A stretch of 64,000 nucleotides of DNA from an uncultured Bacteroidaceae bacterium (GTDB taxonomy: Bacteria; Bacteroidota; Bacteroidia; Bacteroidales; Bacteroidaceae): contig CALUIR010000002.1 of assembly GCA_944320785.1 (NCBI GenBank), positions 149,482 to 213,481 on the forward strand, given 5' to 3'. The notes under the pieces were generated by a model. That model did not search any database and was not told the DNA's origin. It worked only from the letters and a program-made list of their open reading frames with translations. The translations under genes were made by a program, and so were the position numbers. How positions within the stretch are numbered: position 1 is the first letter of the stretch; each line of letters opens with the position of its first letter. Shown one piece after another: positions 1-64,000 of the stretch.

Positions 1-1
1 A

Positions 2-337
<336 letters not shown>

Positions 338-342
338 GGATT

Positions 343-1548
343 ATGAAGATATTGGTATTGAATTGCGGCAGCTCGTCCATCAAGTACAAGCTGTTCGACA
401 TGGACTCCAAGGAGGTGGTTGCCCAAGGCGGCATTGAGAAAATCGGTTTGAAAGGCTCTTTCCTGAAGCTGACTTTGCCCGACGGCGAGAAAAAGATTCT
501 GGAGAAAGACATACCGGAGCATACGGTGGGGATAGAGTTTATCCTCAACACGCTGGTCAGCCCGGAATATGGCGCCATCCGTTCGTTGAACGAAATCAAT
601 GCCGTGGGCCATCGTGTCGTGCATGGCGGCGAGCGTTTCAGCGAATCCGTGCTGATTGACAAGGAAGTGATTGGCATGATTGTGGCGTGCAACGACTTGG
701 CGCCGCTCCACAACCCGGCCAACTTGAAGGGAATCAATGCCGTGGCTGCCATTTTGCCCGATGTGCCTCAAGTGGCCGTGTTCGACACGGCGTTCCATCA
801 GACCATGCCCGACTATGCCTACATGTATGCCATCCCTCATGAGCTTTATGAGAAATATGCTGTCCGCCGTTACGGCTTCCACGGCACCTCCCACCGCTAT
901 GTCTCGCAAAGAGTCTGCAAGTTTTTGAACGTAAGCCCTATCGGCACGCGCATCATTACCTGCCACATTGGCAACGGCGGTTCCGTTTCGGCCATCAAAG
1001 ACGGGAAATGCATGGACACGTCCATGGGATTGACCCCGTTGGAGGGGCTGATGATGGGTACGCGCAGCGGCGACATTGATGCCGGCGCCGTCACTTTCAT
1101 CATGGACAAGGAAGGGCTTACCACGACCGGCATGTCCAACCTGCTGAACAAGAAGTCCGGCGTTTTGGGCGTTTCCGGCGTGTCAAGCGACATGCGAGAA
1201 CTAGATGCCGCTTGCCAGGCAGGCAATCCAAGGGCATTGTTGGCTGAGAAGATGTATTATTACCGCATCAAGAAATACATCGGCGCTTATGCCGCAGCCT
1301 TAGGAGGCGTGGACATCATCGTGTTCACCGGCGGGGTGGGCGAGAACCAAGCCCTTTGCCGTCAGGAAGTGTGCAGCGGCCTTGGCTTCATGGGCATTGA
1401 AATCGACAAGGAGGTCAACAACAAAGTCCGTGGCGTGGAAGCCGTTGTTTCCACACCGGCATCCAAGGTGAAAGTGGCCGTCATCCCCACCGATGAGGAA
1501 CTGATGATTGCTTCCGACACGATGGCCATTCTGAACGAACGGAAGTAA
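343..1548 (+). CDS. ackA: Acetate kinase
   Basis: Makes ATP and acetate from acetyl phosphate and ADP, the last step of the pathway begun by the preceding pta. The 401-residue length is normal for the family. Visible signatures are the N-terminal phosphate-binding NCGSSSIKYKLF (N7), HRVVHGGERF near residue 90, FDTAFHQTMP with the catalytic Asp near 148, HIGNGGS, GTRSGDIDAG near 240 and the C-terminal FTGGVGEN. It starts at ATG 343, five bases after pta, so it is almost certainly co-transcribed; a strong hairpin terminator follows. Nothing is truncated. Confidence 0.98.
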   Translation: MKILVLNCGSSSIKYKLFDMDSKEVVAQGGIEKIGLKGSFLKLTLPDGEKKILEKDIPEHTVGIEFILNTLVSPEYGAIRSLNEINAVGHRVVHGGERFSESVLIDKEVIGMIVACNDLAPLHNPANLKGINAVAAILPDVPQVAVFDTAFHQTMPDYAYMYAIPHELYEKYAVRRYGFHGTSHRYVSQRVCKFLNVSPIGTRIITCHIGNGGSVSAIKDGKCMDTSMGLTPLEGLMMGTRSGDIDAGAVTFIMDKEGLTTTGMSNLLNKKSGVLGVSGVSSDMRELDAACQAGNPRALLAEKMYYYRIKKYIGAYAAALGGVDIIVFTGGVGENQALCRQEVCSGLGFMGIEIDKEVNNKVRGVEAVVSTPASKVKVAVIPTDEELMIASDTMAILNERK

Positions 1549-1566
1549 CGTTTTTAGATTGAATAA

Positions 1567-1619
1567 ACAAGAGCCATGTCAAGCCGTGGGATGCGGCAAG
1601 GCATGGCTTTGTTTTTTTT
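1567..1619 (+). terminator. Rho-independent terminator after ackA
   Basis: An outer stem of about 11 bp (AGCCATG near 1571 pairing with CATGGCT near 1602, one bulge), a small inner GCCG/CGGC stem and a run of eight T's at 1612-1619. It ends the pta-ackA transcript before the accessory segment. Confidence 0.85.
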
Positions 1620-1665
1620 GATGGTTGCAGGGGCATTCCTATGAGGCTATGGCAAGCCTGCTTTA

Positions 1666-1728
1666 GATGAATTGCAGGTAATTGCTTCTGTTCACCACAT
1701 GGTATTCCGCATGCGGATAAGCTGTTTG
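1666..1728 (-). pseudogene. Remnant of a DUF4143-type ATPase 3' end
   Basis: These 63 bases match 2567-2629, the extreme 3' end of the intact ATPase gene, at 62 of 63 positions by eye and in the same orientation. On the minus strand both encode the C-terminal TAYPHAEYHVVN(R/K)SNYLQFI. Upstream of residue TAY the resemblance stops abruptly, so only the tail of a second copy remains. The rest of the 1549-1865 gap shows no convincing gene; the open frame running on to 1905 has no family resemblance beyond this tail. Confidence 0.7.
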
Positions 1729-1867
1729 ATTATGCATAAGTTCAGTTCTCTCCCTTCCGATTCGGGATTTTCGTTTATCCAGCGCGGAGAAAGTTGCTAT
1801 AAAACCGCGATAATAATAGCAAGATTGAAAGAAAGTGTCAGGAAACTCAAAGAAAATCCCGGATAAA

Positions 1868-1899
1868 GTTGTATCATGATATAACTTTTCATACCTTTG
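1868..1899 (+). promoter_or_regulatory. Promoter and palindromic operator of the toxin-antitoxin pair
   Basis: A -33 box GTTG (1868-1871), 20 nt, then a -7 box TACCTTTG (1892-1899), the Bacteroidetes promoter form. The stretch 1868-1885, GTTGTATCATGATATAAC, is an 18-bp inverted repeat with 8 of 9 pairs matching and covers the -33 box. This is where an autoregulating HigA-type repressor would be expected to bind. The start codon at 1904 is only 5 nt after the -7 box, implying a nearly leaderless message. Confidence 0.7.
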
Positions 1900-1903
1900 C
1901 GCC

Positions 1904-2233
1904 ATGAGGAAGATAATTGCCTACAAGAATTATTTCAGTGGTTTTTTAGAAAAACTTTCGATGCAAGAAAAGGAGAAATTGCTGCGCTCATTGGACCTAC
2001 TCACAACGGAAGATAAAATTCCACACCATTGCGTTAAGTTTATCCGTGATGGTATATACGAATTTCGTTCAAATTACGGCAAGACGGAATTTAGGGTATT
2101 CTTCATTAATGATGGAAATGCTATTGTTGTCTTGTTCAATGCGTTTAAGAAAAAGTCACAGAAAACACCTGATAATGAAATTAAGAAAGCAATAAGATTA
2201 AAGGAGGAATATTATGCAACTAAAAGAAATTAG
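1904..2233 (+). CDS. HigB/RelE-like type II toxin (phage-derived Gp49-like family)
   Basis: A 109-residue protein of the RelE/ParE fold. Family members are ribosome-dependent mRNA endonucleases that stop translation when free of antitoxin. Typical features are the basic N-terminus, KFIRDGIYEFRSNYGKTEFRVFF (central strands, in the order FIRDGIYEFR then KTEFRVFF), VVLFNAFKKKSQKTP, and the lysine-rich C-terminal helix. It overlaps the downstream XRE antitoxin by 20 bp, the toxin-first order of HigBA modules. Base composition is more AT-rich than the neighbouring housekeeping genes, fitting acquisition. The exact cleavage specificity cannot be read from sequence. Confidence 0.88.
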   Translation: MRKIIAYKNYFSGFLEKLSMQEKEKLLRSLDLLTTEDKIPHHCVKFIRDGIYEFRSNYGKTEFRVFFINDGNAIVVLFNAFKKKSQKTPDNEIKKAIRLKEEYYATKRN

Positions 2234-2519
2234 TAAGGACATTTATGATGTCAGTGCTATGCTTGACGAAGTTTTGGGGGCGGAAGGCACTCCCGAACGC
2301 GAAAAGAACCGTGAGAGGGCATGGGAGGAATACAATGCCCAAATATTGTTGGAAGCACGCAAGAATGCGCATCTCACGCAAGCAGAACTCGCAAAACGCA
2401 TCGGTGCGGACAAAGGGTATATATCAAGGATTGAACGAGGATTGACCGTGCCTACTGTTGCCACTCTTTATAAGATAGCTTCTGCAATGGGATTGACGGT
2501 GGAATTGCGCCCAATCTAA
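2214..2519 (+). CDS. HigA-like antitoxin, XRE-family helix-turn-helix
   Basis: A 101-residue protein with an XRE/Cro helix-turn-helix at about residues 45-100: LLEARKNAHLTQAELAKRIG, then DKGYISRIERGLTVPTVATL. Antitoxins of this type bind and neutralise the toxin and repress their own promoter; the palindrome at 1868-1885 is the likely operator. The start overlaps the toxin gene by 20 bp, indicating translational coupling. The N-terminal ~40 residues (KEISKDIYDVSAMLDEVLG) probably wrap the toxin (inference). Confidence 0.88.
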   Translation: MQLKEISKDIYDVSAMLDEVLGAEGTPEREKNRERAWEEYNAQILLEARKNAHLTQAELAKRIGADKGYISRIERGLTVPTVATLYKIASAMGLTVELRPI

Positions 2520-2560
2520 GATTTTGTTGAATTACTCATAAAGTAATATGTTTTGCCTGC

Positions 2561-3694
2561 TTATCCGATGAATTGCAGGTAATTGCTTTTGTTCACCACA
2601 TGGTATTCCGCATGCGGATAAGCTGTTTGGAATGCTTTCGGGGCAGAAGGCGTTTTGTCTCCCCATTTGAACTCCAATGCCGTCAATTCGTTCGTGCTTT
2701 CTTCTATCAGGTCGATTTCCTGTTTGTCGTAAGTGCGCCAAAAGTAGAACTCTTTGTGCAGCTGTGCATTGAAGTTGGCTTTGCGCCTTTCTCCTATAAG
2801 ATAGTTTTCCCACAACGCTCCGGTGTCTTGCCTCACAGCCAATGGTGAGAAGGCACCGATGACGGCATTTCGGATGCCGTTGTCATAAAAGTACCACTTT
2901 CCTGCTTTTGATACTTCTTTCCGCAAGTTGCGTGAATAAGCGCCCAAACGGTACACCACGAATACTTTTTCTAATAAGTCAAGATACTTTTCAACCGTGC
3001 TTTTGCTGATGCCGAGCTGTTTGCCCAATTCATCGTATGACACTTCGCTGCCCAACTGGAAAGCAATCAGGCGCAACAAGTCGCGCATCTTGCCGGAATT
3101 TTTCAAACCATCGATGGCTAAGATGTCTTTCAGCAAGTAAGCACCGACAATATCCCGCAGATAATCTGTTTTCCGTTCAAAACTGTCCATCAGGACCACT
3201 TCCGGGTAAGAACCGTAAATCAGTCGCGCTTCAAGGTTCTGCCGGGTTTCGAGTGCCGTTTCTGTTTGTGCGATTTCTTGTTGTGAGAAAGGCGTAAGCA
3301 CAAACTGCGTGCTGCGTCCCACCAAAGGTTCGCCCGTCTTGTTGAGGAGGTCGAATGATGATGAGCCGCTTGCCAATATGCTGACGTTCGGTATTTCGTC
3401 TACAATCAGTTTCAGAATTTGGCCGATTTGCGGGATGCTTTGTGCTTCGTCGATGGCTAAAAGGTCAATGCCTTCTAACAAATGCCGATAGTTGGCTGCG
3501 GTGCGGTTCTCTAATAATGCCAGCGTGTCATAGTCTTCCCCGTTGAGCATCATTGTTTTCCCCGGGTATTCGTTGACGATTCTCCGCATTATCACGGTTT
3601 TGCCTACGCGGCGTGCGCCGAAGATTAAAGCGGCCTTTCCCGGCATGATTCTCTCGGTTATTTTGTCTTGCAGCGTTCTTTTTATCGTCATCAT
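2561..3694 (-). CDS. AAA family ATPase with DUF4143 domain
   Basis: A 377-residue cytoplasmic P-loop ATPase of the AAA_14/DUF4143 type common in Bacteroidetes accessory DNA; its cellular role is not established. Walker A is GARRVGKTVIM (residues ~26-36) and Walker B is LLAIDEAQSI (~78-87), with sensor-like ILASGSSSFDLL after it. The C-terminal half has a winged-helix-like segment (SYDELGKQLGISKSTVEKYL) and the DUF4143 region ending in FYFWRTYDKQEIDLIEES, which resembles the nuclease-like E-x-D-x-I motif. It is convergent with the toxin-antitoxin pair. Two adjacent ATGs exist; 3694 or 3691 could be used. Confidence 0.85.
   Translation of the reverse strand: MMTIKRTLQDKITERIMPGKAALIFGARRVGKTVIMRRIVNEYPGKTMMLNGEDYDTLALLENRTAANYRHLLEGIDLLAIDEAQSIPQIGQILKLIVDEIPNVSILASGSSSFDLLNKTGEPLVGRSTQFVLTPFSQQEIAQTETALETRQNLEARLIYGSYPEVVLMDSFERKTDYLRDIVGAYLLKDILAIDGLKNSGKMRDLLRLIAFQLGSEVSYDELGKQLGISKSTVEKYLDLLEKVFVVYRLGAYSRNLRKEVSKAGKWYFYDNGIRNAVIGAFSPLAVRQDTGALWENYLIGERRKANFNAQLHKEFYFWRTYDKQEIDLIEESTNELTALEFKWGDKTPSAPKAFQTAYPHAEYHVVNKSNYLQFIG
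2567..2629. repeat. 63-bp direct repeat, copy 2 (inside the ATPase 3' end)
   Basis: Second copy of the block at 1666-1728. The two copies bracket the toxin-antitoxin cassette in the same orientation, about 0.9 kb apart. This copy is the functional 3' end of the ATPase gene on the minus strand. Confidence 0.85.
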
Positions 3695-3714
3695 GGCTCT
3701 TGTTCCTTTGCCTG

Positions 3715-3786
3715 CAAATATAATAAATGATTTGCTAATTGGCGATTTTTACGTAAAAAAAGCAATCTGTACTGGCGATTTTTACG
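3715..3786 (-). promoter_or_regulatory. Upstream region of the ATPase gene with duplicated 14-mer
   Basis: On the minus strand, TATATTTG (3722-3715) is a good -7 box about 20 nt before the ATPase start. Just upstream the 14-mer TGGCGATTTTTACG (plus strand) occurs exactly at 3740-3753 and 3773-3786, 33 bp apart, with a partial third GGGCGAT near 3793. Direct repeats spaced about three helical turns apart in front of a promoter suggest an operator (inference). Confidence 0.5.
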
Positions 3787-3844
3787 GAATACGGGCGATG
3801 TTTCCCGAAATTTTCATGTTTGGGCGAAAATAATCCGGCCATTT

Positions 3845-3876
3845 GTTGGTTTTGTATTCTTTTATGTTTATTTTTG
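3845..3876 (+). promoter_or_regulatory. Likely promoter of the four-repeat secreted protein
   Basis: GTTG (3845-3848), 20 nt, TATTTTTG (3869-3876). It would give a ~165-nt leader before the ATG at 4046. The leader from 3880 to 4045 shows no obvious gene or riboswitch. Confidence 0.45.
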
Positions 3877-4045
3877 CCCCTGCGGCAATATAGAGAATTT
3901 TAATATTGAAAAAGGAAGATATTTTGAAGGACGGATGCCTGTTTTTTGAGGAATGTCCGGGTGCCCTTCTGCATGGAAGGCGGCGGATGTTTGCCAATAA
4001 AACAAAAATGCACGAATGATTGTTTAATGATTAATATTGATTACG

Positions 4046-7000
4046 ATGAAACGACAATTCTTTTTGGGGGCTGCCCTTTGGGCGGCTATGGCGATTTCTG
4101 CACAGGATTATGCCGAGGTGGATTATCAGTCGGTGAACGGAGGTTCTGAAATAGCCACGCCCATTGCGGCAGGCACGGTGGTGGCCACGGGCATGAACGG
4201 GCTGGAAGTGAAGGTGGCTTGTGATGATAGTTACAAGACCACGGGTGCCAACACGGATGGTTATGAAGCCTACATGTTCAACGGGACTTATTTGAATGGC
4301 ATGACGGGCATAACGGGAAATGCTAACCCGAAGGCGGCAGATGGCACACCTTTGACTTATTTTTGGAATTACAATAATGCAGTTCCTGTGGACGGTTGCG
4401 CTTATACTTTCACCGTGCCGGGCAACGACCCGAACAAATTGGTGGGTTATTTCTATGCTTGCGGGAAACTGAGAACGAACAAGCAATATTGGGTGACGGA
4501 AGACACTTATGCCATCGGCTACGAGATTGACATGGTGCTGAACGGCAAAGCGGAACATTTTGAGGTGGTGGGCGATCCGAACAATCGTGGCCGGTTGAGT
4601 GAAGCAACCATCAAAGCGCAGTTCACGAACCTTCCTCCTTCCGTTCAGGCGGCGGGCGGCTGGACTGACACGCCCTCCTTGGATGAGATGCGCGGTTATG
4701 ATCGGAGCGATTGGCAAGGTACAGGCAATGCTTTCAATGGCATGGGCTATATTAAGTTCCCGGTGTATGAAGGCATGACGTATTATTTTGGCGTGTCAGG
4801 TTCAAAATACCTATTCAGTGCTTTTTATTTGGCTTCGGCAAATGATGAAAGCCGCACGGTTGCTTTGAGAAGTTCAGAGGGAACCGTTGCTGATATGTTG
4901 CTTGATGCAGCCACGCGAGGATGCGCTGTGGTAGATTACATGTCGATAGACGGAGGTTCTGGAGTGTCAACAAAGCTTCAATCAGGAACAGTTGTGGCAA
5001 CAGATGGCTATGGCCTTGAAGTGAAAGCGGCTTGCGAGGATGATTACAAGTCTGTTGCTGTCAACACGGATGGTTATGAAGCCTACATGTTCAACGGGAC
5101 TTATTTGAATGGCATGACGGGCATAATGGGGAGTGCTAATCCGAGGGGTGCAAATGGCTATGCTTTGACATACTTTGCGGCTTACGATAATGCAGTTCCT
5201 GCTGACGGTACCGCTTATACTTTCACAGTTCCGGGCAATGACCCGGACAAATTGGTAGGTTACTTTTATGCTTGCGGGAAACCGAGTACGAACAAACAGT
5301 ATTGGGTGACAGAAGGCACTTATGCCATCGGCTATGAAATCGACATGGTGGTGAACGGCAAGGCGGAACATTTTGAAGTGTTGGGCGACCCAGAGAACCG
5401 TGGCCGGTTGAGTGAAGAATGCATCAAGGCGCAGTTCACGGATCTTCCTCCTTTCGTTCAGGCGGCGGGCGGCTGGACTTCCACGCCGTCTTTGGATGAA
5501 ATGCGCGGCTATGACCGAAATGAATGGTGGAATGAAATTGGCGTGGCTACCGGCATGGGCTATATCAAGTTCCCGGTGTATGAAGGCATGACGTATTATT
5601 TTGGTGCGTCAGGCTCAAAATACCAATTCAGTGCCTTCTATTTGTCATCGGGCGATGAGGAGGTTGAGGTTTATTTGAGGGATCATGACGGTGAATTGGA
5701 TGATTTGCTCCTTACGCCGGAAGAAGAACCCGATGTGCCTGTTGGCGCAGAAGGTCTTGACTATGGTGAGGTGGATAACGTTTCTGTGGATGGCGGTTCT
5801 TTTATGGCAACCGGCACAGTAGTGGCAACCGGCATCAATGGCCTTGAAGTGGGCGTGGCTTGCGATGATTTTTACAACACCGTGAACACCAGTACGGATG
5901 ATTATGAAGCATACGTGTTCAACGGGACTTATTTGAATGGCATGACGGGCATCGTAGGAAACATTAATCCGAAGGCGGCAGATGGCACACCTTTGACATA
6001 CTTTGCGAATTACAATAATGCAGTTCCTGCTGACGGTACCGCTTATACTTTCACAGTTCCGGGCAATGACCCGGACAAATTGGTAGGTTACTTTTATGCT
6101 TGCGGGAAACCGAGTACGAACAAACAGTATTGGGTGACAGAAGGCACTTATGCCATCGGCTATGAAATCGACATGGTGGTGAACGGCAAGGCGGAACATT
6201 TTGAAGTGTTGGGCGACCCAGAGAACCGTGGCCGGTTGAGTGAAGAATGCATCAAGGCGCAGTTCACGGATCTTCCTCCTTTCGTTCAGGCGGCGGGCGG
6301 CTGGACTTCCACGCCGTCTTTGGATGAAATGCGCGGCTATGACCGAAATGAATGGTGGAATGAAATTGGCGTGGCTACCGGCATGGGCTATATCAAGTTC
6401 CCGGTGTATGAAGGCATGACGTATTATTTCGGTGGGTCAGGTTCAAAATATCAATTCAGTGCCTTCTATTTGTCATCTGGCGATGAGGAGGTTGAGGTTT
6501 ATTTAAGGGATAATGACGGTGAATTGGATGATTTGCTCCTTGAAGAAACTGATGAACCAGTGTCCGTAAATGTTCCTGATTATGGCGGCGTGGGGCAAGC
6601 ATTGTCGTTGGTGGATGCAATCGGTGTCGCGCTTCCGGGGGGAACCGTCGTGGCCTTGGGCGAGAAAGAAGGTTATGCAGTGCAGATAGCTTGCGATGAC
6701 ACTTACAAAACTACGGGTGCTGCCACGGATGGCTATGATGCGTATGTGTTCAACGGAACGCAGTTGGATATAGTTGCAGGCATCACAGGCAATGCAAACC
6801 CGCTTACAGCTGATGGCAGGAACATGGGCTATATCGAAGATTATGGCAATGCAATGCCCGCATCCGGCTGTGCATACGCTTTCACGGCTCCGGGCAATGA
6901 CCCGGACAGATTGGTGGGTTATTTCTATGCTTGCGGGAAATTCTCTCTTAACAAAGTCTATTGGGTGACGGAAGAATCCTCTGCCATCGGTTATGAAATC

Positions 7001-7531
7001 GACATTGTGAACGATGGAAAGGCGGAACATTTCGCAGTGAAAGGCGACCCGGACAATTTTGACAGGCTGAGCCAAGAAACCATCGACTCGCAGTTCACCA
7101 ACCTTCCTCCTTCCATTCAGGCGGCAGGCGGCTGGACTTCCACGCCATCTTTGGATGAGATGCGCGGCTATGACCGCAACACCTGGCCGGGTCCCAACAC
7201 CGGCATGGGCTACATCAAGTTCCCGGTGTATGAAGGCATGACATATTATTTCGGAGTGGCAGGCAGCAAATACCCGTTCAGTGCCTTCTATCTCTCGTCC
7301 GGCAACGAGCGTGTCACCGTGCTTTTGAGGGATGATGATGGTGAATTGGATGATTTGCTCCTTTCAGGCGAAGAGCCTACATCCATCAGTTCCCATGATG
7401 CAATGGAGGTGGTGCAGGAAGAATATTACACGGTTTCCGGCATCCGCGTGCCGGCATTGGCGCCGGGTTTGAACTTGGTGCGCCAAGTATTCTCCGACGG
7501 TTCTGTCCGCACGGTGAAAGTGGTTCGATGA
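4046..7531 (+). CDS. Secreted protein of four tandem ~270-residue repeats with T9SS-like tail
   Basis: I do not recognise the family. The preferred start is ATG 4046, giving a signal peptide MKRQFFLGAALWAAMAISAQ; an in-frame TTG nine bases earlier is less likely. The 1161-residue protein consists of four repeats beginning near residues 20, 290, 565 and 845. Shared landmarks in each are VACDD-Y-T, AY-FNGT-L, YTFTVPGNDPDKLVGYFYACGK, YWVTE...AIGYEID, GWTSTPSLDEMRGYDR and MGYIKFPVYEGMTYYFG. Repeats 1-3 are followed by linkers rich in Asp/Glu. The end (YYTVSGIRVPALAPGLNLVR then TVKVVR) resembles a T9SS type A sorting tail, so it is probably displayed on or released from the cell surface. Function is unknown; a glycan-binding or adhesive role is only a guess. 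Confidence 0.8.
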   Translation: MKRQFFLGAALWAAMAISAQDYAEVDYQSVNGGSEIATPIAAGTVVATGMNGLEVKVACDDSYKTTGANTDGYEAYMFNGTYLNGMTGITGNANPKAADGTPLTYFWNYNNAVPVDGCAYTFTVPGNDPNKLVGYFYACGKLRTNKQYWVTEDTYAIGYEIDMVLNGKAEHFEVVGDPNNRGRLSEATIKAQFTNLPPSVQAAGGWTDTPSLDEMRGYDRSDWQGTGNAFNGMGYIKFPVYEGMTYYFGVSGSKYLFSAFYLASANDESRTVALRSSEGTVADMLLDAATRGCAVVDYMSIDGGSGVSTKLQSGTVVATDGYGLEVKAACEDDYKSVAVNTDGYEAYMFNGTYLNGMTGIMGSANPRGANGYALTYFAAYDNAVPADGTAYTFTVPGNDPDKLVGYFYACGKPSTNKQYWVTEGTYAIGYEIDMVVNGKAEHFEVLGDPENRGRLSEECIKAQFTDLPPFVQAAGGWTSTPSLDEMRGYDRNEWWNEIGVATGMGYIKFPVYEGMTYYFGASGSKYQFSAFYLSSGDEEVEVYLRDHDGELDDLLLTPEEEPDVPVGAEGLDYGEVDNVSVDGGSFMATGTVVATGINGLEVGVACDDFYNTVNTSTDDYEAYVFNGTYLNGMTGIVGNINPKAADGTPLTYFANYNNAVPADGTAYTFTVPGNDPDKLVGYFYACGKPSTNKQYWVTEGTYAIGYEIDMVVNGKAEHFEVLGDPENRGRLSEECIKAQFTDLPPFVQAAGGWTSTPSLDEMRGYDRNEWWNEIGVATGMGYIKFPVYEGMTYYFGGSGSKYQFSAFYLSSGDEEVEVYLRDNDGELDDLLLEETDEPVSVNVPDYGGVGQALSLVDAIGVALPGGTVVALGEKEGYAVQIACDDTYKTTGAATDGYDAYVFNGTQLDIVAGITGNANPLTADGRNMGYIEDYGNAMPASGCAYAFTAPGNDPDRLVGYFYACGKFSLNKVYWVTEESSAIGYEIDIVNDGKAEHFAVKGDPDNFDRLSQETIDSQFTNLPPSIQAAGGWTSTPSLDEMRGYDRNTWPGPNTGMGYIKFPVYEGMTYYFGVAGSKYPFSAFYLSSGNERVTVLLRDDDGELDDLLLSGEEPTSISSHDAMEVVQEEYYTVSGIRVPALAPGLNLVRQVFSDGSVRTVKVVR
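5189..6429 (+). repeat. Identical 413-bp blocks in repeats 2 and 3
   Basis: Bases 5189-5601 and 6017-6429 are identical by eye (offset 828 bp, 276 codons), whereas repeats 1 and 4 have diverged at many silent sites. This indicates recent duplication or gene conversion within the gene. Confidence 0.85.
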
Positions 7532-7551
7532 ACGGCCGGGCTGTTCTTGCA

Positions 7552-7595
7552 CGCAAAGGGTTGCTATTCGTGGCAACCCTTTGCGCTTTCTTTGT
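7552..7595 (+). terminator. Terminator after the four-repeat protein
   Basis: A perfect 13-bp stem (7552-7564 with 7573-7585, CGCAAAGGGTTGC), an 8-nt loop and a T-rich tail, 20 bp after the stop codon. Confidence 0.85.
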
Positions 7596-7978
7596 TGGCT
7601 CGGAAAACCTCCTGACGAGTGGGGCGAAACCTTTGGGAGCGTTTTTCCTGTTCCATGCCTCGGCAGGCTTGCAGTTCCTGAAGCCTTGCTGCCTTGCCAG
7701 CTTATCCTCTCAAAAAAGTCCTCCCAATGATTTTAAAATTGTTCTATGAAGTTTTGCGAAAAGTCCTGTGAACTTTCATGCAATTGTTGCTGGACATTTT
7801 CAAAAAGTCCGTAGTGCTGTTCGCAACGCTGCCGGGTCTTTGTGTTTTTTCCCCAATAAAATTGCAGATTTTACCTGTAAAATGCAGCCGCTTTTCAGGA
7901 AAAATCGTTGGTTTTTCCCGGTAAAGTTCGCGGCCTTGCCTGGCGGAGCCGTTCCTCCTTTCTAAAATTCCGTTTTCG
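7596..7978. other. Non-coding interval with weak repeats
   Basis: No gene is supported here. The sequence AAAAGTCC recurs at about 7714, 7759 and 7804, roughly every 45 bp, and a short GGAAAAA/TTTTTCC hairpin lies near 7900. Only degenerate open frames are present. Confidence 0.5.
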
Positions 7979-8185
7979 CTTGCCTCTGCGCTCTCCTTTC
8001 ACTATCTTTGTTTCACGAAGACAGGATGCGGTTCGGCAATGCCAAATCTGAAAACTTTGTTTTCCATTTGCCATTGCGCTCACCTTTCACTACTTTGCTT
8101 CGCGAAGATAGGATGCGGTTCGGCAATGCCAAATCTGAAAACTTTGTTTTCCATTTGCCATTGCGCTCACCTTTCACTATCTTTG
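7979..8185 (+). repeat. 87-bp tandem repeat carrying three promoter copies
   Basis: About 2.4 copies of an 87-88-bp direct repeat. Each copy ends in a Bacteroidetes promoter: CTTG 7979-7982 with TATCTTTG 8003-8010; TTTG 8067-8070 with TACTTTG 8091-8097 (one base shorter); TTTG 8154-8157 with TATCTTTG 8178-8185. The box spacing is 20 nt each time. The last promoter lies 37 nt before the acetyltransferase start. The array therefore looks like a multiplied promoter, with the middle -7 box damaged. Confidence 0.8.
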
Positions 8186-8221
8186 CACTTTCATTTTGGG
8201 TCACAACAGATTCAGGTAAGC

Positions 8222-9109
8222 ATGGGTTCGCTTGATTTCACTCATATTCTGACGGAGACGGTGGCGAAGTTGTCGGCATGCGAGTCCTACAAGGACTTGT
8301 TCCACCAGCATCGCGACGGCGAGCCGCTCCCTTCTGCGGAGGCGTTGCAGCGCATCGTCAGCCTTTCCCGCTCCATATTGTTCCCCGGATATTACGGGAA
8401 CTCAACGGTCCACAGCCGCACCGTCAATTATTACATCGGGGTCAGCGGGGAAGCGTTGTACGACTTGCTGGCCGGGCAAATCTTTGCCGGGTTGTGCTTC
8501 GGCGGGGAAAACAGGGACGAGGGCTGCACGATGTGCATGGAGCGTTGCCGGGAAAAGGCGGCGCAGTTCATCGCCCGTTTGCCGGAACTGCGCCGGATGC
8601 TGGCCACCGATGTGGAGGCCATGTACAACGGCGACCCGGCTGCCACGAGCATCGGCGAAGTGATTTGTTGCTATCCCGCCATCAAGGCAATCTCCAATTA
8701 CCGCATTGCGCATGAACTGTTGCGCCTCGGCGTGCCGTTGATTCCGCGCATCATCACGGAGATGGCCCATTCAGAGACGGGCATCGACATCCATCCGGGG
8801 GCAGAAATCGGAACCCATTTTGCCATCGACCACGGCACAGGCGTGGTGATTGGCGCCACCACCATCATCGGCTGCCGCGTGAAACTGTACCAAGGCGTGA
8901 CATTAGGGGCGAAAAGTTTCCCGCTCGATGCAGACGGGAAGCCGATAAAAGGCATCCCGCGCCATCCTATTCTGGAAGATGATGTGGTGATTTACTCGAA
9001 CGCCACCATCTTGGGAAGGATAACCATCGGCAAAGGCGCCACAATTGGCGGCAACATCTGGGTGACGGAAGACGTGGCACCCGGCGCCCGTGTCGTGCAA
9101 CGCAAATAA
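8222..9109 (+). CDS. cysE: Serine O-acetyltransferase
   Basis: Makes O-acetylserine from serine and acetyl-CoA, the committed step of cysteine synthesis, in the cytoplasm. The 295-residue protein has the helical N-terminal domain (to ~165) and then the left-handed beta-helix of hexapeptide repeats: MAHSETGIDIHPGAEIGTHF, the catalytic IDHGTGVVIGAT, KLYQGVTLGAKSF and the closing ATIGGNIWVTEDV. An unusual cysteine cluster (EGCTMCMERC near residues 100-110) lies in the N-terminal domain. ATG 8222 is chosen because the in-frame extension upstream runs through the promoter repeat. The assignment among cysE/epsC-type enzymes rests on motifs. Confidence 0.9.
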   Translation: MGSLDFTHILTETVAKLSACESYKDLFHQHRDGEPLPSAEALQRIVSLSRSILFPGYYGNSTVHSRTVNYYIGVSGEALYDLLAGQIFAGLCFGGENRDEGCTMCMERCREKAAQFIARLPELRRMLATDVEAMYNGDPAATSIGEVICCYPAIKAISNYRIAHELLRLGVPLIPRIITEMAHSETGIDIHPGAEIGTHFAIDHGTGVVIGATTIIGCRVKLYQGVTLGAKSFPLDADGKPIKGIPRHPILEDDVVIYSNATILGRITIGKGATIGGNIWVTEDVAPGARVVQRK

Positions 9110-9155
9110 AGGATTAAAAATTTTAATAAGGGATAGAGACGTGGAAAACGGACAA

Positions 9156-10517
9156 ATGGAATTGATTGCAAAGACGTTCCAAGGATTGGAAGGAGTCTTG
9201 GAGAAAGAATTGACGGACTTGGGGGCGGCCAACATCAGGGCCGGGCGGCGGATGGTCTCCTTTGAAGGTGACCAGGAGATGATGTACCGGGCCAACTTCT
9301 GCCTTCGCACGGCCATCCGGGTGTTGAAACCCATCAAGCACTTCATGGCAAAGGATGCGGACGAAGTATATGAATGTGTGAAGTCCATCCCTTGGGAAGA
9401 TTACTTGGACGAAAGCTGGACCTTTGCGGTAGATGCCGTGGTCAACTCGGAAGAGTTCCGGCATTCCAAGTTCGTGGCTTACCGGGTGAAGGACGCGATA
9501 GCGGACTATTTCCGGGAAAAGACGGGAAAACGCCCTTCGGTCCGGCTGAACAATCCGGATTTGTTGCTGAACATCCATATCTCACAGGAGGATTGCACGT
9601 TGTCGTTGGACAGTTCCGGCGAATCCCTGCACCGCAGGGGCTACCGCCAGGAAGCCGTGGAGGCGCCTCTGAATGAAGTGCTGGCGGCCGGCATGATTCT
9701 GATGACCGGATGGCAAGGCGGGTGCGACCTCATCGACCCCATGTGCGGCTCCGGCACGATTCCCATCGAAGCCGCCTTGATTGCGCGCAACATTGCGCCG
9801 GGCGTTTTCCGCAAAGAGTTCGGGTTCGAGAAGTGGAAGGACTTCGACAAAGAGCTTTTCGAGCGCATTTACAACGATGATTCGCAGGAACGCGGGTTCT
9901 CCCATAAGATTTACGCTTACGACAACAGCCCCAAAGCCATCGCGATAGCCGGGCGCAACATGAAGGCCGCCGGCGTGGCCAAAGACATTGAACTGAAGCA
10001 GCAACCCTTCCAGCAGTTCCAGCAGCCGGGCGCGAAAAGCCTCATCATCATGAATCCCCCGTACGGCGAACGCATCGCGCCGGACGACTTGTTGGGGCTG
10101 TACCAGATGATTGGCGAGCGGCTGAAGCATGCATTCGTGGGCAACGAGGCGTGGGTGTTGAGCTACCGCGATGAGTGTTTTGATGAAATCGGCCTGAAAG
10201 CGTCCGAGAAAATACCGCTCTACAACGGGGCGTTGGAATGCCAGTTCCGAAAGTACGTGATGTTCAGCGGGCGGGAAGAAGAAGACCGCAGCGGAAATCC
10301 CGATGAACGGTTCAGGGAAAGGGGCTGGCAGCGACCTGCGCCGGCTCCGCGCCGCCAGCGGGAATTCCCGGAATACGGGCGGACGGAATGGAAGGACCGT
10401 TTCAAGGAAAGGGACGGCATGCGGCGGACATTTCCGAGAGATGCCTCCGCGCCGCGCTATGCGGAACGGCAGAGGCGCATGGACCGGCGGGAAAGGCCGG
10501 GTGAAGACAGAGAATGA
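9156..10517 (+). CDS. THUMP-domain class I SAM-dependent RNA methyltransferase (RlmL/YcbY N-terminal type)
   Basis: Likely methylates a guanine N2 in 23S rRNA, as the homologous half of E. coli RlmKL does; the exact site is inferred. The N-terminus has the ferredoxin-like plus THUMP domains (AKTFQGLEGVLEKEL to about residue 155). The methyltransferase core follows with DPMCGSGTIPIEAALIARNI, YAYDNSPKAI and the catalytic-type IMNPPYGERI. After about residue 370 comes an ~80-residue Arg/Glu-rich tail, probably disordered and RNA-binding. ATG 9156 matches the family N-terminus (MELIAKTFQGLE); frames opening at 9141 or 9090 also exist, the latter overlapping cysE. Confidence 0.87.
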   Translation: MELIAKTFQGLEGVLEKELTDLGAANIRAGRRMVSFEGDQEMMYRANFCLRTAIRVLKPIKHFMAKDADEVYECVKSIPWEDYLDESWTFAVDAVVNSEEFRHSKFVAYRVKDAIADYFREKTGKRPSVRLNNPDLLLNIHISQEDCTLSLDSSGESLHRRGYRQEAVEAPLNEVLAAGMILMTGWQGGCDLIDPMCGSGTIPIEAALIARNIAPGVFRKEFGFEKWKDFDKELFERIYNDDSQERGFSHKIYAYDNSPKAIAIAGRNMKAAGVAKDIELKQQPFQQFQQPGAKSLIIMNPPYGERIAPDDLLGLYQMIGERLKHAFVGNEAWVLSYRDECFDEIGLKASEKIPLYNGALECQFRKYVMFSGREEEDRSGNPDERFRERGWQRPAPAPRRQREFPEYGRTEWKDRFKERDGMRRTFPRDASAPRYAERQRRMDRRERPGEDRE

Positions 10518-10538
10518 CATAAAAGGAAAAAAGGAAAG

Positions 10539-12836
10539 ATGAAACGTATATCCCAATTTCTAATATTGATGTGTATGGCCGTTTTTTCGGGAAACGCGCA
10601 GGAGAAAAAGGCGTTCACGCTGGAAGACGTGATTCCGGGAGGAAGCAACTACCTCAACCTTGTCCCGGAAAACAAGTTAGGGCTGAAATGGTGGGGCAAT
10701 GAATGCGTCCGCACGGATGTGGACAACATCCTGCTGGTTGACAAGAAAACCGGGGAAGAGACCGTGCTGGCCACGTTGGATGAAGTCAACGAAGCATTGG
10801 CCAACGGGGAGAAACCTTACGCCTTGGCACAGCCTGCCAAGCCGTTGCTCACGCTGATGCAGGCAACCATGCCGTGGGGAGACCGGAAGATTGTGGTTTT
10901 CCCAGGCAAGGTGGAGGCCGATGGAGGCAATGATGACTACATGTTCTGGTATGACTTCGGCCAGAAGAAGCTGGTCAACATGTTCCGGATAGAGGCATCG
11001 CAAGGGAAACGTCCGGCCAACCTTGACTTCTGCAAGGCGAACGGCCTGCTGGCCTACACGGCAGGCAACAGCCTGTTTGTGGCCGGGGAAGGCGACTTTT
11101 GCAAGATGATTAACCCGGCGGCCATGGGCGGTTCGCCGGATTTTGAAAAAGATGTGGTGTACGGGCAGGCGGTCCACCGCAATGAGTTCGGCATCCGGAA
11201 GGGGACATTCTGGAGCCCGAAAGGCTCTTTCCTTGCTTTTTACAGGATGGACCAAAGCATGGTGACGGACTATCCGCAGGTGAACACCTCCACGCGCATC
11301 GCTACCTTGGAGCCGGACAAATACCCGATGGCCGGCATGACCAGCCATAAAGTGGCCATCGGGGTGTATGACGTGAAGGCGGGGACAACCGTATATTTGC
11401 AGGCAGGCGACCCCACCGACCGTTATTTCACCAACATCAGCTGGTCGCCCGATGAACGGAACATCTATGTGATAGAACTGAACCGTGACCAAGACCATGC
11501 GCAACTGGTGCGCTACAATGCCTTGACGGGCGAGCGGGAAGCCGTGTTGTATGAAGAAATGCACCCCAAGTATGTGGAGCCGCAACATCCCATAGCATTC
11601 TTGCCTTGGGATGACTCGAAGTTCATTTATTGGAGCCAGCGCGACGGGTACTGGCATCTTTACCTGATGGACACGCAGGCGGAAGTGCAACCGGAAACAA
11701 AGACCGGCGGCGACGGCGAGACCACCTTCCGCGAATCCTTGCGGGTGAAGCCGCTGACCCAAGGTGAATGGCTGGTGCAGGAGATTGTAGGATTCAACGC
11801 AGGCAAAAAGGAAATCATCATCGGAAGCACGGAAATATCCCCTTTGCAGGCCAATCTTTTTGCCTTGAGCGTGAAGACTGGCAAGCGCATGCTTTTGGGG
11901 AAAGCGGACGGCACGCACAGTGGCAGCCTTTCGGCAGACGGCAAGTACCTGATTGACCGTTTCATGTCGTTCGACGTGCCTCGCGAGGTGAGCATCTTGC
12001 CTACCGATGGGAAGGATGGCGTGGCGCTGCTGGAAGCCAAAGACCCATTGAAAGAGCAGTTCGATTTGCCGGAAATATCCATCGGGACCATCAAGGCTGC
12101 CGATGGGGTGACGGATTTGTATTACCGCCTTGTCAAGCCGGTGGGCTTCGACCCTGCTGAAAAGTACCCGGCCATCATTTATGTATATGGCGGCCCGCAT
12201 GCGCAGATGATTGCCAACATGCGTTTTTATGGTGCCAGCGGTTGGGATTTGTACATGGCGCAGCAAGGGTATGTGATGTTGACGGTGGACGGGCGCGGGA
12301 GCGACAACAGGGGATTGAAGTTCGAGAATTGCACGTTCCGCCATTTGGGGACAGAGGAGATGAAGGACCAGATGAAAGGGGTGGAGTTGCTGAAGTCCCT
12401 GCCTTACGTGGACGAAGGCAGAATCGGGGTGCATGGATGGAGCTTTGGCGGCTTCATGACCACCAATTTGATGCTGACTTACCCTGAAGTGTTCAAGGCG
12501 GGGGTTGCCGGAGGCCCGGTCACCGATTGGAAATATTACGAGGTGATGTACGGGGAACGCTACATGGATACGCCCCAGGAAAACCCGGAGGGATACGCGG
12601 AAGCCGACCTGAAACAGAAGGCCGGAAACCTGAAAGGCCGCTTGGAAATCATCATCGGCGGCATGGATCCCACCTGCGTGCCCCAGCACACTTACACTTT
12701 CCTTCGGGCATGCATCGATGCGGGCACCCATCCTGACTTCTTCGTGTACCCGGAAGACGGGCATAACATGATAGGGGTGGACCGCGTGCATCTGCATGAG
12801 CATATCACCCGCTATTTTGAAGACCATTTGAAATAA
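10539..12836 (+). CDS. Dipeptidyl peptidase IV-type serine peptidase (S9B)
   Basis: Removes X-Pro (or X-Ala) dipeptides from peptide N-termini, probably in the periplasm. The 765-residue protein begins with a signal peptide (MKRISQFLILMCMAVFSGNAQE). It continues with the eight-bladed propeller (to ~500; FWSPKGSFLAFYRMDQSMV is typical DPP4) and ends with the alpha/beta hydrolase. The nucleophile is Ser635 in GWSFGG, the Asp lies in GGMDPTCVP and the His in YPEDGHNMIG. It sits 21 bp after the methyltransferase and 21 bp before purD, so it may be co-transcribed, though function does not link them. Confidence 0.93.
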   Translation: MKRISQFLILMCMAVFSGNAQEKKAFTLEDVIPGGSNYLNLVPENKLGLKWWGNECVRTDVDNILLVDKKTGEETVLATLDEVNEALANGEKPYALAQPAKPLLTLMQATMPWGDRKIVVFPGKVEADGGNDDYMFWYDFGQKKLVNMFRIEASQGKRPANLDFCKANGLLAYTAGNSLFVAGEGDFCKMINPAAMGGSPDFEKDVVYGQAVHRNEFGIRKGTFWSPKGSFLAFYRMDQSMVTDYPQVNTSTRIATLEPDKYPMAGMTSHKVAIGVYDVKAGTTVYLQAGDPTDRYFTNISWSPDERNIYVIELNRDQDHAQLVRYNALTGEREAVLYEEMHPKYVEPQHPIAFLPWDDSKFIYWSQRDGYWHLYLMDTQAEVQPETKTGGDGETTFRESLRVKPLTQGEWLVQEIVGFNAGKKEIIIGSTEISPLQANLFALSVKTGKRMLLGKADGTHSGSLSADGKYLIDRFMSFDVPREVSILPTDGKDGVALLEAKDPLKEQFDLPEISIGTIKAADGVTDLYYRLVKPVGFDPAEKYPAIIYVYGGPHAQMIANMRFYGASGWDLYMAQQGYVMLTVDGRGSDNRGLKFENCTFRHLGTEEMKDQMKGVELLKSLPYVDEGRIGVHGWSFGGFMTTNLMLTYPEVFKAGVAGGPVTDWKYYEVMYGERYMDTPQENPEGYAEADLKQKAGNLKGRLEIIIGGMDPTCVPQHTYTFLRACIDAGTHPDFFVYPEDGHNMIGVDRVHLHEHITRYFEDHLK

Positions 12837-12857
12837 CCGATAACAAAACAGGAAGAC

Positions 12858-14132
12858 ATGAAACTTTTGCTTTTAGGTTCCGGCGGGCGGGAGCATGCAT
12901 TGGCATGGAAGATAGCCCAAAGCCCGAAGATAGAGAAACTGTACATCGCTCCGGGGAACGCCGGGACGCGGGAAGAGGGTGAGAACATCGCCATCCAAGC
13001 GGATGATTTCCCGGCCATCCGGCAGTTTGTGTTGGAAAAAGGCATCAACATGGTGGTGGTAGGGCCGGAAGACCCGTTGGTGAAGGGGATTTATGATTAC
13101 TTCAAGCAGGATGAGGCGTTGAGGCATGTGCCGGTCATCGGCCCGTCAAAAGCGGGCGCCATGCTGGAAGGCAGCAAGGAATTTGCGAAAGGCTTCATGC
13201 AGCGGCACCACATCCCCACGGCACGCTATAAGAGCGTGACGGCAGGCGGCATAGCGGAAGGCTTGGCTTTTTTGGAGACGCTTGAAGCGCCTTATGTGTT
13301 GAAGGCCGACGGGCTTTGCGCAGGGAAAGGGGTGCTGATTCTGCCTACTTTGGAGGAAGCCAAGAAGGAACTGGAAGAAATGTTGGGCGGCATGTTCGGC
13401 AACGCTTCGGCCACGGTGGTCATCGAGGAGTATCTGAGCGGCATTGAATGCTCGGTGTTCGTGCTGACGGACGGGAGGGACTACAAGATTCTGCCCGAAG
13501 CCAAAGACTACAAGCGCATCGGCGAAGGCGACAAAGGCTTGAATACCGGCGGGATGGGTTCGGTGTCGCCCGTGCCTTTTGCAGACAAGGAATGGATGAA
13601 GAAAGTGGAAGACCGCATCATCCGCCCGACGGTGGAGGGGCTTGCTGCGGAAGGCATCGATTACAAAGGCTTTATATTCTTCGGGTTGATGAATGTGAAA
13701 GGCGACCCGATGGTGATTGAATACAATGTCCGTATGGGCGACCCGGAGACAGAGACCGTGATGTTGCGCATCCAAAGCGATTTGGTGGACTTGCTGGAAG
13801 GGGTGGCGGAAGGCAATCTGTCGGGAAGGACGCTGGAAACCGACCCGCGCGCGGCAGTGTGTGTCATGCTGGTTTCAGGCGGTTATCCCGGCGCTTACGG
13901 GAAAGGCTACCCCATCAGCGGCATTGAAGAAGCAAAGGCGGGCGGCAGCATCGTGTTTCATGCCGGCACGGCCGTGAGGGACGGCGCGGTGGTGACTTCC
14001 GGCGGGCGGGTCATCGCTGTGAGTTCTTACGGCAACGGCAAGGAAGAAGCGCTGGCGCGTTCTTTTGGGAATGCCGGGAAGATTCAGTTTGAGAAGAAGT
14101 ATTTCCGGGGCGACATAGGCTTTGACTTGTAA
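12858..14132 (+). CDS. purD: Phosphoribosylamine--glycine ligase
   Basis: Joins phosphoribosylamine and glycine using ATP, the second step of purine synthesis. At 424 residues it has normal length. Motifs are the N-terminal [32 protein letters not shown], the ATP-grasp core ([35 protein letters not shown]), [14 protein letters not shown] and [15 protein letters not shown]. The stop TAA overlaps the next gene's ATG by one base, so they are translationally coupled. Confidence 0.97.
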
Positions 14133-15136
14133 TGGCAAGGGCAGGTTTCCAGCATGCGGTTGTGACGGGCAGGCTGACCTTGCCCGCCACCGTTGCGGTA
14201 TCTTTCCTCCTGTGGCTTTTGTTTGCCGCGTGGAAGCCTGTGCCTGCCGAAGCGGATGCTTATGTGTTCCGCCGTCTGTTTGATGAATTTGTTTCAGGCA
14301 CATTGCAGGGTTCTTTGGTATCTTTGTTGGCCTATGCGGCGGTTGTTTACCTGCTGATAGAGTTGAACAATGCTTATGCCGTCATCCGCGTCCGCACTTC
14401 TTTCCAGGCTTCCTTGTTTTGTTGGCTGGTGGTGGTTTCATCGTTTCTGTTCGTTCCGGGTGCAGGCAGCGTGGTTTCGCTGTGCTTCGTGCTGGCCCTT
14501 TATTTCATGTTCAGGAGCTATCAGTCCTCCCATGCGGCGGAGTGGGCGTTTGGTTGCATGTTCTTTTTAGGGACATCCAGCCTGTTGTTCCCGGCAGTGT
14601 TCTTGTTGTATCCGTTGTTCCTGTTGGGGCTTTCGCTGTTCAGGGCGCTTCATGCCCGTTCCTTTTTGGCCGGGCTTTTGGGCTGGGCGGTGCCTTATTG
14701 GCTTTTGTGGGGGCATGCCTTCTTTCATGGGCAGATGGCGTTGTTTTATGCGCCGTTCCGTGAGTTGGCGTCTTTTGCCCCGTTGTTCTCTGTCCCTTTG
14801 CCGCTGCCTGTGCTTGCTGTGGCGTTGTGGGCTGTATTGTTGTTGGCGTGCAGCAGCATTCATTACTGGTTTGCCACTTATGAGGACAAAATCCGTTCGC
14901 GTGCCTATCTCAATTTCTTGATTATGGTTGGCTTTGCCCTTGCCTTGTTGGGATTGTTCCAGATGCAGCATGCGGAGATGGCGTTGCAGATGCTTCTGCC
15001 GGTGGCTGCTTTGCTGGGCGCCCATTTGTTCTCGTTGCTCCGCACGCGGTTTTCCAATTTGCTTTTCGTGTTCTTTTTTGTATCGGTATTGCTGGTCGCT
15101 TTGCATAACCTATGGATGCTTTGGTTCAATTCCTGA
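14132..15136 (+). CDS. Multi-pass membrane protein of unknown function
   Basis: A 334-residue, very hydrophobic protein with roughly eight to ten predicted membrane segments (for example VAVSFLLWLLFAAW, LVVVSSFLFVPGAG, LLGWAVPYWLLWGHAFF, LPVLAVALWAVLLLACSS and LLFVFFFVSVLLVALHNLW). It shows no recognisable catalytic motif. It starts on the last base of purD and overlaps the DedA-like gene downstream by 25 bp, so it is clearly part of this operon. Its topology suggests a polysaccharide- or lipid-related inner-membrane protein, but I have no firm family. Confidence 0.7.
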   Translation: MARAGFQHAVVTGRLTLPATVAVSFLLWLLFAAWKPVPAEADAYVFRRLFDEFVSGTLQGSLVSLLAYAAVVYLLIELNNAYAVIRVRTSFQASLFCWLVVVSSFLFVPGAGSVVSLCFVLALYFMFRSYQSSHAAEWAFGCMFFLGTSSLLFPAVFLLYPLFLLGLSLFRALHARSFLAGLLGWAVPYWLLWGHAFFHGQMALFYAPFRELASFAPLFSVPLPLPVLAVALWAVLLLACSSIHYWFATYEDKIRSRAYLNFLIMVGFALALLGLFQMQHAEMALQMLLPVAALLGAHLFSLLRTRFSNLLFVFFFVSVLLVALHNLWMLWFNS

Positions 15137-15582
15137 CAGATTGGGGCTATGTGGGGATGTTCATTGCGGCATTCCTTGCGGGCAGCATTGTGCCGCTCAG
15201 TTCCGAGGCAGTGCTTTTGGCGCTCTTGCTTCCGGGCGCGGGCTTGAATCCCGTGTATTGCGTCGCGGCTGCCACGTTCGGGAACCTGTTGGGCAGTTTG
15301 ACTTGCTATTGGATTGGGCATTTGGGAAAGGTGGAATGGTTGGAGAAGTATTTCCATATAAAGGAAGAAAAGGTGGAGCGGATGCGCAAATACTTGAATG
15401 GACGGGGATGTTGGGTGGCATTCTTCTCGTTCTTGCCGTTTGTGGGCGATTTGATATCCGTGGCGTTAGGCTTCATGCGGAGCAATTTGTTGGGGGTGGC
15501 TTTGTTCATGCTGGCGGGCAAGGTGGTGCGATTCACGGTCGTCGCTTTGGCAGCAAGGGGCGTATTCTCATTTTTCATGTAG
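15112..15582 (+). CDS. Small DedA/YqaA-family membrane protein
   Basis: A 156-residue protein with the VTT/SNARE-associated core. It has LTDWGYVGMFIAAFLAGSIV at the N-terminus, the conserved PLSSEAVLLALLLPG, FGNLLGSLTCYWIGHLGK, and a second half with FFSFLPFVGDLISVALGFMR. DedA-type proteins support membrane homeostasis, and several are implicated in lipid-carrier transport; the substrate here cannot be read. It overlaps the preceding gene by 25 bp and ends 6 bp before the next gene. Confidence 0.85.
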   Translation: MDALVQFLTDWGYVGMFIAAFLAGSIVPLSSEAVLLALLLPGAGLNPVYCVAAATFGNLLGSLTCYWIGHLGKVEWLEKYFHIKEEKVERMRKYLNGRGCWVAFFSFLPFVGDLISVALGFMRSNLLGVALFMLAGKVVRFTVVALAARGVFSFFM

Positions 15583-15588
15583 GGAGTC

Positions 15589-16254
15589 ATGGAAAGGAAA
15601 GTGGAAATCACATCAGACGGCAGCCGGACGCTTTATGTCCCTGCGCTCGATGAGCATTACCATTCCGTGAAAGGCGCGGTGGCGGAATCCCTTCATGTCT
15701 TTATCCGCATGGGGTTGGAACATCATCCTTCCGTTTCGTTGGAGGTGCTTGAAGTGGGTTTCGGCACGGGTCTGAATGCGTTTCTCACGTGCCTTGCCGC
15801 AGGTAAGTTGCGGAAGCAGGTGCATTACACGTCTGTCGAGCTTTATCCTTTGCAGCCGGCCTGCGTGGCATCCCTCGGCTACCCGGAAAGGATTGCGCCG
15901 GGGCATGCGGAAGATTTCCGCCGCCTGCATGCTTGCCCTTGGGAAGAGGACGTGTGCATTTCCCCGTTTTTCACGTTGCACAAGCGGGAAGCAGACTTCA
16001 CGGCCTGCGTTTTGCCGCCGTCAGCATTCGATGTGGTTTATTTCGATGCCTTTGCGCCGGAGAAGCAGCCGGAGATGTGGACGCATGAAGTGTTTGCCCG
16101 CCTTTGGGAGGCAATGCGCCCGGGTGGCATCCTGGCAACGTATTGCGCGAAAGGAGTTGTCCGCAGGATGTTGCTGCAAGCCGGTTTCAGCGTGGAACGT
16201 TTGCCGGGGCCTCCGGGTGGAAAGCGGGAGATATTAAGGGCTGTGAAATCGTAA
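15589..16254 (+). CDS. mnmD: MnmD-like tRNA methyltransferase (DUF752)
   Basis: The family methylates the aminomethyl group on the wobble uridine of some tRNAs to complete mnm5(s2)U, using SAM. This 221-residue protein is the stand-alone methyltransferase without the FAD oxidase half of MnmC. Motif I is EVGFGTGLNAFLTCLA, the acidic motif is VYFDAFAPEKQPEMW with THEVFARL, and the end has the typical GGILATYCAKGVVRR and PPGGKREIL. The gene symbol follows the stand-alone naming and is an inference from architecture. Confidence 0.88.
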   Translation: MERKVEITSDGSRTLYVPALDEHYHSVKGAVAESLHVFIRMGLEHHPSVSLEVLEVGFGTGLNAFLTCLAAGKLRKQVHYTSVELYPLQPACVASLGYPERIAPGHAEDFRRLHACPWEEDVCISPFFTLHKREADFTACVLPPSAFDVVYFDAFAPEKQPEMWTHEVFARLWEAMRPGGILATYCAKGVVRRMLLQAGFSVERLPGPPGGKREILRAVKS

Positions 16255-16265
16255 ATTTTTGAAGT

Positions 16266-17156
16266 ATGAGGCAGATTGTATATATAATAATAGGTGTAGC
16301 CCTCTTGATGGCGGGTCAAAGTTGCGGAAGGCCGGGCGGGCGTGACAGGGGCGGCAAGCCCCGGATTACCGTCACGATTGAGCCTTTGCGGTATTTTACG
16401 GAAGCCATTGCGGGTGATTGCTTTGCCGTGGAAAGCATGGTTCCCAAAGGCAGCAGCCCTGAGATGTACGACCCTTCGCCCCGGCAATTGGTGGCGTTGA
16501 GCAGGAGCAAGGCTTATTTCCGTGTCGGTTATGTGGATTTTGAACAGGTATGGATGGAGCGTTTGGCAGAGAATGCCCCGGACATGCAGGTCTTTGACCT
16601 GTCAGAAGGCGTGCCATTGATACGCGCCACGGAACCGCATGGGCATCATGGCAGCGGCGTGGAGCCGCACATTTGGATGTCGGCGGAAAATGCCCTTGCC
16701 ATTTCTGCCAACATTGCTGCTGCGCTTTGCCGTTTGGATGCTGTGCATGCGCCGTTTTACAGGCACCGTTTGGACAGCCTGTCGCAGGTGATACGCGGCA
16801 CGGATGCGGCGATACGCGGGATGCTTGCCGGTGCGTCCCGCAGTTTCATGATTTACCATCCGGCGTTGTCTTACTTTGCCCGTGATTACGGGTTGCGGCA
16901 ATATGCGCTCGAAGAAAGCGGCAAAGAACCCTCTCCTTCCTATCTGAAGGATTTGGCTGACGTGTGCCGTCGCGAGGATATCCGTGTCGTTTTCGTGCAG
17001 CCGGAGTTTGATGTCCGCAATGCAAGGGTCGTGGCCGAGGAGGCAAAGGCGCGGCTGGTGCAGGTCAACCCGTTGGCTTACGATTGGCGGCAGGAAATGT
17101 TGTCGGTGGCGCGGGCATTGCAGGAGGCCGGCATCCGTAATGAGGAAAAGGAATGA
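16266..17156 (+). CDS. znuA: Zinc ABC transporter substrate-binding protein (ZnuA/TroA family)
   Basis: Captures zinc (or manganese) outside the inner membrane for an ABC importer. The 296-residue protein has an N-terminal lipoprotein-like signal (IGVALLMAGQSC). Next come the cluster A-I fold signatures ITVTIEPLRYFTEAI and MVPKGSSPEMYDPSPRQL, a His-containing loop EPHGHHGSGVEPHIWMS, MIYHPALSYFARDYGL and the EESGKEPSP segment. Its ATPase gene follows with a 4-bp overlap. Metal identity is inferred from the His-rich loop; manganese cannot be excluded. Confidence 0.88.
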   Translation: MRQIVYIIIGVALLMAGQSCGRPGGRDRGGKPRITVTIEPLRYFTEAIAGDCFAVESMVPKGSSPEMYDPSPRQLVALSRSKAYFRVGYVDFEQVWMERLAENAPDMQVFDLSEGVPLIRATEPHGHHGSGVEPHIWMSAENALAISANIAAALCRLDAVHAPFYRHRLDSLSQVIRGTDAAIRGMLAGASRSFMIYHPALSYFARDYGLRQYALEESGKEPSPSYLKDLADVCRREDIRVVFVQPEFDVRNARVVAEEAKARLVQVNPLAYDWRQEMLSVARALQEAGIRNEEKE

Positions 17157-17866
17157 AAGAAAAGTTGTTGCAGATAGAGGGCTTGTCCGTGGGTTACGGC
17201 GGGAAAACGGTGTTGCAGGATGTGGATTTGACCGTTTGCTACCGTGATTTCTTAGGCATCATCGGCCCGAACGGAGGAGGGAAAACCACGTTGGTGAAAG
17301 CCATTCTGGGCTTGTCTGGCAGGCAGTCCGGCCGCATCCGTTTCTTCCACGGCGGGGAAGAATGCGGGAAAATCGCGATGGGCTACTTGCCGCAGTACAG
17401 TTCCATTGACCGCAAGTTTCCCATCTCGGTGGAGGAAGTGATAGGTTCCGGCCTGAGCGGGCAAAAGAGCTTGTGGGGGCGTTTCACGGCCCGCCAGCAC
17501 GGGCTTGTGGATGAAATGGTGGAACGGATGGGGTTGCAAGGCTTGGAGAAACGTCCGGTGGAGCAGCTAAGTGGCGGGCAGTTGCAGCGGGTCCTTTTAG
17601 GGCGCGCCCTTGTCGCTAAGCCGGATCTGCTGATCTTAGACGAGCCCGACACGTATATCGACCGTCATTTCGGCAACCGCCTTTATGGGCTGTTGGATGA
17701 AATCAACCGGGATTGCGCCGTCATTTTGGTGAGCCATGATGTGGAGGTTCTTTTGCAGCATGCGAAGTCTGTGGCTTTCATCAATGGCACGTTGCGCTAT
17801 CATGAGGGGGCGGGCATCCCTCGTGCCTGGTTGGATGAAAGTCCTTTTCCATGTGGCAAGCCGTAA
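17153..17866 (+). CDS. znuC: Metal ABC transporter ATP-binding protein (ZnuC family)
   Basis: The energy-coupling subunit for metal import. Its 237 residues include Walker A GPNGGGKTTLVKAIL, Q-loop YLPQYSSIDRKFP (the RKFPI segment is typical of metal-type ATPases), signature LSGGQLQRVLLGRAL, Walker B LLILDEPDTYID and H-switch VILVSHDVEV. It overlaps znuA by 4 bp. No permease gene follows: the next 175 bp are non-coding and then an unrelated LOG gene begins, so the membrane subunit must lie elsewhere or be missing. Confidence 0.9.
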   Translation: MKEKLLQIEGLSVGYGGKTVLQDVDLTVCYRDFLGIIGPNGGGKTTLVKAILGLSGRQSGRIRFFHGGEECGKIAMGYLPQYSSIDRKFPISVEEVIGSGLSGQKSLWGRFTARQHGLVDEMVERMGLQGLEKRPVEQLSGGQLQRVLLGRALVAKPDLLILDEPDTYIDRHFGNRLYGLLDEINRDCAVILVSHDVEVLLQHAKSVAFINGTLRYHEGAGIPRAWLDESPFPCGKP

Positions 17867-18008
17867 GGCTCGGGTGCGTTTCCCGGTGCGTCTGGACGGA
17901 TGTTTCGGTTTCCCCGTTGATTCCTTTTCATGCGGGCAAGTCGGAGTTTTTGTACAGGCAACCGGAAGTTTCCATGCGGGCAGGCAGCGGAATGTGTGGG
18001 ATTAATGT

Positions 18009-18016
18009 TATTTTTG
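18009..18016 (+). promoter_or_regulatory. -7 box before the LOG gene
   Basis: TATTTTTG lies 26 nt before the LOG start. No convincing -33 box is present. The 17867-18008 interval is otherwise non-coding and contains CATGCGGGCA twice (near 17930 and 17974), a motif also seen beside the 21-bp repeat arrays. Confidence 0.45.
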
Positions 18017-18041
18017 CACTTGTGGAACGAATTGGCAGGCA

Positions 18042-18632
18042 ATGGTGAATGAGATAAAAACCGTATGTGTGTACAGTGCTTCCAGCGCGGGCGTGGAGGA
18101 AGCCTATTATGAGGCGGCCCGCCAGTTGGGCGCGTTGCTGGCGCAACGGCACTTGTGCTTGGTGAATGGCGCGGGAAGCCAAGGATTGATGGGTGCCGTG
18201 GCCGATGCCGTGCTGGAGCATGGAGGCGAGGCTGTGGGCGTGATTCCCCGTTTCATGGTGGAACGCGGCTGGCACCATCCGGGGATGACCCGCTTGGTGG
18301 AGGTGGGAACGATGCATGAGCGGAAGCAAGAGATGGCTCGTCTCTCAGATGGAATCATTGCCTTGCCGGGAGGTTGCGGCACGTTGGAGGAACTGTTGGA
18401 AATCATCACTTGGAAACAGTTGGGGCTGTATCCGAAGCCTATTGTCATCCTGAACGTGAATGCTTTTTTCAACCCGTTGTTGGAGATGCTCCATCGGGCT
18501 GTGTCCGAACACTTCATGCGCGAGGAGCATGCAGATCTTTGGCAAGTGGCCGCTACGCCGGAGCAGGCCGTCCGGCTTCTGTTTGCAACCCCATGGTGGA
18601 ATCCGGCGGTCGGGAAATTTGAGACGGTATGA
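18042..18632 (+). CDS. LOG-family protein (TIGR00730, cytokinin riboside monophosphate phosphoribohydrolase-like)
   Basis: A 196-residue Rossmann-fold protein. Family members hydrolyse N6-modified AMP or related nucleotide monophosphates to free base and ribose phosphate. Visible motifs are the N-terminal VCVYSASSAG, GAGSQGLMGAVADAVLEHGG, the nucleotide site MHERKQEMARLSDGIIALPG and the hallmark PGGCGTLEELLEIITWKQLG. It overlaps the DUF4271 gene downstream by 4 bp. The physiological substrate in Bacteroidetes is not established. Confidence 0.9.
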   Translation: MVNEIKTVCVYSASSAGVEEAYYEAARQLGALLAQRHLCLVNGAGSQGLMGAVADAVLEHGGEAVGVIPRFMVERGWHHPGMTRLVEVGTMHERKQEMARLSDGIIALPGGCGTLEELLEIITWKQLGLYPKPIVILNVNAFFNPLLEMLHRAVSEHFMREEHADLWQVAATPEQAVRLLFATPWWNPAVGKFETV

Positions 18633-19453
18633 AAGGAAATGTGCCACAGATGGATTCATTGTCCTTCTTCCCGGATGGTTTGTTGGCAGCGGACAGCTTG
18701 CCTGTGGCGGATACGGCCATCGGGCAGCCGTTGCCTTTGGTTGCCGGCGTGGAGGCTTGCCCTTCCGGCATGCAAGGCAATCCCCTCCCTTACCGTTTGG
18801 CTGCTGACCCTGTTGTGGCCTTGCTGTTGTTCTTAGGCGTGTTTTTCCTGGCTTGTGTGTTGCATGCAGGCAAGAAGCACCTGTTGCAGCGGTTGCGCGG
18901 TTTCTTCCATTTCCGCATGCGGGAGGATGCTTTTGAAAGCCCGGCAGCGGTGGACGGGTGTTCCCGTCTTTTCATTCTTTTGGCCGCATCTTTGGTGTTG
19001 GGCGTGGCTGTGTTTGCCTGTTTCCATGGCGTGTCCTTTTCTTCTTCTCCGGGTGGTTTCTTTTATGCCGTCTTGGCTTTGGATGTTTTGGTCGCTTTGG
19101 CTTATTTTTTGACAAAATGGTTGTTTTATGCCTTTTTAGGCTGGCTGTTTTTCGACCGCCCGCGTACGTCCTTGTGGATAGGCAGTTATTTTTCCGTGGT
19201 GTATGCCGCATCCGTCCTTTTATGTTCCGGCCTTTTGTTGTGGGTTTATGCGGACGGGCCTGCCGGTGCATTCATGGTTTTCTTCATATTTGTAGCCGTT
19301 ATGGCCAAAATATCCGTGTTTTATAATTGTATAAAGTTTTTTTCATTCAAATTTTATGGTCTTTTCTATTTAATTGTGTACTTTTGCGCGCTGGAAATAA
19401 TGCCTTGCCTGATTATGTACAAGGGGTTATCAATGCTTAATAATTTATTGTAG
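18629..19453 (+). CDS. DUF4271 membrane protein
   Basis: A 274-residue inner-membrane protein with a non-hydrophobic N-terminal ~65 residues and then about seven membrane segments (for example VVALLLFLGVFFLACVLHAG, LFILLAASLVLGVAVFAC, VYAASVLLCSGLLLWVYA and FYGLFYLIVYFCALEIMPCL). The placement directly before hemD is the arrangement I associate with DUF4271 in Bacteroidetes. Function is unknown. It overlaps the LOG gene by 4 bp and precedes hemD by 18 bp. Confidence 0.8.
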   Translation: MKGNVPQMDSLSFFPDGLLAADSLPVADTAIGQPLPLVAGVEACPSGMQGNPLPYRLAADPVVALLLFLGVFFLACVLHAGKKHLLQRLRGFFHFRMREDAFESPAAVDGCSRLFILLAASLVLGVAVFACFHGVSFSSSPGGFFYAVLALDVLVALAYFLTKWLFYAFLGWLFFDRPRTSLWIGSYFSVVYAASVLLCSGLLLWVYADGPAGAFMVFFIFVAVMAKISVFYNCIKFFSFKFYGLFYLIVYFCALEIMPCLIMYKGLSMLNNLL

Positions 19454-19471
19454 AAATAAAATTATAAGATT

Positions 19472-20218
19472 TTGAAAATCAATAAAATCCTCGTGTCGCA
19501 GCCTAAGCCTGCCTCCGAGAAGTCGCCTTATTACGACATTGCGGCCAAGTATGGCGTCAAGATTGATTTCCGGCCTTTCATCAAGGTGGAAAGCGTGACG
19601 CCGAAAGAGTTCCGACAGCAGAAAGTATCTATTTTGGATCATACGGCTGTTATTTTCACATCCCGGCATGCGATAGACCATTTCTTCCATTTGTGTACGG
19701 AGCTTCGCGTGACGATACCTGAAACGATGAAGTATTTTTGTGTGACAGAGACGGTAGCCTTGTATATCCAGAAATATGTGCAGTACCGCAAGCGGAAAAT
19801 CTTTTTCGGGAACACGGGCAAGGTGGATGATTTGATGCCTGCCATCCTGAAGCACAATACGGAACGTTATTTGGTCCCGATGTCGGATGTGCATAATGAT
19901 GAAATCAAGAACTTGCTTGACAAGCACAATGTGAAGCATACGGAAGTAGTGATGTACCGTACGGTGAGCAATGACTTTGCTCCCGGCGAAGAGTTTGATT
20001 ATGACATGCTGGTGTTCTTCAGCCCGTCGGGCATTTCTTCACTGATAAAGAACTTCCCGAATTTCGAGCAGAAAGACATCGCCATCGGTTGTTTTGGATC
20101 TACCACGGCCAAAGCTGTCCGCGATGCCGGCTTGAGGTTGGATTTGGAAGCTCCTACGGTGAATGCCCCTTCCATGACGGCGGCGCTTGACATGTTCATA
20201 AAGGAGCGGAACAAATAA
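19472..20218 (+). CDS. hemD: Uroporphyrinogen-III synthase
   Basis: Cyclises hydroxymethylbilane to uroporphyrinogen III in the tetrapyrrole pathway. The 248-residue protein shows the two-domain HemD pattern with VSQPKPASEKSPYYDIAAKY at the start, VIFTSRHAIDHFF, VTETVALYIQKY, VPMSDVHNDEIKNLL, MLVFFSPSGISSLIKNFP and AIGCFGSTTAKAVRDAGL. No ATG fits the N-terminus: reading from TTG 19472 gives MKINKILVSQPKP, the expected family start, so a TTG start is likely. A hairpin terminator follows. Confidence 0.9.
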   Translation: MKINKILVSQPKPASEKSPYYDIAAKYGVKIDFRPFIKVESVTPKEFRQQKVSILDHTAVIFTSRHAIDHFFHLCTELRVTIPETMKYFCVTETVALYIQKYVQYRKRKIFFGNTGKVDDLMPAILKHNTERYLVPMSDVHNDEIKNLLDKHNVKHTEVVMYRTVSNDFAPGEEFDYDMLVFFSPSGISSLIKNFPNFEQKDIAIGCFGSTTAKAVRDAGLRLDLEAPTVNAPSMTAALDMFIKERNK

Positions 20219-20246
20219 TTAGGGAGTTGTTTTGTATTGCCAATGG

Positions 20247-20289
20247 AAGGACGGAGAGGCTTTCTGCAAGCAGTCTTCGTCCTTTTGTT
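20247..20289 (+). terminator. Terminator after hemD
   Basis: AAGGACG (20247-20253) pairs with CGTCCTT (20278-20284), with an inner GCTT/AAGC stem and a following TTTTGTTG tract. Confidence 0.7.
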
Positions 20290-20335
20290 GCATGAGGGCG
20301 GGATTTGAATGGATTCGGGCAACGGGACCGGTCGG

Positions 20336-20737
20336 ATGGACATGGAGAACAATACCTTTACGAAGGCGGAACGTTTATGCAGCCGGAAGGCGATAGAAAC
20401 GTTGTTTGCAGGAGGCGCGCAAGCATTGACGGCCTTCCCCTTGCGTGCTGTTTTCCGCCAAGTGGATGAAGGCGCGGAAGTGCCGGTGTCTGTGTTGGTC
20501 AGCGTGTCGAAGAAACGCTTCAAGCGTGCGGTGAAACGCAACCGCGTGAAGCGCCAAATCCGGGAAGCTTACCGCAAGAACAAGCATCCGTTGACGGCTC
20601 TTTTGGCGGAACGCGGGGCAGGGTTGCATTTGGCCATCATTTATTTGAGCAACGAACTGTATGCCTCGCCGAGGATAGAAAGCCGCATGGCGGAACTGTT
20701 GGAGCGGATTGGCAAGAAGGTGGGAGGAACGGCGTGA
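20336..20737 (+). CDS. rnpA: Ribonuclease P protein component
   Basis: The protein partner of RNase P RNA, which removes tRNA 5' leaders. The basic protein of about 133 residues has [20 protein letters not shown] at the start, [17 protein letters not shown] and then the diagnostic [17 protein letters not shown]. The start is uncertain: ATGs at 20336 and 20342 are both suitable and 20309 is possible; I took 20336. The stop overlaps the yidD start (TGATG), so the two are coupled, as in many bacteria. Confidence 0.92.
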
Positions 20738-20958
20738 TGAAGCGTCTGCTGTCTTTCCTGTTGCTGTTGCCGGTTTATTTTTACCGTGCCTGCATTTCCC
20801 CGTTGACGCCGGCCTCGTGCCGTTTCACGCCGACCTGTTCCCAATACGCCATCGAGGCGATAAAGAAGCACGGCCCGTTCAAGGGATTGTACTTGGCGGT
20901 GCGGCGGATTCTCCGTTGCCATCCGTGGGGAGGCGCCGGTTATGACCCGGTGCCGTGA
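20737..20958 (+). CDS. yidD: Membrane protein insertion efficiency factor
   Basis: A small (73-residue) membrane-associated protein that assists YidC-dependent insertion. The full family signature is visible: [39 protein letters not shown] with its conserved cysteines, and [21 protein letters not shown] 20737 overlaps the rnpA stop. The gene order rnpA-yidD is widely conserved. Confidence 0.95.
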
Positions 20959-20966
20959 CGCAGGCC

Positions 20967-21611
20967 ATGATGAGCATAGACGACATACATACGCATGCTG
21001 ACAGGCCGGGCGCCATCATCAACTGCTGTTTCCCGGATTTCTTTCCGGAAGAAGGCCGCTATTATTCGGTGGGCATTCATCCTTGGCAGGCATGCTTGTT
21101 GGATGATGCAGCCCGGAAACTGTTGCGCGCTTTTCTTTCCCACCGCCAAGTGGTGGCCGTAGGCGAGGCAGGTTTGGACAAGGCGGCCAAGGCGGATTGG
21201 GCGTTGCAGGAGGATGTGTTCGCCTTCCATGCCGTATTGGCGGAGGAGACCCGTAAGCCTTTGGTGATTCATTCGGTGCGCGCCTCCAATGAAACCGTGA
21301 ACCTGAAGCGGCGTTTAAGCCCGTCTGTCCCTTGGATTATCCATGGCTTCCGGGGCAATGCGAATGTGGCGGGGCAGTACCTTTCCCATGGTTTTTACCT
21401 GTCATTCGGCGAACGTTTCCAGCCGGAGGCGCTTCGGGCGACGCCTTTGTCGCGTTTGTTTGTGGAGACGGACGAGAGCCGGGCGGGCATTGACGCGATT
21501 TACCGGGAAATCGCCAACGGGAAGGGCATCCCGGAGGAACTGTTGCGCGATAGGGTGCAAGCGAACATCCGGGAGGTCTTTTTTAAAGGCAAGAGTTGCT
21601 TGTTCCGATAA
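20967..21611 (+). CDS. TatD-family metal-dependent hydrolase
   Basis: A short (~214 residues) TIM-barrel hydrolase of the TatD group, whose members are Mg-dependent DNases. Visible ligands are IDDIHTHAD (H-x-H), VAVGEAGLDKAAK (Glu), the histidines of FHAVLAEETRKPLVIHSVRA and PWIIHGFRGN, and LFVETDES (Asp). It is shorter than classical ~260-residue TatD but keeps all the motifs, a form I associate with Bacteroidetes. A GTG at 20955 overlapping the yidD stop could also start it. Confidence 0.85.
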   Translation: MMSIDDIHTHADRPGAIINCCFPDFFPEEGRYYSVGIHPWQACLLDDAARKLLRAFLSHRQVVAVGEAGLDKAAKADWALQEDVFAFHAVLAEETRKPLVIHSVRASNETVNLKRRLSPSVPWIIHGFRGNANVAGQYLSHGFYLSFGERFQPEALRATPLSRLFVETDESRAGIDAIYREIANGKGIPEELLRDRVQANIREVFFKGKSCLFR

Positions 21612-21668
21612 AGAGTCGTATTTTTGCCGACACGAATATTATCAAAAAACCAACAAAGGAATCATTCG

Positions 21669-22961
21669 ATGAATTTTGTAGAAGAATTAAGATGGCGCGG
21701 AATGGTGCACACGATGATGCCTGGCACCGAGGAATTGCTTTCCAAAGAACAAGTGACTGCTTACATTGGCTTCGACCCTACGGCGGACTCCCTGCACATA
21801 GGGCATCTCTGCAGCGTGATGATTTTACGTCATTTCCAGCGTTGCGGGCATAAGCCGATTGTGCTGATAGGCGGCGCGACGGGAATGATTGGCGACCCGT
21901 CGGGGAAATCAGCGGAGCGCAACCTGCTGACGGAAGAAACCTTGCGGCACAACATCGAGGGGATGAGGAAGCAGTTGAGCAAGTTCCTGGATTTTGATTC
22001 AGGCCTGCCCAACCATGCCGAGTTGGTCAATAACTATGATTGGATGAAAGACTACACGTTCCTTGACTTTGCGCGCGAGATAGGCAAGCATATCACCGTC
22101 AACTACATGATGGCGAAAGACTCCGTGCAAAAGCGGCTGAACGGCGAGGCACGCGACGGGCTGTCTTTCACTGAATTTACCTACCAGCTGTTGCAAGGGT
22201 ATGATTTCCTGCATTTGTACGAGACGAAAGGCTGCAAGCTCCAGATGGGCGGCTCCGACCAATGGGGCAACATCACGACGGGCGCGGAACTGATACGCCG
22301 CATGAACGGCGGGGAAGTGTATGCACTGACTTGCCCGTTGATAACCAAAGCCGACGGTGGCAAGTTCGGAAAGACGGAGTCCGGGAACATCTGGCTCGAC
22401 CCCCGCTACACGTCTCCCTATAAATTCTACCAGTTCTGGCTGAACGTGAGCGACGAGGACGCGGCGCGTTACATCAAGATATTCACGTCTTTGCCGAAAG
22501 AAGAAATAGACGCTTTGGCGGCAGAGCATGCACAGGCTCCCCATCTGCGGGTGTTGCAGAAGCGTTTGGCCAAGGAAGTGACCGTGATGGTACATTCCGA
22601 GGAGGACTACAATGCCGCGGTGGAAGCATCGGGCATCCTGTTCGGCAATGCCACTTCCGAGGCTTTGCGCAAGCTGGATGAAGACACGTTGCTGTCGGTA
22701 TTTGAGGGTGTTCCGCAGTTTGAAGTGTCGAGAGATGCCTTGTCTGGCGGGGTGAAAGCCGTCGATTTGTTGGTGGAGCAGGCGCAAGTGTTCCCTTCGA
22801 AAGGCGAGATGCGCAAGCTGGTGCAGAATGGCGGCGTGTCTATCAACAAGGAGAAACTGGCGGCATTCGACCGCATCCTGACGGCCGATGACTTGCTGGA
22901 CGGGAAGTACCTGCTGGTGCAGAAAGGCAAGAAGAATTATTATTTGGTGATTGTCAAGTAA
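21669..22961 (+). CDS. tyrS: Tyrosyl-tRNA synthetase
   Basis: Charges tRNA-Tyr. The 430-residue class I synthetase has [20 protein letters not shown] (HIGH motif), [15 protein letters not shown], the tyrosine-binding [13 protein letters not shown] and [12 protein letters not shown], then the KMSKS-equivalent [11 protein letters not shown]-terminal S4 RNA-binding domain follows ([20 protein letters not shown] then GVSINKEKL). ATG 21669 gives the usual [12 protein letters not shown]; the in-frame ATG at 21624 would add a non-conserved extension. Confidence 0.97.
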
Positions 22962-22976
22962 AAAGTTGGCAGAATA

Positions 22977-23008
22977 TTTGGATATGTTGAAGGACTCCGC
23001 TAACTTTG
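22977..23008 (+). promoter_or_regulatory. Promoter of tRNA-Gln
   Basis: TTTG (22977-22980), 20 nt, TAACTTTG (23001-23008). The expected start lies ~25 nt before the mature tRNA. Confidence 0.75.
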
Positions 23009-23039
23009 CACCCGCTTTTTAACCGAAAGCTATAAAGTT

Positions 23040-23110
23040 TGGACTATGGTGTAATGGCAGCACAACAGGTTTTGGTTCTGTTTGTCTAGGTTCGAATCCT
23101 GGTAGTCCAA
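23040..23110 (+). tRNA. tRNA-Gln (anticodon TTG)
   Basis: A full cloverleaf can be folded by hand. The acceptor TGGACTA (23040-23046) pairs with TAGTCCA (23103-23109), with discriminator A. The anticodon stem ACAGG/TCTGT has loop TTTTGGT, giving anticodon TTG. The T arm is CTAGG/CCTGG around TTCGAAT. No CCA is encoded. Confidence 0.95.
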
Positions 23111-23113
23111 CTT

Positions 23114-23149
23114 GAAAGCGGGAAGCACAGGCTTGTGCTTCCCGCTTTC
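23114..23149 (+). terminator. Terminator of tRNA-Gln
   Basis: A perfect 16-bp stem (23114-23129 with 23134-23149) and a 4-nt loop, starting 4 nt after the tRNA. The tail is CGTTTCATG, so the T run is weak. Confidence 0.8.
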
Positions 23150-23269
23150 CGTTTCATGTCGTTTGCTTGTCCGGCGCTGCCTGTGTCCGGCGATTGGGCC
23201 TGCCTCGACGGGAAAGCCGTTGGCATTCCATTTGATGAGGGAGGAGGCTTGCAAGGGGAGTTCCCCTGC

Positions 23270-23373
23270 ACGATTAGTAATCGTCACGCATTACGATTGC
23301 TAATCGTATTGGCAAAAGTTCAGGAACATTTTGTGAAAACCTTGGAAGGTTCGGGGCAAAACCTTCCAAGGTT
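23270..23373. repeat. Composite palindromic element, copy 1
   Basis: Two 15-bp palindromes of the form ACGATTAnTAATCGT (23270-23284 and 23293-23307, the second with one change) are spaced exactly 23 bp apart. They are followed by AAAAGTTC and then AACCTTGGAAGGTT (23338-23351) and its reverse complement (23360-23373), which together can form a 14-bp hairpin. A second copy with the same order lies at 44630-44736. The rest of the 23150-23426 interval holds no gene. Confidence 0.8.
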
Positions 23374-23426
23374 CTTGCAAGGCCGTTGGCGCGTGCGGGG
23401 CAAAGGCGGGCTGCCTGCGCGTTGCC

Positions 23427-23858
23427 TTATGGCTGCCGGGGAGGCGTGGTTCTCGGTTCATCGGGGCGGTAAGCGATGAGTTCGGCCCGGCAACAAATGC
23501 CGGATGACCGGTCCGTGCAGCACCCGAATGTCCACTGCATGCCGTCGAAGGGTTGCAACCATTCGTGCAGCCGGGCGATGCTCGTTTCTTCCTTGATGAT
23601 GAAGTTCAGGAGGAGGTGCGTGTATTTCCCTTTCAGCGCCCGTGTGGCTTTCCGGATGTTGGCGGACATTTCCGCGTCGTTGCGTCCGCAGATGGTGAGA
23701 GCGCAGGCCGCTTTTGCGGCTTGCGCGGCCCGGAAGTCGGTTTCGTTCAAGGCCACGATGGGGCGCAACCCCCTTTGCAGGCAGGCTGCGCATGCCATCT
23801 TTTGGACATATTCCCGGACGGTTGCCGCGCTGGTGGCGGGCTTTTCGTAGCTTTCCAT
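23427..23858 (-). CDS. Uncharacterised cysteine-rich 143-residue protein, third gene of a three-gene cluster
   Basis: I do not recognise this protein with confidence. It has many cysteines (ACAACLQRG, AACALTICG and GCCTDRSSGICC), no signal peptide and no membrane segment. The second half, KYTHLLLNFIIKEETSIARL then WTFGCCTD, reads like the alternating strand/helix pattern of the tubulin/FtsZ C-terminal domain, a weak resemblance only. It starts 7 bp after the 72-residue gene upstream and is evidently co-transcribed with it. Confidence 0.65.
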   Translation of the reverse strand: MESYEKPATSAATVREYVQKMACAACLQRGLRPIVALNETDFRAAQAAKAACALTICGRNDAEMSANIRKATRALKGKYTHLLLNFIIKEETSIARLHEWLQPFDGMQWTFGCCTDRSSGICCRAELIAYRPDEPRTTPPRQP

Positions 23859-23865
23859 GCCTTGC

Positions 23866-24084
23866 TTATTTCTTTCGGAGGTTGTATTGGCTCTCCATCA
23901 GTTTCAGTTCCGACTTGCTGGCTATCAGCATGAGTTCCCGTCTCAACTGCGGGATGAGCCGGGCGAGCTCGTCGAAGTCCACGTTTCGGAACACCGCCTT
24001 GTTCAGTTGCGAGATGTGGTCGTAGTCCAGCTTGATGTCCTCTTTTCGGGCTTGTTGGCGCATCAGTTCGGTCAGTTTCGCCAA
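23866..24084 (-). CDS. Uncharacterised 72-residue helical protein, second gene of the cluster
   Basis: A small, charged protein predicted to be almost wholly helical (KLTELMRQQARKEDIKLDYD, then LNKAVFRNVDFDELARLIPQ and a basic Leu/Glu/Lys-rich C-terminus). It overlaps the large upstream gene by 13 bp, so it is translationally coupled to it. No family is recognised. It could be a partner or adaptor subunit (inference). Confidence 0.65.
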   Translation of the reverse strand: MAKLTELMRQQARKEDIKLDYDHISQLNKAVFRNVDFDELARLIPQLRRELMLIASKSELKLMESQYNLRKK

Positions 24085-25415
24085 AGCGGGCAGATGTTGG
24101 GGTTGTCGTCCAGCACATGGGCGATGTTCGGCGTGTGGTCGATGGTGATGTGGTCGATGGCGGATGCGCGCATGGGACGGTCTCCCCCCCGGTGCGTTTC
24201 CGTCAGGAGCAGGGCTTTTTGCCCGTCGGGCAGCAGCACGGTTGCCTTTTTCGTTTGCGGGTCTATCTCAAGCCAGTCGATGTCTGCCAGGATGAAATCC
24301 CCTTTTTCCGTGAGGACGGTGATGCGGGCGATGCAGTCGTCGATCCAGCGGTTCAGCCATCTCAGGTTTCCGCCGCCGCTGCTGATGAGGCCCATCCCGG
24401 CTAATTTGTCGTGCCGCTCGAACAAGGCTTTGATGAAACGTATGGGATAGAACACCGTTTTGCTGTGGCTGATGCGGTCTTGCGTGGCGAGGCGGTTGTA
24501 GAACCTTTTTTCCAATTGGTCGTATTCATAGCCGGTGGTGGCCGCTTCGGCGAGAGGCAGTCCGGCGGTTTCCGTGTTGTTCTCCCCGTCGGCTTCGCGG
24601 CACGGCAGGCTGCATTCGCGGGTCGCTTCTTCGATGAACTGCACGTACAGGCTGAAAGCCCGGCGCATGTGGCGCAAGGTGACGGGGTGGATGGCGGTCG
24701 TCTCCGGGTGGTTGGCGGCGTTGTTGGTGTGGCTTTCTAACTTTTCTAACAGTTGGAGAGCCTTTTCGCGGTCTTGCGCGATGAATTTCGGCAGCAGGGC
24801 CAGCATGTCGATTTCCTTTCCGGGTATCAGCGTGCAAAGGAAATGGCGGTTGAGCGAATTGATGCGCGACACGATGCTCTCGGCTGAGTTCCTTTGCTTT
24901 TCGCCGGTGTATTGCAGCCAGTCCGTGAACTCCTCTTGCATGAACAGCTTCTGGCCGGCCGTCATGCATCCGGACGTGGCGGCGGTTCCTGCTTTTGCCT
25001 GCGCGGCCTTTTCCTCAAGGAAGCGGCGGTAGTTGCGGAAAGCGCTCAGCAGGTCCTTGAAATGCGCAGGGCGCGATTCGGGGTCGTTGGCCGTTTTCGC
25101 CCATTCCAGCCATCCGTTCATTTCCTTTTCGTAGGCATCCAGCAAGGCGGGCAGCGCCTTGAAATCCTGCTGCTCGAAGCATTCTTGCACCAAAGTGTAG
25201 AAGTCGTCATCGTATCCGTCGAGGCTGGTGACCAGCTTGTCCATGTTTCTCAGGTAGGAAGGATAGCTGCGCACGGTGCCTTTGAAGTTGTTTTGTTGCA
25301 GCCAATCGCGGTATTCGTCGATGCGGTAAGGAGCCTGTACCCCTTTGAGATCCCTCGTCAGTTCGCGCAACACGAGGTCGCCCTCGCTGATGATGTGTTC
25401 GATAAGTCCCTTCAT
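24072..25415 (-). CDS. Uncharacterised 447-residue protein with two SAM-like helical repeats, first gene of the cluster
   Basis: No known family is recognised. The N-terminal half contains two similar segments, YRDWLQQNNFKGTVRSYPSY (from about residue 34) and FTDWLQYTGEKQRNSAESIV (from about residue 170). They resemble the SAM-like core-binding domain of tyrosine recombinases, but no recombinase catalytic Arg/Tyr motifs follow. The C-terminal half is mixed alpha/beta with GDFILADIDWLEID. No signal peptide is present. A good promoter lies just upstream (25446-25477). Confidence 0.7.
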   Translation of the reverse strand: MKGLIEHIISEGDLVLRELTRDLKGVQAPYRIDEYRDWLQQNNFKGTVRSYPSYLRNMDKLVTSLDGYDDDFYTLVQECFEQQDFKALPALLDAYEKEMNGWLEWAKTANDPESRPAHFKDLLSAFRNYRRFLEEKAAQAKAGTAATSGCMTAGQKLFMQEEFTDWLQYTGEKQRNSAESIVSRINSLNRHFLCTLIPGKEIDMLALLPKFIAQDREKALQLLEKLESHTNNAANHPETTAIHPVTLRHMRRAFSLYVQFIEEATRECSLPCREADGENNTETAGLPLAEAATTGYEYDQLEKRFYNRLATQDRISHSKTVFYPIRFIKALFERHDKLAGMGLISSGGGNLRWLNRWIDDCIARITVLTEKGDFILADIDWLEIDPQTKKATVLLPDGQKALLLTETHRGGDRPMRASAIDHITIDHTPNIAHVLDDNPNICPLWRN

Positions 25416-25444
25416 TGCGTATGTCTTTTTAGGTTATGCATGCC

Positions 25445-25477
25445 GCAAATGTAGGGCATTTGCGCGACCGTTGCAAC
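25445..25477 (-). promoter_or_regulatory. Promoter with overlapping palindrome for the three-gene cluster
   Basis: On the minus strand, GTTG (25477-25474), 20 nt, TACATTTG (25453-25446). The -7 box lies in an inverted repeat GCAAATG/CATTTGC spanning 25445-25463, a candidate operator. The predicted start is about 25 nt before the first codon. Confidence 0.65.
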
Positions 25478-25538
25478 GGCCGATGCAAAATAAGATTTTG
25501 ACGTGTGCAGTTGCTTGATGGATAGTGTGTTGCGGATG

Positions 25539-26339
25539 TTAACAATGGCTGAACAGCCATTCGATGCCTTTGGCGATGCCATCCTCATCGACCGTGGCGG
25601 TCACATGGTTGGCGGCGGCCTTCACTTCATCGTGCGCATTGCCCATGGCAATGCCGATGGCGGCGTGGCGAAGCATGGGGATGTCGTTTCCTCCGTCGCC
25701 GAAAGCCACCGTGTCTTCCAACCGCAGGCCGAAATGACGGATGATTTCGTCGATACCCCGCTGTTTGGTGTTGCCCTTTGCCGTGATGTCCGCGAAGGCG
25801 GGATGCCAGCGCCCTATCTCGCATAGGGTGAGGTGCGGGGCAATTTCCTGTTCTTCGGCCTCGTTGATGAAAGGGGTCAGCTGGAACACTTCTTTCCCGC
25901 TCCCCAGGATTTCTTCGGGCGGTGTGGTCGGCATGGGGGTGGTCACCTTCAAGTATTCGTAAAACACTTGCCGCACCCGTTCGTCGGGCTGGCAGACGCG
26001 CACGTTGTCCTCGCCCACCACGATGCAAGGAATGCCCCTCCTTGCGCAAAAATCCACGATGGTTTGCACGTCTGTTGGCGGGATGGGGCTTTTGTAGAGG
26101 GTCTGCCCGTCGGCAAAGCAATATGCGCCGTTCATGGTGACGTAGCCGTCGATCAGCCGCCGTTTTTCCAATTCTTCTAAATTGTTGATGAGGATGCGCG
26201 GTCGCCCGGTGGCGATGAAGATGCGGCAGCCGGCTTCTTTTGCGCGGAGGATGGCTTCAATGGCCGAGGTTGGAATCCGATGCGTGCGGAAAGACACCAG
26301 CGTGCCGTCGATGTCGAAGAAAAGGGCTTTGTTCATCAT
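25539..26339 (-). CDS. HAD-superfamily Cof-type phosphatase
   Basis: A cytoplasmic HAD hydrolase of the Cof/IIB subfamily; these dephosphorylate sugar phosphates, nucleotides or related metabolites. Motif I is FFDIDGTLVSF with the nucleophilic Asp, motif II lies in IFIATGRPR, the cap follows, then KGNTKQRGIDEII with the Lys and motif IV DTVAFGDGGNDIPMLRHAAI. ATG 26339 (or 26336) is chosen because the sequence upstream in frame is not conserved and contains the promoter. The 266-residue length is normal. Confidence 0.9.
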   Translation of the reverse strand: MMNKALFFDIDGTLVSFRTHRIPTSAIEAILRAKEAGCRIFIATGRPRILINNLEELEKRRLIDGYVTMNGAYCFADGQTLYKSPIPPTDVQTIVDFCARRGIPCIVVGEDNVRVCQPDERVRQVFYEYLKVTTPMPTTPPEEILGSGKEVFQLTPFINEAEEQEIAPHLTLCEIGRWHPAFADITAKGNTKQRGIDEIIRHFGLRLEDTVAFGDGGNDIPMLRHAAIGIAMGNAHDEVKAAANHVTATVDEDGIAKGIEWLFSHC

Positions 26340-26384
26340 GTTGCTGATTCTGTTTCTTTGTTCCCTTCGCAAGGAAAGGGGCTG

Positions 26385-26415
26385 CAAAGGTATGGAAAAT
26401 TTTCGGAAAGGCAAC
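26385..26415 (-). promoter_or_regulatory. Promoter of the HAD phosphatase gene
   Basis: On the minus strand, GTTG (26415-26412), 19 nt, TACCTTTG (26392-26385), about 45 nt before the start codon. Confidence 0.65.
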
Positions 26416-26550
26416 ATGCGGGGCGGCCTGCCTGCATTTCCTGCAGGGGGTGCGCCGTGGTTGCGGCTGTTGCCGTTCCAACCGCATTGCAATTATTGTT
26501 CAACCGGCGATTTTGGCCGGAATGTGCAAAAGATGGTTTCCTTTCATTCC

Positions 26551-26558
26551 TATTTTTG
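26551..26558 (+). promoter_or_regulatory. -7 box of the pectin esterase genes
   Basis: TATTTTTG lies 31 nt before the CE12-like start. A clear -33 box is lacking, as expected if an activator such as the nearby HTCS is needed (inference). Confidence 0.45.
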
Positions 26559-26589
26559 CCTGCAAATCATTCATTAAATAATTGCAATC

Positions 26590-28554
26590 ATGAAAAACAG
26601 GTTTAAAAGCTTTTTCTTGGCAGCGGCATGCTGCTTGGGACTGAACGGGGCGTGGGCGCAAGAAGCTCCCACCATCCACACGATTGGTGACTCCACGATG
26701 GAGGAAAAGTCCACCGATCCTTCTATTAACACGAACGGGCAGCGCGGGTGGCCGCAGATGTTGCCCCAGTTCATGATAAACGGGGCGAAGCTGAACAACC
26801 GTGCCAAGAGCGGGACGAGTTCAAAGACGTTTTATGAGAACAGCCGTTTCTGGACAACCGTGAAGCCTCAAATCAAAGAAGGCGATTGGGTGATCATCCA
26901 GTTCGGCCACAATGACGAGAAACATGATGGTGCCGACGGCGAGACCGGCACGTATCCTTGGACGACCTACAAAGAATACCTGACCAAATATGTCAATGAA
27001 GTCCGTGAACTGAAGGCGAACCCGATTCTGTTCACCCCGATTGTGCGCGGTTACTTTTCGGCAGGCAAAATCACGGACAAGGGCGCACACAACTTGGGGC
27101 CTGACAATATCATGAACTCAGGCCGCGATTTGGATTATGTGGCTGCCATGAAGGAAGTGGCTGAAGAAACCAACTGCCCGTTGGTGGACCACACGGCCTT
27201 GACACGTGCCATCTGCGATGAATACGGGGCAGAGAAAACAGGCGAACTGATATATAATGTGGGCGATGGCACGCATATCGGCGAATATGGCGCATCGCTT
27301 TATGCCCGTCTGGCCGTGCAAGGCTTGCTGGCCGAAGGGTTGCTGACCGAATATTTCAACGCCGACCCGGAGGTGATGATTAATCCCACCTCTCATGATT
27401 ACGGGAAAACTTACGTGAATGCCGGCGCGGTTTATGCCTTTTCCATCAGCGGCATCGACTTGGAACCGCAGGCAGGGACGGTGAATGTGGTGGCTTCCGA
27501 AAACTTCTTGGTGTCGCTGGATGCAGCGGATGGCTTCGCTTCCACTTTGGACATTCCTTATGAGAACGGGAATGTGCCGATGACAAGCCTTTATGTGAAA
27601 TTCCTCCCGGCTACGCAAGGAGTGAAGGAAGGCACGGTGACCATCAGCAACGGGACAAGCACCAAGACGGTGACGTTGACGGGCGAAGGCGTTTCGTTTG
27701 AAGGAGGCGCGGAAGCGATGGTTTATTGGGAACTGAGCAAAAACTCGGATGCGACAGTGACAGGGCCTGTCGTGGCAGGCGAGGAAGCATTCAGCCAGAT
27801 GTACGTGAACCGCTATGCCGTGCCGGGAAGCACCAGCGACCCTGCGCAATGGGAAGGCGGCTTGGTGGACCCCTCTACGAAAGTGCAGCGTTGCGTGATT
27901 GAAGGTGATGCATGGCCGGCCGGGGAAATCGACGTGGACTATAACCGCTATGTGGAGTTCTCTGTGAAGGCGAACGAGGGGACGGTGTTCAACGTGGACT
28001 CCATCGGCATGTATGTGGGCGGCAACGGCGGAAGTGGCATGTGCTTCCGCGTGATGTGCAGCACCGACCCTGGCTTCGGCGAATACACCTTGATCAGCAA
28101 TCGCCCGAACAATGCCAAGAACGTGATGTACCAAGTTTCATTGAAGCAGATTATGGCCGTGAATGGCGGCGAGACCCTCTATGTACGCATCTATCCGTGG
28201 TATGACGGCGCAGCAACGGGGAAATCCCTCTGCATTTATGGCGTGACGGTGAAAGGCGTGGTGACGGAAAGCGGCGGTGTGGCCATCGGCGGGACGGATG
28301 CCGGGCAGGCGGCCTACTGCTATCCGGCGGTGACGGAAGATGCCGTCGCCTTGCATTATTCCTTGGACAGCGACGGCGAGGTGCGCATCAGCTTGCACGA
28401 TGCGTATGGGCGGTTGGTGATGTCGGAGGGCGGCTACCGGCAGGCCGGTGCTTGCAATCATCCGTTGTCGTTGGGAACATTGCCGCAAGGCATCTATTTT
28501 TGCACGCTGGAAACAGCCGATGGCTCGGAAACCGTGCGCATCGTGAAGAAGTAA
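26590..28554 (+). CDS. Secreted SGNH/GDSL esterase (CE12-type rhamnogalacturonan/pectin acetylesterase) with T9SS tail
   Basis: Probably removes acetyl groups from pectin outside the cell. It has a signal peptide (LAAACCLGLNGAWAQ), then the SGNH hydrolase at about residues 28-260 with block I TIHTIGDSTMEE (Ser near 35), block III NNRAKSGTSSKTF, block V-type IIQFGHNDEK and a C-terminal GDGTHIGEYGASLYA with the His. The next ~300 residues are two Ig-like/discoidin-like modules (TVTISNGTSTKTVTLTGEGV). The end (LHDAYGRLVMSEGG to GTLPQGIYFCTLE and VRIVKK) is a T9SS type A sorting domain. It lies 21 bp before the CE8 gene. Confidence 0.88.
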   Translation: MKNRFKSFFLAAACCLGLNGAWAQEAPTIHTIGDSTMEEKSTDPSINTNGQRGWPQMLPQFMINGAKLNNRAKSGTSSKTFYENSRFWTTVKPQIKEGDWVIIQFGHNDEKHDGADGETGTYPWTTYKEYLTKYVNEVRELKANPILFTPIVRGYFSAGKITDKGAHNLGPDNIMNSGRDLDYVAAMKEVAEETNCPLVDHTALTRAICDEYGAEKTGELIYNVGDGTHIGEYGASLYARLAVQGLLAEGLLTEYFNADPEVMINPTSHDYGKTYVNAGAVYAFSISGIDLEPQAGTVNVVASENFLVSLDAADGFASTLDIPYENGNVPMTSLYVKFLPATQGVKEGTVTISNGTSTKTVTLTGEGVSFEGGAEAMVYWELSKNSDATVTGPVVAGEEAFSQMYVNRYAVPGSTSDPAQWEGGLVDPSTKVQRCVIEGDAWPAGEIDVDYNRYVEFSVKANEGTVFNVDSIGMYVGGNGGSGMCFRVMCSTDPGFGEYTLISNRPNNAKNVMYQVSLKQIMAVNGGETLYVRIYPWYDGAATGKSLCIYGVTVKGVVTESGGVAIGGTDAGQAAYCYPAVTEDAVALHYSLDSDGEVRISLHDAYGRLVMSEGGYRQAGACNHPLSLGTLPQGIYFCTLETADGSETVRIVKK

Positions 28555-28575
28555 CAACCTTAAAAGAATGATGAT

Positions 28576-31500
28576 ATGGAAAAGAACTTGTTTAGGACCG
28601 TATTGTTGTCTGCGTTTGCCCTTGCATCGGCATGGGCCGGCGCACAGACCTTCACCAACGAGGAAGTGTCGGCAACGTGGGGAATGGCGAGCGGGGAGGA
28701 TGAGCCTTCGCAAGCCGTAGTGACGGACGAGGCTGCATTCAGTTCCACGTCTTTTGTGCTGGGCAGCGAGTTGTCGTTCACGGAAGTCAAGACGTTTTTG
28801 GGAGTGAGCGGCGACGTGCCGATGAATGGTTACACTCCCTCTGCCAAGATGAACAACCCGGCGGAAGGGCATGATTGGACTTTCACGGTGAAGCCTGCCC
28901 AGGGATTGACGTTCCAGCCCTCGGAGGTGTCTTTCTGCTCCGGCGTGTTCGGCACGAGCGGCGGCAGCTTGGACATTGTGGTGCGTTATGCCGATGGAAC
29001 GGAAGAAACGTTGGCCACAGGGGTGAAGTCGAACCGTTCCCCCAATTCCGATGACCCACGCACGGTGGATCCTTCCGTCCACACTTATCCGGTGTCGGGG
29101 CAAGCCACGAGTGATGCGTTCTCTTTGGTCGTGAAGTTGTACGGGCATAACGCAGGGAAAGAAATCGCCCTTTCCAACGTGACCGTCAAAGGGACGGTAA
29201 ACGGGACGGCCATCGATGTTCCCCAATATGCGTTGAACGTGGCGATGGAGCCGGAAAATGCCGGCGAGGTCGAGCAGTTGCCCGGCGGCGCGTTGTTGGA
29301 CGAAGGCACGGAAGTGACCCTTACGGCTGTCCCTGACTTTGGCTTCCGCTTTGTGAACTGGGTGAATGCGGCAGGCGATGAAGTGTCGGCAGAGAACCCT
29401 TACACCTTTGCGCTACAGGCCGACACGGATTTGAAAGCCGTGTTCGAGCAGGTGAACGTGTATTCCTTCTCCACCCGTTGCATCAACGACATGGAGCTTC
29501 AGGTGGGTTCCGTCACATTAGACCCGTTGCCTGTCGGGGGGAAATACGAAGAAGGCACGGTGGTGACGGTCACTGCCAATGAACTCCCCATCGCCCGCTT
29601 CCTGAACTGGGCGGACGAGTTTGAGAATGCCAACGTGACCACAGCCGAACGCATCGTGACGGTGGATCGCGACATGGAGATTGTGGCCAACTACGAGATA
29701 CAGGACTTCATTGCCGCCTTCAATTCCGACAAGGGCGAGATATGGGCCGGACGGGGCGACGGTTATCCTTTTGCCGCCGATTATGCGTGGGATGCAGAGC
29801 GCAATGCCACGGCCTCTGTGGTGAAAGCCAGCGACGGCACGCTGCTGGAAGGCAATGCGAGCGGCACGCCGGTGGTGCGTTTGCGCGAAAGTTGCGTCAT
29901 CAGTTCGGTGAGCGGGCTGTACATGAACGGCTACAACAGCAAGGACGTGGCCATGCAGTTCCAGTTCTCCACGAAAGGTTTCACGTCCGTCCGCTTCACG
30001 GGCGACTTGGTGGCGAAGAATGCTGCCTGCGTCCACTGGACAGTGTCCTATTCCGTGGACGGGAAAGAGTTCAAGCAATTGGTGACGGAAGAGGGCGTTC
30101 CCGTGGATTATGCCTTGACGGCCAGCGTGGCCATGCCGGTGGATTTTGAACTTCCTGCAGAAGAAGCAGCCGGGAAAGACATGGTTTATATCCGCTTCAC
30201 GGGGACAGGCGACGAGATATTCAAGGATTATGCGTTCGACAAAGTGGATGATGCAAGCGGTTTGAATTATTGTTCCAACAGCGAGACGGGATTGGGCAAC
30301 GTTTATGTCTTTGGCGACCCGGTGGTGGAAGAAGACCACGATGCCCCCACCGTGAAAGCCATCACCCCGGCAGACGGGGCAACCGGCATCTCGTCGGCAG
30401 GGCGCATCACCGTGACGTTCAGCGAGAGGATACAGGAAGGCCAAGGCGAGGCCACGCTGGCAGGCAATGGCAAGAGCATCACGCTGGAGCCGGAGTACGG
30501 CAGTTCTTCGGTGACATTCCGCTACAACAACCTGGCTTATTCCACGGATTACACCTTTGCTTTGCCTGAAGGCTATGTGACGGACCGTTCCGGCAACCCG
30601 GCTCCTGCCGTGCAGGCCACTTTCACCGTGATGGAACGCACGAAGCCGGAGAAGCGCACCTTCAATGCCATCGTGGACCAAAGCCTGGAGGCAAGCATCG
30701 CGCCGACCCAGACGGAGATAGGGCAATACAAGACCATCCAGGAAGCCATCGATGCCGTCCCCACGGACAATGACGAGCCTTGGCTGATATTCATCAAGGC
30801 CGGTTACTACAACGACCTGAACAACCGCACCTTCCCCTCCGGCAAATACACGGAGGAAGACCAGTCGGGCGACCTGCCGGCCACGGAAGACAGCCGCATT
30901 GTCATCGTGGACCGCCCGTTCGTCCACTTGATTGGCGAGGACGTGGAAAAGGTGACCATCGCGCAAGACCGCATTGCAGGCCGCAACGCTGCCGACACGA
31001 GCCAGCCTTGGTACAACGTGGCCGAGGGTGCTACCTTGGTGGTGACGGCCAACGACTTCTATGCCGAGAACCTGACCATCGACAATGAATGGTGGACCCA
31101 ATATGAAGGGACAGGCACACGCGGCCCGCAGGCATTGGCGCTCTATGTGGAGGCCGACCGCGCCGCTTTCAACAACTGCCGCATCCGTTCCTACCAGGAC
31201 ACCTACCTCAGCCCCAAGACGCAGAACACCAACCAAGGGAACAAGCAGCCCCATTACTATGACCGCAACTATTTCCGCAACACCTTCATCGAGGGTGCGG
31301 TGGACTTCATCTATGGCGGCGGCGACGTGTATTTCGACAATTGCACGCTGAACATCGTGCGCGACGCAGGCGGCTACATCGTGGCACCGTCCCATTACCC
31401 GGACACCCGCTGGGGATACGTGTTCCGCAACACGGTCATCACGGCTCCCGATGAGGACAACACGCAGGTTTACTTCGGCCGCCCGTGGCACAATGCGCCG

Positions 31501-32259
31501 AAAACCGTGTTCATCGACACCGAATGCCGCGTGAAGCCTTACGAGGGCTACTGGTACCCGGAGATGGGAGCCATCCCCGCCTTGTGGGCTGTGTATAACA
31601 TCTGGGATAAGAATGGCTACCTGATGAGCAACGAATCGAGGGAAGACTATTGGTATGAAGGCGACGACGGCCAAAGGGTGGAAGGCAAGGCCAAAAACTA
31701 CCTGACCGACGAGGAGGCCGCTGCCTACACGGTGGAGAACGTGATGAGCGGCGACGGCAGCGACTTGGCCACCGGCATCTGGAACCCGCTGCCGATGGTG
31801 GAGCAGACCGCGAAGCCTGTGCTGCGTGCCGGAGCGGAAGGCAACGTGGTGTGGGACGACGACGAATACGCCATCTGCTACGTGGTGAAAGTGGACGGCG
31901 AGGTGGTAGCCTTTGTCACCGAACCCGCTTATGCGGCTCGTGAAGGCGAGACGGTCGTTGTGCAGTCCGTCAACGAATACGGCGCATTGAGCGAACCCTC
32001 TGATGCCTTCACGGCCACCGGCACTTCGGCAGGCGAAGGCATCCGCGACGGCGTGGTCGAGGGCATCACCGTCGTCGGCGGCAAGGGCATGGTCGCTGTG
32101 CGCGGCATCTCGGAGCCGGTGCGCATATCCGTTTACACGATGGGCGGCATGCTGGTGCAGGAGATGGACGTGGACCGCAACGTTTCGTTCTCCCTCCCCG
32201 CAGGCTTCTACATTGTGAAGGCAAACGGCACGGTGGCCAAAGTGGCCGTCAGCCGTTGA
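28576..32259 (+). CDS. Secreted multidomain pectin methylesterase (CE8) with T9SS tail
   Basis: De-esterifies methyl-galacturonan. The signal peptide ends near AWAGAQ. Next are a discoidin-like segment (~30-210), two divergent InlB-type B repeats (ALLDEGTEVTLTAVPDFGFR and YEEGTVVTVTANELPIARFL), a sandwich domain, and a Big_5-like Ig domain (ITPADGATGISSAGRITVTF). The CE8 beta-helix runs from about residue 715 to 1090 with YKTIQEAIDAVP, CRIRSYQDTYL, the signature EGAVDFIYGGGDVYFDNC (Asp near 910) and YFGRPWHNAPKT. The tail SLPAGFYIVKANGTVAKVAV is T9SS-like. The 1227-residue length is unusually large for CE8. Confidence 0.9.
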   Translation: MEKNLFRTVLLSAFALASAWAGAQTFTNEEVSATWGMASGEDEPSQAVVTDEAAFSSTSFVLGSELSFTEVKTFLGVSGDVPMNGYTPSAKMNNPAEGHDWTFTVKPAQGLTFQPSEVSFCSGVFGTSGGSLDIVVRYADGTEETLATGVKSNRSPNSDDPRTVDPSVHTYPVSGQATSDAFSLVVKLYGHNAGKEIALSNVTVKGTVNGTAIDVPQYALNVAMEPENAGEVEQLPGGALLDEGTEVTLTAVPDFGFRFVNWVNAAGDEVSAENPYTFALQADTDLKAVFEQVNVYSFSTRCINDMELQVGSVTLDPLPVGGKYEEGTVVTVTANELPIARFLNWADEFENANVTTAERIVTVDRDMEIVANYEIQDFIAAFNSDKGEIWAGRGDGYPFAADYAWDAERNATASVVKASDGTLLEGNASGTPVVRLRESCVISSVSGLYMNGYNSKDVAMQFQFSTKGFTSVRFTGDLVAKNAACVHWTVSYSVDGKEFKQLVTEEGVPVDYALTASVAMPVDFELPAEEAAGKDMVYIRFTGTGDEIFKDYAFDKVDDASGLNYCSNSETGLGNVYVFGDPVVEEDHDAPTVKAITPADGATGISSAGRITVTFSERIQEGQGEATLAGNGKSITLEPEYGSSSVTFRYNNLAYSTDYTFALPEGYVTDRSGNPAPAVQATFTVMERTKPEKRTFNAIVDQSLEASIAPTQTEIGQYKTIQEAIDAVPTDNDEPWLIFIKAGYYNDLNNRTFPSGKYTEEDQSGDLPATEDSRIVIVDRPFVHLIGEDVEKVTIAQDRIAGRNAADTSQPWYNVAEGATLVVTANDFYAENLTIDNEWWTQYEGTGTRGPQALALYVEADRAAFNNCRIRSYQDTYLSPKTQNTNQGNKQPHYYDRNYFRNTFIEGAVDFIYGGGDVYFDNCTLNIVRDAGGYIVAPSHYPDTRWGYVFRNTVITAPDEDNTQVYFGRPWHNAPKTVFIDTECRVKPYEGYWYPEMGAIPALWAVYNIWDKNGYLMSNESREDYWYEGDDGQRVEGKAKNYLTDEEAAAYTVENVMSGDGSDLATGIWNPLPMVEQTAKPVLRAGAEGNVVWDDDEYAICYVVKVDGEVVAFVTEPAYAAREGETVVVQSVNEYGALSEPSDAFTATGTSAGEGIRDGVVEGITVVGGKGMVAVRGISEPVRISVYTMGGMLVQEMDVDRNVSFSLPAGFYIVKANGTVAKVAVSR

Positions 32260-32275
32260 TCAAATTCCCGCATGC

Positions 32276-32312
32276 TAAAGGGGACGCGCCGCAGAGGTGC
32301 GCCCCCTTTTTT
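32276..32312 (+). terminator. Terminator after the pectin esterase pair
   Basis: AAAGGGGACGCGCC faces GGTGCGCCCCCTTT with a small loop, followed by seven T's. It ends the CE12-CE8 transcript. Confidence 0.75.
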
Positions 32313-32400
32313 TGCTTGCACGGGAGGAAACCTCCGCCCGGCGGGGAGGAAAAGCCGCCTTGCCCGTGCAAGAACTTCGGTTCATGCGGGCAAATTCTTT

Positions 32401-32484
32401 ATCTTTAGGTTAGAGATGCACATCCTCAGCCTAAAGATGTGCATCTCTAACTTAAGGATATGCATTCTTAGGCTGAGGATGAAC
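32401..32484. repeat. 21-bp palindromic array, four units, copy 1
   Basis: Four consecutive 21-bp units (32401, 32422, 32443, 32464), each a variant of the imperfect palindrome ATCCTTAGCCTAAGGAT plus four bases. The last unit ends GATGAAC. The flank CGGGCAAATTCTTT is shared with the other array at 56394-56477. Just upstream, CTTGCACGGG (32315-32324) and CCCGTGCAAG (32363-32372) form a perfect 10-bp stem. The remaining intergenic bases to 32610 hold no gene. Confidence 0.85.
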
Positions 32485-32610
32485 TTTTTGCACGGCCAAC
32501 TTGGGTTTCTTTCCCGTGCGACTTGGCCTTTCTCCCCGTGTAGCCCGGCAAATTCATGCGGCTGCGCATACGAAACCTTGCCGCTTCCCGTTATAAAGAG
32601 AAAAAGAAAC

Positions 32611-33138
32611 ATGAAACACTACCTTTCCTATCTCTGGACGGCCTTGTGCCTCCTCCTCCTGCCAGGGTTGCTTCCTGCCGCCGAGCCGGAGGGCAACCTT
32701 TACCCCACGCCTACGCGGCTGTTCCACATTGCCCGCAGCGTGAACCGCAACTTGGTGTGCTATGACGCCCGCCTGTCTGATGGCCGCTTGGACACTTCCG
32801 AGCCGATGGCTGTGTATTGGATGAACCGCGAGGAGCATGAAGGGCAGCGCGGCGGCCTGAGCTTCATCCAGCGCAAGCTGGCCTACGGTTACGAGGTCGT
32901 GGTCGAAGGCGATGATTCCAGCGTGATAACTCTCACGGCTTATCCTGCGCGGCAGTTGGAGATTGTGCGCGACGGCGAACGCTACGTGTGCCGCACCATC
33001 ATTGGCGGGCAGTTGTCCGTCCTCCAGTGGCTTTACGTGAAGGCCAGCGATTGGAATCCCTTGGGCGTGGAGTACGTGGAACTGCACGGCCGCTCTGTTG
33101 CCACGGGCGAAGAAACTGTGGAGCGCGTGAAGCGGTAG
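32611..33138 (+). CDS. DUF4833-type secreted protein
   Basis: A 175-residue exported protein: signal peptide MKHYLSYLWTALCLLLLPGL ending near LLPAAE, then a compact domain with LFHIARSVNRNLVCYDARL, PMAVYWMNREEHEG, GLSFIQRKLAYGYEV and a strand-rich C-terminus with VEYVELHGR. This matches my recollection of DUF4833, whose function is unknown. The start at 32611 is set by the signal peptide; the same frame stays open upstream through the 21-bp array but looks non-coding there. It lies between pectin enzymes and a large surface protein, so a role at the envelope is plausible. Confidence 0.75.
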   Translation: MKHYLSYLWTALCLLLLPGLLPAAEPEGNLYPTPTRLFHIARSVNRNLVCYDARLSDGRLDTSEPMAVYWMNREEHEGQRGGLSFIQRKLAYGYEVVVEGDDSSVITLTAYPARQLEIVRDGERYVCRTIIGGQLSVLQWLYVKASDWNPLGVEYVELHGRSVATGEETVERVKR

Positions 33139-33363
33139 CCGCCCTTTTTGGGGGCATCGCCCGTTGGATTGCCCCGTCGTTTCCTTGGAAGTTTCCGCCT
33201 TCCTTCTTATATTTGCCCAAGCATACAGGGGATGCGCAGGCAGCGTCCTCGGCCTTGCATGGGGCAAGCGCCGTGGCCCGTTCCGCGTTGGCCGCGCCTC
33301 CTTTCCAATCAACCGAACCAAACCGGGCGGAGCAGGAACGGCGAAGCCGCAATGATTGCAACG

Positions 33364-36300
33364 ATGAAACAATTCTGCATGGCTCTCCTGCTGGCCTTTG
33401 GCAGCCTCCCGCTGCCGCTGAGAGCAGGCATCACCCTCCATGAAGCGTCCGGCGTGACCCAGACGAAAGCCACGCTGAGCGCAACCTTCACAGACCTTTC
33501 CGCCGCGCACGGGTTCCAGTACAAATACGGGACGTTGCCGGAAATCGACGATTTCTCCCGCTTCGCCCTTGCGCCGGAGAGCGACCCGGTGCAGTTGTCC
33601 ACCTCCGGCCATGCATGGTCTGCCCGCGAGGCGCGCGGGTGGGTGGAAAGCCACGGCGGGCTGGCGGCGGGGCAAAGCTCCACGATGTCGGCTACGGCCA
33701 TGCTCCACCAAGCGGCCACCCTCACCTTCGAATGGAGCGTGGATTCGGAAGAAGGCGTTGGCATCCTTTCTTTCAAAGTGGACGGCGAGGAGGTGGCTTC
33801 CATCTCCGGCCTGGTGGATTTCACCGCCGTGTCTCGTAATTTGGCTGCCGGCGAGCATACCTTTGAGTGGACGTATGCCAAGAGTTCGGAAACCAACGTG
33901 GGACTGGACATCGGCATGGTGCGCAACATCCACTTCCGCAACACCACGCCGGGCGAGTGGATTGACGTGGCGGTGACCGGCAGTGAAGCATTGTTGGACG
34001 CGCTTTATCCGGGAAAAGACTACCTGTTCCGGGCATATGAGGTCAACATGGGCTATCAATTCACGGGGATAGGGACGTTTAAGACGAAAGAAATAACGTT
34101 TGGCAGCATCCAAACCACCCCGGTTACTCAGACTACAGCAACGGTGGCTGCTAATGTAGATACTGGCGATGCCCATGTGTCAATGGTCTTAACCGTTGGA
34201 GAGGACAGGCCGGATTGGCGCGATGATTCCCAGATGTTGCAATACGCATTCAAGGAAAACTCCCTTCCTTGCACGATTGTTACATCGAATGAAACCTATT
34301 GGGAACCGGGTACAGATGAGGGAGAACCGGTCATATTCAATGACACGAGTGACCGCTTAGGTGTGAATTATCCGTCATTCGGAGTTCAGGTGGAATTGAC
34401 GGAACCCGCTACAATTACCTTTGATTGGAAGATGACAGGTGGAAATGCGAACAATAATGTGTTGTATTTTAACGTGGATGGCAAGACGGAAGCATGGACA
34501 AGGGAAACATCCGGCTATGCGGCAAAGGCATTCCAGCTTTCAGCAGGGATACATAAGATATTGTGGGAAAGGAATGTGTATGCCAATGGAACGGCTTATG
34601 TGAAGAACATTCAGATAGGAGAGCGTCCCATTTATGAGAATACGGCAAAACAATACCCTTTCACATTGCCTTCCACAAAGATAACGGGCCTTACTCCTAA
34701 TTTGTCTTATAAAGGGCATGTCGCGGTTTTGGATGAAAGCGGTGGATTGATTGTGCAAAGCCCTTGGATATACTTCACCACCCTGAATGTTTCGGCCGAT
34801 GTGCTGGAAGCCACGGACGTGTCCCAAGCGTCGGCCACCATCCGGGGGCGGGTACATGGCGGCGATGCCACGGTCATTGCTGCCGGGCTGCAATACAAAG
34901 ATGCTTCGGGCGACCGCTGGTCTGATTATCCGAAAGACGCATCCGCCGAGGAAATCTCCCAAGCGTTGACGCGGCTCCGCCCTTCCACCCTGTACCATTA
35001 CCGGGCATATATCCAGGCAGAAGGCTGTGACACGGTGTTCAGCGACACGGGCGAATTCACCACGCTTGCCGTGCAGGCCTTGAAGCCTGTGGCGGTGCGC
35101 GTGGCGCAACATTCAGCCGTGTTGCAAGGCGAAGTCGTGTTTGGCGATGCCACCATCTATCAGCGCGGCATGCAGTTCCGCAGGACCGGGACTGCTGATT
35201 GGGAAGATGTGGAGGACATTGGCGAAGATGCCGTTTTCACGTTGGCAAAGACCGGCCTGGAGATGGGCGTGGCCTATGAAGCGCGGACGTATATCCAGCC
35301 CGCAGGCGGCGACATTATTTACAGTGACATCCTTTCGTTTGCCACTTTGGACGTGTATATCGGGAAGACGGCCTACACCAGCACCCAGACCACTATCGAC
35401 ATGGTAGCCGCCTTGGTCTCGTTGGACGAGGGCGTGGTGGCCGATGAATACGGCTTCGAATACTATGCTTACTCCGACGGCTTCTATATGGGCGGCGGCG
35501 CGGCAGACCTTCCTTCGGACACGGTGCGCGTGCCGGTGGTGCCGGAGGATGAGGCGTTGCATCTCCACTTGGACAGGCTGACCCCTCACTATACTTATTA
35601 TTACAGGGCCTACGTCAAGATAGGCGGGACGTATCATTACACGGAAGGCTATTTCGGGACGGACCGCACGTGGACCGGCGCACTGACGCAACGTGCCGGC
35701 ATTGCCGTGGAAGCCGGGGAAATCACCCCGACCACCGCCCGGCTGAAGCTGGATGCCACGCAAGACGGCGATGCGGTGGTGACGCAGATCGAGTATGGCA
35801 TGATGAATCCTAATTGGGTGGTGGAGGAATACCTGACTTGCGGCACGGATCTTTCTTTGGAAGGATTGACCCCCGGCACGAGCTATGGTGTGGCCTTCCG
35901 AGGGCTGGTGAACGGGCGTTGGTGTCCGTTGCTCCTGTCGTTGGACTGGGATTATTCCCTGTACGAATTTGAAACGTTGCCCCTCAACATCGAAGCAGGC
36001 TTCACGGACATCACCCAGACGAAGGCCACGATGCAGATGAGCTTCATCTTCGGCAACGTGGAAGTGCGCGACCTGCATTACCGTTTGAACGGCGGCGAAT
36101 ACATCCCTTGCGGCGAGATAACCGATACGCACATGACAATAGAATTGGAAGGCTTGAAGCCCGCCACGGAGTATCGCGTGGACTTCCGGGGCATCATGGG
36201 CGAGGAGACCCTTTGCTATTGGGACAATTACTACGGCTATCCTTACCGCTTCACGACAAAAGCGGTGGAAGTGTCGGCCAGCGCGCCCGAAGTGTGGCAG

Positions 36301-37374
36301 ACGGCGGCCACGATTGAATGGGAGGCCGACTGGGGCGATGCCACGTTCTTCCAGGCAGGCATTGAGTACGGGACGTGGGAAGACGATGTGGATGTCCCCG
36401 TCAACATCGAGGAAACCGGCATAATGCTGACGGAATTGTTGCCGTCCACCTATTATGATTACCGCATGTATGTGGAAACGGTGGAAGGCGGCAGGGTGTA
36501 TAGCGACACGCGCACTTTCATCACAAATTCCATCCATTGCGAGACTTTGCCCGTGAGCAACGTTTCCAACCGTTCCGCCACGCTGAACGGCACGGTGGAT
36601 TGCGACAGCCATAGTTCCGCCGAGTTCGGTTTCCAGTGGAAGCAGATGGAAGGATGGAACAGCGAACCTGCCTTCACCAAGGGCCATAAGAACGAGGACG
36701 GCAGCATCTCCGTCGGGTTGGTGAACGGGATGCTGGAGCCGGACACCGACTATCAGTACCGTGCCGCTGTGCGCTACCAAGGCAACATCTATGCGGCGGA
36801 TGCGTGGGAAACGTTCCGCACCGAGTCGGAATACGTGTATTATCCCGCCACGGTTTATACCATTTTCCGCACTGACCGCGAGAACAACCGCCTGCTGCTT
36901 TGCGGCTACTACGTGGCCGGCAGCGAGGAAATCGTGGAGCAGGGCTACGAATACTGGAACAATGCCACGGGCGTTTCTGCCCGCAGCGCCGGGGAGGTGG
37001 AGGTCATCCACACCGATGCTTCCATGCAATACAGCCTGGATGTGCAGGCGTTGCAGGCAGGCGACTATTCTGTCCGGGCGTTTGTCAAGACCTCGTCGGG
37101 CATCACCACTTATGGGAACATCCTCTCGTTCGGCGTGCAGGGTGGGGAAGTTGTCGGCATTTCGGACGCTCTTGCGGCCGATATCACGTGCAGTGTGGAA
37201 GGTTCGTCGTTGACGGTGCGCAATGCCACGGGGCTTTCGTGCGTGGTGTGCAACGTTTCCGGCATGGTGGTGGCTCAGCGCGATGGCATGTTGGAGACGG
37301 AAGAATTTGACCTTGCGCCTGGTTTGTACGTCATCCGTTTCAGCAACGGCGAGACGCGCAAGGTAGGCATTTAG
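33364..37374 (+). CDS. Very large secreted protein of fibronectin-III-like repeats with T9SS tail
   Basis: About 1336 residues. ATG 33364 (or 33352) precedes the signal peptide MKQFCMALLLAFGSLPLPLR. Roughly ten ~90-residue beta-sandwich repeats follow, each opening with a V-x-Q-x-x-A-T-(I/L)-x-(G/A) strand (GVTQTKATLSATF, DVSQASATIRGRVHGGDAT, EITPTTARLKLDA, DITQTKATMQMSF, EVWQTAATIEWEA). Two larger jelly-roll-like modules are inserted near residues 75-200 and 290-420 (ATLTFEWSVDSEEG, ATITFDWKMTGGN). The end (DLAPGLYVIRFSNGETRKVG) is T9SS-like. No catalytic motif is seen; an adhesin or glycan-binding surface protein is likely (inference). Confidence 0.8.
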   Translation: MKQFCMALLLAFGSLPLPLRAGITLHEASGVTQTKATLSATFTDLSAAHGFQYKYGTLPEIDDFSRFALAPESDPVQLSTSGHAWSAREARGWVESHGGLAAGQSSTMSATAMLHQAATLTFEWSVDSEEGVGILSFKVDGEEVASISGLVDFTAVSRNLAAGEHTFEWTYAKSSETNVGLDIGMVRNIHFRNTTPGEWIDVAVTGSEALLDALYPGKDYLFRAYEVNMGYQFTGIGTFKTKEITFGSIQTTPVTQTTATVAANVDTGDAHVSMVLTVGEDRPDWRDDSQMLQYAFKENSLPCTIVTSNETYWEPGTDEGEPVIFNDTSDRLGVNYPSFGVQVELTEPATITFDWKMTGGNANNNVLYFNVDGKTEAWTRETSGYAAKAFQLSAGIHKILWERNVYANGTAYVKNIQIGERPIYENTAKQYPFTLPSTKITGLTPNLSYKGHVAVLDESGGLIVQSPWIYFTTLNVSADVLEATDVSQASATIRGRVHGGDATVIAAGLQYKDASGDRWSDYPKDASAEEISQALTRLRPSTLYHYRAYIQAEGCDTVFSDTGEFTTLAVQALKPVAVRVAQHSAVLQGEVVFGDATIYQRGMQFRRTGTADWEDVEDIGEDAVFTLAKTGLEMGVAYEARTYIQPAGGDIIYSDILSFATLDVYIGKTAYTSTQTTIDMVAALVSLDEGVVADEYGFEYYAYSDGFYMGGGAADLPSDTVRVPVVPEDEALHLHLDRLTPHYTYYYRAYVKIGGTYHYTEGYFGTDRTWTGALTQRAGIAVEAGEITPTTARLKLDATQDGDAVVTQIEYGMMNPNWVVEEYLTCGTDLSLEGLTPGTSYGVAFRGLVNGRWCPLLLSLDWDYSLYEFETLPLNIEAGFTDITQTKATMQMSFIFGNVEVRDLHYRLNGGEYIPCGEITDTHMTIELEGLKPATEYRVDFRGIMGEETLCYWDNYYGYPYRFTTKAVEVSASAPEVWQTAATIEWEADWGDATFFQAGIEYGTWEDDVDVPVNIEETGIMLTELLPSTYYDYRMYVETVEGGRVYSDTRTFITNSIHCETLPVSNVSNRSATLNGTVDCDSHSSAEFGFQWKQMEGWNSEPAFTKGHKNEDGSISVGLVNGMLEPDTDYQYRAAVRYQGNIYAADAWETFRTESEYVYYPATVYTIFRTDRENNRLLLCGYYVAGSEEIVEQGYEYWNNATGVSARSAGEVEVIHTDASMQYSLDVQALQAGDYSVRAFVKTSSGITTYGNILSFGVQGGEVVGISDALAADITCSVEGSSLTVRNATGLSCVVCNVSGMVVAQRDGMLETEEFDLAPGLYVIRFSNGETRKVGI

Positions 37375-37395
37375 GCATCGGGGCTTTGCGCTCCT

Positions 37396-40300
37396 CTATG
37401 AATGCCGTGGGGTGTCCGTACGCCCCACGGCATTCTTTTTTCGGTATTCGTTGGGCGTGCAGTTCATTTTCTCTTTGAATACCCGGTTGAAGTACTGGGG
37501 CGACGAGAAGCCGCTGCGGTAAGCCACGTCTGCCAAGGAGCATTTCCCTTCTTCCAGCAGCGTGGCGGCCTTCTTGATGCGCATGTCGCGCACCAAGTCG
37601 ATGGGCGAAGTGCCGGTGAAAGTCTTGATTTTCCGATAGAACACGGTGCGGCTCATGTTCATGGTGTCGGCCATGTCGTCGATGGTGAACTGCGGGTCTT
37701 GCAGATGTTCGTCCACAAACTGTATGACGTTGCGGATGAACGTGTCGTCAAACGGCGGCGCCTGTGCGGATGCTTCCCCGGCGGCTTTGCGGGTCTTGCT
37801 TCCCTTCTTCGCGTTCTCCTTGTGCTGCTCCAGATAGTAAGCGGCCAAAGAGTTCCTTTGCTTGATGAGCGAGTCGATGCGTGCTTTCAGGTAGGCAGAG
37901 TTGAAAGGCTTTGCCAGATAATCGTCCGCGCCGTATTCCAACCCTTGTATGCGGTCCTCGACAGAGGATTTTGCCGAAAGCAGGATGATGGGGATGTGGC
38001 TGGTGTCGCGGTGGGCCTTGACGGCTTCCACCAACTGTATGCCGTCCATTTCCGGCATCATGACATCGCTGACAATGAGGTCCGGCAGCTTTTCTTTGGC
38101 CATGTCGAACGCTTGTTGCCCGTTTGCGGCCTGCAGCACTTGGTATTTCTCCGCCAACATGCGGGCAAGGAACCGCCGCAGTTCGTCGTTGTCTTCCACG
38201 ATGAGCAAGGTCTCGTCAGCCGGACTCCCGCTTTCCGGGGCTTGCGTGCCGGGGATTTCCTCGGCAGCAGAAGGGTCGAACTGTATGCCGTCTTCCGGGA
38301 GGAACTCTGCAAGCGGGTCAGTGGCATAGGCATCGCATGTGGCAGGCAGCGTGACGGAGAAGGTGGTTTCCTGCGGGTTGCTCTCTGCTTGCGCCTTCCC
38401 GTGCAGCAAGTGGGCGAAGTCTTTCACTAATGAAAGCCCGATGCCGGTGGAACGGTTGGGGCTTTTGTTGCCTAACGTTTCAAACCGTTCAAAGATGTGT
38501 GCCAGCTGGGCAGCGTTGATTTCTTTCCCTTCGTTCGTGACGCTGAGGGTGAACTCATTGCCGCTTGCGGATGCTTCCAAGCATATTTTCTTGCCGGGCG
38601 CGGTGTATTTGAATGCGTTGGAAAGGAGGTTGAACAGGATTTTCTCCACCTTGTCCCAGTCGGTGCAGCAAGGGATGCTTTCTTGTTGGTGCAGGAAGCG
38701 GTAGTCTATCCCGTGTTCGTGTGCCAGTTGGGCGAAGTTGTCCTGCACTTGGCGGCAGAAATCCACCAATTCCCCTTTCCCGATGCTCACTTTCATTTTC
38801 TGCCCCTGTATCTTCCCGAAGTCCAATATCTGGTTGGTGAGGCGCAGCATGCGGTTCACGTTTCGTTGTGCCACTTGCATGTTCTCCTGCCCGTCGGCGG
38901 TCAGTTGCTTTTTGCGTTGTATTTCATCGATGGAACTGTTTATCAAGGTGAGCGGCGTGCGCAGTTCGTGTGAGATGTCGGTGAAGAAACGCAGCTTCAG
39001 GGCCGTGAGTTCCTTTTCGAGCCGGATGCCCCTTTTCAGGTTGGCAAACGAGGTGATGATGGCGGAAACGATGGCCGCCAATGTGATGAATGCCAGCACG
39101 TAGAGGGCTTTTGCCCATGCTGTTTCGCTGAAGCGCGGCTGCATCTCCAAGCGCAGCGGCGTGATGTTCTCCGTCCACACCCCGTCGCCGTTCGTGGATT
39201 TCACTTCCAATGCCAGTTCTCCGGCGGGCAGGTTGGTCAGGTTGACCGTCCGGTTATGGCCGATGTAGTTCCAAGGTTCGGTGTCCCCTAATCGGTAAGC
39301 GTAAGCAATGGCTTGCGGGTTCGTGTAGTCCAAGGCGGCGAAAGTGAGGGTGATGCTCCGTTCCCTTGGCCGGAGCGACAGGGCGTTGCCATGCAGGTTG
39401 CCGGGGCGTGCCGTGCCGTTGCTTCCTTGGATGGATGCATGAGTGAAAACCAGCGGGGGCGTGGCGTCGCTTTTCTGCAAGTGCGGCAGGCGCAACCGCA
39501 TCAGCCCGTTCCTTGTCCCGATGTACAGGGCCTTCCCTTCCGCGTCCATCACGGGCTGCGCCTCTGTGATTTGCAAGTCGGTGTGCAGGCTGTTCCGGCT
39601 GTAGTTCTCAAAAGTCCGGCGTGATGCGTCATATTGGGTGATGTAGTTCTCGAAGCATATCCAGATGTTCCCGTCCGTGTCTTCTGTCAGCGACAGGGAG
39701 AGGTCAGACGGAAGCCCGTTTTTCATGTTCAGGTAGCGGAACTTTGCCTTCCCTGCCCGCAATGAATCGGTGGGGATGGTGCAGATTCCGCCCCCGTATG
39801 CGGCAAGATACACCCGTCCGTCGGTGCCTTCGATGGCATCCATGATGTCGTTGCTGCTCAGTCCATCCTCAAAGCCTAAGCGGTGGAAGGCAATTTCGCT
39901 TTCTTCTTGGAAACCATCGGCGAACCACAACAGCCCCTCTGTGGTGCCTGCCAGGATGGTTCCGTCGCCCGTGCAGTGCAGGCTCCGCACTTTGGATGCC
40001 TCATCCGGGTAGCCTTTCCACGTGTTGTGGCGGTGGCGGAAGCGCAGTTTCCCGTCTTCTTCCGTTGCCAAGTTGATGCCTTCTCCCAATGTTCCCGCCC
40101 ATATCCGGCCTTTCGTGTCCTGGCAGATGGCATAAATGGCGTTGTGGCTCAGGCTGTAGGCATCGTGCGGGTCGTGGCGGAACTGTTGCAGCTTGAAGTC
40201 CCCTCCGGGCAGTTCATCGAGGATGACAAGCCCGTCGTTGCGTGTGCCGAGCCAAATCCGCTGTTGCCGGTCCTCGAAGAAGCAATACACCTTGCGCCCG

Positions 40301-41682
40301 AACGAGGCATGGGTGTCTGGCGTTATTCGTCCTGCGGCATCCACGTTGCCGATGCGCCGCCTTTGTGCATCGTAGATGCAGAGCCTGTTGTCAGTGGAAG
40401 CCACCCACAGGCGCTTTTGCGAGTCGATGAAAGTTCCCCGTATGTTTTGCCCGCTTTCGATGTAATCGTAGTTTCGGTTCGTGAAGTAAATCTTGTCGAA
40501 CCCTGCCCCGTTCACGGCCCAAAGGTTGCGGCAGTTGTCGCGGAAGAAGTTGTTCCCGTTGATCCTGTAATGGGAACGGCCAGTATATGCGGGTTTCAGT
40601 TGGCCGGATGCCTCGTCGTATTGGTAAAAGTACCCTTGGCGGGAGATGATCCAAATGCCGCCGAACGCATCTTCATGGAGATAGCGGAAGGTGTCGCTGG
40701 CGGGCAGCGGGCTTTCCAACGGCGTGGTTTCTGCTTGCGGAAGGGTGCATCGCAGCACTCTTGTGCCGTCCAGCATCCACAGGGTGCTGTCGTTAGCCGG
40801 GTAAATATGGGTGATGTGGAGCGTCCGTGGGGATGTTTCCCGGAACAGGAGAGTGAAGCGGCTTTGGCGGGTGTCGTAGAGGACCACTTTTTCTTCGTCA
40901 GGGAGCAGCAACTGATGGCTTCCGGCGGCCACCAGCCCCGATACGGGTTTCATGGGATACGGGTTGGGCAGGGCGGAGAAACCCTTGCCGGGGATGAATT
41001 GGCACAGTTCTCCTTCTTCGGTGATGAAGAATGTGCCTTCATCGGTTTCTTTGACGAAGCGGAACACTTGGGAGGTGCAGGCCGCCGGATGGTTGTGTGC
41101 GAACGCGCCTTTGTCGGTCAAGGCCCATTCATATCCTTTGCGGTCGTGGAACACAGCATACACATGCCCTCCATGTTCGGGGCGCGACCGGGCTTCTAAC
41201 CGAAGGATGGCTTGGTTGTTTTCGTCGATGCGGAACAAGTCTCCCTCCTCGTTGGCAAACCACAGGATGCCGTCGTCCTGCGGGTAGGTGCGGGCCACGC
41301 GGCAGTTGCCTTCCTCCGCCTGCTTGAAAGGGCTTCTGAAAGTGAGCGTTTCGCGGTCGAACAGGTACAGTTGCTTGTCGTACGTGATGCACCAGATGTT
41401 CCCTTTGGGGCTTTTCATGATTTGGTTGATGCGGTTGTAGCGCAGGCGCACGGAGTCTGTCGGGCAGGATTTGTAGTTGCGGAACTCATAGTTGTCGAAC
41501 TTTTCCAGCCCGTTCCATGTCGAGAGCCAGATGTATCCTTCGCGGTCTTGCATGAAGCCGGTGACCGTGTTCTGCGACAATCCGTCGTTGGTGGAGTAAT
41601 GGCGGACGTGCATTTGGCTTTGTGCGGCCATCCCAAGCGCATGGGCAATGGCGATGGCCAGCAGGAGCAGCGTTTTTTGCAT
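37396..41682 (-). CDS. Hybrid two-component system regulator (HTCS)
   Basis: A single-protein sensor and transcription activator of 1428 residues, typical of Bacteroidetes glycan loci. Order: signal peptide (1-20); periplasmic two-propeller sensor of repeated W-x-G-T-x-(N/D)-G-L units (to ~730); Y_Y_Y domain; one membrane segment (~857-880). Then come HisKA with DISHELRTPL (His near 904), HATPase, a receiver with LIVEDNDELRR and SDVMMPEMDG (Asp near 1204), and a C-terminal AraC helix-turn-helix (DMADTMNMSRTVFYRKIKTF to CSLADVAYRSGFSSPQYFNR). It converges on the CE12/CE8/FN3-like genes, which it probably controls. The ligand is presumably a pectin oligosaccharide (inference). Confidence 0.93.
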   Translation of the reverse strand: MQKTLLLLAIAIAHALGMAAQSQMHVRHYSTNDGLSQNTVTGFMQDREGYIWLSTWNGLEKFDNYEFRNYKSCPTDSVRLRYNRINQIMKSPKGNIWCITYDKQLYLFDRETLTFRSPFKQAEEGNCRVARTYPQDDGILWFANEEGDLFRIDENNQAILRLEARSRPEHGGHVYAVFHDRKGYEWALTDKGAFAHNHPAACTSQVFRFVKETDEGTFFITEEGELCQFIPGKGFSALPNPYPMKPVSGLVAAGSHQLLLPDEEKVVLYDTRQSRFTLLFRETSPRTLHITHIYPANDSTLWMLDGTRVLRCTLPQAETTPLESPLPASDTFRYLHEDAFGGIWIISRQGYFYQYDEASGQLKPAYTGRSHYRINGNNFFRDNCRNLWAVNGAGFDKIYFTNRNYDYIESGQNIRGTFIDSQKRLWVASTDNRLCIYDAQRRRIGNVDAAGRITPDTHASFGRKVYCFFEDRQQRIWLGTRNDGLVILDELPGGDFKLQQFRHDPHDAYSLSHNAIYAICQDTKGRIWAGTLGEGINLATEEDGKLRFRHRHNTWKGYPDEASKVRSLHCTGDGTILAGTTEGLLWFADGFQEESEIAFHRLGFEDGLSSNDIMDAIEGTDGRVYLAAYGGGICTIPTDSLRAGKAKFRYLNMKNGLPSDLSLSLTEDTDGNIWICFENYITQYDASRRTFENYSRNSLHTDLQITEAQPVMDAEGKALYIGTRNGLMRLRLPHLQKSDATPPLVFTHASIQGSNGTARPGNLHGNALSLRPRERSITLTFAALDYTNPQAIAYAYRLGDTEPWNYIGHNRTVNLTNLPAGELALEVKSTNGDGVWTENITPLRLEMQPRFSETAWAKALYVLAFITLAAIVSAIITSFANLKRGIRLEKELTALKLRFFTDISHELRTPLTLINSSIDEIQRKKQLTADGQENMQVAQRNVNRMLRLTNQILDFGKIQGQKMKVSIGKGELVDFCRQVQDNFAQLAHEHGIDYRFLHQQESIPCCTDWDKVEKILFNLLSNAFKYTAPGKKICLEASASGNEFTLSVTNEGKEINAAQLAHIFERFETLGNKSPNRSTGIGLSLVKDFAHLLHGKAQAESNPQETTFSVTLPATCDAYATDPLAEFLPEDGIQFDPSAAEEIPGTQAPESGSPADETLLIVEDNDELRRFLARMLAEKYQVLQAANGQQAFDMAKEKLPDLIVSDVMMPEMDGIQLVEAVKAHRDTSHIPIILLSAKSSVEDRIQGLEYGADDYLAKPFNSAYLKARIDSLIKQRNSLAAYYLEQHKENAKKGSKTRKAAGEASAQAPPFDDTFIRNVIQFVDEHLQDPQFTIDDMADTMNMSRTVFYRKIKTFTGTSPIDLVRDMRIKKAATLLEEGKCSLADVAYRSGFSSPQYFNRVFKEKMNCTPNEYRKKNAVGRTDTPRHS
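37400..37435. terminator. Bidirectional terminator between the FN3-like protein and the HTCS
   Basis: A perfect 13-bp stem (37400-37412 with 37423-37435) followed by T's on the plus strand. On the minus strand the hairpin is embedded in the last codons of the HTCS gene. Confidence 0.8.
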
Positions 41683-41705
41683 GCGTCAGTTCCTTTAATC
41701 GTCTG

Positions 41706-42824
41706 TTATCCGAGCAGCCGGTTCGTGCCTCCCGCCAGCCGTTTGATGATGCCTTTCAGTTCCATTTCGATGAGCAGGGCGTTCATTTTCTGGATGGGGA
41801 TGTTGGTTCTCACCACAAGGGTGTCCGTCTGCAACTCGTTGTTTTTTTGCAGGCAGCTGATGATGGCCTGTTCCTCTGGCGACACGTCGGGGAACAGTTC
41901 CCTTTGTATGGCTTGCGGGGCGGGTTCTTTTTCTTCTGTTTCCCAGCACATGGCTTCGATGAAGTCCTTGGCCGACTGGACAAGTTCGGCTTGTTTGGAC
42001 GAGATGAGCTTGTTGCAGCCTGCGGAGAAGGTGTCGCCTGCCCGTCCGGGAAAGGCAAAGCAGTCGCGCCCGTAGCTTCCGGCGATGCGGGCGGTGATGA
42101 GGCTTCCTCCCTTGAGTGCCGATTCCACCACGATGGTGGCATCTGAAATGCCCGCGATGATGCGGTTGCGTTTCACGAAGTTCTGCCTGTCCGGGTTGGT
42201 TCCTGACGGGTATTCGGTGAGGATTCCCCCATGTTCCTGCATTTCTTCTGCTGCGTCTTTGTGCAGCGACGGGTAAATTCGGTCCAATCCATGTGCCAGG
42301 ACGGCCACGGTGGGCAGCCCGCAGGCCAGCGCGGCGCGGTGGGCGGCAATGTCTATCCCGTAGGCCAGTCCGCTGGCCACCAATGTTTCGGGGAAGGCTT
42401 CTTTCAGTTCCTTTAGGAAGCTGCCGCACAGTTGCTTCCCGTAGGGGGTGGCATTGCGGGTTCCTACCATGCTGACGGCCTTCAGGGCGTTGAGTTTCCC
42501 TTTGCCTTTATAGTAAAGCAGGATGGGGGCATCGGGGCATTCGCGCAACCGTGAGGGATATTCTTCGGAGGTGATGGGGAGGCATTGCACATGGTTTTCC
42601 TGCACGAAGCGCAACTCCTGCTCTGCGCGGCGGAATGGTTCGGCAGTGTCCAACGCCTTGACGGCTCTTTCGCTGATGTCGGGGGCGAACTTTGTGATGT
42701 TTTTCCGTTCGCGGAAGATGTTTTCCGCCGTTTCCATCACGTCAATCAAGTGGCGCGCGCCGAGGCTTCCCAAGCCGGGTGTTTCCGACAGTGCGATAAA
42801 GGCTAATAATTCTTCGTCTTTCAT
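41706..42824 (-). CDS. dprA: DNA-processing protein DprA
   Basis: Binds incoming single-stranded DNA and loads RecA during natural transformation; it is also retained in species not known to be competent. The 372-residue protein has an N-terminal SAM/HhH-like part (LSETPGLGSLGARHLIDVM). The Rossmann core has VSMVGTRNATPYGKQL, LVASGLAYGIDIAAHRAALA, VLAHGLDRIYPSLHKD, IIAGISDATIVVESALKGGS and CFAFPGRAGDTFSAGCNKLI. A C-terminal winged helix closes it. It overlaps the upstream thioesterase gene by 4 bp and lies 23 bp before the HTCS. Confidence 0.95.
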   Translation of the reverse strand: MKDEELLAFIALSETPGLGSLGARHLIDVMETAENIFRERKNITKFAPDISERAVKALDTAEPFRRAEQELRFVQENHVQCLPITSEEYPSRLRECPDAPILLYYKGKGKLNALKAVSMVGTRNATPYGKQLCGSFLKELKEAFPETLVASGLAYGIDIAAHRAALACGLPTVAVLAHGLDRIYPSLHKDAAEEMQEHGGILTEYPSGTNPDRQNFVKRNRIIAGISDATIVVESALKGGSLITARIAGSYGRDCFAFPGRAGDTFSAGCNKLISSKQAELVQSAKDFIEAMCWETEEKEPAPQAIQRELFPDVSPEEQAIISCLQKNNELQTDTLVVRTNIPIQKMNALLIEMELKGIIKRLAGGTNRLLG

Positions 42825-43228
42825 GGGGTGAGGTATCGGGAGAAAAGTTGGTCAAACAAGGGGCTGGCCGTCAGTTTCCCGTTGACGACGCACACGGTTT
42901 CCACGGTGGATTTGAGCGACAGCTTGAGGTCGGGCAGGCGGTAGATGTCTTGGTAGAACACGTACTTGATGCCTTCTTTCCGCAGATAGAGCTTGGAGGC
43001 GAAGCGGTCGCCGCTTTTCAGCGGGGTCTTGAACGCCATGCTGATGCGCGCCACCACCGGGTCGATGCCCTGCGCGTGCAGTTGGGCGAAGCTGATGCCT
43101 GCGGAGCAGAGGAACTCGTGCCGCGTATGTTCCAAGTAATGCTGGTAGTTGGCGTTGTTGACGATGCCTTGCAGGTCGCATTCGTAATCGCGCACTTTCA
43201 GGATGGTTTCGTAGATGTATTTGTCCAT
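42821..43228 (-). CDS. 4HBT hot-dog acyl-CoA thioesterase
   Basis: A 135-residue hot-dog protein of the YbgC/4-hydroxybenzoyl-CoA thioesterase type; it hydrolyses short acyl-CoA or acyl-ACP. The active-site segment is DYECDLQGIVNNANYQHYLE with the conserved Asp-x-x-Gly-x-Val-Asn-Asn-x-x-Tyr pattern, followed by HTRHEFL. The start MDKYIYETILKVRDYE at 43228 fits the family; the longer in-frame extension upstream runs into the acetyltransferase gene. It overlaps dprA by 4 bp. Confidence 0.9.
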   Translation of the reverse strand: MDKYIYETILKVRDYECDLQGIVNNANYQHYLEHTRHEFLCSAGISFAQLHAQGIDPVVARISMAFKTPLKSGDRFASKLYLRKEGIKYVFYQDIYRLPDLKLSLKSTVETVCVVNGKLTASPLFDQLFSRYLTP

Positions 43229-43250
43229 GTTGCGGTCTGTTTTTGCAGTT

Positions 43251-44381
43251 CTATATGGCTTTGATGTACGCTCGCCTGCGGCGGTGCAGTTCCGTGTCGA
43301 AGTATTCCCACTGCGCCTGCACTTTCCCGTTCTGCTCCAATTCGGGATTGCTTTCCGCATATTTGAATCCCATTTGCTGATAGACCGGGATGAGGTCTGA
43401 GAACAACAGGGCGTTCACGCCCTTGTTCTGGTATTCGGGCTTGATGGCCACCAAGAGGAGGTCCAGCACGGGCGCGTGGCGGATGAAGAGGGCTTTCAGC
43501 ACGTGGTACCACCCGAAGGGGAAAAACCGCCCTTTTGCCTTCTGCAAGGCCCGCGACAGCGACGGCATGGAGATGCCCACGCCCACAAGATTGTCGTCGG
43601 AGTCGAGTATCAGCGTCACCATCCTCAGGTCGATGACGGGCAGATACATCTTGATGTACAGTTCTATCTGCCCTTCCGACAGGGGGGCGAACCCGTACAA
43701 CGGGGTATAGGCTTCGTTCATCAGTTGGAAAATCTTCTGCCCGTAGTCTCTTGCCAAGGCTTTCGAGGAGGTGTATTTCTTGATTTTCAGGTTGTATTTC
43801 TTCTGCACCAGTTCCGCGATGCGCTTGTATTTCTCCGGGATGCTGTCGGGGACGTAGATTTTGTATTCCACCCAGTCCACGTCTTTCTCGAAGCCTAATT
43901 GCTCCATGTGCCGGGGATAGTAGGGGTAATTATAGATGGTGGACATGGTGCTTAGCTGGTCGTAGCCCTCCACCAACATGCCTTCCGGGTCGAAATCCGT
44001 GAAGCCCAACGGCCCTTGCAGGTATTCCATGCCCCGCTCCTTCCCCCACTGCGCGGCGGTTTCTAATAAGGCGCGCGACACTTCCACGTCGTCGATGAAG
44101 TCAATCCACCCGAACCGCGCTTCCTTTTTCTCCCATACGTCGTTGGCCCGCTGGTTGATGATGGCGGCGATGCGCCCGGCCACTTTCCCGTCCTTGTAGG
44201 CGAGGAAGTAGTCGGCTTCGCAGAACTCGAAGGCGGGGTTTTTCCGTTTGTCGAGCGTGTTCAGCATGTCGAGGTGCAGGTTGGGAACAAAAAAAGCATT
44301 GCCTTTGTAAAGCCGGTTGGTGAACCGGATGAAGGCATCCAGGTCCTTTCTCGTTTCCACTTTCTTTATCGTGATGGCCAT
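43251..44381 (-). CDS. GNAT-like N-acetyltransferase family protein
   Basis: A 376-residue cytoplasmic protein with one recognisable GNAT domain in two halves: FEFCEADYFLAYKDGKVAGRIAAIIN near the N-terminus and the C-terminal LDLLLVAIKPEYQNKGVNAL, which supplies the acetyl-CoA-binding loop. The central segment FGWIDFIDDVEVSRALLETA then YLQGPLGFTDFDPEGMLVEG is typical of a long GNAT subfamily of Bacteroidetes whose substrate is unknown. ATG 44381 (MAITIKKVETRKDL) is preferred over an upstream in-frame ATG lying in the promoter region, where CAAATATA (44400-44407) is a minus-strand -7 box. Confidence 0.8.
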   Translation of the reverse strand: MAITIKKVETRKDLDAFIRFTNRLYKGNAFFVPNLHLDMLNTLDKRKNPAFEFCEADYFLAYKDGKVAGRIAAIINQRANDVWEKKEARFGWIDFIDDVEVSRALLETAAQWGKERGMEYLQGPLGFTDFDPEGMLVEGYDQLSTMSTIYNYPYYPRHMEQLGFEKDVDWVEYKIYVPDSIPEKYKRIAELVQKKYNLKIKKYTSSKALARDYGQKIFQLMNEAYTPLYGFAPLSEGQIELYIKMYLPVIDLRMVTLILDSDDNLVGVGISMPSLSRALQKAKGRFFPFGWYHVLKALFIRHAPVLDLLLVAIKPEYQNKGVNALLFSDLIPVYQQMGFKYAESNPELEQNGKVQAQWEYFDTELHRRRRAYIKAI

Positions 44382-44629
44382 TTTGTTGTATTTTGTTTGC
44401 AAATATAACGCTTCTTTGCAAAAAAGCGGCTCCCTTGGCGCGGTGAAACGCAATTTTTGCAAGGATTTTCGGGCAGAGGGCCGGGGCGGGCATTGGGGAT
44501 GGTGCCGGATTGCCCCTTCGTTTCCCTTGTTTCATAACGAAAAATTACCTTTTTTGCGGATGCGTGCCATCGGGAAATGCGGCATGCCTTTTCGGTGAAG
44601 TTTTGCAGGCTTCACAATAGGTTTTCCAT

Positions 44630-44736
44630 ACGATTACTAATCGTCAGGCGATACGATTAGTAATCGTACACGTTGACGATTAGTAATCGTATAGGGAAAA
44701 GTTCTCAATGGGGCAGGGAAAACCTTGGGAAGGTTT
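44630..44736. repeat. Composite palindromic element, copy 2
   Basis: Three 15-bp palindromes of the form ACGATTAnTAATCGT at 44630-44644, 44653-44667 and 44676-44690 have a period of exactly 23 bp. They are followed by AAAAGTTC (44697-44704) and AAAACCTTGGGAAGGTTT (44719-44736). The order and spacing match the copy at 23270-23373. The remainder of the 44382-44826 interval is non-coding. Confidence 0.85.
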
Positions 44737-44826
44737 CCGCTTCCCTTGGGAGGGGAGGTGATGGTTTTTGTAATGAAAATGCGAAAGAATGGGTGGCGGC
44801 AGCGCAGAATCTCGCGGCTTCCGCTG

Positions 44827-45771
44827 TCAGAGGTCGTATTCGTAAACGTCATACACCATGCCGCGCCCGCCGAAGTTTTCTTTCTGGAAGAGGAGGGATT
44901 CGTTGAGGTAGCGGCCCATGTCCTCGGTGGAGGAGCCGAAGTCGAACACCGGCACGTCGGCATATTCGCGGTTGATGAGCGTGTCGAACAGGAGGTCCAG
45001 TGCGCCCGCCGCCTTGCCTTCGGGGCTGGCAGAGATGTATTGGGTGTGGGCCACCCGTCCGGCCAGGTACATCACCGTTCCCCCCAGCGTTTTTTCCCCT
45101 TGGCAGGCCAAGTGCAGCCGGATGTTTTCCGGGAACCTCGCGGCCAGCAGCCGGATTTCCTCCAAGGTATGCACGGGCGCCACCCCGTATTTCTGCCTGA
45201 GGTTGGCTTCCAGTATCTCCCAGAATGCGGCGTAGTCGTCGCTCTGGCGGATGGTGACGGCGCGGGCCGTTGCCTTCCGGATGCCCGATTTGCGGGATTC
45301 GGCGAAGCGCGGCTTGCTTTCCTGGCACAGGGTGGACGAGAGGCTGCGCCCGATGAGGCGGGCGTTGGTCAGGCGGAACAGGGCATACAAATCCTCCTGC
45401 GACGGCATGCGGTGGTAGATGCACGGCAACGCCTTGTACACCACTTTGCGGATGCCCTCCGCCTTCAGGCATTCGTGGATGGCGCGGAAAGCGTCCATCA
45501 CGCCCGAAGCTGTCGTTTTTTCCGACATCACCAGCCCGCCGTAGGTCAAGCCTTGGTGGGAGTGCAGCGTGTCGCCCCGGCGGTTGGCGGGCAGCAACGC
45601 ATAGAGTTTCCCTTTGCGGTACACCATCAGCGAGTGGTCCCGGAAGCGGTCGGCGTGGTAGTCCATGTAGCCGCGCTTGAACAGGAACGTGGCGTTCCGC
45701 GCTTTTTCCACGAAGGCATCCCATTCCTCTTTCCGGGCTTCCGTGTAAGGTTCTATCCGATAATCGTCCAT
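44827..45771 (-). CDS. FemAB/GNAT-like acyltransferase
   Basis: A 314-residue protein that looks like a double-GNAT (FemAB/BioF2_like) enzyme. It has WDAFVEKARNATFLFKRGYM and LLPANRRGDTLHSHQGLTYGG in the first half and a second domain with EEIRLLAARFPENIRLHLAC, LGGTVMYLAGRVAHTQYISA and the C-terminal FDFGSSTEDMGRYLNESLLF. Relatives transfer amino acids or acyl groups to peptidoglycan, lipids or sugars; the substrate here is unknown. The start MDDYRIEPYTEARKEEWDAF at 45771 is supported by a minus-strand -7 box CAAAGATA at 45799-45806. Confidence 0.75.
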   Translation of the reverse strand: MDDYRIEPYTEARKEEWDAFVEKARNATFLFKRGYMDYHADRFRDHSLMVYRKGKLYALLPANRRGDTLHSHQGLTYGGLVMSEKTTASGVMDAFRAIHECLKAEGIRKVVYKALPCIYHRMPSQEDLYALFRLTNARLIGRSLSSTLCQESKPRFAESRKSGIRKATARAVTIRQSDDYAAFWEILEANLRQKYGVAPVHTLEEIRLLAARFPENIRLHLACQGEKTLGGTVMYLAGRVAHTQYISASPEGKAAGALDLLFDTLINREYADVPVFDFGSSTEDMGRYLNESLLFQKENFGGRGMVYDVYEYDL

Positions 45772-45943
45772 TTTCGGTGCGTTTAGTCTTGCAGGCTGCA
45801 AAGATAGTGGAAACCTTGTTACTTTGTTCCCTATGATAAGGCCTTTTCCAGCCTGAAAAATGCGAAGTGTTTTTCCGGCTGGTTGCAAATCTGCCGGGAC
45901 TGGATCTTGGAATCTGGAATCTGAATGCTGGAATCTTCTCGTC

Positions 45944-45992
45944 AACTTGTTAACAAGTTTCCTTGTCAACTCTGAGAAATTTCTTACTTTTG
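45944..45992 (+). promoter_or_regulatory. Promoter with 16-bp palindrome before the TPR regulator
   Basis: AACTTGTTAACAAGTT (45944-45959) is a perfect palindrome immediately upstream of CTTG (45962-45965), with TACTTTTG (45985-45992) as -7 box. The start codon at 45997 is only 4 nt after the -7 box, so transcription probably begins at or within the first codon. Upstream (45908-45935) GGAATCT recurs three times. Confidence 0.6.
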
Positions 45993-45996
45993 CGCT

Positions 45997-47676
45997 ATGC
46001 ATTTTACGCAAAAACATATAAAGATCGCCGTTTCCGCCGTGCTGTTGCTGGCGGTGGCAGGGATAGTGTGCTGGCAGTTCGCCTATGCGCGTCCCCGCCG
46101 CTTGCTGGCGCGTGCCGAAGTGTTGATGCAGGCGCGTCCCGACAGCGCCTTGCACACGCTGCAACAATTGCGCCGCCCGCAGTGGCTCATGGGGGAGAAC
46201 GAAGCCCTCTATGCCCTGCTGATGACGCAGGCTTGCTACAAGAACGGCCTCCCCGTGGAGAACGACTCCCTCATCCGCATCGCCACGCGGCACTACGCCA
46301 CGGCGGGCGACCCCTTGCATTATGCATGGAGCCTGTTCTACGAAGGGAGAGTTTGCCATGACGCAAATGATTATCGGCAGGCATTGAACTGTTATCAGCA
46401 AGCAGGAGATGCGGCTTCGGAATGCAACGACCATAAGTTGTGCGACCTTCTTTATTTTTATTGGGGCGACCTCTTGCAAAAAGAAAAGCCTTACAGTGAA
46501 GCTATTGCCATGTTTAAAGAATCGTTGAGGCATGGCAGTCTGCTGAAAGACACCGCCAGCGTCATTTATACGCTCAACCGCATCACGTGGTGCCATATCT
46601 TGGACAAAGACTACGCGTCAGCCAAGCTGCGGGCGGGTGAAGCCATCTGCCTGTCGAAGCGGGCGCATGACGGCAACAAGCTTTCCACCGCTTACCAGAA
46701 CATGGGCGTGGCTTTGGAGCAGGAAGGCCGGTTGGCGGAAGCTTTGGCGTATGCCGACAGCGTGGCGGTTAAAAAAGACCATGCTGCATTGAAAACTGTT
46801 TATGCTTTGAAAAGCAGCATCTTTATAACGATGGGGCAGGCTGATTCTGCACGCTTTTATATTGATTTGGCTAAAGAGGTCGGACATTTGGATGGGATGT
46901 ACAATATTGCTGGCTACCATTATTATTTGTCAAAAGTGGAAGAACAGGAAGGCAATTACCCGGCGGCATTGGAATCCATGCGCCTCTATGCCGCCTATAA
47001 AGACACGATACAGGAAACCGAGAGGCGCAACCAACTGATGGCCTTGCAAAAGAAGTACGATTACGCGAAGATGCAGAACGAGAACAACCTTTTGAAGGCA
47101 AAAAACCAGCGGCAGGGCATCTTGTTATTGGCCTTTGCCGTTGCATTCGTAGTGATACTTTTTGCTATTTATTATTTATATAATGTGAGAAGCCGGAAGA
47201 AAGAGGCCATTCTCCGCGAGAAGGACCGGCAATTGGACGAAAGCCTCAGCCAATTGCAGCAGGCCGCCAGCGAGCTTGTCCTGCGCACGGAAAAGGAAAG
47301 CCGCTTGCAGGCGAAGGTGTTGGTGATGAACGATGCCCTCCGGCACATCAAGAAGGTAAACGGGATGGCCATCGCCGAGAAAGAAAAGAATGCCGGGAAT
47401 TTGAAACTGTCCGCCGCGCAGGTTGCGGATTTGATGGAAATCGTGGACCTTTGTTACGACAATTTCGTGAAACGGTTGCAAGAAAAGTTCCAGGTTTTGT
47501 CCGGTGACGACCTTTGCCTGTGCTGCCTGCTGAAGATAAACGTGAAGAACCGCGACGTTGCCATCTTGTTAGGCATGAGCGACGATGCCTTGAAGAAACG
47601 GAAGTACCGCATCAAGCATGAAAAACTGGGGCTTGAACAAGGCGTGTCCGTTGAAAGTTTCTTGGAAAGCTTTTGA
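45997..47676 (+). CDS. Membrane-anchored tetratricopeptide-repeat regulator with C-terminal helix-turn-helix
   Basis: A 559-residue protein of a Bacteroidetes-specific regulator type. One N-terminal membrane segment (IAVSAVLLLAVAGIVCWQFA) precedes a periplasmic TPR array (~35-370; ALNCYQQAGDAASECNDHKL and AYQNMGVALEQEGRLAEALA are clear units). A second membrane segment (GILLLAFAVAFVVILFAIYY, ~372-393) and a coiled coil (KDRQLDESLSQLQQAASEL) follow. The C-terminal DNA-binding-like domain is LCLCCLLKINVKNRDVAILL then MSDDALKKRKYRIKHEKLG. It likely senses a periplasmic signal and controls the downstream exported proteins (inference). Confidence 0.8.
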   Translation: MHFTQKHIKIAVSAVLLLAVAGIVCWQFAYARPRRLLARAEVLMQARPDSALHTLQQLRRPQWLMGENEALYALLMTQACYKNGLPVENDSLIRIATRHYATAGDPLHYAWSLFYEGRVCHDANDYRQALNCYQQAGDAASECNDHKLCDLLYFYWGDLLQKEKPYSEAIAMFKESLRHGSLLKDTASVIYTLNRITWCHILDKDYASAKLRAGEAICLSKRAHDGNKLSTAYQNMGVALEQEGRLAEALAYADSVAVKKDHAALKTVYALKSSIFITMGQADSARFYIDLAKEVGHLDGMYNIAGYHYYLSKVEEQEGNYPAALESMRLYAAYKDTIQETERRNQLMALQKKYDYAKMQNENNLLKAKNQRQGILLLAFAVAFVVILFAIYYLYNVRSRKKEAILREKDRQLDESLSQLQQAASELVLRTEKESRLQAKVLVMNDALRHIKKVNGMAIAEKEKNAGNLKLSAAQVADLMEIVDLCYDNFVKRLQEKFQVLSGDDLCLCCLLKINVKNRDVAILLGMSDDALKKRKYRIKHEKLGLEQGVSVESFLESF

Positions 47677-47838
47677 TGCTTTTTTCCTTTCGTAAGTGTA
47701 TAATTCTGGGGTTCGTGACCGAATGTCCCTTAAAATTTTTAACAATAATATGCATCAATCTGTTTCACAGTTGATTGCAATGCGTTAAAAGATGTATATG
47801 TCCCCCTCTTGTCCCCTGTTTTTCTTGGAGCAATCCCC

Positions 47839-47846
47839 TACATTTG
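47839..47846 (+). promoter_or_regulatory. -7 box before the DUF3244 gene
   Basis: TACATTTG, 46 nt before the start codon. No good -33 box is seen at the usual spacing, compatible with activation by the adjacent regulator. Confidence 0.4.
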
Positions 47847-47892
47847 CGGAAAACGAAATCGAAAACGAATTGTTTAATTTAAATTTGATGAC

Positions 47893-48255
47893 ATGAAAAA
47901 CAAACGAATGATTTTTTGCATGGCTTTGTTGCTTGCATCGGGAACTGGAATGGCAGATGATGTGATTCCGCTTGAATATAAGCATAAAAAAGATACTGGG
48001 AAAGAATTTGAAATCCCTGTGGACGTGGACATTGACCGCAGCCTGCTGGGCATCCATTTCAGGGAGCGGGTGAAGGATGTGAATGTTTCGGTGTCGGGAC
48101 CCGACGGAGTGGTTTACAACGAATGGTTCACCACGCCCGCTGCCCGCTCCGTGCAAGTGGACCTTTCCCCTTGCCAAGACGGGCGTTATGAAATCCTTTT
48201 CTTCGATGCCGATGGCAATGAGGCGGAAGGCTCTTTCTTGAAGGAAGAAGATTGA
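47893..48255 (+). CDS. DUF3244-type exported small protein
   Basis: A 120-residue protein with signal peptide (MIFCMALLLASGTGMADD) and a single Ig-like beta-sandwich (IPVDVDIDRSLLGIHFRERV, VNVSVSGPDGVVYNEWFTTP, VQVDLSPCQDGRYEILFFDA), the pattern I associate with DUF3244. Such proteins occur beside TPR regulators in Bacteroidetes. The function is unknown. It is transcribed in the same direction as the regulator and is followed by a long non-coding stretch with its own promoter. Confidence 0.75.
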   Translation: MKNKRMIFCMALLLASGTGMADDVIPLEYKHKKDTGKEFEIPVDVDIDRSLLGIHFRERVKDVNVSVSGPDGVVYNEWFTTPAARSVQVDLSPCQDGRYEILFFDADGNEAEGSFLKEED

Positions 48256-48375
48256 AAAACAAATCTTCCACAAAAGGAGAACAATTTTTCCACTTGCTAC
48301 GTTTTTGCTACGCTTTTCGATGGAAATGCCACGCATTTGTAACGCTTAAGGCCGGATTTGTAACGGGATAAACGC

Positions 48376-48406
48376 TTGCGGGAACAAAAAGTCCTTTTAT
48401 ATTTGT
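48376..48406 (+). promoter_or_regulatory. Promoter ahead of the candidate short peptide
   Basis: CTTG (48376-48379), 19 nt, TATATTTG (48399-48406). The predicted transcript covers the short open frame at 48492. The 48256-48375 interval is non-coding, with TTTGTAACG/TTTTGCTACG-like repeats. Confidence 0.55.
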
Positions 48407-48491
48407 GGCGCAGCATTGCGAGAAGAATTGAAAAATGCTTCCGAAGAATGTCTCAGGAAGCGAATGATTATAAACCAAAACAAATTGACTG

Positions 48492-48596
48492 ATGAAAGAT
48501 TTGTTTCATTTAGGGAAGAACAACTTCACCTTGTTAGGCTGCACCGCATTTGTCGGTTTGGCGTTGCAGCCGCGCCTTATATATGATAAGGTATAG
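48492..48596 (+). CDS. Candidate 34-residue peptide
   Basis: A short open frame, reading MKDLFHLGKNNFTLLGCTAF and then VGLALQPRLIYDKV. It has a hydrophobic centre flanked by charged ends, one cysteine, and a good promoter 85 nt upstream. It could be a secreted or membrane peptide, or a leader peptide, given the strong hairpin (48603-48649) that begins 7 nt after the stop. There is no family match in memory and no codon-usage test was possible, so it may be non-coding. Confidence 0.3.
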   Translation: MKDLFHLGKNNFTLLGCTAFVGLALQPRLIYDKV

Positions 48597-48602
48597 AAGC
48601 TG

Positions 48603-48689
48603 AACCGGCAGGAACATGGGAAAGTGCCTTTTCGCCCGTCCTGCCGATTGGAATCGTTACTTCTTGTAACATCAGCGATTGCAAAGGTA
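48603..48689. other. Two hairpins and an outward minus-strand -7 box
   Basis: AACCGGCAGGA (48603-48613) pairs with TCCTGCCGATT (48639-48649) with one mismatch, and GTTAC (48656-48660) with GTAAC (48666-48670). On the minus strand, TACCTTTG (48689-48682) is a perfect -7 box reading into these hairpins. This may be a terminator/attenuator region or a minus-strand small RNA; I cannot decide. Confidence 0.4.
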
Positions 48690-48747
48690 GCGGTTCTCAA
48701 AAGGAAAGGCTGCATTATTATCAGTTAAATTAATAAATAATTGCTTT

Positions 48748-49341
48748 ATGATTATGAAAAGAATGTTTTTCCCTTTCGTGGCATTGCTGATGTTTTTTTC
48801 AGCTTGCTCGCAAGACGATTTCCAAGCGGATATCATGCAGGTCAATACTGAATTGAAGCAGGATACGATATGGTTGGCTGAGTATAATCCCAATATGCCA
48901 ACAAGGAGTGTTGATGGGGCAGAACCTTATGCTGTTGTCACCTATTTGTCTTCAACAAGCAGGCAATATGAATTATATGGAATACCTGTGGTTGTGATGT
49001 CAAACTATCAGCAGGGATTTAGCAGTGGCGGAGAGAATTTGATTCCTGCGGGTTATTATATTTGCGATCGTTGGTTGATTAGTGCAAGAATGCCAACTCC
49101 AGTGGAAACGTTTAATTTCATACCAGATCTTTCTCAGGCTGGATGGTCAGGTCAAACGCCTGGTAATCCGCAAACGAGAGATATGTCTTATACGAAGGTA
49201 ACAGTTTCTGACAGGACTTATATGGATGTTAAGTCATTTTGTTATGAAGTAAAATCGGATATGGGAGGTGGTAGCAGCTATCCTCAGTATTTACCAATCA
49301 ACCCTAATGATGTGGTGTTGAGGTTTGTGCTTTCGTGGTGA
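48748..49341 (+). CDS. Lipoprotein of unknown function
   Basis: A 197-residue exported lipoprotein: MKRMFFPFVALLMFFSAC supplies the lipobox cysteine, followed by Ser-Gln-Asp-Asp, acidic residues like those used in Bacteroidetes for surface export. The mature part is rich in Tyr, Ser and Pro with no recognised domain (YGIPVVVMSNYQQGFSSGGE). ATG 48748 or 48754 could start it. Codon use is more AT-rich than the housekeeping genes. It lies 18 bp before the beta-barrel gene, so the two form an operon and may work together at the outer membrane. Confidence 0.7.
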   Translation: MIMKRMFFPFVALLMFFSACSQDDFQADIMQVNTELKQDTIWLAEYNPNMPTRSVDGAEPYAVVTYLSSTSRQYELYGIPVVVMSNYQQGFSSGGENLIPAGYYICDRWLISARMPTPVETFNFIPDLSQAGWSGQTPGNPQTRDMSYTKVTVSDRTYMDVKSFCYEVKSDMGGGSSYPQYLPINPNDVVLRFVLSW

Positions 49342-49359
49342 TTTGTTTATTGCAGAAAG

Positions 49360-49986
49360 ATGGACGCACTTAAGAAATCCTGTTTGTTTGTCATTTGTTT
49401 GTTGATAGCATCAGTTGGTGCGGCACAGACTGTCAAAGTGGAGAATGGCATTGCCTTTTCCGCTTTGACAGGAAATTTGTATGGTAAAAGAATCTTGTCT
49501 TACCAGTTTTCTATTGGAATGGATTATTGCGAAAGGAGATGGTTTGACCTCTCCAGCAATATAGGGCTTGTAAGTAAAGGCGGGTGTGAAGAGGTTCCAT
49601 ACATGGATGCATTTGGAGATTTGGTATCCATGGAATCCATTGACCTCCGTTTTCGTTATTTGACAATGAACACCTTGTTCCGTTTCAAATATGCGGAAGG
49701 CCGTTGGACGGTGTATGCAGGGGCAGGTCCTAATTTGGGTGTGAAATTGAATACACATTTCATTTGTTCTGATTCGGAATTGTCTCCTATTGCACAAGGA
49801 AATGGAGCGGATGTGATTTATGGGATGGATTGTGTTTGTGGGGGATATTACGAGTTGGGTAAATTTCAGTTTGGATTGAATTTCTGCTACCCTTGGACTT
49901 TTAATAAAGTTTATAAGAGTATTGCAGATGCATGGGTGCGTGACCGTACATTTTCTTTGGGTTTTGTGTTAGGGTATGCATTCTAA
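49360..49986 (+). CDS. Outer-membrane beta-barrel protein
   Basis: A 208-residue protein with signal peptide (MDALKKSCLFVICLLIASVGAAQ) and alternating amphipathic strands with aromatic girdles (FDLSSNIGLVSKGG, LRFRYLTMNTLFRFKYA, WTVYAGAGPNLGVKL). It ends in the aromatic-terminal strand RTFSLGFVLGYAF, typical of outer-membrane insertion. This fits the porin-like beta-barrel families of Bacteroidetes. The insertion sequence begins directly after its stop codon, so any natural downstream gene or terminator has been displaced. Confidence 0.75.
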   Translation: MDALKKSCLFVICLLIASVGAAQTVKVENGIAFSALTGNLYGKRILSYQFSIGMDYCERRWFDLSSNIGLVSKGGCEEVPYMDAFGDLVSMESIDLRFRYLTMNTLFRFKYAEGRWTVYAGAGPNLGVKLNTHFICSDSELSPIAQGNGADVIYGMDCVCGGYYELGKFQFGLNFCYPWTFNKVYKSIADAWVRDRTFSLGFVLGYAF

Positions 49987-51028
49987 AATTAACGTGAGTT
50001 CGATATAAATCAAAACATGGTAAGTTGCCCGTCTTTGACAAAACATATGTCAATGGCGGGCTTCTTTTCAAAGAAGCAGTATGCGGCAATGGCTGAGAGC
50101 GAATTGGCGATGAAGTTGTTGAAAGAACGGTGTCTGGAGTGTTCAATTTGTGCAATATTCTTCAACTCATCATTGACCGTTTCTATTAAAGCCCGTTTTC
50201 TCAACAGGATTTTCTCCGCTACGCTCATCAGGGAATTTTTCATGTTGTTCTTCACTTTGGTTATCAACTGTATGCCGTTAAGGAAAAGGTTCTCGAACAA
50301 AGCCTGCCCGATGTATCCTTTGTCCGCACAGAGCTTGCCCTTTATGTTCTTCAGGAACTTTTTCTGTTTCAACGGCTCACGGTCGTCCACATTTCCCGGC
50401 GTGAACACAAAATTGAGGATTTCCCCTTTGTCGTTGATGATCAGATGCAGTTTGAAGCCGAAGAACCATCCCATGGAACATTTCCCACGCTCCGCAAGCC
50501 CCTCAAAAGTCTTGTGAATCAATATGCGCTGGTTCCGGCATGCACGCAACGGGGTGGAATCCACAAAGCTGATGCCGGTACAAGTACCCGGCAAGACCTC
50601 CTTGATGAAAACGGTCAGCTGCAACAGGACTTCCTTCTCCAATTCCACAAAACGGTTATAGGACACACGCTTGGGAAAAAGGTGCGTCAGATGCTTGCAG
50701 ACATATTCATTGTAATAATGCTTGAAACATCGGAAACATCCAGAGTGGAACAGGATTAGGATGACCATGATTTCCGCATCGCTCATCCGGTTTGGTTTGT
50801 TCCGGTGTTTGTGGTTCTTGTCTTCAATCATATATTCACTCTGTGCTTTGGCAAATTCCTTGCAAAAATCATCTGCCATACAATAAATCTCCGTAACTTT
50901 AGCCTCTGAGAACATAGTGGTAATCGCTTAAATGTTATAATTGGACACTATAAATTTAATGCTTTTATCGCTATGTTCCTAATTTCCAAAGAAATAATTT
51001 CACTCTTTATATCGAACTCACGTTAATT
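49987..51028. mobile_element. Complete IS982-family insertion sequence
   Basis: About 1042 bp bounded by perfect 23-bp inverted repeats (49987-50009 and 51006-51028) and holding one transposase gene on the minus strand. No obvious target-site duplication is visible in the flanks. The left end begins immediately after the stop codon of the beta-barrel gene. Confidence 0.93.
50010..50915 (-). CDS. IS982-family transposase
   Basis: A 301-residue DDE transposase. The helical N-terminus (MADDFCKEFAKAQSEYMIED) is followed by RMSDAEIMVILILFHSGCFR and the IS982-typical NRFVELEKEVLL. The catalytic triad regions are ISFVDSTPLRACRNQRI (first Asp), KLCADKGYIGQALF (second Asp) and ALIETVNDELKNIAQIEHSR (Glu). 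The frame is intact, so the element may still be active. The gene reads in the opposite direction to the beta-barrel operon. Confidence 0.95.
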   Translation of the reverse strand: MFSEAKVTEIYCMADDFCKEFAKAQSEYMIEDKNHKHRNKPNRMSDAEIMVILILFHSGCFRCFKHYYNEYVCKHLTHLFPKRVSYNRFVELEKEVLLQLTVFIKEVLPGTCTGISFVDSTPLRACRNQRILIHKTFEGLAERGKCSMGWFFGFKLHLIINDKGEILNFVFTPGNVDDREPLKQKKFLKNIKGKLCADKGYIGQALFENLFLNGIQLITKVKNNMKNSLMSVAEKILLRKRALIETVNDELKNIAQIEHSRHRSFNNFIANSLSAIAAYCFFEKKPAIDICFVKDGQLTMF

Positions 51029-51061
51029 AAGAATACAGATACTTGCAAATACACACTCTCT

Positions 51062-51092
51062 GCCCTCCGCCGATGTGACATCGCCGGAGGGC
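51062..51092. terminator. Hairpin between the IS and the methyltransferase gene
   Basis: A 15-bp stem with one mismatch around GCCCTCCGCCGATGT and a one-base loop, 6 bp from the stop of the minus-strand gene. The U tract is poor on both strands, so it may act as a transcript-end stabiliser. Confidence 0.55.
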
Positions 51093-51097
51093 AACTC

Positions 51098-52285
51098 TTA
51101 TTGCGCCTTTTCGCATCGCAGCAATACCTTCCTTCCATCCCTCAGGGTGGTGGCCAGCAGATAGGTGGCGCCGCCTTCCTTCAGGCGGGTCTTTTTTCGG
51201 ATTTCATCGACAGAGAGGGGAAAGTTGCGGACAGAGATGTTGGCTTGGCTCAAATCGCGGAGTTGCGCCTTCAGTTCCTTCCCTTTGAACGGCAGTTGCG
51301 CCATGCAGATGAATGCCCTGCCGGGGAAATCCTTCCGCAGATTGTTGCCGGTGTAGAGGTGGCTGTTGGGGTGGAGTTTCTCCAAGCCGTAACGTTGCGC
51401 CACGCATTTGTAGGCACCGGCTTTCAGGAGGGCGGCGTTAGGCTCGTAAACGAACCGGCGCACTTCTTCCGCATAGGGGCAGTCGGCATCCTGTTCTTCT
51501 TCGCGGGTAAAGGAAAAGATGCCGGGTGGCTCCTCTTTTTCGATGTGTACGGCATGGATGCGTGTGGCCGCCTGCCAGCCGGGAGGGCGGAGCAGGGCCA
51601 GCAGTTCCTTGCATTCGTTGTTGACAGCCAATATGTGGATGTCGCTGACAGGCGACAGGCGGGACAGGACTTGCGACACGTCGAGCATGGGCGACAGTTT
51701 GGCAAGCGTTACGGAAGCTTTCCCGTGCAGCAAAGGAAGAATTGCCTCCAAGTCGGGGCGGCAGTCGGAGATGGCCACGGTTTTTCTGCCGTGCGTGTCG
51801 CGCCGGGAAGGGTCGATGAAGATGCAGTCGGCGTGCGGCATTTGCTTCAAGTAGTCTATGCCATTGCCATTGACGACCGTGATGTGGCGGAGGCCAAGGG
51901 CGTGGAAGTTGTGGTGAGCAAGGCCGCACAGGTGGGTTTGCTCCTCTATGTAGGTGGCTTGCGTGAAGCGTTGCGCCATGAACGCGCAGTCCACCCCGAA
52001 GCCTCCCGTCAGGTCTGCCAACGTGTCGCCCTGGACGAGGGAGGCTTTGTAGCGTGCCGTGGCTTCGGAGGAGCATTGCTCCAATGACAGGTGCGGGGGG
52101 TAGAGAATGTCCTCGCAGGCATGCCACGAGGGAATCTTGGCGGCGGCCAGTTGCCTTCCTGCGATTTGCTGCAGGGCGAAAGGCATGTCCACGCCGGGAT
52201 GCTTGCCGGCCTGCAAGGCCAGTTGCAGCACGTTGTCTTGCTGGTGTTCGCGGATGAAGCGTTGGGTTTCCGGCGGGATGTGCAT
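51098..52285 (-). CDS. Class I SAM-dependent methyltransferase with THUMP-like C-terminus
   Basis: A 395-residue protein. The central methyltransferase fold shows motif I DTLADLTGGFGVDCAFMAQR, motif II-type ATYIEEQTHLC and the acidic HADCIFIDPSRRD, which replaces the common NPPY. The C-terminal ~90 residues (GRAFICMAQLPFKGKELKAQ, LSQANISVRNFPLSVDEIRK) are the THUMP-like domain found at the end of this uncharacterised family. The substrate is unknown and is probably RNA. It is last in the parE-coaD-S41 operon, 12 bp after the protease. Confidence 0.85.
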   Translation of the reverse strand: MHIPPETQRFIREHQQDNVLQLALQAGKHPGVDMPFALQQIAGRQLAAAKIPSWHACEDILYPPHLSLEQCSSEATARYKASLVQGDTLADLTGGFGVDCAFMAQRFTQATYIEEQTHLCGLAHHNFHALGLRHITVVNGNGIDYLKQMPHADCIFIDPSRRDTHGRKTVAISDCRPDLEAILPLLHGKASVTLAKLSPMLDVSQVLSRLSPVSDIHILAVNNECKELLALLRPPGWQAATRIHAVHIEKEEPPGIFSFTREEEQDADCPYAEEVRRFVYEPNAALLKAGAYKCVAQRYGLEKLHPNSHLYTGNNLRKDFPGRAFICMAQLPFKGKELKAQLRDLSQANISVRNFPLSVDEIRKKTRLKEGGATYLLATTLRDGRKVLLRCEKAQ

Positions 52286-52297
52286 GGCGTTGGGCTT

Positions 52298-53866
52298 TTA
52301 TGGGGCGGCAGGCAACACGTCTTCCCTGCCGAACAGTTCCAAGGCTTTGGAGATGGCGTCATCCGTCTGGTTGATGACTTGGAAGTAAGCCTCCATGTCC
52401 CAAAGGTCTCTTGCGATGAGAGCCTTCAGTTGTTGTTGGATGAGGGGGAGGGACAACAGGTAGTCCTCTTCCCGGAAAGGGATGCCGTTCTCCTCGCCTT
52501 TCTGTACCAGGCGGCGGAGCATGTCGGCAGGCACCTCGAACGAAGCGATGTAGGAACGGGCATCCGGGTATTCATCCTGCCATTCCTTCCGATGCTGCTC
52601 CCATTGTTCCACATAGGTTTGCAGCAATATGCCTTTGTCGCGGAGTTGGCGGTAGTAAGGCGTAAAGGAAGTGGTGTCGAGAGGGATGAAGCAGTCCGGC
52701 ATGATGCCTCCGCCTCCATGCACGGTGCGCCTCCGTTTCAGGGTGGCATATTGGAGGGAATCGGCGAGGTGTATGCTGTCGGCATGGGCCAGTTCCCCGT
52801 GCCGGAGGCGGTTCGTGAGGTCGTTGCCGTAGTCCTTTGCGTCGGCGTAGGGCTTCTGGATGCACCGTCCTGCCGGTGTGTAGTAGCGTGCCACGGTGAG
52901 GCGTATCATGGAGCCGTCGGGCAAGTTGACGGGTCGTTGCACCAATCCTTTGCCGAAAGAACGCCTGCCTATGATGACGGCTCTGTCCCAATCCTGCAAC
53001 GCGCCTGCCACGATTTCGCTGGCGGAAGCCGAATATTCGTCGATAAGCACGGCGAGCCTGCCCTTGCGGAACCGGCCGTTCCCTTTTGCGTGGAACTCTT
53101 TCTTTGGGCTTTCCCTGCCTTCGGTATAGACAATCATTTGGCGGCTGTCGAGGAATTCGTTGGCGATGTCGATGGCGGTGCCCAGGTAGCCGCCGCCATT
53201 GCCTCGGAGGTCGAGGATGAGGCTTTCCATGCCTTCTTCCTGAAGTTGCGAAAGGGCTTTGGAGAACTCCTTCGGGGTGGTGGAAGCGAAACGGTTGAGG
53301 CGGATGTAGCCTGTGCCTTCTTGGATGAGGTAGGCGGCATCGATGCTGTGGATGGGGATGCGGCCGCGCTTCACGGTGAAGGAAAGGAGGGCTTTGCTGC
53401 CCGGCCTTTTCACCTTCAGGTTCACCTTGCTTCCTTTCGGTCCCCGCAGGCGGCGCATGATTTCCTCTGTGGCCATCTTCACGCCAGCAATGGACGTGTC
53501 GTTGGCCATGACGATGCGGTCGCCCGGCAGTATCCCGGCTTTCTCCGACGGGCCTCCCGCAATGGTCTGTATGACGAACAGGGTGTCTTGCAGCATATTG
53601 TATTGGATGCCGATGCCTTCAAAGTTGCCTTGCAGCGGTTCGTTCAGTTGCCGCACTTCTTCCGGGCTGGAATAGAGGGAATGGGGGTCTAAGGTGGCAA
53701 GCATGCGGATGATGGCTTCTTCCACCAGCTTGTCCTCATCCACGGAGTCCACATAGAGGCTTGCGATGGCAAATTCCGCCATCTGGAGCTTGCGCCACGG
53801 CAGGTCCTTCTGTGCATGGGCGAGGGCGGCGGAGAGGCAGGCGAGCAGGATGAGCAGCTTTCTCAT
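52298..53866 (-). CDS. S41-family C-terminal processing peptidase
   Basis: A periplasmic serine protease that cuts near protein C-termini. The 522-residue protein has a signal peptide (MRKLLILLACLSAALAHAQ) and an N-terminal helical part. A PDZ domain at ~85-170 (FEGIGIQYNMLQDTLFVIQT, GPSEKAGILPGDRIVMAND) and the S41 core follow: LILDLRGNGGGYLGTAIDIA, VLIDEYSASASEIVAGALQD (nucleophilic Ser near 281) and GRRSFGKGLVQ (catalytic Lys near 306). The last ~150 residues are a family-typical extension. It follows coaD by 15 bp. Confidence 0.93.
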   Translation of the reverse strand: MRKLLILLACLSAALAHAQKDLPWRKLQMAEFAIASLYVDSVDEDKLVEEAIIRMLATLDPHSLYSSPEEVRQLNEPLQGNFEGIGIQYNMLQDTLFVIQTIAGGPSEKAGILPGDRIVMANDTSIAGVKMATEEIMRRLRGPKGSKVNLKVKRPGSKALLSFTVKRGRIPIHSIDAAYLIQEGTGYIRLNRFASTTPKEFSKALSQLQEEGMESLILDLRGNGGGYLGTAIDIANEFLDSRQMIVYTEGRESPKKEFHAKGNGRFRKGRLAVLIDEYSASASEIVAGALQDWDRAVIIGRRSFGKGLVQRPVNLPDGSMIRLTVARYYTPAGRCIQKPYADAKDYGNDLTNRLRHGELAHADSIHLADSLQYATLKRRRTVHGGGGIMPDCFIPLDTTSFTPYYRQLRDKGILLQTYVEQWEQHRKEWQDEYPDARSYIASFEVPADMLRRLVQKGEENGIPFREEDYLLSLPLIQQQLKALIARDLWDMEAYFQVINQTDDAISKALELFGREDVLPAAP

Positions 53867-53881
53867 GGGGCGGCTGTGGAA

Positions 53882-54370
53882 TTAGAGGTGCATGCCTTCG
53901 GGGATGAAGCGGCTCACGTCCTTGCCGTAGGAAAGCAGTTCGCGGACGATGGTGGAACTGACGCAGGTGAGTTCCGGCTCTGTGAAGAGCAGGATGGTTT
54001 CCACGCCGGCCAGTTTGCGGTTGATGTCGGCGATGGTCTCCTCGTATTCAAAGTCTTTCACAGTGCGGATGCCCCGGATGATGAAGCCGGCTTGCTGCTG
54101 CCGGGCGAAGTCCACGGTGAGGCAGTTGTAGGCTTTCACGGTGACCCGCTTTTCGTCTTTGTAGAGTTCCTGTGCCATTTCGATGCGTTTCTCGGTGGTG
54201 AAGTACGTCTTCTTGTTTTCGTTGATGCCAATGCCGATGATGATTTCGTCCATGAAAGTGAGGGCTCGCCTCACGATGGAATGGTGGCCGGTGGTGAAGG
54301 GGTCGAACGTGCCGGGGAAGATGGCGCGCTTCAGCGTCGGGGACGGGGTTATCGGTTGTTCATGCCACAT
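53882..54370 (-). CDS. coaD: Pantetheine-phosphate adenylyltransferase
   Basis: Joins 4'-phosphopantetheine to AMP to give dephospho-CoA. Motifs are [20 protein letters not shown] (the T/HxGH nucleotidylyltransferase motif) and [19 protein letters not shown] (ISSTxxR), with [15 protein letters not shown] between. ATG 54370 gives 162 residues, overlaps parE by 11 bp and adds ~13 residues before the usual first residue. The usual [10 protein letters not shown] start aligns with a CTG codon, so a non-ATG start nearer the core is possible. Confidence 0.95.
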
Positions 54371-56246
54371 CTTCTTCGATGATTAGGTTGTCGATGATGA
54401 AGTTCTGCCTTTCCATGGTGTTCTTGCCCATGTAGAATTCCAGAAGTCCTTTCACAAGGTCGTTCTTGCGCAAGGTCACCTGTTCCAGGCGGATGTCTTT
54501 CCCGATGAAATGTTTGAACTCATCGGGGGATATTTCGCCCAGTCCTTTGAACCGGGTGATTTCGGGATTGGGGCTGAGCTTGGCGATGGCGGCCGTGCGT
54601 TCTTCTTCCGAGTAGCAGTAGATGGTCTCTTTTTTGTTGCGGACGCGGAAGAGGGGCGTTTGCAGGATGTAAACATGCCCTTTCTTGATAAGGTCGGGGA
54701 AGAATTGGAGGAAGAAGGTAATCATGAGCAGGCGGATGTGCATGCCGTCCACGTCGGCATCGGTGGCCACGATGACTTTGTTGTAGCGCAGGCCGTCGAT
54801 GCCGTCTTCGATGTTGAGCGCTGCTTGCAGGAGGTTGAACTCCTCGTTTTCATAGACCACCTTTTTGGTCAGGCCGTAACTGTTCAGGGGTTTCCCGCGC
54901 AGGCTGAACACGGCTTGTGTGTTCACGTCGCGGCTTTTGGTGATGGATCCGCTGGCCGAGTCGCCTTCGGTGATGAAGATGCATGATTCTTCCTGCCGGT
55001 CGCCCTTGGGGTCGTTCAAGTGGATGCGGCAGTCGCGCAGCTTGCGGTTGTGGAGGTTCACCTTCTTGGCACGTTCGCGGGCTATCTTAGTCACGCCTGC
55101 GATGGCTTTGCGCTCGCGTTCGGAGTCCTGTATCTTTTGCAGCATCACGTCGGCGATGAGCGGGTTCTTGTGCAGGAAGTTGTCCACTTCTGTCTTGATG
55201 AAGTCGCCCACGTACTTGTTCACCGTGGGGCCTGCGGGCTTGTTTTCCTGCGGCACGGCAGGCCACATGTTGTTGCTGCCCAATTTTGTTTTGGTTTGTC
55301 CTTCGAACTGGGGTTCTTCCACGTTGATGGCGATGGCGGCCACGATGCCGTTGCGTATGTCGCCGTACTCAAAGTTCTTGTTGTAGAATTCCTTGATGGT
55401 GCGTGCCAAGTGTTCCTTTAGGGCGCTTTGGTGGGTGCCTCCCTGCGTGGTGTGCTGCCCGTTGACGAAGGAGTAGTATTCTTCGCCGTACTGGCTGGTG
55501 TGGGTGAAGGCGATTTCGATGTCCTCTCCCTTCAGGTGTACAATGTCATACAGCCCTTCGCTGGTCATGTTGTCTTTGAGCAGGTCCTCCAGCCCGTTGC
55601 GGGAGAGGATGCGTTGCCCGTTGTAGAGGATGGACAGGCCTGTGTTCAGGTACGTGTAGTTGCGCAACAGGGTCTCCACGAACGGGTTCTGGAAGGCGTA
55701 ATTGAGGAACAGCGTGTTGTCCGGCTCAAAAAAGATGTATGTGCCGGTTTCTTCGCCGGAATCTTCGGTGGTGTCGCTCTGCAGCACGCCGCGCTTGAAG
55801 ATGACGGTGCGCACGCGCCCGTCGCGGTAGCTGCGTGCCTCGAAGCGGCTGCTCAACGCATTGACCGCCTTGATGCCCACTCCGTTCAGCCCCACGCTTT
55901 TCTTGAAAGCCTTGCTGTCGTACTTCCCGCCGGTGTTCAGCTTGCTTACCGCGTCGATGAGCTTGCCTTGGGGGATGCCTCGTCCGTAGTCGCGCACGCT
56001 GACGCGCAGGTTGTCTTCGATGCGCACCTCGATTTTTTTCCCTGCGTTCATCTTGAACTCGTCGATGCTGTTGTCCATCACTTCTTTCAGCAGCACGTAG
56101 ATGCCGTCGTCGCTTTGCGAACCGTCGCCAAGCCGTCCGATGTACATGCCTGAACGGAGGCGGATATGTTCCATGTCATCCAAGTGGCGGATGTTGTCCT
56201 CCGTGTATGTGGCTTCCTCTTGAGGTTTGAAGTTCAGTCCTTCCAT
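54360..56246 (-). CDS. parE: DNA topoisomerase IV subunit B
   Basis: The ATPase subunit of the type IIA enzyme that unlinks daughter chromosomes. The 628-residue protein has the GHKL ATPase ([60 protein letters not shown]), the transducer domain (QTKTKLGS) and TOPRIM ([30 protein letters not shown]). It is the ParE rather than GyrB form, judging by length and the DNSIDEF variant. A minus-strand -7 box TATCTTTG lies at 56283-56276. It heads the operon with coaD, the S41 protease and the methyltransferase. Confidence 0.93.
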
Positions 56247-56393
56247 GTCCGTTCTGTTATTTTCGAGTGCATGCGCAAAGATACGTTTTTTCTTGGAAGC
56301 TGGGCAGGGGGGCGGGGCAAATTCTTCGGCTTGTGCAGGAGGAAAGTCCTGTTCAGCCGTGCAGGAAGCGCCGTTTGCACGGGCAACTTCTTT

Positions 56394-56477
56394 ATCTTTA
56401 GCCTAAAGATACACATCCTTAGGTTAAAGATGCATATCCTTAGCCTAAGGATATATGTCCTTAGCCTAAAGATGAAC
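56394..56477. repeat. 21-bp palindromic array, four units, copy 2
   Basis: Four consecutive 21-bp units (56394, 56415, 56436, 56457), close variants of ATCCTTAGCCTAAGGAT plus four bases. The last unit ends GATGAAC, exactly as in the array at 32401-32484. The flank CGGGCAACTTCTTT upstream is also shared. The remainder of the 56284-56627 interval holds no gene. Confidence 0.88.
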
Positions 56478-56627
56478 TTTCCATGAGGCTGTCTGGGACT
56501 TTTCATGCGGGCAGATGAAAGGAGTGAGCGGGGAAGGGGGAGTTTTCCCAGCGTGTTGTAATGCTTCCTTAACCGGGGCGTAACCGCATCTTAAACACGC
56601 TTTAGCACGGACGTAAATTGGCGGTTC

Positions 56628-56635
56628 TACTTTTG
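56628..56635 (+). promoter_or_regulatory. -7 box of the secreted phosphatase gene
   Basis: TACTTTTG, 36 nt before the start codon. The -33 position (TTTA near 56601) is weak. Confidence 0.5.
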
Positions 56636-56670
56636 CGCCCGGAAATTTAACCATTACAAATAAATTAAGT

Positions 56671-59600
56671 ATGAAAAAACGGGATTTGAGCCTGCTTCTC
56701 CTTTTGATGGCAGCCAGCGGGCAAGTGGCCGGGCAAACGCCTTCCATTGAGGGCGCAAGCGCCATGAAAATAGACGAGACAAGGACATTCAGCGTTGCGG
56801 CGGATGCCGCCGTGACGGCTTACCATTGGCAGGCCCCTGACGGTTGCCGCGTCACCAAAGGACAAGGCACGAACGTGGCGGAAATCACTTCCACTTGGTT
56901 GGCCCGCGACAGCAAGGCAAGCGTGGAGCGCACTTTTGCCGATGGCCATCGCGACACGTTGCATGCCGACGTGGCTTTCACGCGTTATGTCAAAGAGTTC
57001 AAGGACTATACGATAGCGCCGGGCGAATCTGTGGAAATTGGCGGGATGGAACGCACGGAGGCAGACATTTATTACACGCCCGTGGAAGGCGGCGACGGTT
57101 ACCAAGTGGTGGCTCACCGCCTTACGGTGGAGCCCAAGGCAGGCGAGTACGCGGACATCACCAAGCCTTATCTGCAAACGGCGGGCAGCCACTCGATATG
57201 GATTAGCTGGAAAACCTCTTTTGCCACAGAGCCTTCCGTGCGTTTCGGCAAGAGCGCGGATGCCCTCACGGAAACGGCAACCGGCACGACGGACGATTTG
57301 TCGGAAAGCAATTTCCCTTATTATTGGCACTCCGTGCATCTTGCCGGGCTAGAACCGAATACCGTCTATTATTACCGGACTGTGAGCGGCGACAGGGGAG
57401 AAAGCGAAGTGTACCGCTTCCGCACTATGCCTGAGGCAGGCAGCAAGACGCCCATGCGCATCCTGCTCCAAGGCGACCACCAGATAAAGAGCCGCAGCGG
57501 ATACGAATGGCTGTTGAAAGCTTCTCAGCGTAAGGTCATGGAAAAGTACGGCGACAACGGTGACATGACTGAAAGCATCAACATGATCATGAACATCGGC
57601 GACCAAGTGGACGTGGCTTCGTTGGACCAGTACGAACAAATCCATCTTTTCAAGTCGCAGCAGGTGTCGCCTTGCCTGCCCATCATGACCGCTGTGGGCA
57701 ATCATGATACTTATAATGACACAGGCATGAAGCGCTACAGCACGCACTTCCATTATGAAGGCCTTGCCTACCAAGGCATCAAAAGCGGCACAGAGAATTA
57801 TTATGCTTACCAGGCCGGGCGTATCCTTTTCGTCGTGCTTAGCACCGAGCATGCCGGTTCTGCCCAAAAGGACTGGGTGCGCCGCGTGGTGGATGCCGCC
57901 AAAGCGGACGACAGCGTGGACTTCATCATCAGCGTGAACCACCGCCCCATACAAGCGGAGCAATACATCGGCGACATATCGGCTTGGGCGCGCAATGAAA
58001 TCATGCCCATCTTGTGCGAGACTCCCAAGCATGTGCTCAACTATGGCGGCCACCACCATTTGTACCATCGCGGGCAGTTGACCGAATGGCCGCTCTACCA
58101 TATCATCAATGGAGCCGCTTCGTGGGACCAGATGTGGGGCATGTCATCTGAAAAAGACTACGCCGATGTGCAGAAAACGATTGACTACTGGGGCTACCAG
58201 ATACTTGAATTTGATTTTGAAAAGAAGGAAATGAAAGTGGAGTGCTATGCCATTGGCAACAAGGAATTGGTGGTGGACAACATCCTGATTGATTCCTTCA
58301 GCCGCACATTGGGAAAGGCCGCGCCGGAGAAGCCGGAAGTGAAGGAAATCCCGGAAACCATTACTTTGCCTTACACTTTCGAGGGGAGCAGTTACGAGAC
58401 AATCACGGACGAACCTTTGAACACAGTGCAGTTCCAGTTCTCGTTCACGGACGACTTTGCTGTGGTGGATTATGAATACGTCACGGATGTGGAAAACCTT
58501 TACGGATCAACCGGCGACCCGCTGCACATCCCCATTGACCTCAATGAAAACCGCGACATCACCAAATTCACGGTGGAAAACGGGAAATTGAAAAACGGCC
58601 TTTATTATGTCCGCTTGCGCTACCGTGATGCCAACATGGAGTGGTCCGAATGGTCAGACCCGTGCAGCTTCACGGTGGAAGGCAGCGTGGATGGCGATCC
58701 AGCCATCTCGTTGGAGAGCAATTCCGTGCGTCCCGGCACTTCTGTCACTGTGCATTACCAATACGCTCCTGAAGGGCAGAACGCATGGATTGGCATCTAC
58801 CGCAAGGGCGACACTCCCAATGGAGGCGTGTTGTCATACCGTTGGAACTATACTCCCGGCCAGTCCGGCTCGATGTCATTCACCATTAATGAAGTGAACG
58901 AGTATTATGCGGTCCTTTTCGAGGATGAGGGTTATACGGAAATCACGGAACGCCTGCCGTTCTATGTAGGCCCGGACATCCAACTCTCGCTTGAGAAAAC
59001 GTCTTTTGCTGAAGGCGAGGACATCGCTGTGGCTTATTCAAACGCTCCCGGCATGGACGGTGACTGGATTGGTATCTACCGCATGGGGGAAGTGCCGGGC
59101 ACGAGCGACACGTCTGATTCATGGGACTACCTCAACGGGGCTACCAGCGGGACGTTGAACCTCACGAAAGACCTTCCGAAAGGTTATTACTTTGTGAACT
59201 ATCTGTTGAAAGGCGAATATTTTGAACCGCGTGAACGCCTCTATTTCTCCGTTGGCGACATGATTTCGACAGTTTCAACGGACAAAGAATCTTATACCAC
59301 CGAGGAGGACATCGTGGTGCATTACCAGGATGGTCCTGGCACGCCGAAAGACTGGGTGGGTGTGTTCGCTGAAGGTGAAGACCCGAACGTGGATGAATTG
59401 GATGCATTCCTTTATACCTATGGGGCAACTGACGGCGATGTGACCATTAAGGCCGGCACCTTGAAGCCCGGTGATTATTTCTGCGCTCTTTTCATCAATG
59501 ATTCGTATGACGAGGTTTCCCCGCGCATCCATTTCAAAGTCACGGAGCCTGTGGCGACCGGCATGGATGGCGATGAGGCGGTGAATGCATCCAAAATTTA

Positions 59601-59808
59601 TCCCAATCCGGTTGCTGGAGACATCTTGCATGTAGTAGCTTCAGAGGTTTCCGTAGCCGATGTGTTTGATATGGCCGGGAGGCATGTGCTTCGGGCAGGA
59701 CTCCTTCCGGGTGACAATGTTTTGTCGTTGGAAGCCCTTCCAGAAGGAGTTTATATGCTCCGCGTGGATGATGGCATGGCAACCTGCCACAAGATTGTTA
59801 AACAATAG
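56671..59808 (+). CDS. Secreted purple acid phosphatase-like metallophosphatase with SKICH-like repeats and T9SS tail
   Basis: A 1045-residue exported enzyme. After the signal peptide and an Ig-like segment comes the purple acid phosphatase N-terminal FN3 domain (ITKPYLQTAGSHSIWISWKT to EVYRFRTMPE). The metallophosphatase core spans ~265-545: LLQGDHQIKS, MNIGDQVD, TAVGNHDTYNDTGMKRY, FIISVNHRPI and NYGGHHHLYHRG. An FN3-like domain (~560-670) and three ~95-residue sandwich repeats (~675, 769 and 864) follow, with (D/A)W(I/V)G(I/V)(Y/F) motifs. The end, KIYPNPVAGDILHVVA to MAGRHVLRAG, is a textbook T9SS type A domain. The substrate is unknown. Confidence 0.87.
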   Translation: MKKRDLSLLLLLMAASGQVAGQTPSIEGASAMKIDETRTFSVAADAAVTAYHWQAPDGCRVTKGQGTNVAEITSTWLARDSKASVERTFADGHRDTLHADVAFTRYVKEFKDYTIAPGESVEIGGMERTEADIYYTPVEGGDGYQVVAHRLTVEPKAGEYADITKPYLQTAGSHSIWISWKTSFATEPSVRFGKSADALTETATGTTDDLSESNFPYYWHSVHLAGLEPNTVYYYRTVSGDRGESEVYRFRTMPEAGSKTPMRILLQGDHQIKSRSGYEWLLKASQRKVMEKYGDNGDMTESINMIMNIGDQVDVASLDQYEQIHLFKSQQVSPCLPIMTAVGNHDTYNDTGMKRYSTHFHYEGLAYQGIKSGTENYYAYQAGRILFVVLSTEHAGSAQKDWVRRVVDAAKADDSVDFIISVNHRPIQAEQYIGDISAWARNEIMPILCETPKHVLNYGGHHHLYHRGQLTEWPLYHIINGAASWDQMWGMSSEKDYADVQKTIDYWGYQILEFDFEKKEMKVECYAIGNKELVVDNILIDSFSRTLGKAAPEKPEVKEIPETITLPYTFEGSSYETITDEPLNTVQFQFSFTDDFAVVDYEYVTDVENLYGSTGDPLHIPIDLNENRDITKFTVENGKLKNGLYYVRLRYRDANMEWSEWSDPCSFTVEGSVDGDPAISLESNSVRPGTSVTVHYQYAPEGQNAWIGIYRKGDTPNGGVLSYRWNYTPGQSGSMSFTINEVNEYYAVLFEDEGYTEITERLPFYVGPDIQLSLEKTSFAEGEDIAVAYSNAPGMDGDWIGIYRMGEVPGTSDTSDSWDYLNGATSGTLNLTKDLPKGYYFVNYLLKGEYFEPRERLYFSVGDMISTVSTDKESYTTEEDIVVHYQDGPGTPKDWVGVFAEGEDPNVDELDAFLYTYGATDGDVTIKAGTLKPGDYFCALFINDSYDEVSPRIHFKVTEPVATGMDGDEAVNASKIYPNPVAGDILHVVASEVSVADVFDMAGRHVLRAGLLPGDNVLSLEALPEGVYMLRVDDGMATCHKIVKQ

Positions 59809-59891
59809 TGGCATTGCCAAATTTGCCCCGGCAGCAAAAGCCCAAGGAGGCCACTTGCTGCCAAGGGCTTCTTGCCATGGGGCGGGAACTA

Positions 59892-59926
59892 AAAAGGGGA
59901 TATGCCTGCGAGGCGTATCCCCTTTT
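59892..59926. terminator. Bidirectional terminator between the phosphatase and rpsO
   Basis: A 16-bp stem (59892-59907 with 59911-59926, one G-T pair) and a 3-nt loop, with A and T runs at its feet so it can act for both convergent genes. A smaller AAGCCC/GGGCTT hairpin precedes it. Confidence 0.9.
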
Positions 59927-59947
59927 GTTCGTTTGTTGGAACCGTGC

Positions 59948-60217
59948 TTATTTTCTTAAGCCCAATTCTTTGACAATGCTGCGGTATCTTTCGATATCGC
60001 GGTCTTTGAGGTAGTTGAGCAAACGGCGGCGTTTGCCTACCAGCATCGTCAGTGATCTTTCCGTGCTATAATCCTTCTTATTGGCCTTCAAATGTTCGGT
60101 CAAATGGGCAATACGGTATGAAAACAATGCTATCTGGGATTCAGGTGACCCAGTATCAGTGTTAGACTTTCCGTACTTGCTGAAGATTTCTTGCTTCTTA
60201 GCTGCGTCTAAATACAT
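59948..60217 (-). CDS. rpsO: 30S ribosomal protein S15
   Basis: Binds the central domain of 16S rRNA and nucleates platform assembly. At 89 residues it has family length. The signature runs from [20 protein letters not shown] through [20 protein letters not shown] to [21 protein letters not shown] clear promoter lies 36 nt upstream. It is a single-gene unit, convergent with the phosphatase and divergent from typA. Confidence 0.98.
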
Positions 60218-60252
60218 AAATGTTTGATTAAACTGTTATTGTAAAAACGCGG

Positions 60253-60284
60253 CAAAGGTAGGTATTTCTTTCCAATGTGCCAAC
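60253..60284 (-). promoter_or_regulatory. Promoter of rpsO
   Basis: On the minus strand, GTTG (60284-60281), 20 nt, TACCTTTG (60260-60253). Confidence 0.75.
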
Positions 60285-60400
60285 ATTTTGGGCAGAAAAA
60301 CATTGCATTCCTGTGTACGGAAATGTGTTGGACGGCCTTTCCTTGCATGCTGCCCCTCATTTTGTGTCTCTGATATGGGGCAAGTCTCCCGAATAACCCC

Positions 60401-60408
60401 TATCTTTG
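60401..60408 (+). promoter_or_regulatory. -7 box of typA
   Basis: TATCTTTG, 22 nt before the start codon. The -33 region is not well matched. Confidence 0.55.
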
Positions 60409-60430
60409 TGCCGTTAAAAAAGATGTTTGT

Positions 60431-62233
60431 ATGCAGGATATTAGGAATATTGCGATTATAGCTCATGTTGACCATGGAAAGACCACTTTGGTTGACAAGA
60501 TGATGCTGGCAGGACACCTGTTCCGGGAGAATCAGGCCGTAGGTGAGTTGATGTTGGATAACAACGATTTGGAGCGGGAACGCGGAATCACCATCCTTTC
60601 AAAAAATGTTTCCATCAATTATAAAGGGACGAAGATTAACATTATCGACACGCCGGGGCACGCCGATTTTGGAGGCGAAGTGGAGCGCGTGTTGAACATG
60701 GCTGACGGCTGCATCTTGTTGGTAGATGCTTTTGAAGGGCCGATGCCGCAGACGCGCTTCGTGCTGCAAAAGGCGCTCCAAATAGGGCTGAAGCCTATCG
60801 TGGTGGTCAACAAGGTGGATAAACCCAACTGCCGCCCGGAGGAAGTGTATGAAATGGTGTTTGACCTCATGTTCAGCCTCAATGCCACGGAAGACCAGTT
60901 GGATTTTCCTGTTCTCTACGGCTCGGCAAAAAACAATTGGATGGGGACGGACTGGAAAACGCCTACCGGCACCATCGAACCGTTGCTGGATGCTATCGTG
61001 AAATACATTCCTGCGCCGGAACAGTTGGAAGGCACGCCACAAATGCTCATCACTTCTCTTGATTATTCTGCTTATACTGGGCGCATAGCTGTAGGGCGCG
61101 TGCATCGTGGCACATTGAAAGAGGGTATGAACGTGACTTTGGCCAAGCGCGACGGTTCACAGGCAAAGGTGAAGATAAAAGAACTGCACGTGTTTGAGGG
61201 CATGGCACGGAAGAAAGCTGCCGAGGTCTCCTCTGGTGATATCTGCGCCATTGTGGGTATTGACAACTTTGAGATAGGCGACACGATTTGCGACTATGAG
61301 AACCCGGAGCCGCTTCCTCCGATAGCCATTGATGAGCCGACGATGAGCATGTTGTTTACCATCAACGACTCCCCCTTCTTCGGGCGGGAAGGCAAGTATG
61401 TGACATCGCGCCACATCCAAGAACGGCTCACCAAGGAATTGGACAAGAACTTGGCGCTGCGGGTGCGCAAGGCGGAGAACGAAGACGGCAAGTGGGTGGT
61501 GTCAGGGCGTGGCGTGCTGCACTTGTCCGTCCTCATCGAGACGATGCGCCGCGAGGGTTATGAGTTGCAGGTGGGGCAGCCGCAAGTGATATTCAAGGAA
61601 ATAGACGGAGTGCGTTGCGAGCCGATAGAGGAACTGACCATCAGTGTGCCGGAAGAGTTCTCCAGCAAAATGATTGATATGGTAACCCGCCGCAAAGGAG
61701 AGTTGACTTCCATGGAGACGCAAGGCGACCGTGTGAACATCGAGTTCGACATGCCATCGAGAGGAATCATCGGGCTGCGCACCAATGTGCTGACCGCCAG
61801 CCAGGGAGAGGCTATCATGGCGCACCGTTTCAAGGAATACCAGCCCTACAAGGGCGACATTGAACGCCGCACCAACGGTTCCATGATTGCCATGGAAGGC
61901 GGCACGGCCTTTGCTTATGCCATAGACAAGTTGCAGGACCGGGGACGCTTCTTCATCAGTCCGCAGGACGAAGTGTATGCCGGCCAGGTGGTGGGCGAGC
62001 ATGTGCATGAGAACGATTTGGTGGTGAACGTCACCAAGTCGAAGAAACTCACCAACATGCGGGCGTCTGGTTCCGATGACAAGGCACGCATCATCCCGCC
62101 CGTCATCTTCTCCTTGGAGGAAGCTTTGGAGTACATCAAGGAAGACGAGTATGTGGAAGTGACCCCCAAGAGCATGCGCATGCGCAAAATCATATTGGAC
62201 GAGAACGAGCGGAAACGCGCCAACAGGCAATAA
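60431..62233 (+). CDS. typA: Translational GTPase TypA/BipA
   Basis: A ribosome-associated GTPase involved in 50S assembly and stress adaptation. The 600-residue protein has normal length: G1 IIAHVDHGKTTLVDKMMLAG, switch I ELMLDNNDLERERGITILSK, G3 DTPGHADFGGEVERVLNMAD, G4 VVNKVDKPNCRPEEV. EF-Tu-like domain II, EF-G-like domains III and V, and the BipA-specific C-terminal domain follow (GRFFISPQDEVYAGQVVGEH, TNMRASGSDDKARI). It is followed 21 bp later by a secreted protein gene with which it probably shares a transcript. Confidence 0.98.
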   Translation: MQDIRNIAIIAHVDHGKTTLVDKMMLAGHLFRENQAVGELMLDNNDLERERGITILSKNVSINYKGTKINIIDTPGHADFGGEVERVLNMADGCILLVDAFEGPMPQTRFVLQKALQIGLKPIVVVNKVDKPNCRPEEVYEMVFDLMFSLNATEDQLDFPVLYGSAKNNWMGTDWKTPTGTIEPLLDAIVKYIPAPEQLEGTPQMLITSLDYSAYTGRIAVGRVHRGTLKEGMNVTLAKRDGSQAKVKIKELHVFEGMARKKAAEVSSGDICAIVGIDNFEIGDTICDYENPEPLPPIAIDEPTMSMLFTINDSPFFGREGKYVTSRHIQERLTKELDKNLALRVRKAENEDGKWVVSGRGVLHLSVLIETMRREGYELQVGQPQVIFKEIDGVRCEPIEELTISVPEEFSSKMIDMVTRRKGELTSMETQGDRVNIEFDMPSRGIIGLRTNVLTASQGEAIMAHRFKEYQPYKGDIERRTNGSMIAMEGGTAFAYAIDKLQDRGRFFISPQDEVYAGQVVGEHVHENDLVVNVTKSKKLTNMRASGSDDKARIIPPVIFSLEEALEYIKEDEYVEVTPKSMRMRKIILDENERKRANRQ

Positions 62234-62254
62234 TATATTAAATATGTATAGGAT

Positions 62255-63685
62255 ATGAGACGAATCAAGAACCTTGCCATGGCAACTGCCGGGATGTTGG
62301 CAGTGCTGTTCGTGTGCGCGGCCCACGCACAGGAAACCACCACAATGCGGCTGTTTGACGAAGTGGTGTTTTACGATGGCTATCTGGTGAAGGACAACCC
62401 TGACAAAGACCTCTTTGCCGAGGACGGCATCCTGCGCAACTACACCTACCTTTATGCCGTGAAACTCACCGACGAGCAACTCAACGCCTTCGGCAGCGAG
62501 GTCACCATGAACGTGTGGATACGGGCGTGCTGCGACAATTACGACCGAATCGGCAACATCAACTTGGCCCTGATACCCAAGGACAGCCTGACCTATGACC
62601 CGCTTTTCAACATGGAGCGGCGCATCGAACTGGGGCGGTTCATCACTCCCTTCATGGACAAGAACAAGCAGCCGGACACCGTCCCTTTCACCTACCGCAT
62701 GGACTACGTGAGCTATATTTTCCGCGATGCCGCCCTGCGGGAGCAGTACAATTACTGGGTGGAGTTTGAACTGTTCGGCGTGCCTTATGCCGCCAATACG
62801 CAGATTGCCGGGTGCGAGGGGCGCAACGACGTGTTTTTCGGCACGCTGGACTTCGTGACCTCCGCCCCCGCCTTGGGGCCGACGGAGGAGAACGTGCTGG
62901 CGCCCATCGTCATGAAGAAGCCGGAGTACATCGGCAACAACCTGAACAACTACAATGAGCAGGCCACCGACCAGCTCGGCGAGACGGTGAAGACCTACAC
63001 CTTCGAGGTGCCGGAGGACGTGGCTGACGGGCAGATTGTCCTCATCACCTCCAGCCACGGTGCCAACGCCGGGGGCGAGGAGTACAACCGCCGGTGGCAC
63101 TACATCTATGTGGACGACGAACTGGAACTGACCTACAAGCCGGGGCGCACCTCCTGCGAGCCGTTCCGCAAGTACAACACCCAGATGAACGGCATCTACC
63201 ACGGCGTGAACCACGGGAGCATCTTCCGCCCCGATTACACGATGAGCGACGAGGAGTGGCAGTCGTTCAGCAACTGGTGTCCGGGCGACGTGATTGACAA
63301 CCGCGTCATCCCCCTCGGCCCGCTGAAGGCAGGCACGCACACCGTGCGCGTCTCGGTGCCGGAGGCGGAGTTCGTGAACCAGGAGGGCGACATCCGCGTG
63401 TCGATGTTCTTCCAAGGGCTGAAGGAAGGGCAGTTGCCTGACGGCATTTCTGCCGTGCATGCCGCACAGCAGCCGTTGGTGAGGATACTTTCCCATGGCA
63501 GCACCTTCACGGCGCAGAGCGAGGAGGACATCCTCTCCATCGAGGTCTATGACTTGCAGGGAAAGCGCCTGTACAGCAAGGTGGGCGATGCCCCGGTGGA
63601 CCTTTCGGCGCAGCCTTCGGGCATCTACCTGATGCACGTGGAACTGGCCAACGGCATCATCGCCACGCACAAGGTGGCCCGTTGA
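62255..63685 (+). CDS. PNGase F-like secreted protein with T9SS-like tail
   Basis: Probably related to peptide-N-glycosidase F, which releases N-glycans from glycoproteins. The 476-residue protein has a signal peptide (MLAVLFVCAAHAQ) and two jelly-roll-like halves: the first (~25-190) with VTMNVWIRACCDNYDRIGNI and YRMDYVSYIFRDAALREQYN; the second with IVLITSSHGANAGGEEYNRR, WHYIYVDDELELTYKPGRTS and FSNWCPGDVIDNRVIPLGPL, which recall the glycan-cleaving lobe. The tail YDLQGKRLYSKVGDA to PSGIYLMHVELAN is T9SS-like. Activity is inferred from motif resemblance only. Confidence 0.72.
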   Translation: MRRIKNLAMATAGMLAVLFVCAAHAQETTTMRLFDEVVFYDGYLVKDNPDKDLFAEDGILRNYTYLYAVKLTDEQLNAFGSEVTMNVWIRACCDNYDRIGNINLALIPKDSLTYDPLFNMERRIELGRFITPFMDKNKQPDTVPFTYRMDYVSYIFRDAALREQYNYWVEFELFGVPYAANTQIAGCEGRNDVFFGTLDFVTSAPALGPTEENVLAPIVMKKPEYIGNNLNNYNEQATDQLGETVKTYTFEVPEDVADGQIVLITSSHGANAGGEEYNRRWHYIYVDDELELTYKPGRTSCEPFRKYNTQMNGIYHGVNHGSIFRPDYTMSDEEWQSFSNWCPGDVIDNRVIPLGPLKAGTHTVRVSVPEAEFVNQEGDIRVSMFFQGLKEGQLPDGISAVHAAQQPLVRILSHGSTFTAQSEEDILSIEVYDLQGKRLYSKVGDAPVDLSAQPSGIYLMHVELANGIIATHKVAR

Positions 63686-63798
63686 CGAGGGGCAATTGGG
63701 CGCAGGGGCGGACACCTGTTCCTGCACCTTATTATATATAAATAGATAACGGAAAAGCGTTTCCATTCCTTTACATGACATGATATTGGGCTTCGGCC

Positions 63799-63924
63799 CT
63801 TATTCTCCGTTCTGAAAACCGCCAATTTGAAGCATAGGAGAATAAGTGGTGGAGGTTCACGTCGGCTCAGGCGTGAACCGTTCCCGCTTATTTATATGCG
63901 CGGTGCTTGGCGGTACCTCAGGAC
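63799..63924. ncRNA. Rod-shaped structured RNA candidate (class and strand unknown)
   Basis: Nested perfect or near-perfect helices: 63809-63815/63918-63924 (7 bp), 63818-63825/63907-63914 (8 bp), 63832-63836/63895-63899 (5 bp), 63841-63849/63884-63892 (9 bp, one G-T) and 63854-63861/63872-63879 (8 bp) with a 10-nt loop. An alternative 10-bp helix, 63799-63808/63837-63846, competes for bases 63841-63846. Just before it, GGGC-TTCG-GCCC (63788-63799) is a small hairpin. No open frame fits the 63686-64000 region. The architecture resembles a 6S-like rod or a switching leader. Confidence 0.5.
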
Positions 63925-64000
63925 TAAGAAACTGTTTTGAATTGATTTAAGAATAATGTTATAGGGCTACATACAATTCAGAATCAGCCGGTCAATTGGA

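Follow-up and report, generated by a model that had tools for sequence, protein, structure and literature searches.

The stretch of DNA analysed here, which we call the window, comprises 64,000 nucleotides from an uncultured Bacteroidaceae bacterium (G000:C2:149482-213481), and it ends where contig C2 ends, at 213481. The only Rfam match at gathering scores in the whole window is a tRNA at 23040-23110. Near the right-hand end, a plus-strand open reading frame (ORF; 62255-63685) encodes peptide-N-glycosidase F domains and, below threshold, a Por_Secre_tail sorting domain. The putative leader RNA studied here lies just 3' of this frame and is interrupted by the left end of an insertion sequence (IS; Table 1). 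The initial annotation had placed a rod-shaped RNA in a 315-bp gene-free stretch; such a stretch is present, but it is artificially short, as the window stops at the end of contig C2 (213,481) and the IS starts at 63928.

For the plus strand of 63799-63924, RNAfold predicts rod helices spanning 63809-63924 (116 nt) at -58.4 kcal/mol, against -35.1 +/- 3.4 kcal/mol in 200 dinucleotide shuffles (z -6.8; 0/200 as good), so that the annotated rod of about 116 nt is real and far beyond chance. The minus strand of the same segment folds with z -4.8. A competing helix reported along with the rod was confirmed as well: it is perfect over 10 bp, pairs CTTATTCTCC (63799-63808) with GGAGAATAAG (63837-63846), and shares bases 63840-63846 with the rod. 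As a self-contained unit the rod did not hold up, since it is only the 5' part of a conserved unit that in homologues runs on 3' into a terminator.

Table 1. Elements of the leader copy and the adjoining insertion, in window coordinates.
Element	Position	Strand	Basis
5' segment: GGAAAAGCGUUUCC hairpin plus s0; s0 pairs terminator arm s4 (helix P0) in homologues	63751..63790	+	
GGGC-UUCG-GCCC hairpin; homologues GAGC..GCUC or GGAC..GUCC	63788..63799	+	sequence and alignment
s1, 5' strand of alternative helix	63799..63808	+	s1-s2 pairing and swap test
o5, outer rod strand, partner 63918-63924	63809..63815	+	swap test z -26.0
K1 CCGCCAA, rod partner K2; loop of small hairpin in fold B	63819..63825	+	
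x5, variable rod helix, partner x3	63832..63836	+	helix 4 of rod alignment
s2, shared strand: partner of s1 (fold B) or of s3 (rod)	63837..63846	+	
Apical hairpin GGUUCACGUC...GGCGUGAACC	63854..63879	+	3' arm doubles as terminator left arm
s3: partner of s2 (rod) or of s4 (terminator)	63885..63892	+	swap tests
x3, partner x5	63895..63899	+	rod alignment
K2 UUGGCGG, partner K1	63907..63913	+	rod alignment, compensatory changes
o3, partner o5; final leader element before insertion	63918..63924	+	RNAfold, rod alignment
TAA, inferred target duplication; recurs beyond IS at C39 end	63925..63927	.	
IS5-like element, left end, interrupting leader	63928..64000	.	similar stretches at five other genome places

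Of 61 genomes searched at the DNA level, own included, 9 had matches; the weakest match, L023 (E 0.008, 52 bases), appeared spurious and was excluded. Scanning named genomes with a loose pattern returned at least 119 stretches, at least 22 of which passed a whole-rod filter; among the matches listed, all of these carried Bacteroidales titles (Prevotella, Prevotellaceae, Phocaeicola, Alloprevotella, Xylanibacter, Palleniella, Paraprevotella, Prevotellamassilia, Bacteroidaceae, Paludibacteraceae). The loose pattern also picked up 67 viral stretches, of which only L180 survived filtering; it looks like a chance match in coding sequence. A phage-borne leader was rejected, the one copy compared with phage records (L024) having no match there. 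A copy of the leader at 81% also lies in an unannotated Phocaeicola massiliensis plasmid record (OY725981.1:124199-124457).

We built a covariance model, R1, from a rod alignment of 31 copies, window included, and scored 10 candidates per genome. At E <= 0.001 it matched 151/301 genomes of the family, 82/169 of those of good quality, and 21/30 genera. Because the element is nearly palindromic, the per-genome totals (up to 10) include antisense readings of one place, and separate places were counted from the listed strong matches only; on this count genome G244 has strong matches (99 bits or more) at at least eight separate places. The genome of the window holds two strong copies, two diverged ones and one antisense match. 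A phylum-wide sample of 296 genomes gave matches at E <= 1e-4 in 12, namely our own and 11 others with diverged copies. Of 100 control loci (0.96 Mb in all) from other phyla and viral contigs, preselected for a partial rod pattern, one matched, at E = 0.82. One diverged rod in the genome of the window (L244:1501-1639) sits between a CRISPR array with 15 RF01362 repeats and a lipoprotein-like gene.

The helices of the rod are maintained across these copies. In the 31-copy alignment, 86.8% of cells are paired, compared with 78.4% after shuffling (0/500) and 34-42% when the strands are slid, 140 cells have changed on both sides compared with 58 (0/500), and the covariation score is 0.309 compared with 0.173. 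The number of pairs with a both-side change (18 vs 16.8, 158/500) and of further pair types (65 vs 59.3, 12/500) does not stand out. Rod helices 1 and 2 have both-side changes in 7/7 pairs with 64.5% and 74.2% of cells paired, the outer helix being paired in just 64.5% of cells on this alignment, and helix 4 (x5-x3) has them in 5/5 pairs with 75.7% paired. The CCGCCAA/UUGGCGG pairing of K1 and K2 occurs in 82/92 parsed copies, with an extra A in three more; its invariance in the 31-copy set arises partly because that set was selected by K1/K2. Compensatory changes do appear in L238, L269, L294 and distant copies: copies found by R1 carry the matched variants CCGGCAA/UUGCCGG, UCGCCAA/UUGGCGA and CCGCUAA/UUAGCGG, and CUGGUA/UACCAG and CGACCAA/UUGGUCG are among those of distant copies. 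In the distant set, whose model-fitted alignment comprises 13 sense rows and an antisense one, 88.0% of cells are paired against 62.2% shuffled, the covariation score is 0.662 against 0.215 (0/500), and 36/41 pairs show both-side changes against 23.3.

The second structure, fold B, consists of a 5' hairpin and a terminator hairpin. When 30 intact copies of the first set were folded half by half, the 5' hairpin formed in 30/30 and a terminator hairpin followed by a U-run in 29/30 (judged by eye), the 3' half of L109 folding otherwise. In sequence-only alignments of the 60 copies, the terminator is paired in 96.4% of cells with both-side changes in 12/23 pairs, and the 5' hairpin (s1-s2) in 95.2%, with 5/11 pairs and 43 cells changed on both sides. 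The RNAalifold covariation term was unfavourable in both of these fold B alignments (+3.73 and +0.93).

A swap test set the duplex energy of a strand and its own partner against the energies it gives with partners taken from other copies. From 99 model matches, 92 had a U-run, 87 of these came from the family, and 60 remained as copies with a 5' side once near-duplicates were removed; the seven in which no U-run was found are the window copy, L231, L261, L287, L288, L250 and L251. Own partners were favoured in the rod (inner z -17.0, outer z -26.0), the 5' hairpin (z -9.3), the terminator (z -10.2; s3 alone z -8.3) and P0 (s0-s4, z -7.5), each with 0/2000 permutations as good. The two small-hairpin (kissing) stems were weak (z -4.4, 0/2000; z -2.6, 9/2000). 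Relatedness is left in by the test, but five controls of equal relatedness were flat (-0.1, 0.7, 1.3, 2.7, 2.9). An s1-s4 rod-closing helix was ruled out (z +2.9), and on these tests the helix that closes the rod is s0-s4. Because own partners beat swapped ones, we conclude that evolution has kept mutually incompatible sets of partners. The conservation of mutually exclusive terminator and antiterminator helices, the general mark of a transcription attenuator, is seen in these copies. There is thus strong support for the proposed switching RNA with two exclusive strong folds: covariation and compensatory changes among homologues are present in the helices of both, and one fold forms an intrinsic terminator before a gene.

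Several signals bear on the strand. G-U cells exceed A-C cells in the rod (309 to 42), the terminator (324 to 12) and the 5' hairpin (37 to 16), a count that took the first 92 rows of an alignment also holding antisense rows, and one in which structures derived from the plus strand lean the same way; the excess fits a leader acting as plus-strand RNA. The motif TAnnTTTG, which we take to be the Bacteroides -7 element, occurs on the sense strand of 74/90 copies, at a distance of 40-380 nt upstream from K1 (antisense 32, shuffled mean 15). It is found in just 11/18 copies linked to a small helix-turn-helix (HTH) gene, and for the window copy a search of 63560-63790 did not find it, even when one mismatch was allowed. 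In the same upstream interval, the word GAAACAGACA (up to one mismatch) occurs in 41/90 copies on the sense strand and in 3 on the other, and the leader may have a further 5' domain. Near the promoter and 5' of the rod, L246, L247 and L250 have palindromic, operator-like sequences (in L246, TATTATTCGATACAAATTTGTATCGAATAATA), which in these distant copies suggest a repressor.

A same-strand, ATG-started ORF of at least 45 aa (a loose rule) begins within 260 nt in 90/92 parsed copies, five distant ones included, and start codons lie mostly 3-60 nt past the U-run. By rough and simple rules, the genes comprise 19 small HTH genes, which become 20 XRE-like HTH genes with L262, missed by the rule; 23 coding for BspA-like leucine-rich repeat (LRR) or similar proteins; 9 lipoprotein-like; 33 secreted or signal-like; 6 others (L262 included); and none in 2 copies. 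Secreted or lipoprotein-like genes thus make up 65/92 by rule of thumb. Pieces of six non-HTH examples matched the Pfam families LRR_5 (BspA type), BACON, Por_Secre_tail, FG-GAP, Big_2 and TonB plug, and similar surface-protein genes stand behind several copies within one genome.

The HTH protein itself has only sub-threshold Cro/C1-type matches in Pfam, and a sequence search of the PDB at E <= 0.1 returned no relative. Its fold, predicted with confidence (pLDDT 93.9), is similar to ImmR, SinR, HipB and restriction-controller proteins (TM about 0.7); Foldseek gave no match to it at E <= 0.001. The leader lies directly upstream in 21/30 of the best HTH loci; among 20 further loci picked lower in the list it reaches E < 1e-5 in 3 and is marginal in 2, and one of the remaining lower-listed loci is the IS-split copy on contig C39. 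Across 301 genomes, leader and HTH gene occur together in 97, the leader alone in 54, the HTH gene alone in 31 and neither in 119, an odds ratio of 6.9 that ignores phylogeny and uses an HTH profile made from leader-linked genes. At one locus (L304, G188:C11), the HTH gene keeps the terminator end of the leader only, with unrelated sequence directly upstream; a cargo insertion there was rejected, as the 17.7-kb stretch taken holds no rod, and the locus looks like a truncation.

The last 74 bases of the window recur at five other places in the genome, four of them contig ends, and the fifth, less similar copy (L013) runs on into an apparent IS5-like transposase; on these grounds we place the start of the element at about 63928 and presume that it belongs to the IS5-like family. 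An IS-borne rod was ruled out, as the repeat starts only at about 63927 and the other inspected IS copies are without a rod. At the end of C39 stands the opposite IS end, an inverted relative of GAAACTGTTTTGAATTGATTT, followed by the same TAA that precedes the element in the window, and beyond it by a terminator-like arm with a U-run and then a small HTH gene. The window arm (63870-63895) forms a duplex of -31.5 kcal/mol with the C39 arm; with the arms of 87 other copies the mean is -24.3, and none does better than -30.8. As a partner in P0, the C39 arm does not come first, 17/87 others being as good. We propose that the missing half of the leader (terminator arm, U-run and small HTH gene) is probably that at the end of C39, and that the window copy probably once belonged to this gene and was then cut by the IS element. 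As the IS is multi-copy, the join of C2 to C39 is a putative one. Given such a cut, the window copy would no longer directly couple rod with terminator. The assembly breaks at copies of this one IS (C10, C12, C18, C38 left end; C39 right end), and contig joins can be guessed from the flanks of the copies.

Taken together, the feature appears to be one copy of a widespread Bacteroidota leader RNA that could fold either to pass or to stop transcription, and we consider it likely to be the upstream part of a cis-acting transcription attenuator. The sequence itself shows the two folds and their co-evolution, as well as the U-run, the promoter motif and a location in front of genes. Hypothetically, RNA polymerase first makes the 5' hairpin (h-s1 with s2-a5). 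As the chain lengthens, it could refold into one rod through o5-o3, K1-K2, x5-x3, s2-s3 and the apical hairpin, and P0 would then close the rod and capture the right arm of the terminator, so that transcription enters the gene. Should the rod fail, s3 together with the 3' half of the apical hairpin would pair with s4 and GGUUC-CGCC to form an intrinsic terminator with its U-run, stopping transcription usually 3-60 nt short of the start codon. Termination would follow from anything that stabilises the early 5' hairpin or keeps the rod from forming; candidate triggers are small molecules, RNA-binding proteins and the elongation machinery.

Minimum energies of growing chains, which give the folding order without kinetics, are consistent with this sequence of events: chains that stop within the apical 5' arm form the 5' hairpin in 60/60 copies, chains that include o3 form the rod in 60/60, and the complete leader has the rod in 60/60 and P0 in 53/60. 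Because these chains end in the rod, read-through would be the thermodynamic default, and we infer that the leader is transcribed, that termination occurs and that read-through is the default state. Without s0, the two-hairpin fold is the global minimum in 3/30 intact copies. A kissing contact between K1 and K2 is possible in fold B, because its hairpin tips carry these complementary loops.

The initial annotation likened the rod to 6S RNA, which also has a long rod with internal loops and refolds. No 6S model matches: RF00013 and RF01685 gave no gathering hit in the window or in its genome, and the rod and its nearest copy, compared with Rfam, drew no 6S at E<=10 and weak unrelated matches only. 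This is weakly diagnostic here, because RF00013 finds 0/21 Bacteroidales genomes (own included), so that its silence proves little alone; RF01685 matches nowhere. A 6S homologue is instead contradicted by copy number and gene linkage, with several leaders per genome (G244 alone having at least eight strong copies) standing before start codons, and the ORF behind 90/92 copies is at odds with a gene-independent housekeeping RNA. In addition, PMC7366714 reports a separate 6S RNA with pRNAs in Bacteroides thetaiotaomicron. We give this identity almost no credence. Were the element instead a DNA-level palindrome, such as a recombination site or the end of a mobile element, with RNA folding incidental, its near-palindromic sequence (the complement scores too), the varied neighbourhoods of the copies and the IS beside the window copy would fit; but G-U wobble is strand-specific, the U-run lies on one side, the promoter motif is mostly on one side, copies sit before start codons, and the IS recurs elsewhere with no rod beside it, as a repeat in its own right. 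This makes a DNA-level role very improbable.

A free-standing small RNA acting in trans, with its own promoter and terminator and an incidental neighbouring gene, would account for both of those signals, and termination in the leader would yield a short RNA anyway. Nevertheless, the same-strand ORF within 260 nt in 90/92 copies, mostly 3-60 nt past the U-run, the co-varying alternative helices that a static small RNA would not need, and the similar surface-protein genes behind several copies of one genome make this quite unlikely. The leader might also be the target of the small HTH protein, in an autoregulated switch over a surface-protein regulon. The 20/92 copies before an HTH gene, the leader upstream of 21/30 best HTH loci, the co-occurrence in 97/301 genomes and the Cro/C1-like predicted fold point in this direction, whereas the stated limits of the odds ratio, the 54 genomes with a leader but no HTH hit, the few leaders among the 20 lower loci, and a fold that suggests DNA- rather than RNA-binding point away from it; we hold the idea to be unlikely. 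The attenuator reading is itself not free of difficulties, as the varied downstream genes are unusual for a metabolite riboswitch, and the promoter motif is missing from the window copy and from part of the HTH-linked ones.

A cmscan of 4227 Rfam families found no family or known riboswitch aptamer matching the leader, and the riboswitch comparison called for by the initial annotation thus returned no described class. The literature searched, PMC10994844 among it, holds no description of the leader motif in the parts covered. PMC8040213 mentions 3161 candidate RNAs and PMC9723704 mentions 64 structured 5' regions, both listed in supplements, so that an earlier unnamed listing is possible; two motifs of PMC2864571, GUCCY-hairpin and Bacteroides-2, appear in its table without an Rfam number. 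We rate the leader, from its sequence, as a candidate new class of attenuator leader, set apart from Rfam families.

More broadly, we see about even chances that these leaders make up a large, undescribed, phylum-wide class of cis-regulatory RNA in Bacteroidota, a symmetric bistable leader (rod or two complementary-loop hairpins) that would control batteries of surface and secreted proteins and a dedicated small HTH regulator while sensing some signal. In gut Bacteroidota, control of such proteins has mostly been described at promoters, invertible DNA or small RNAs. A leader that is detected in half the genomes sampled from a single family, frequently at multiple places, and that has both folds in its covariation record would add a regulatory layer and offer precise predictions: single and paired strand changes should switch termination on or off.

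Each known system shares part of this design. The likeness to 6S RNA (RF00013, RF01685) lies in a refolding rod with internal loops, and the difference in the several copies per genome within mRNA leaders, each followed by a terminator and a start codon. Transcription-terminating riboswitches likewise place a conserved structured leader over a terminator, but the present leader matches no Rfam family and its downstream genes are diverse. LoaP/UpxY-type antitermination leaders lie upstream of surface-related loci and contain terminators. The leader described here resembles them in having terminators 5' of surface-related loci, and differs in that the rod itself would capture the terminator arm. 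In trp-type amino-acid attenuators, four ordered strands pair as 1-2 and 3-4 (the terminator) against 2-3. Four ordered strands and a terminator just before the gene recur here, although the antiterminator of the leader is a rod of more than 100 nt closed by a fifth segment, and its genes are those of surface proteins and a regulator.
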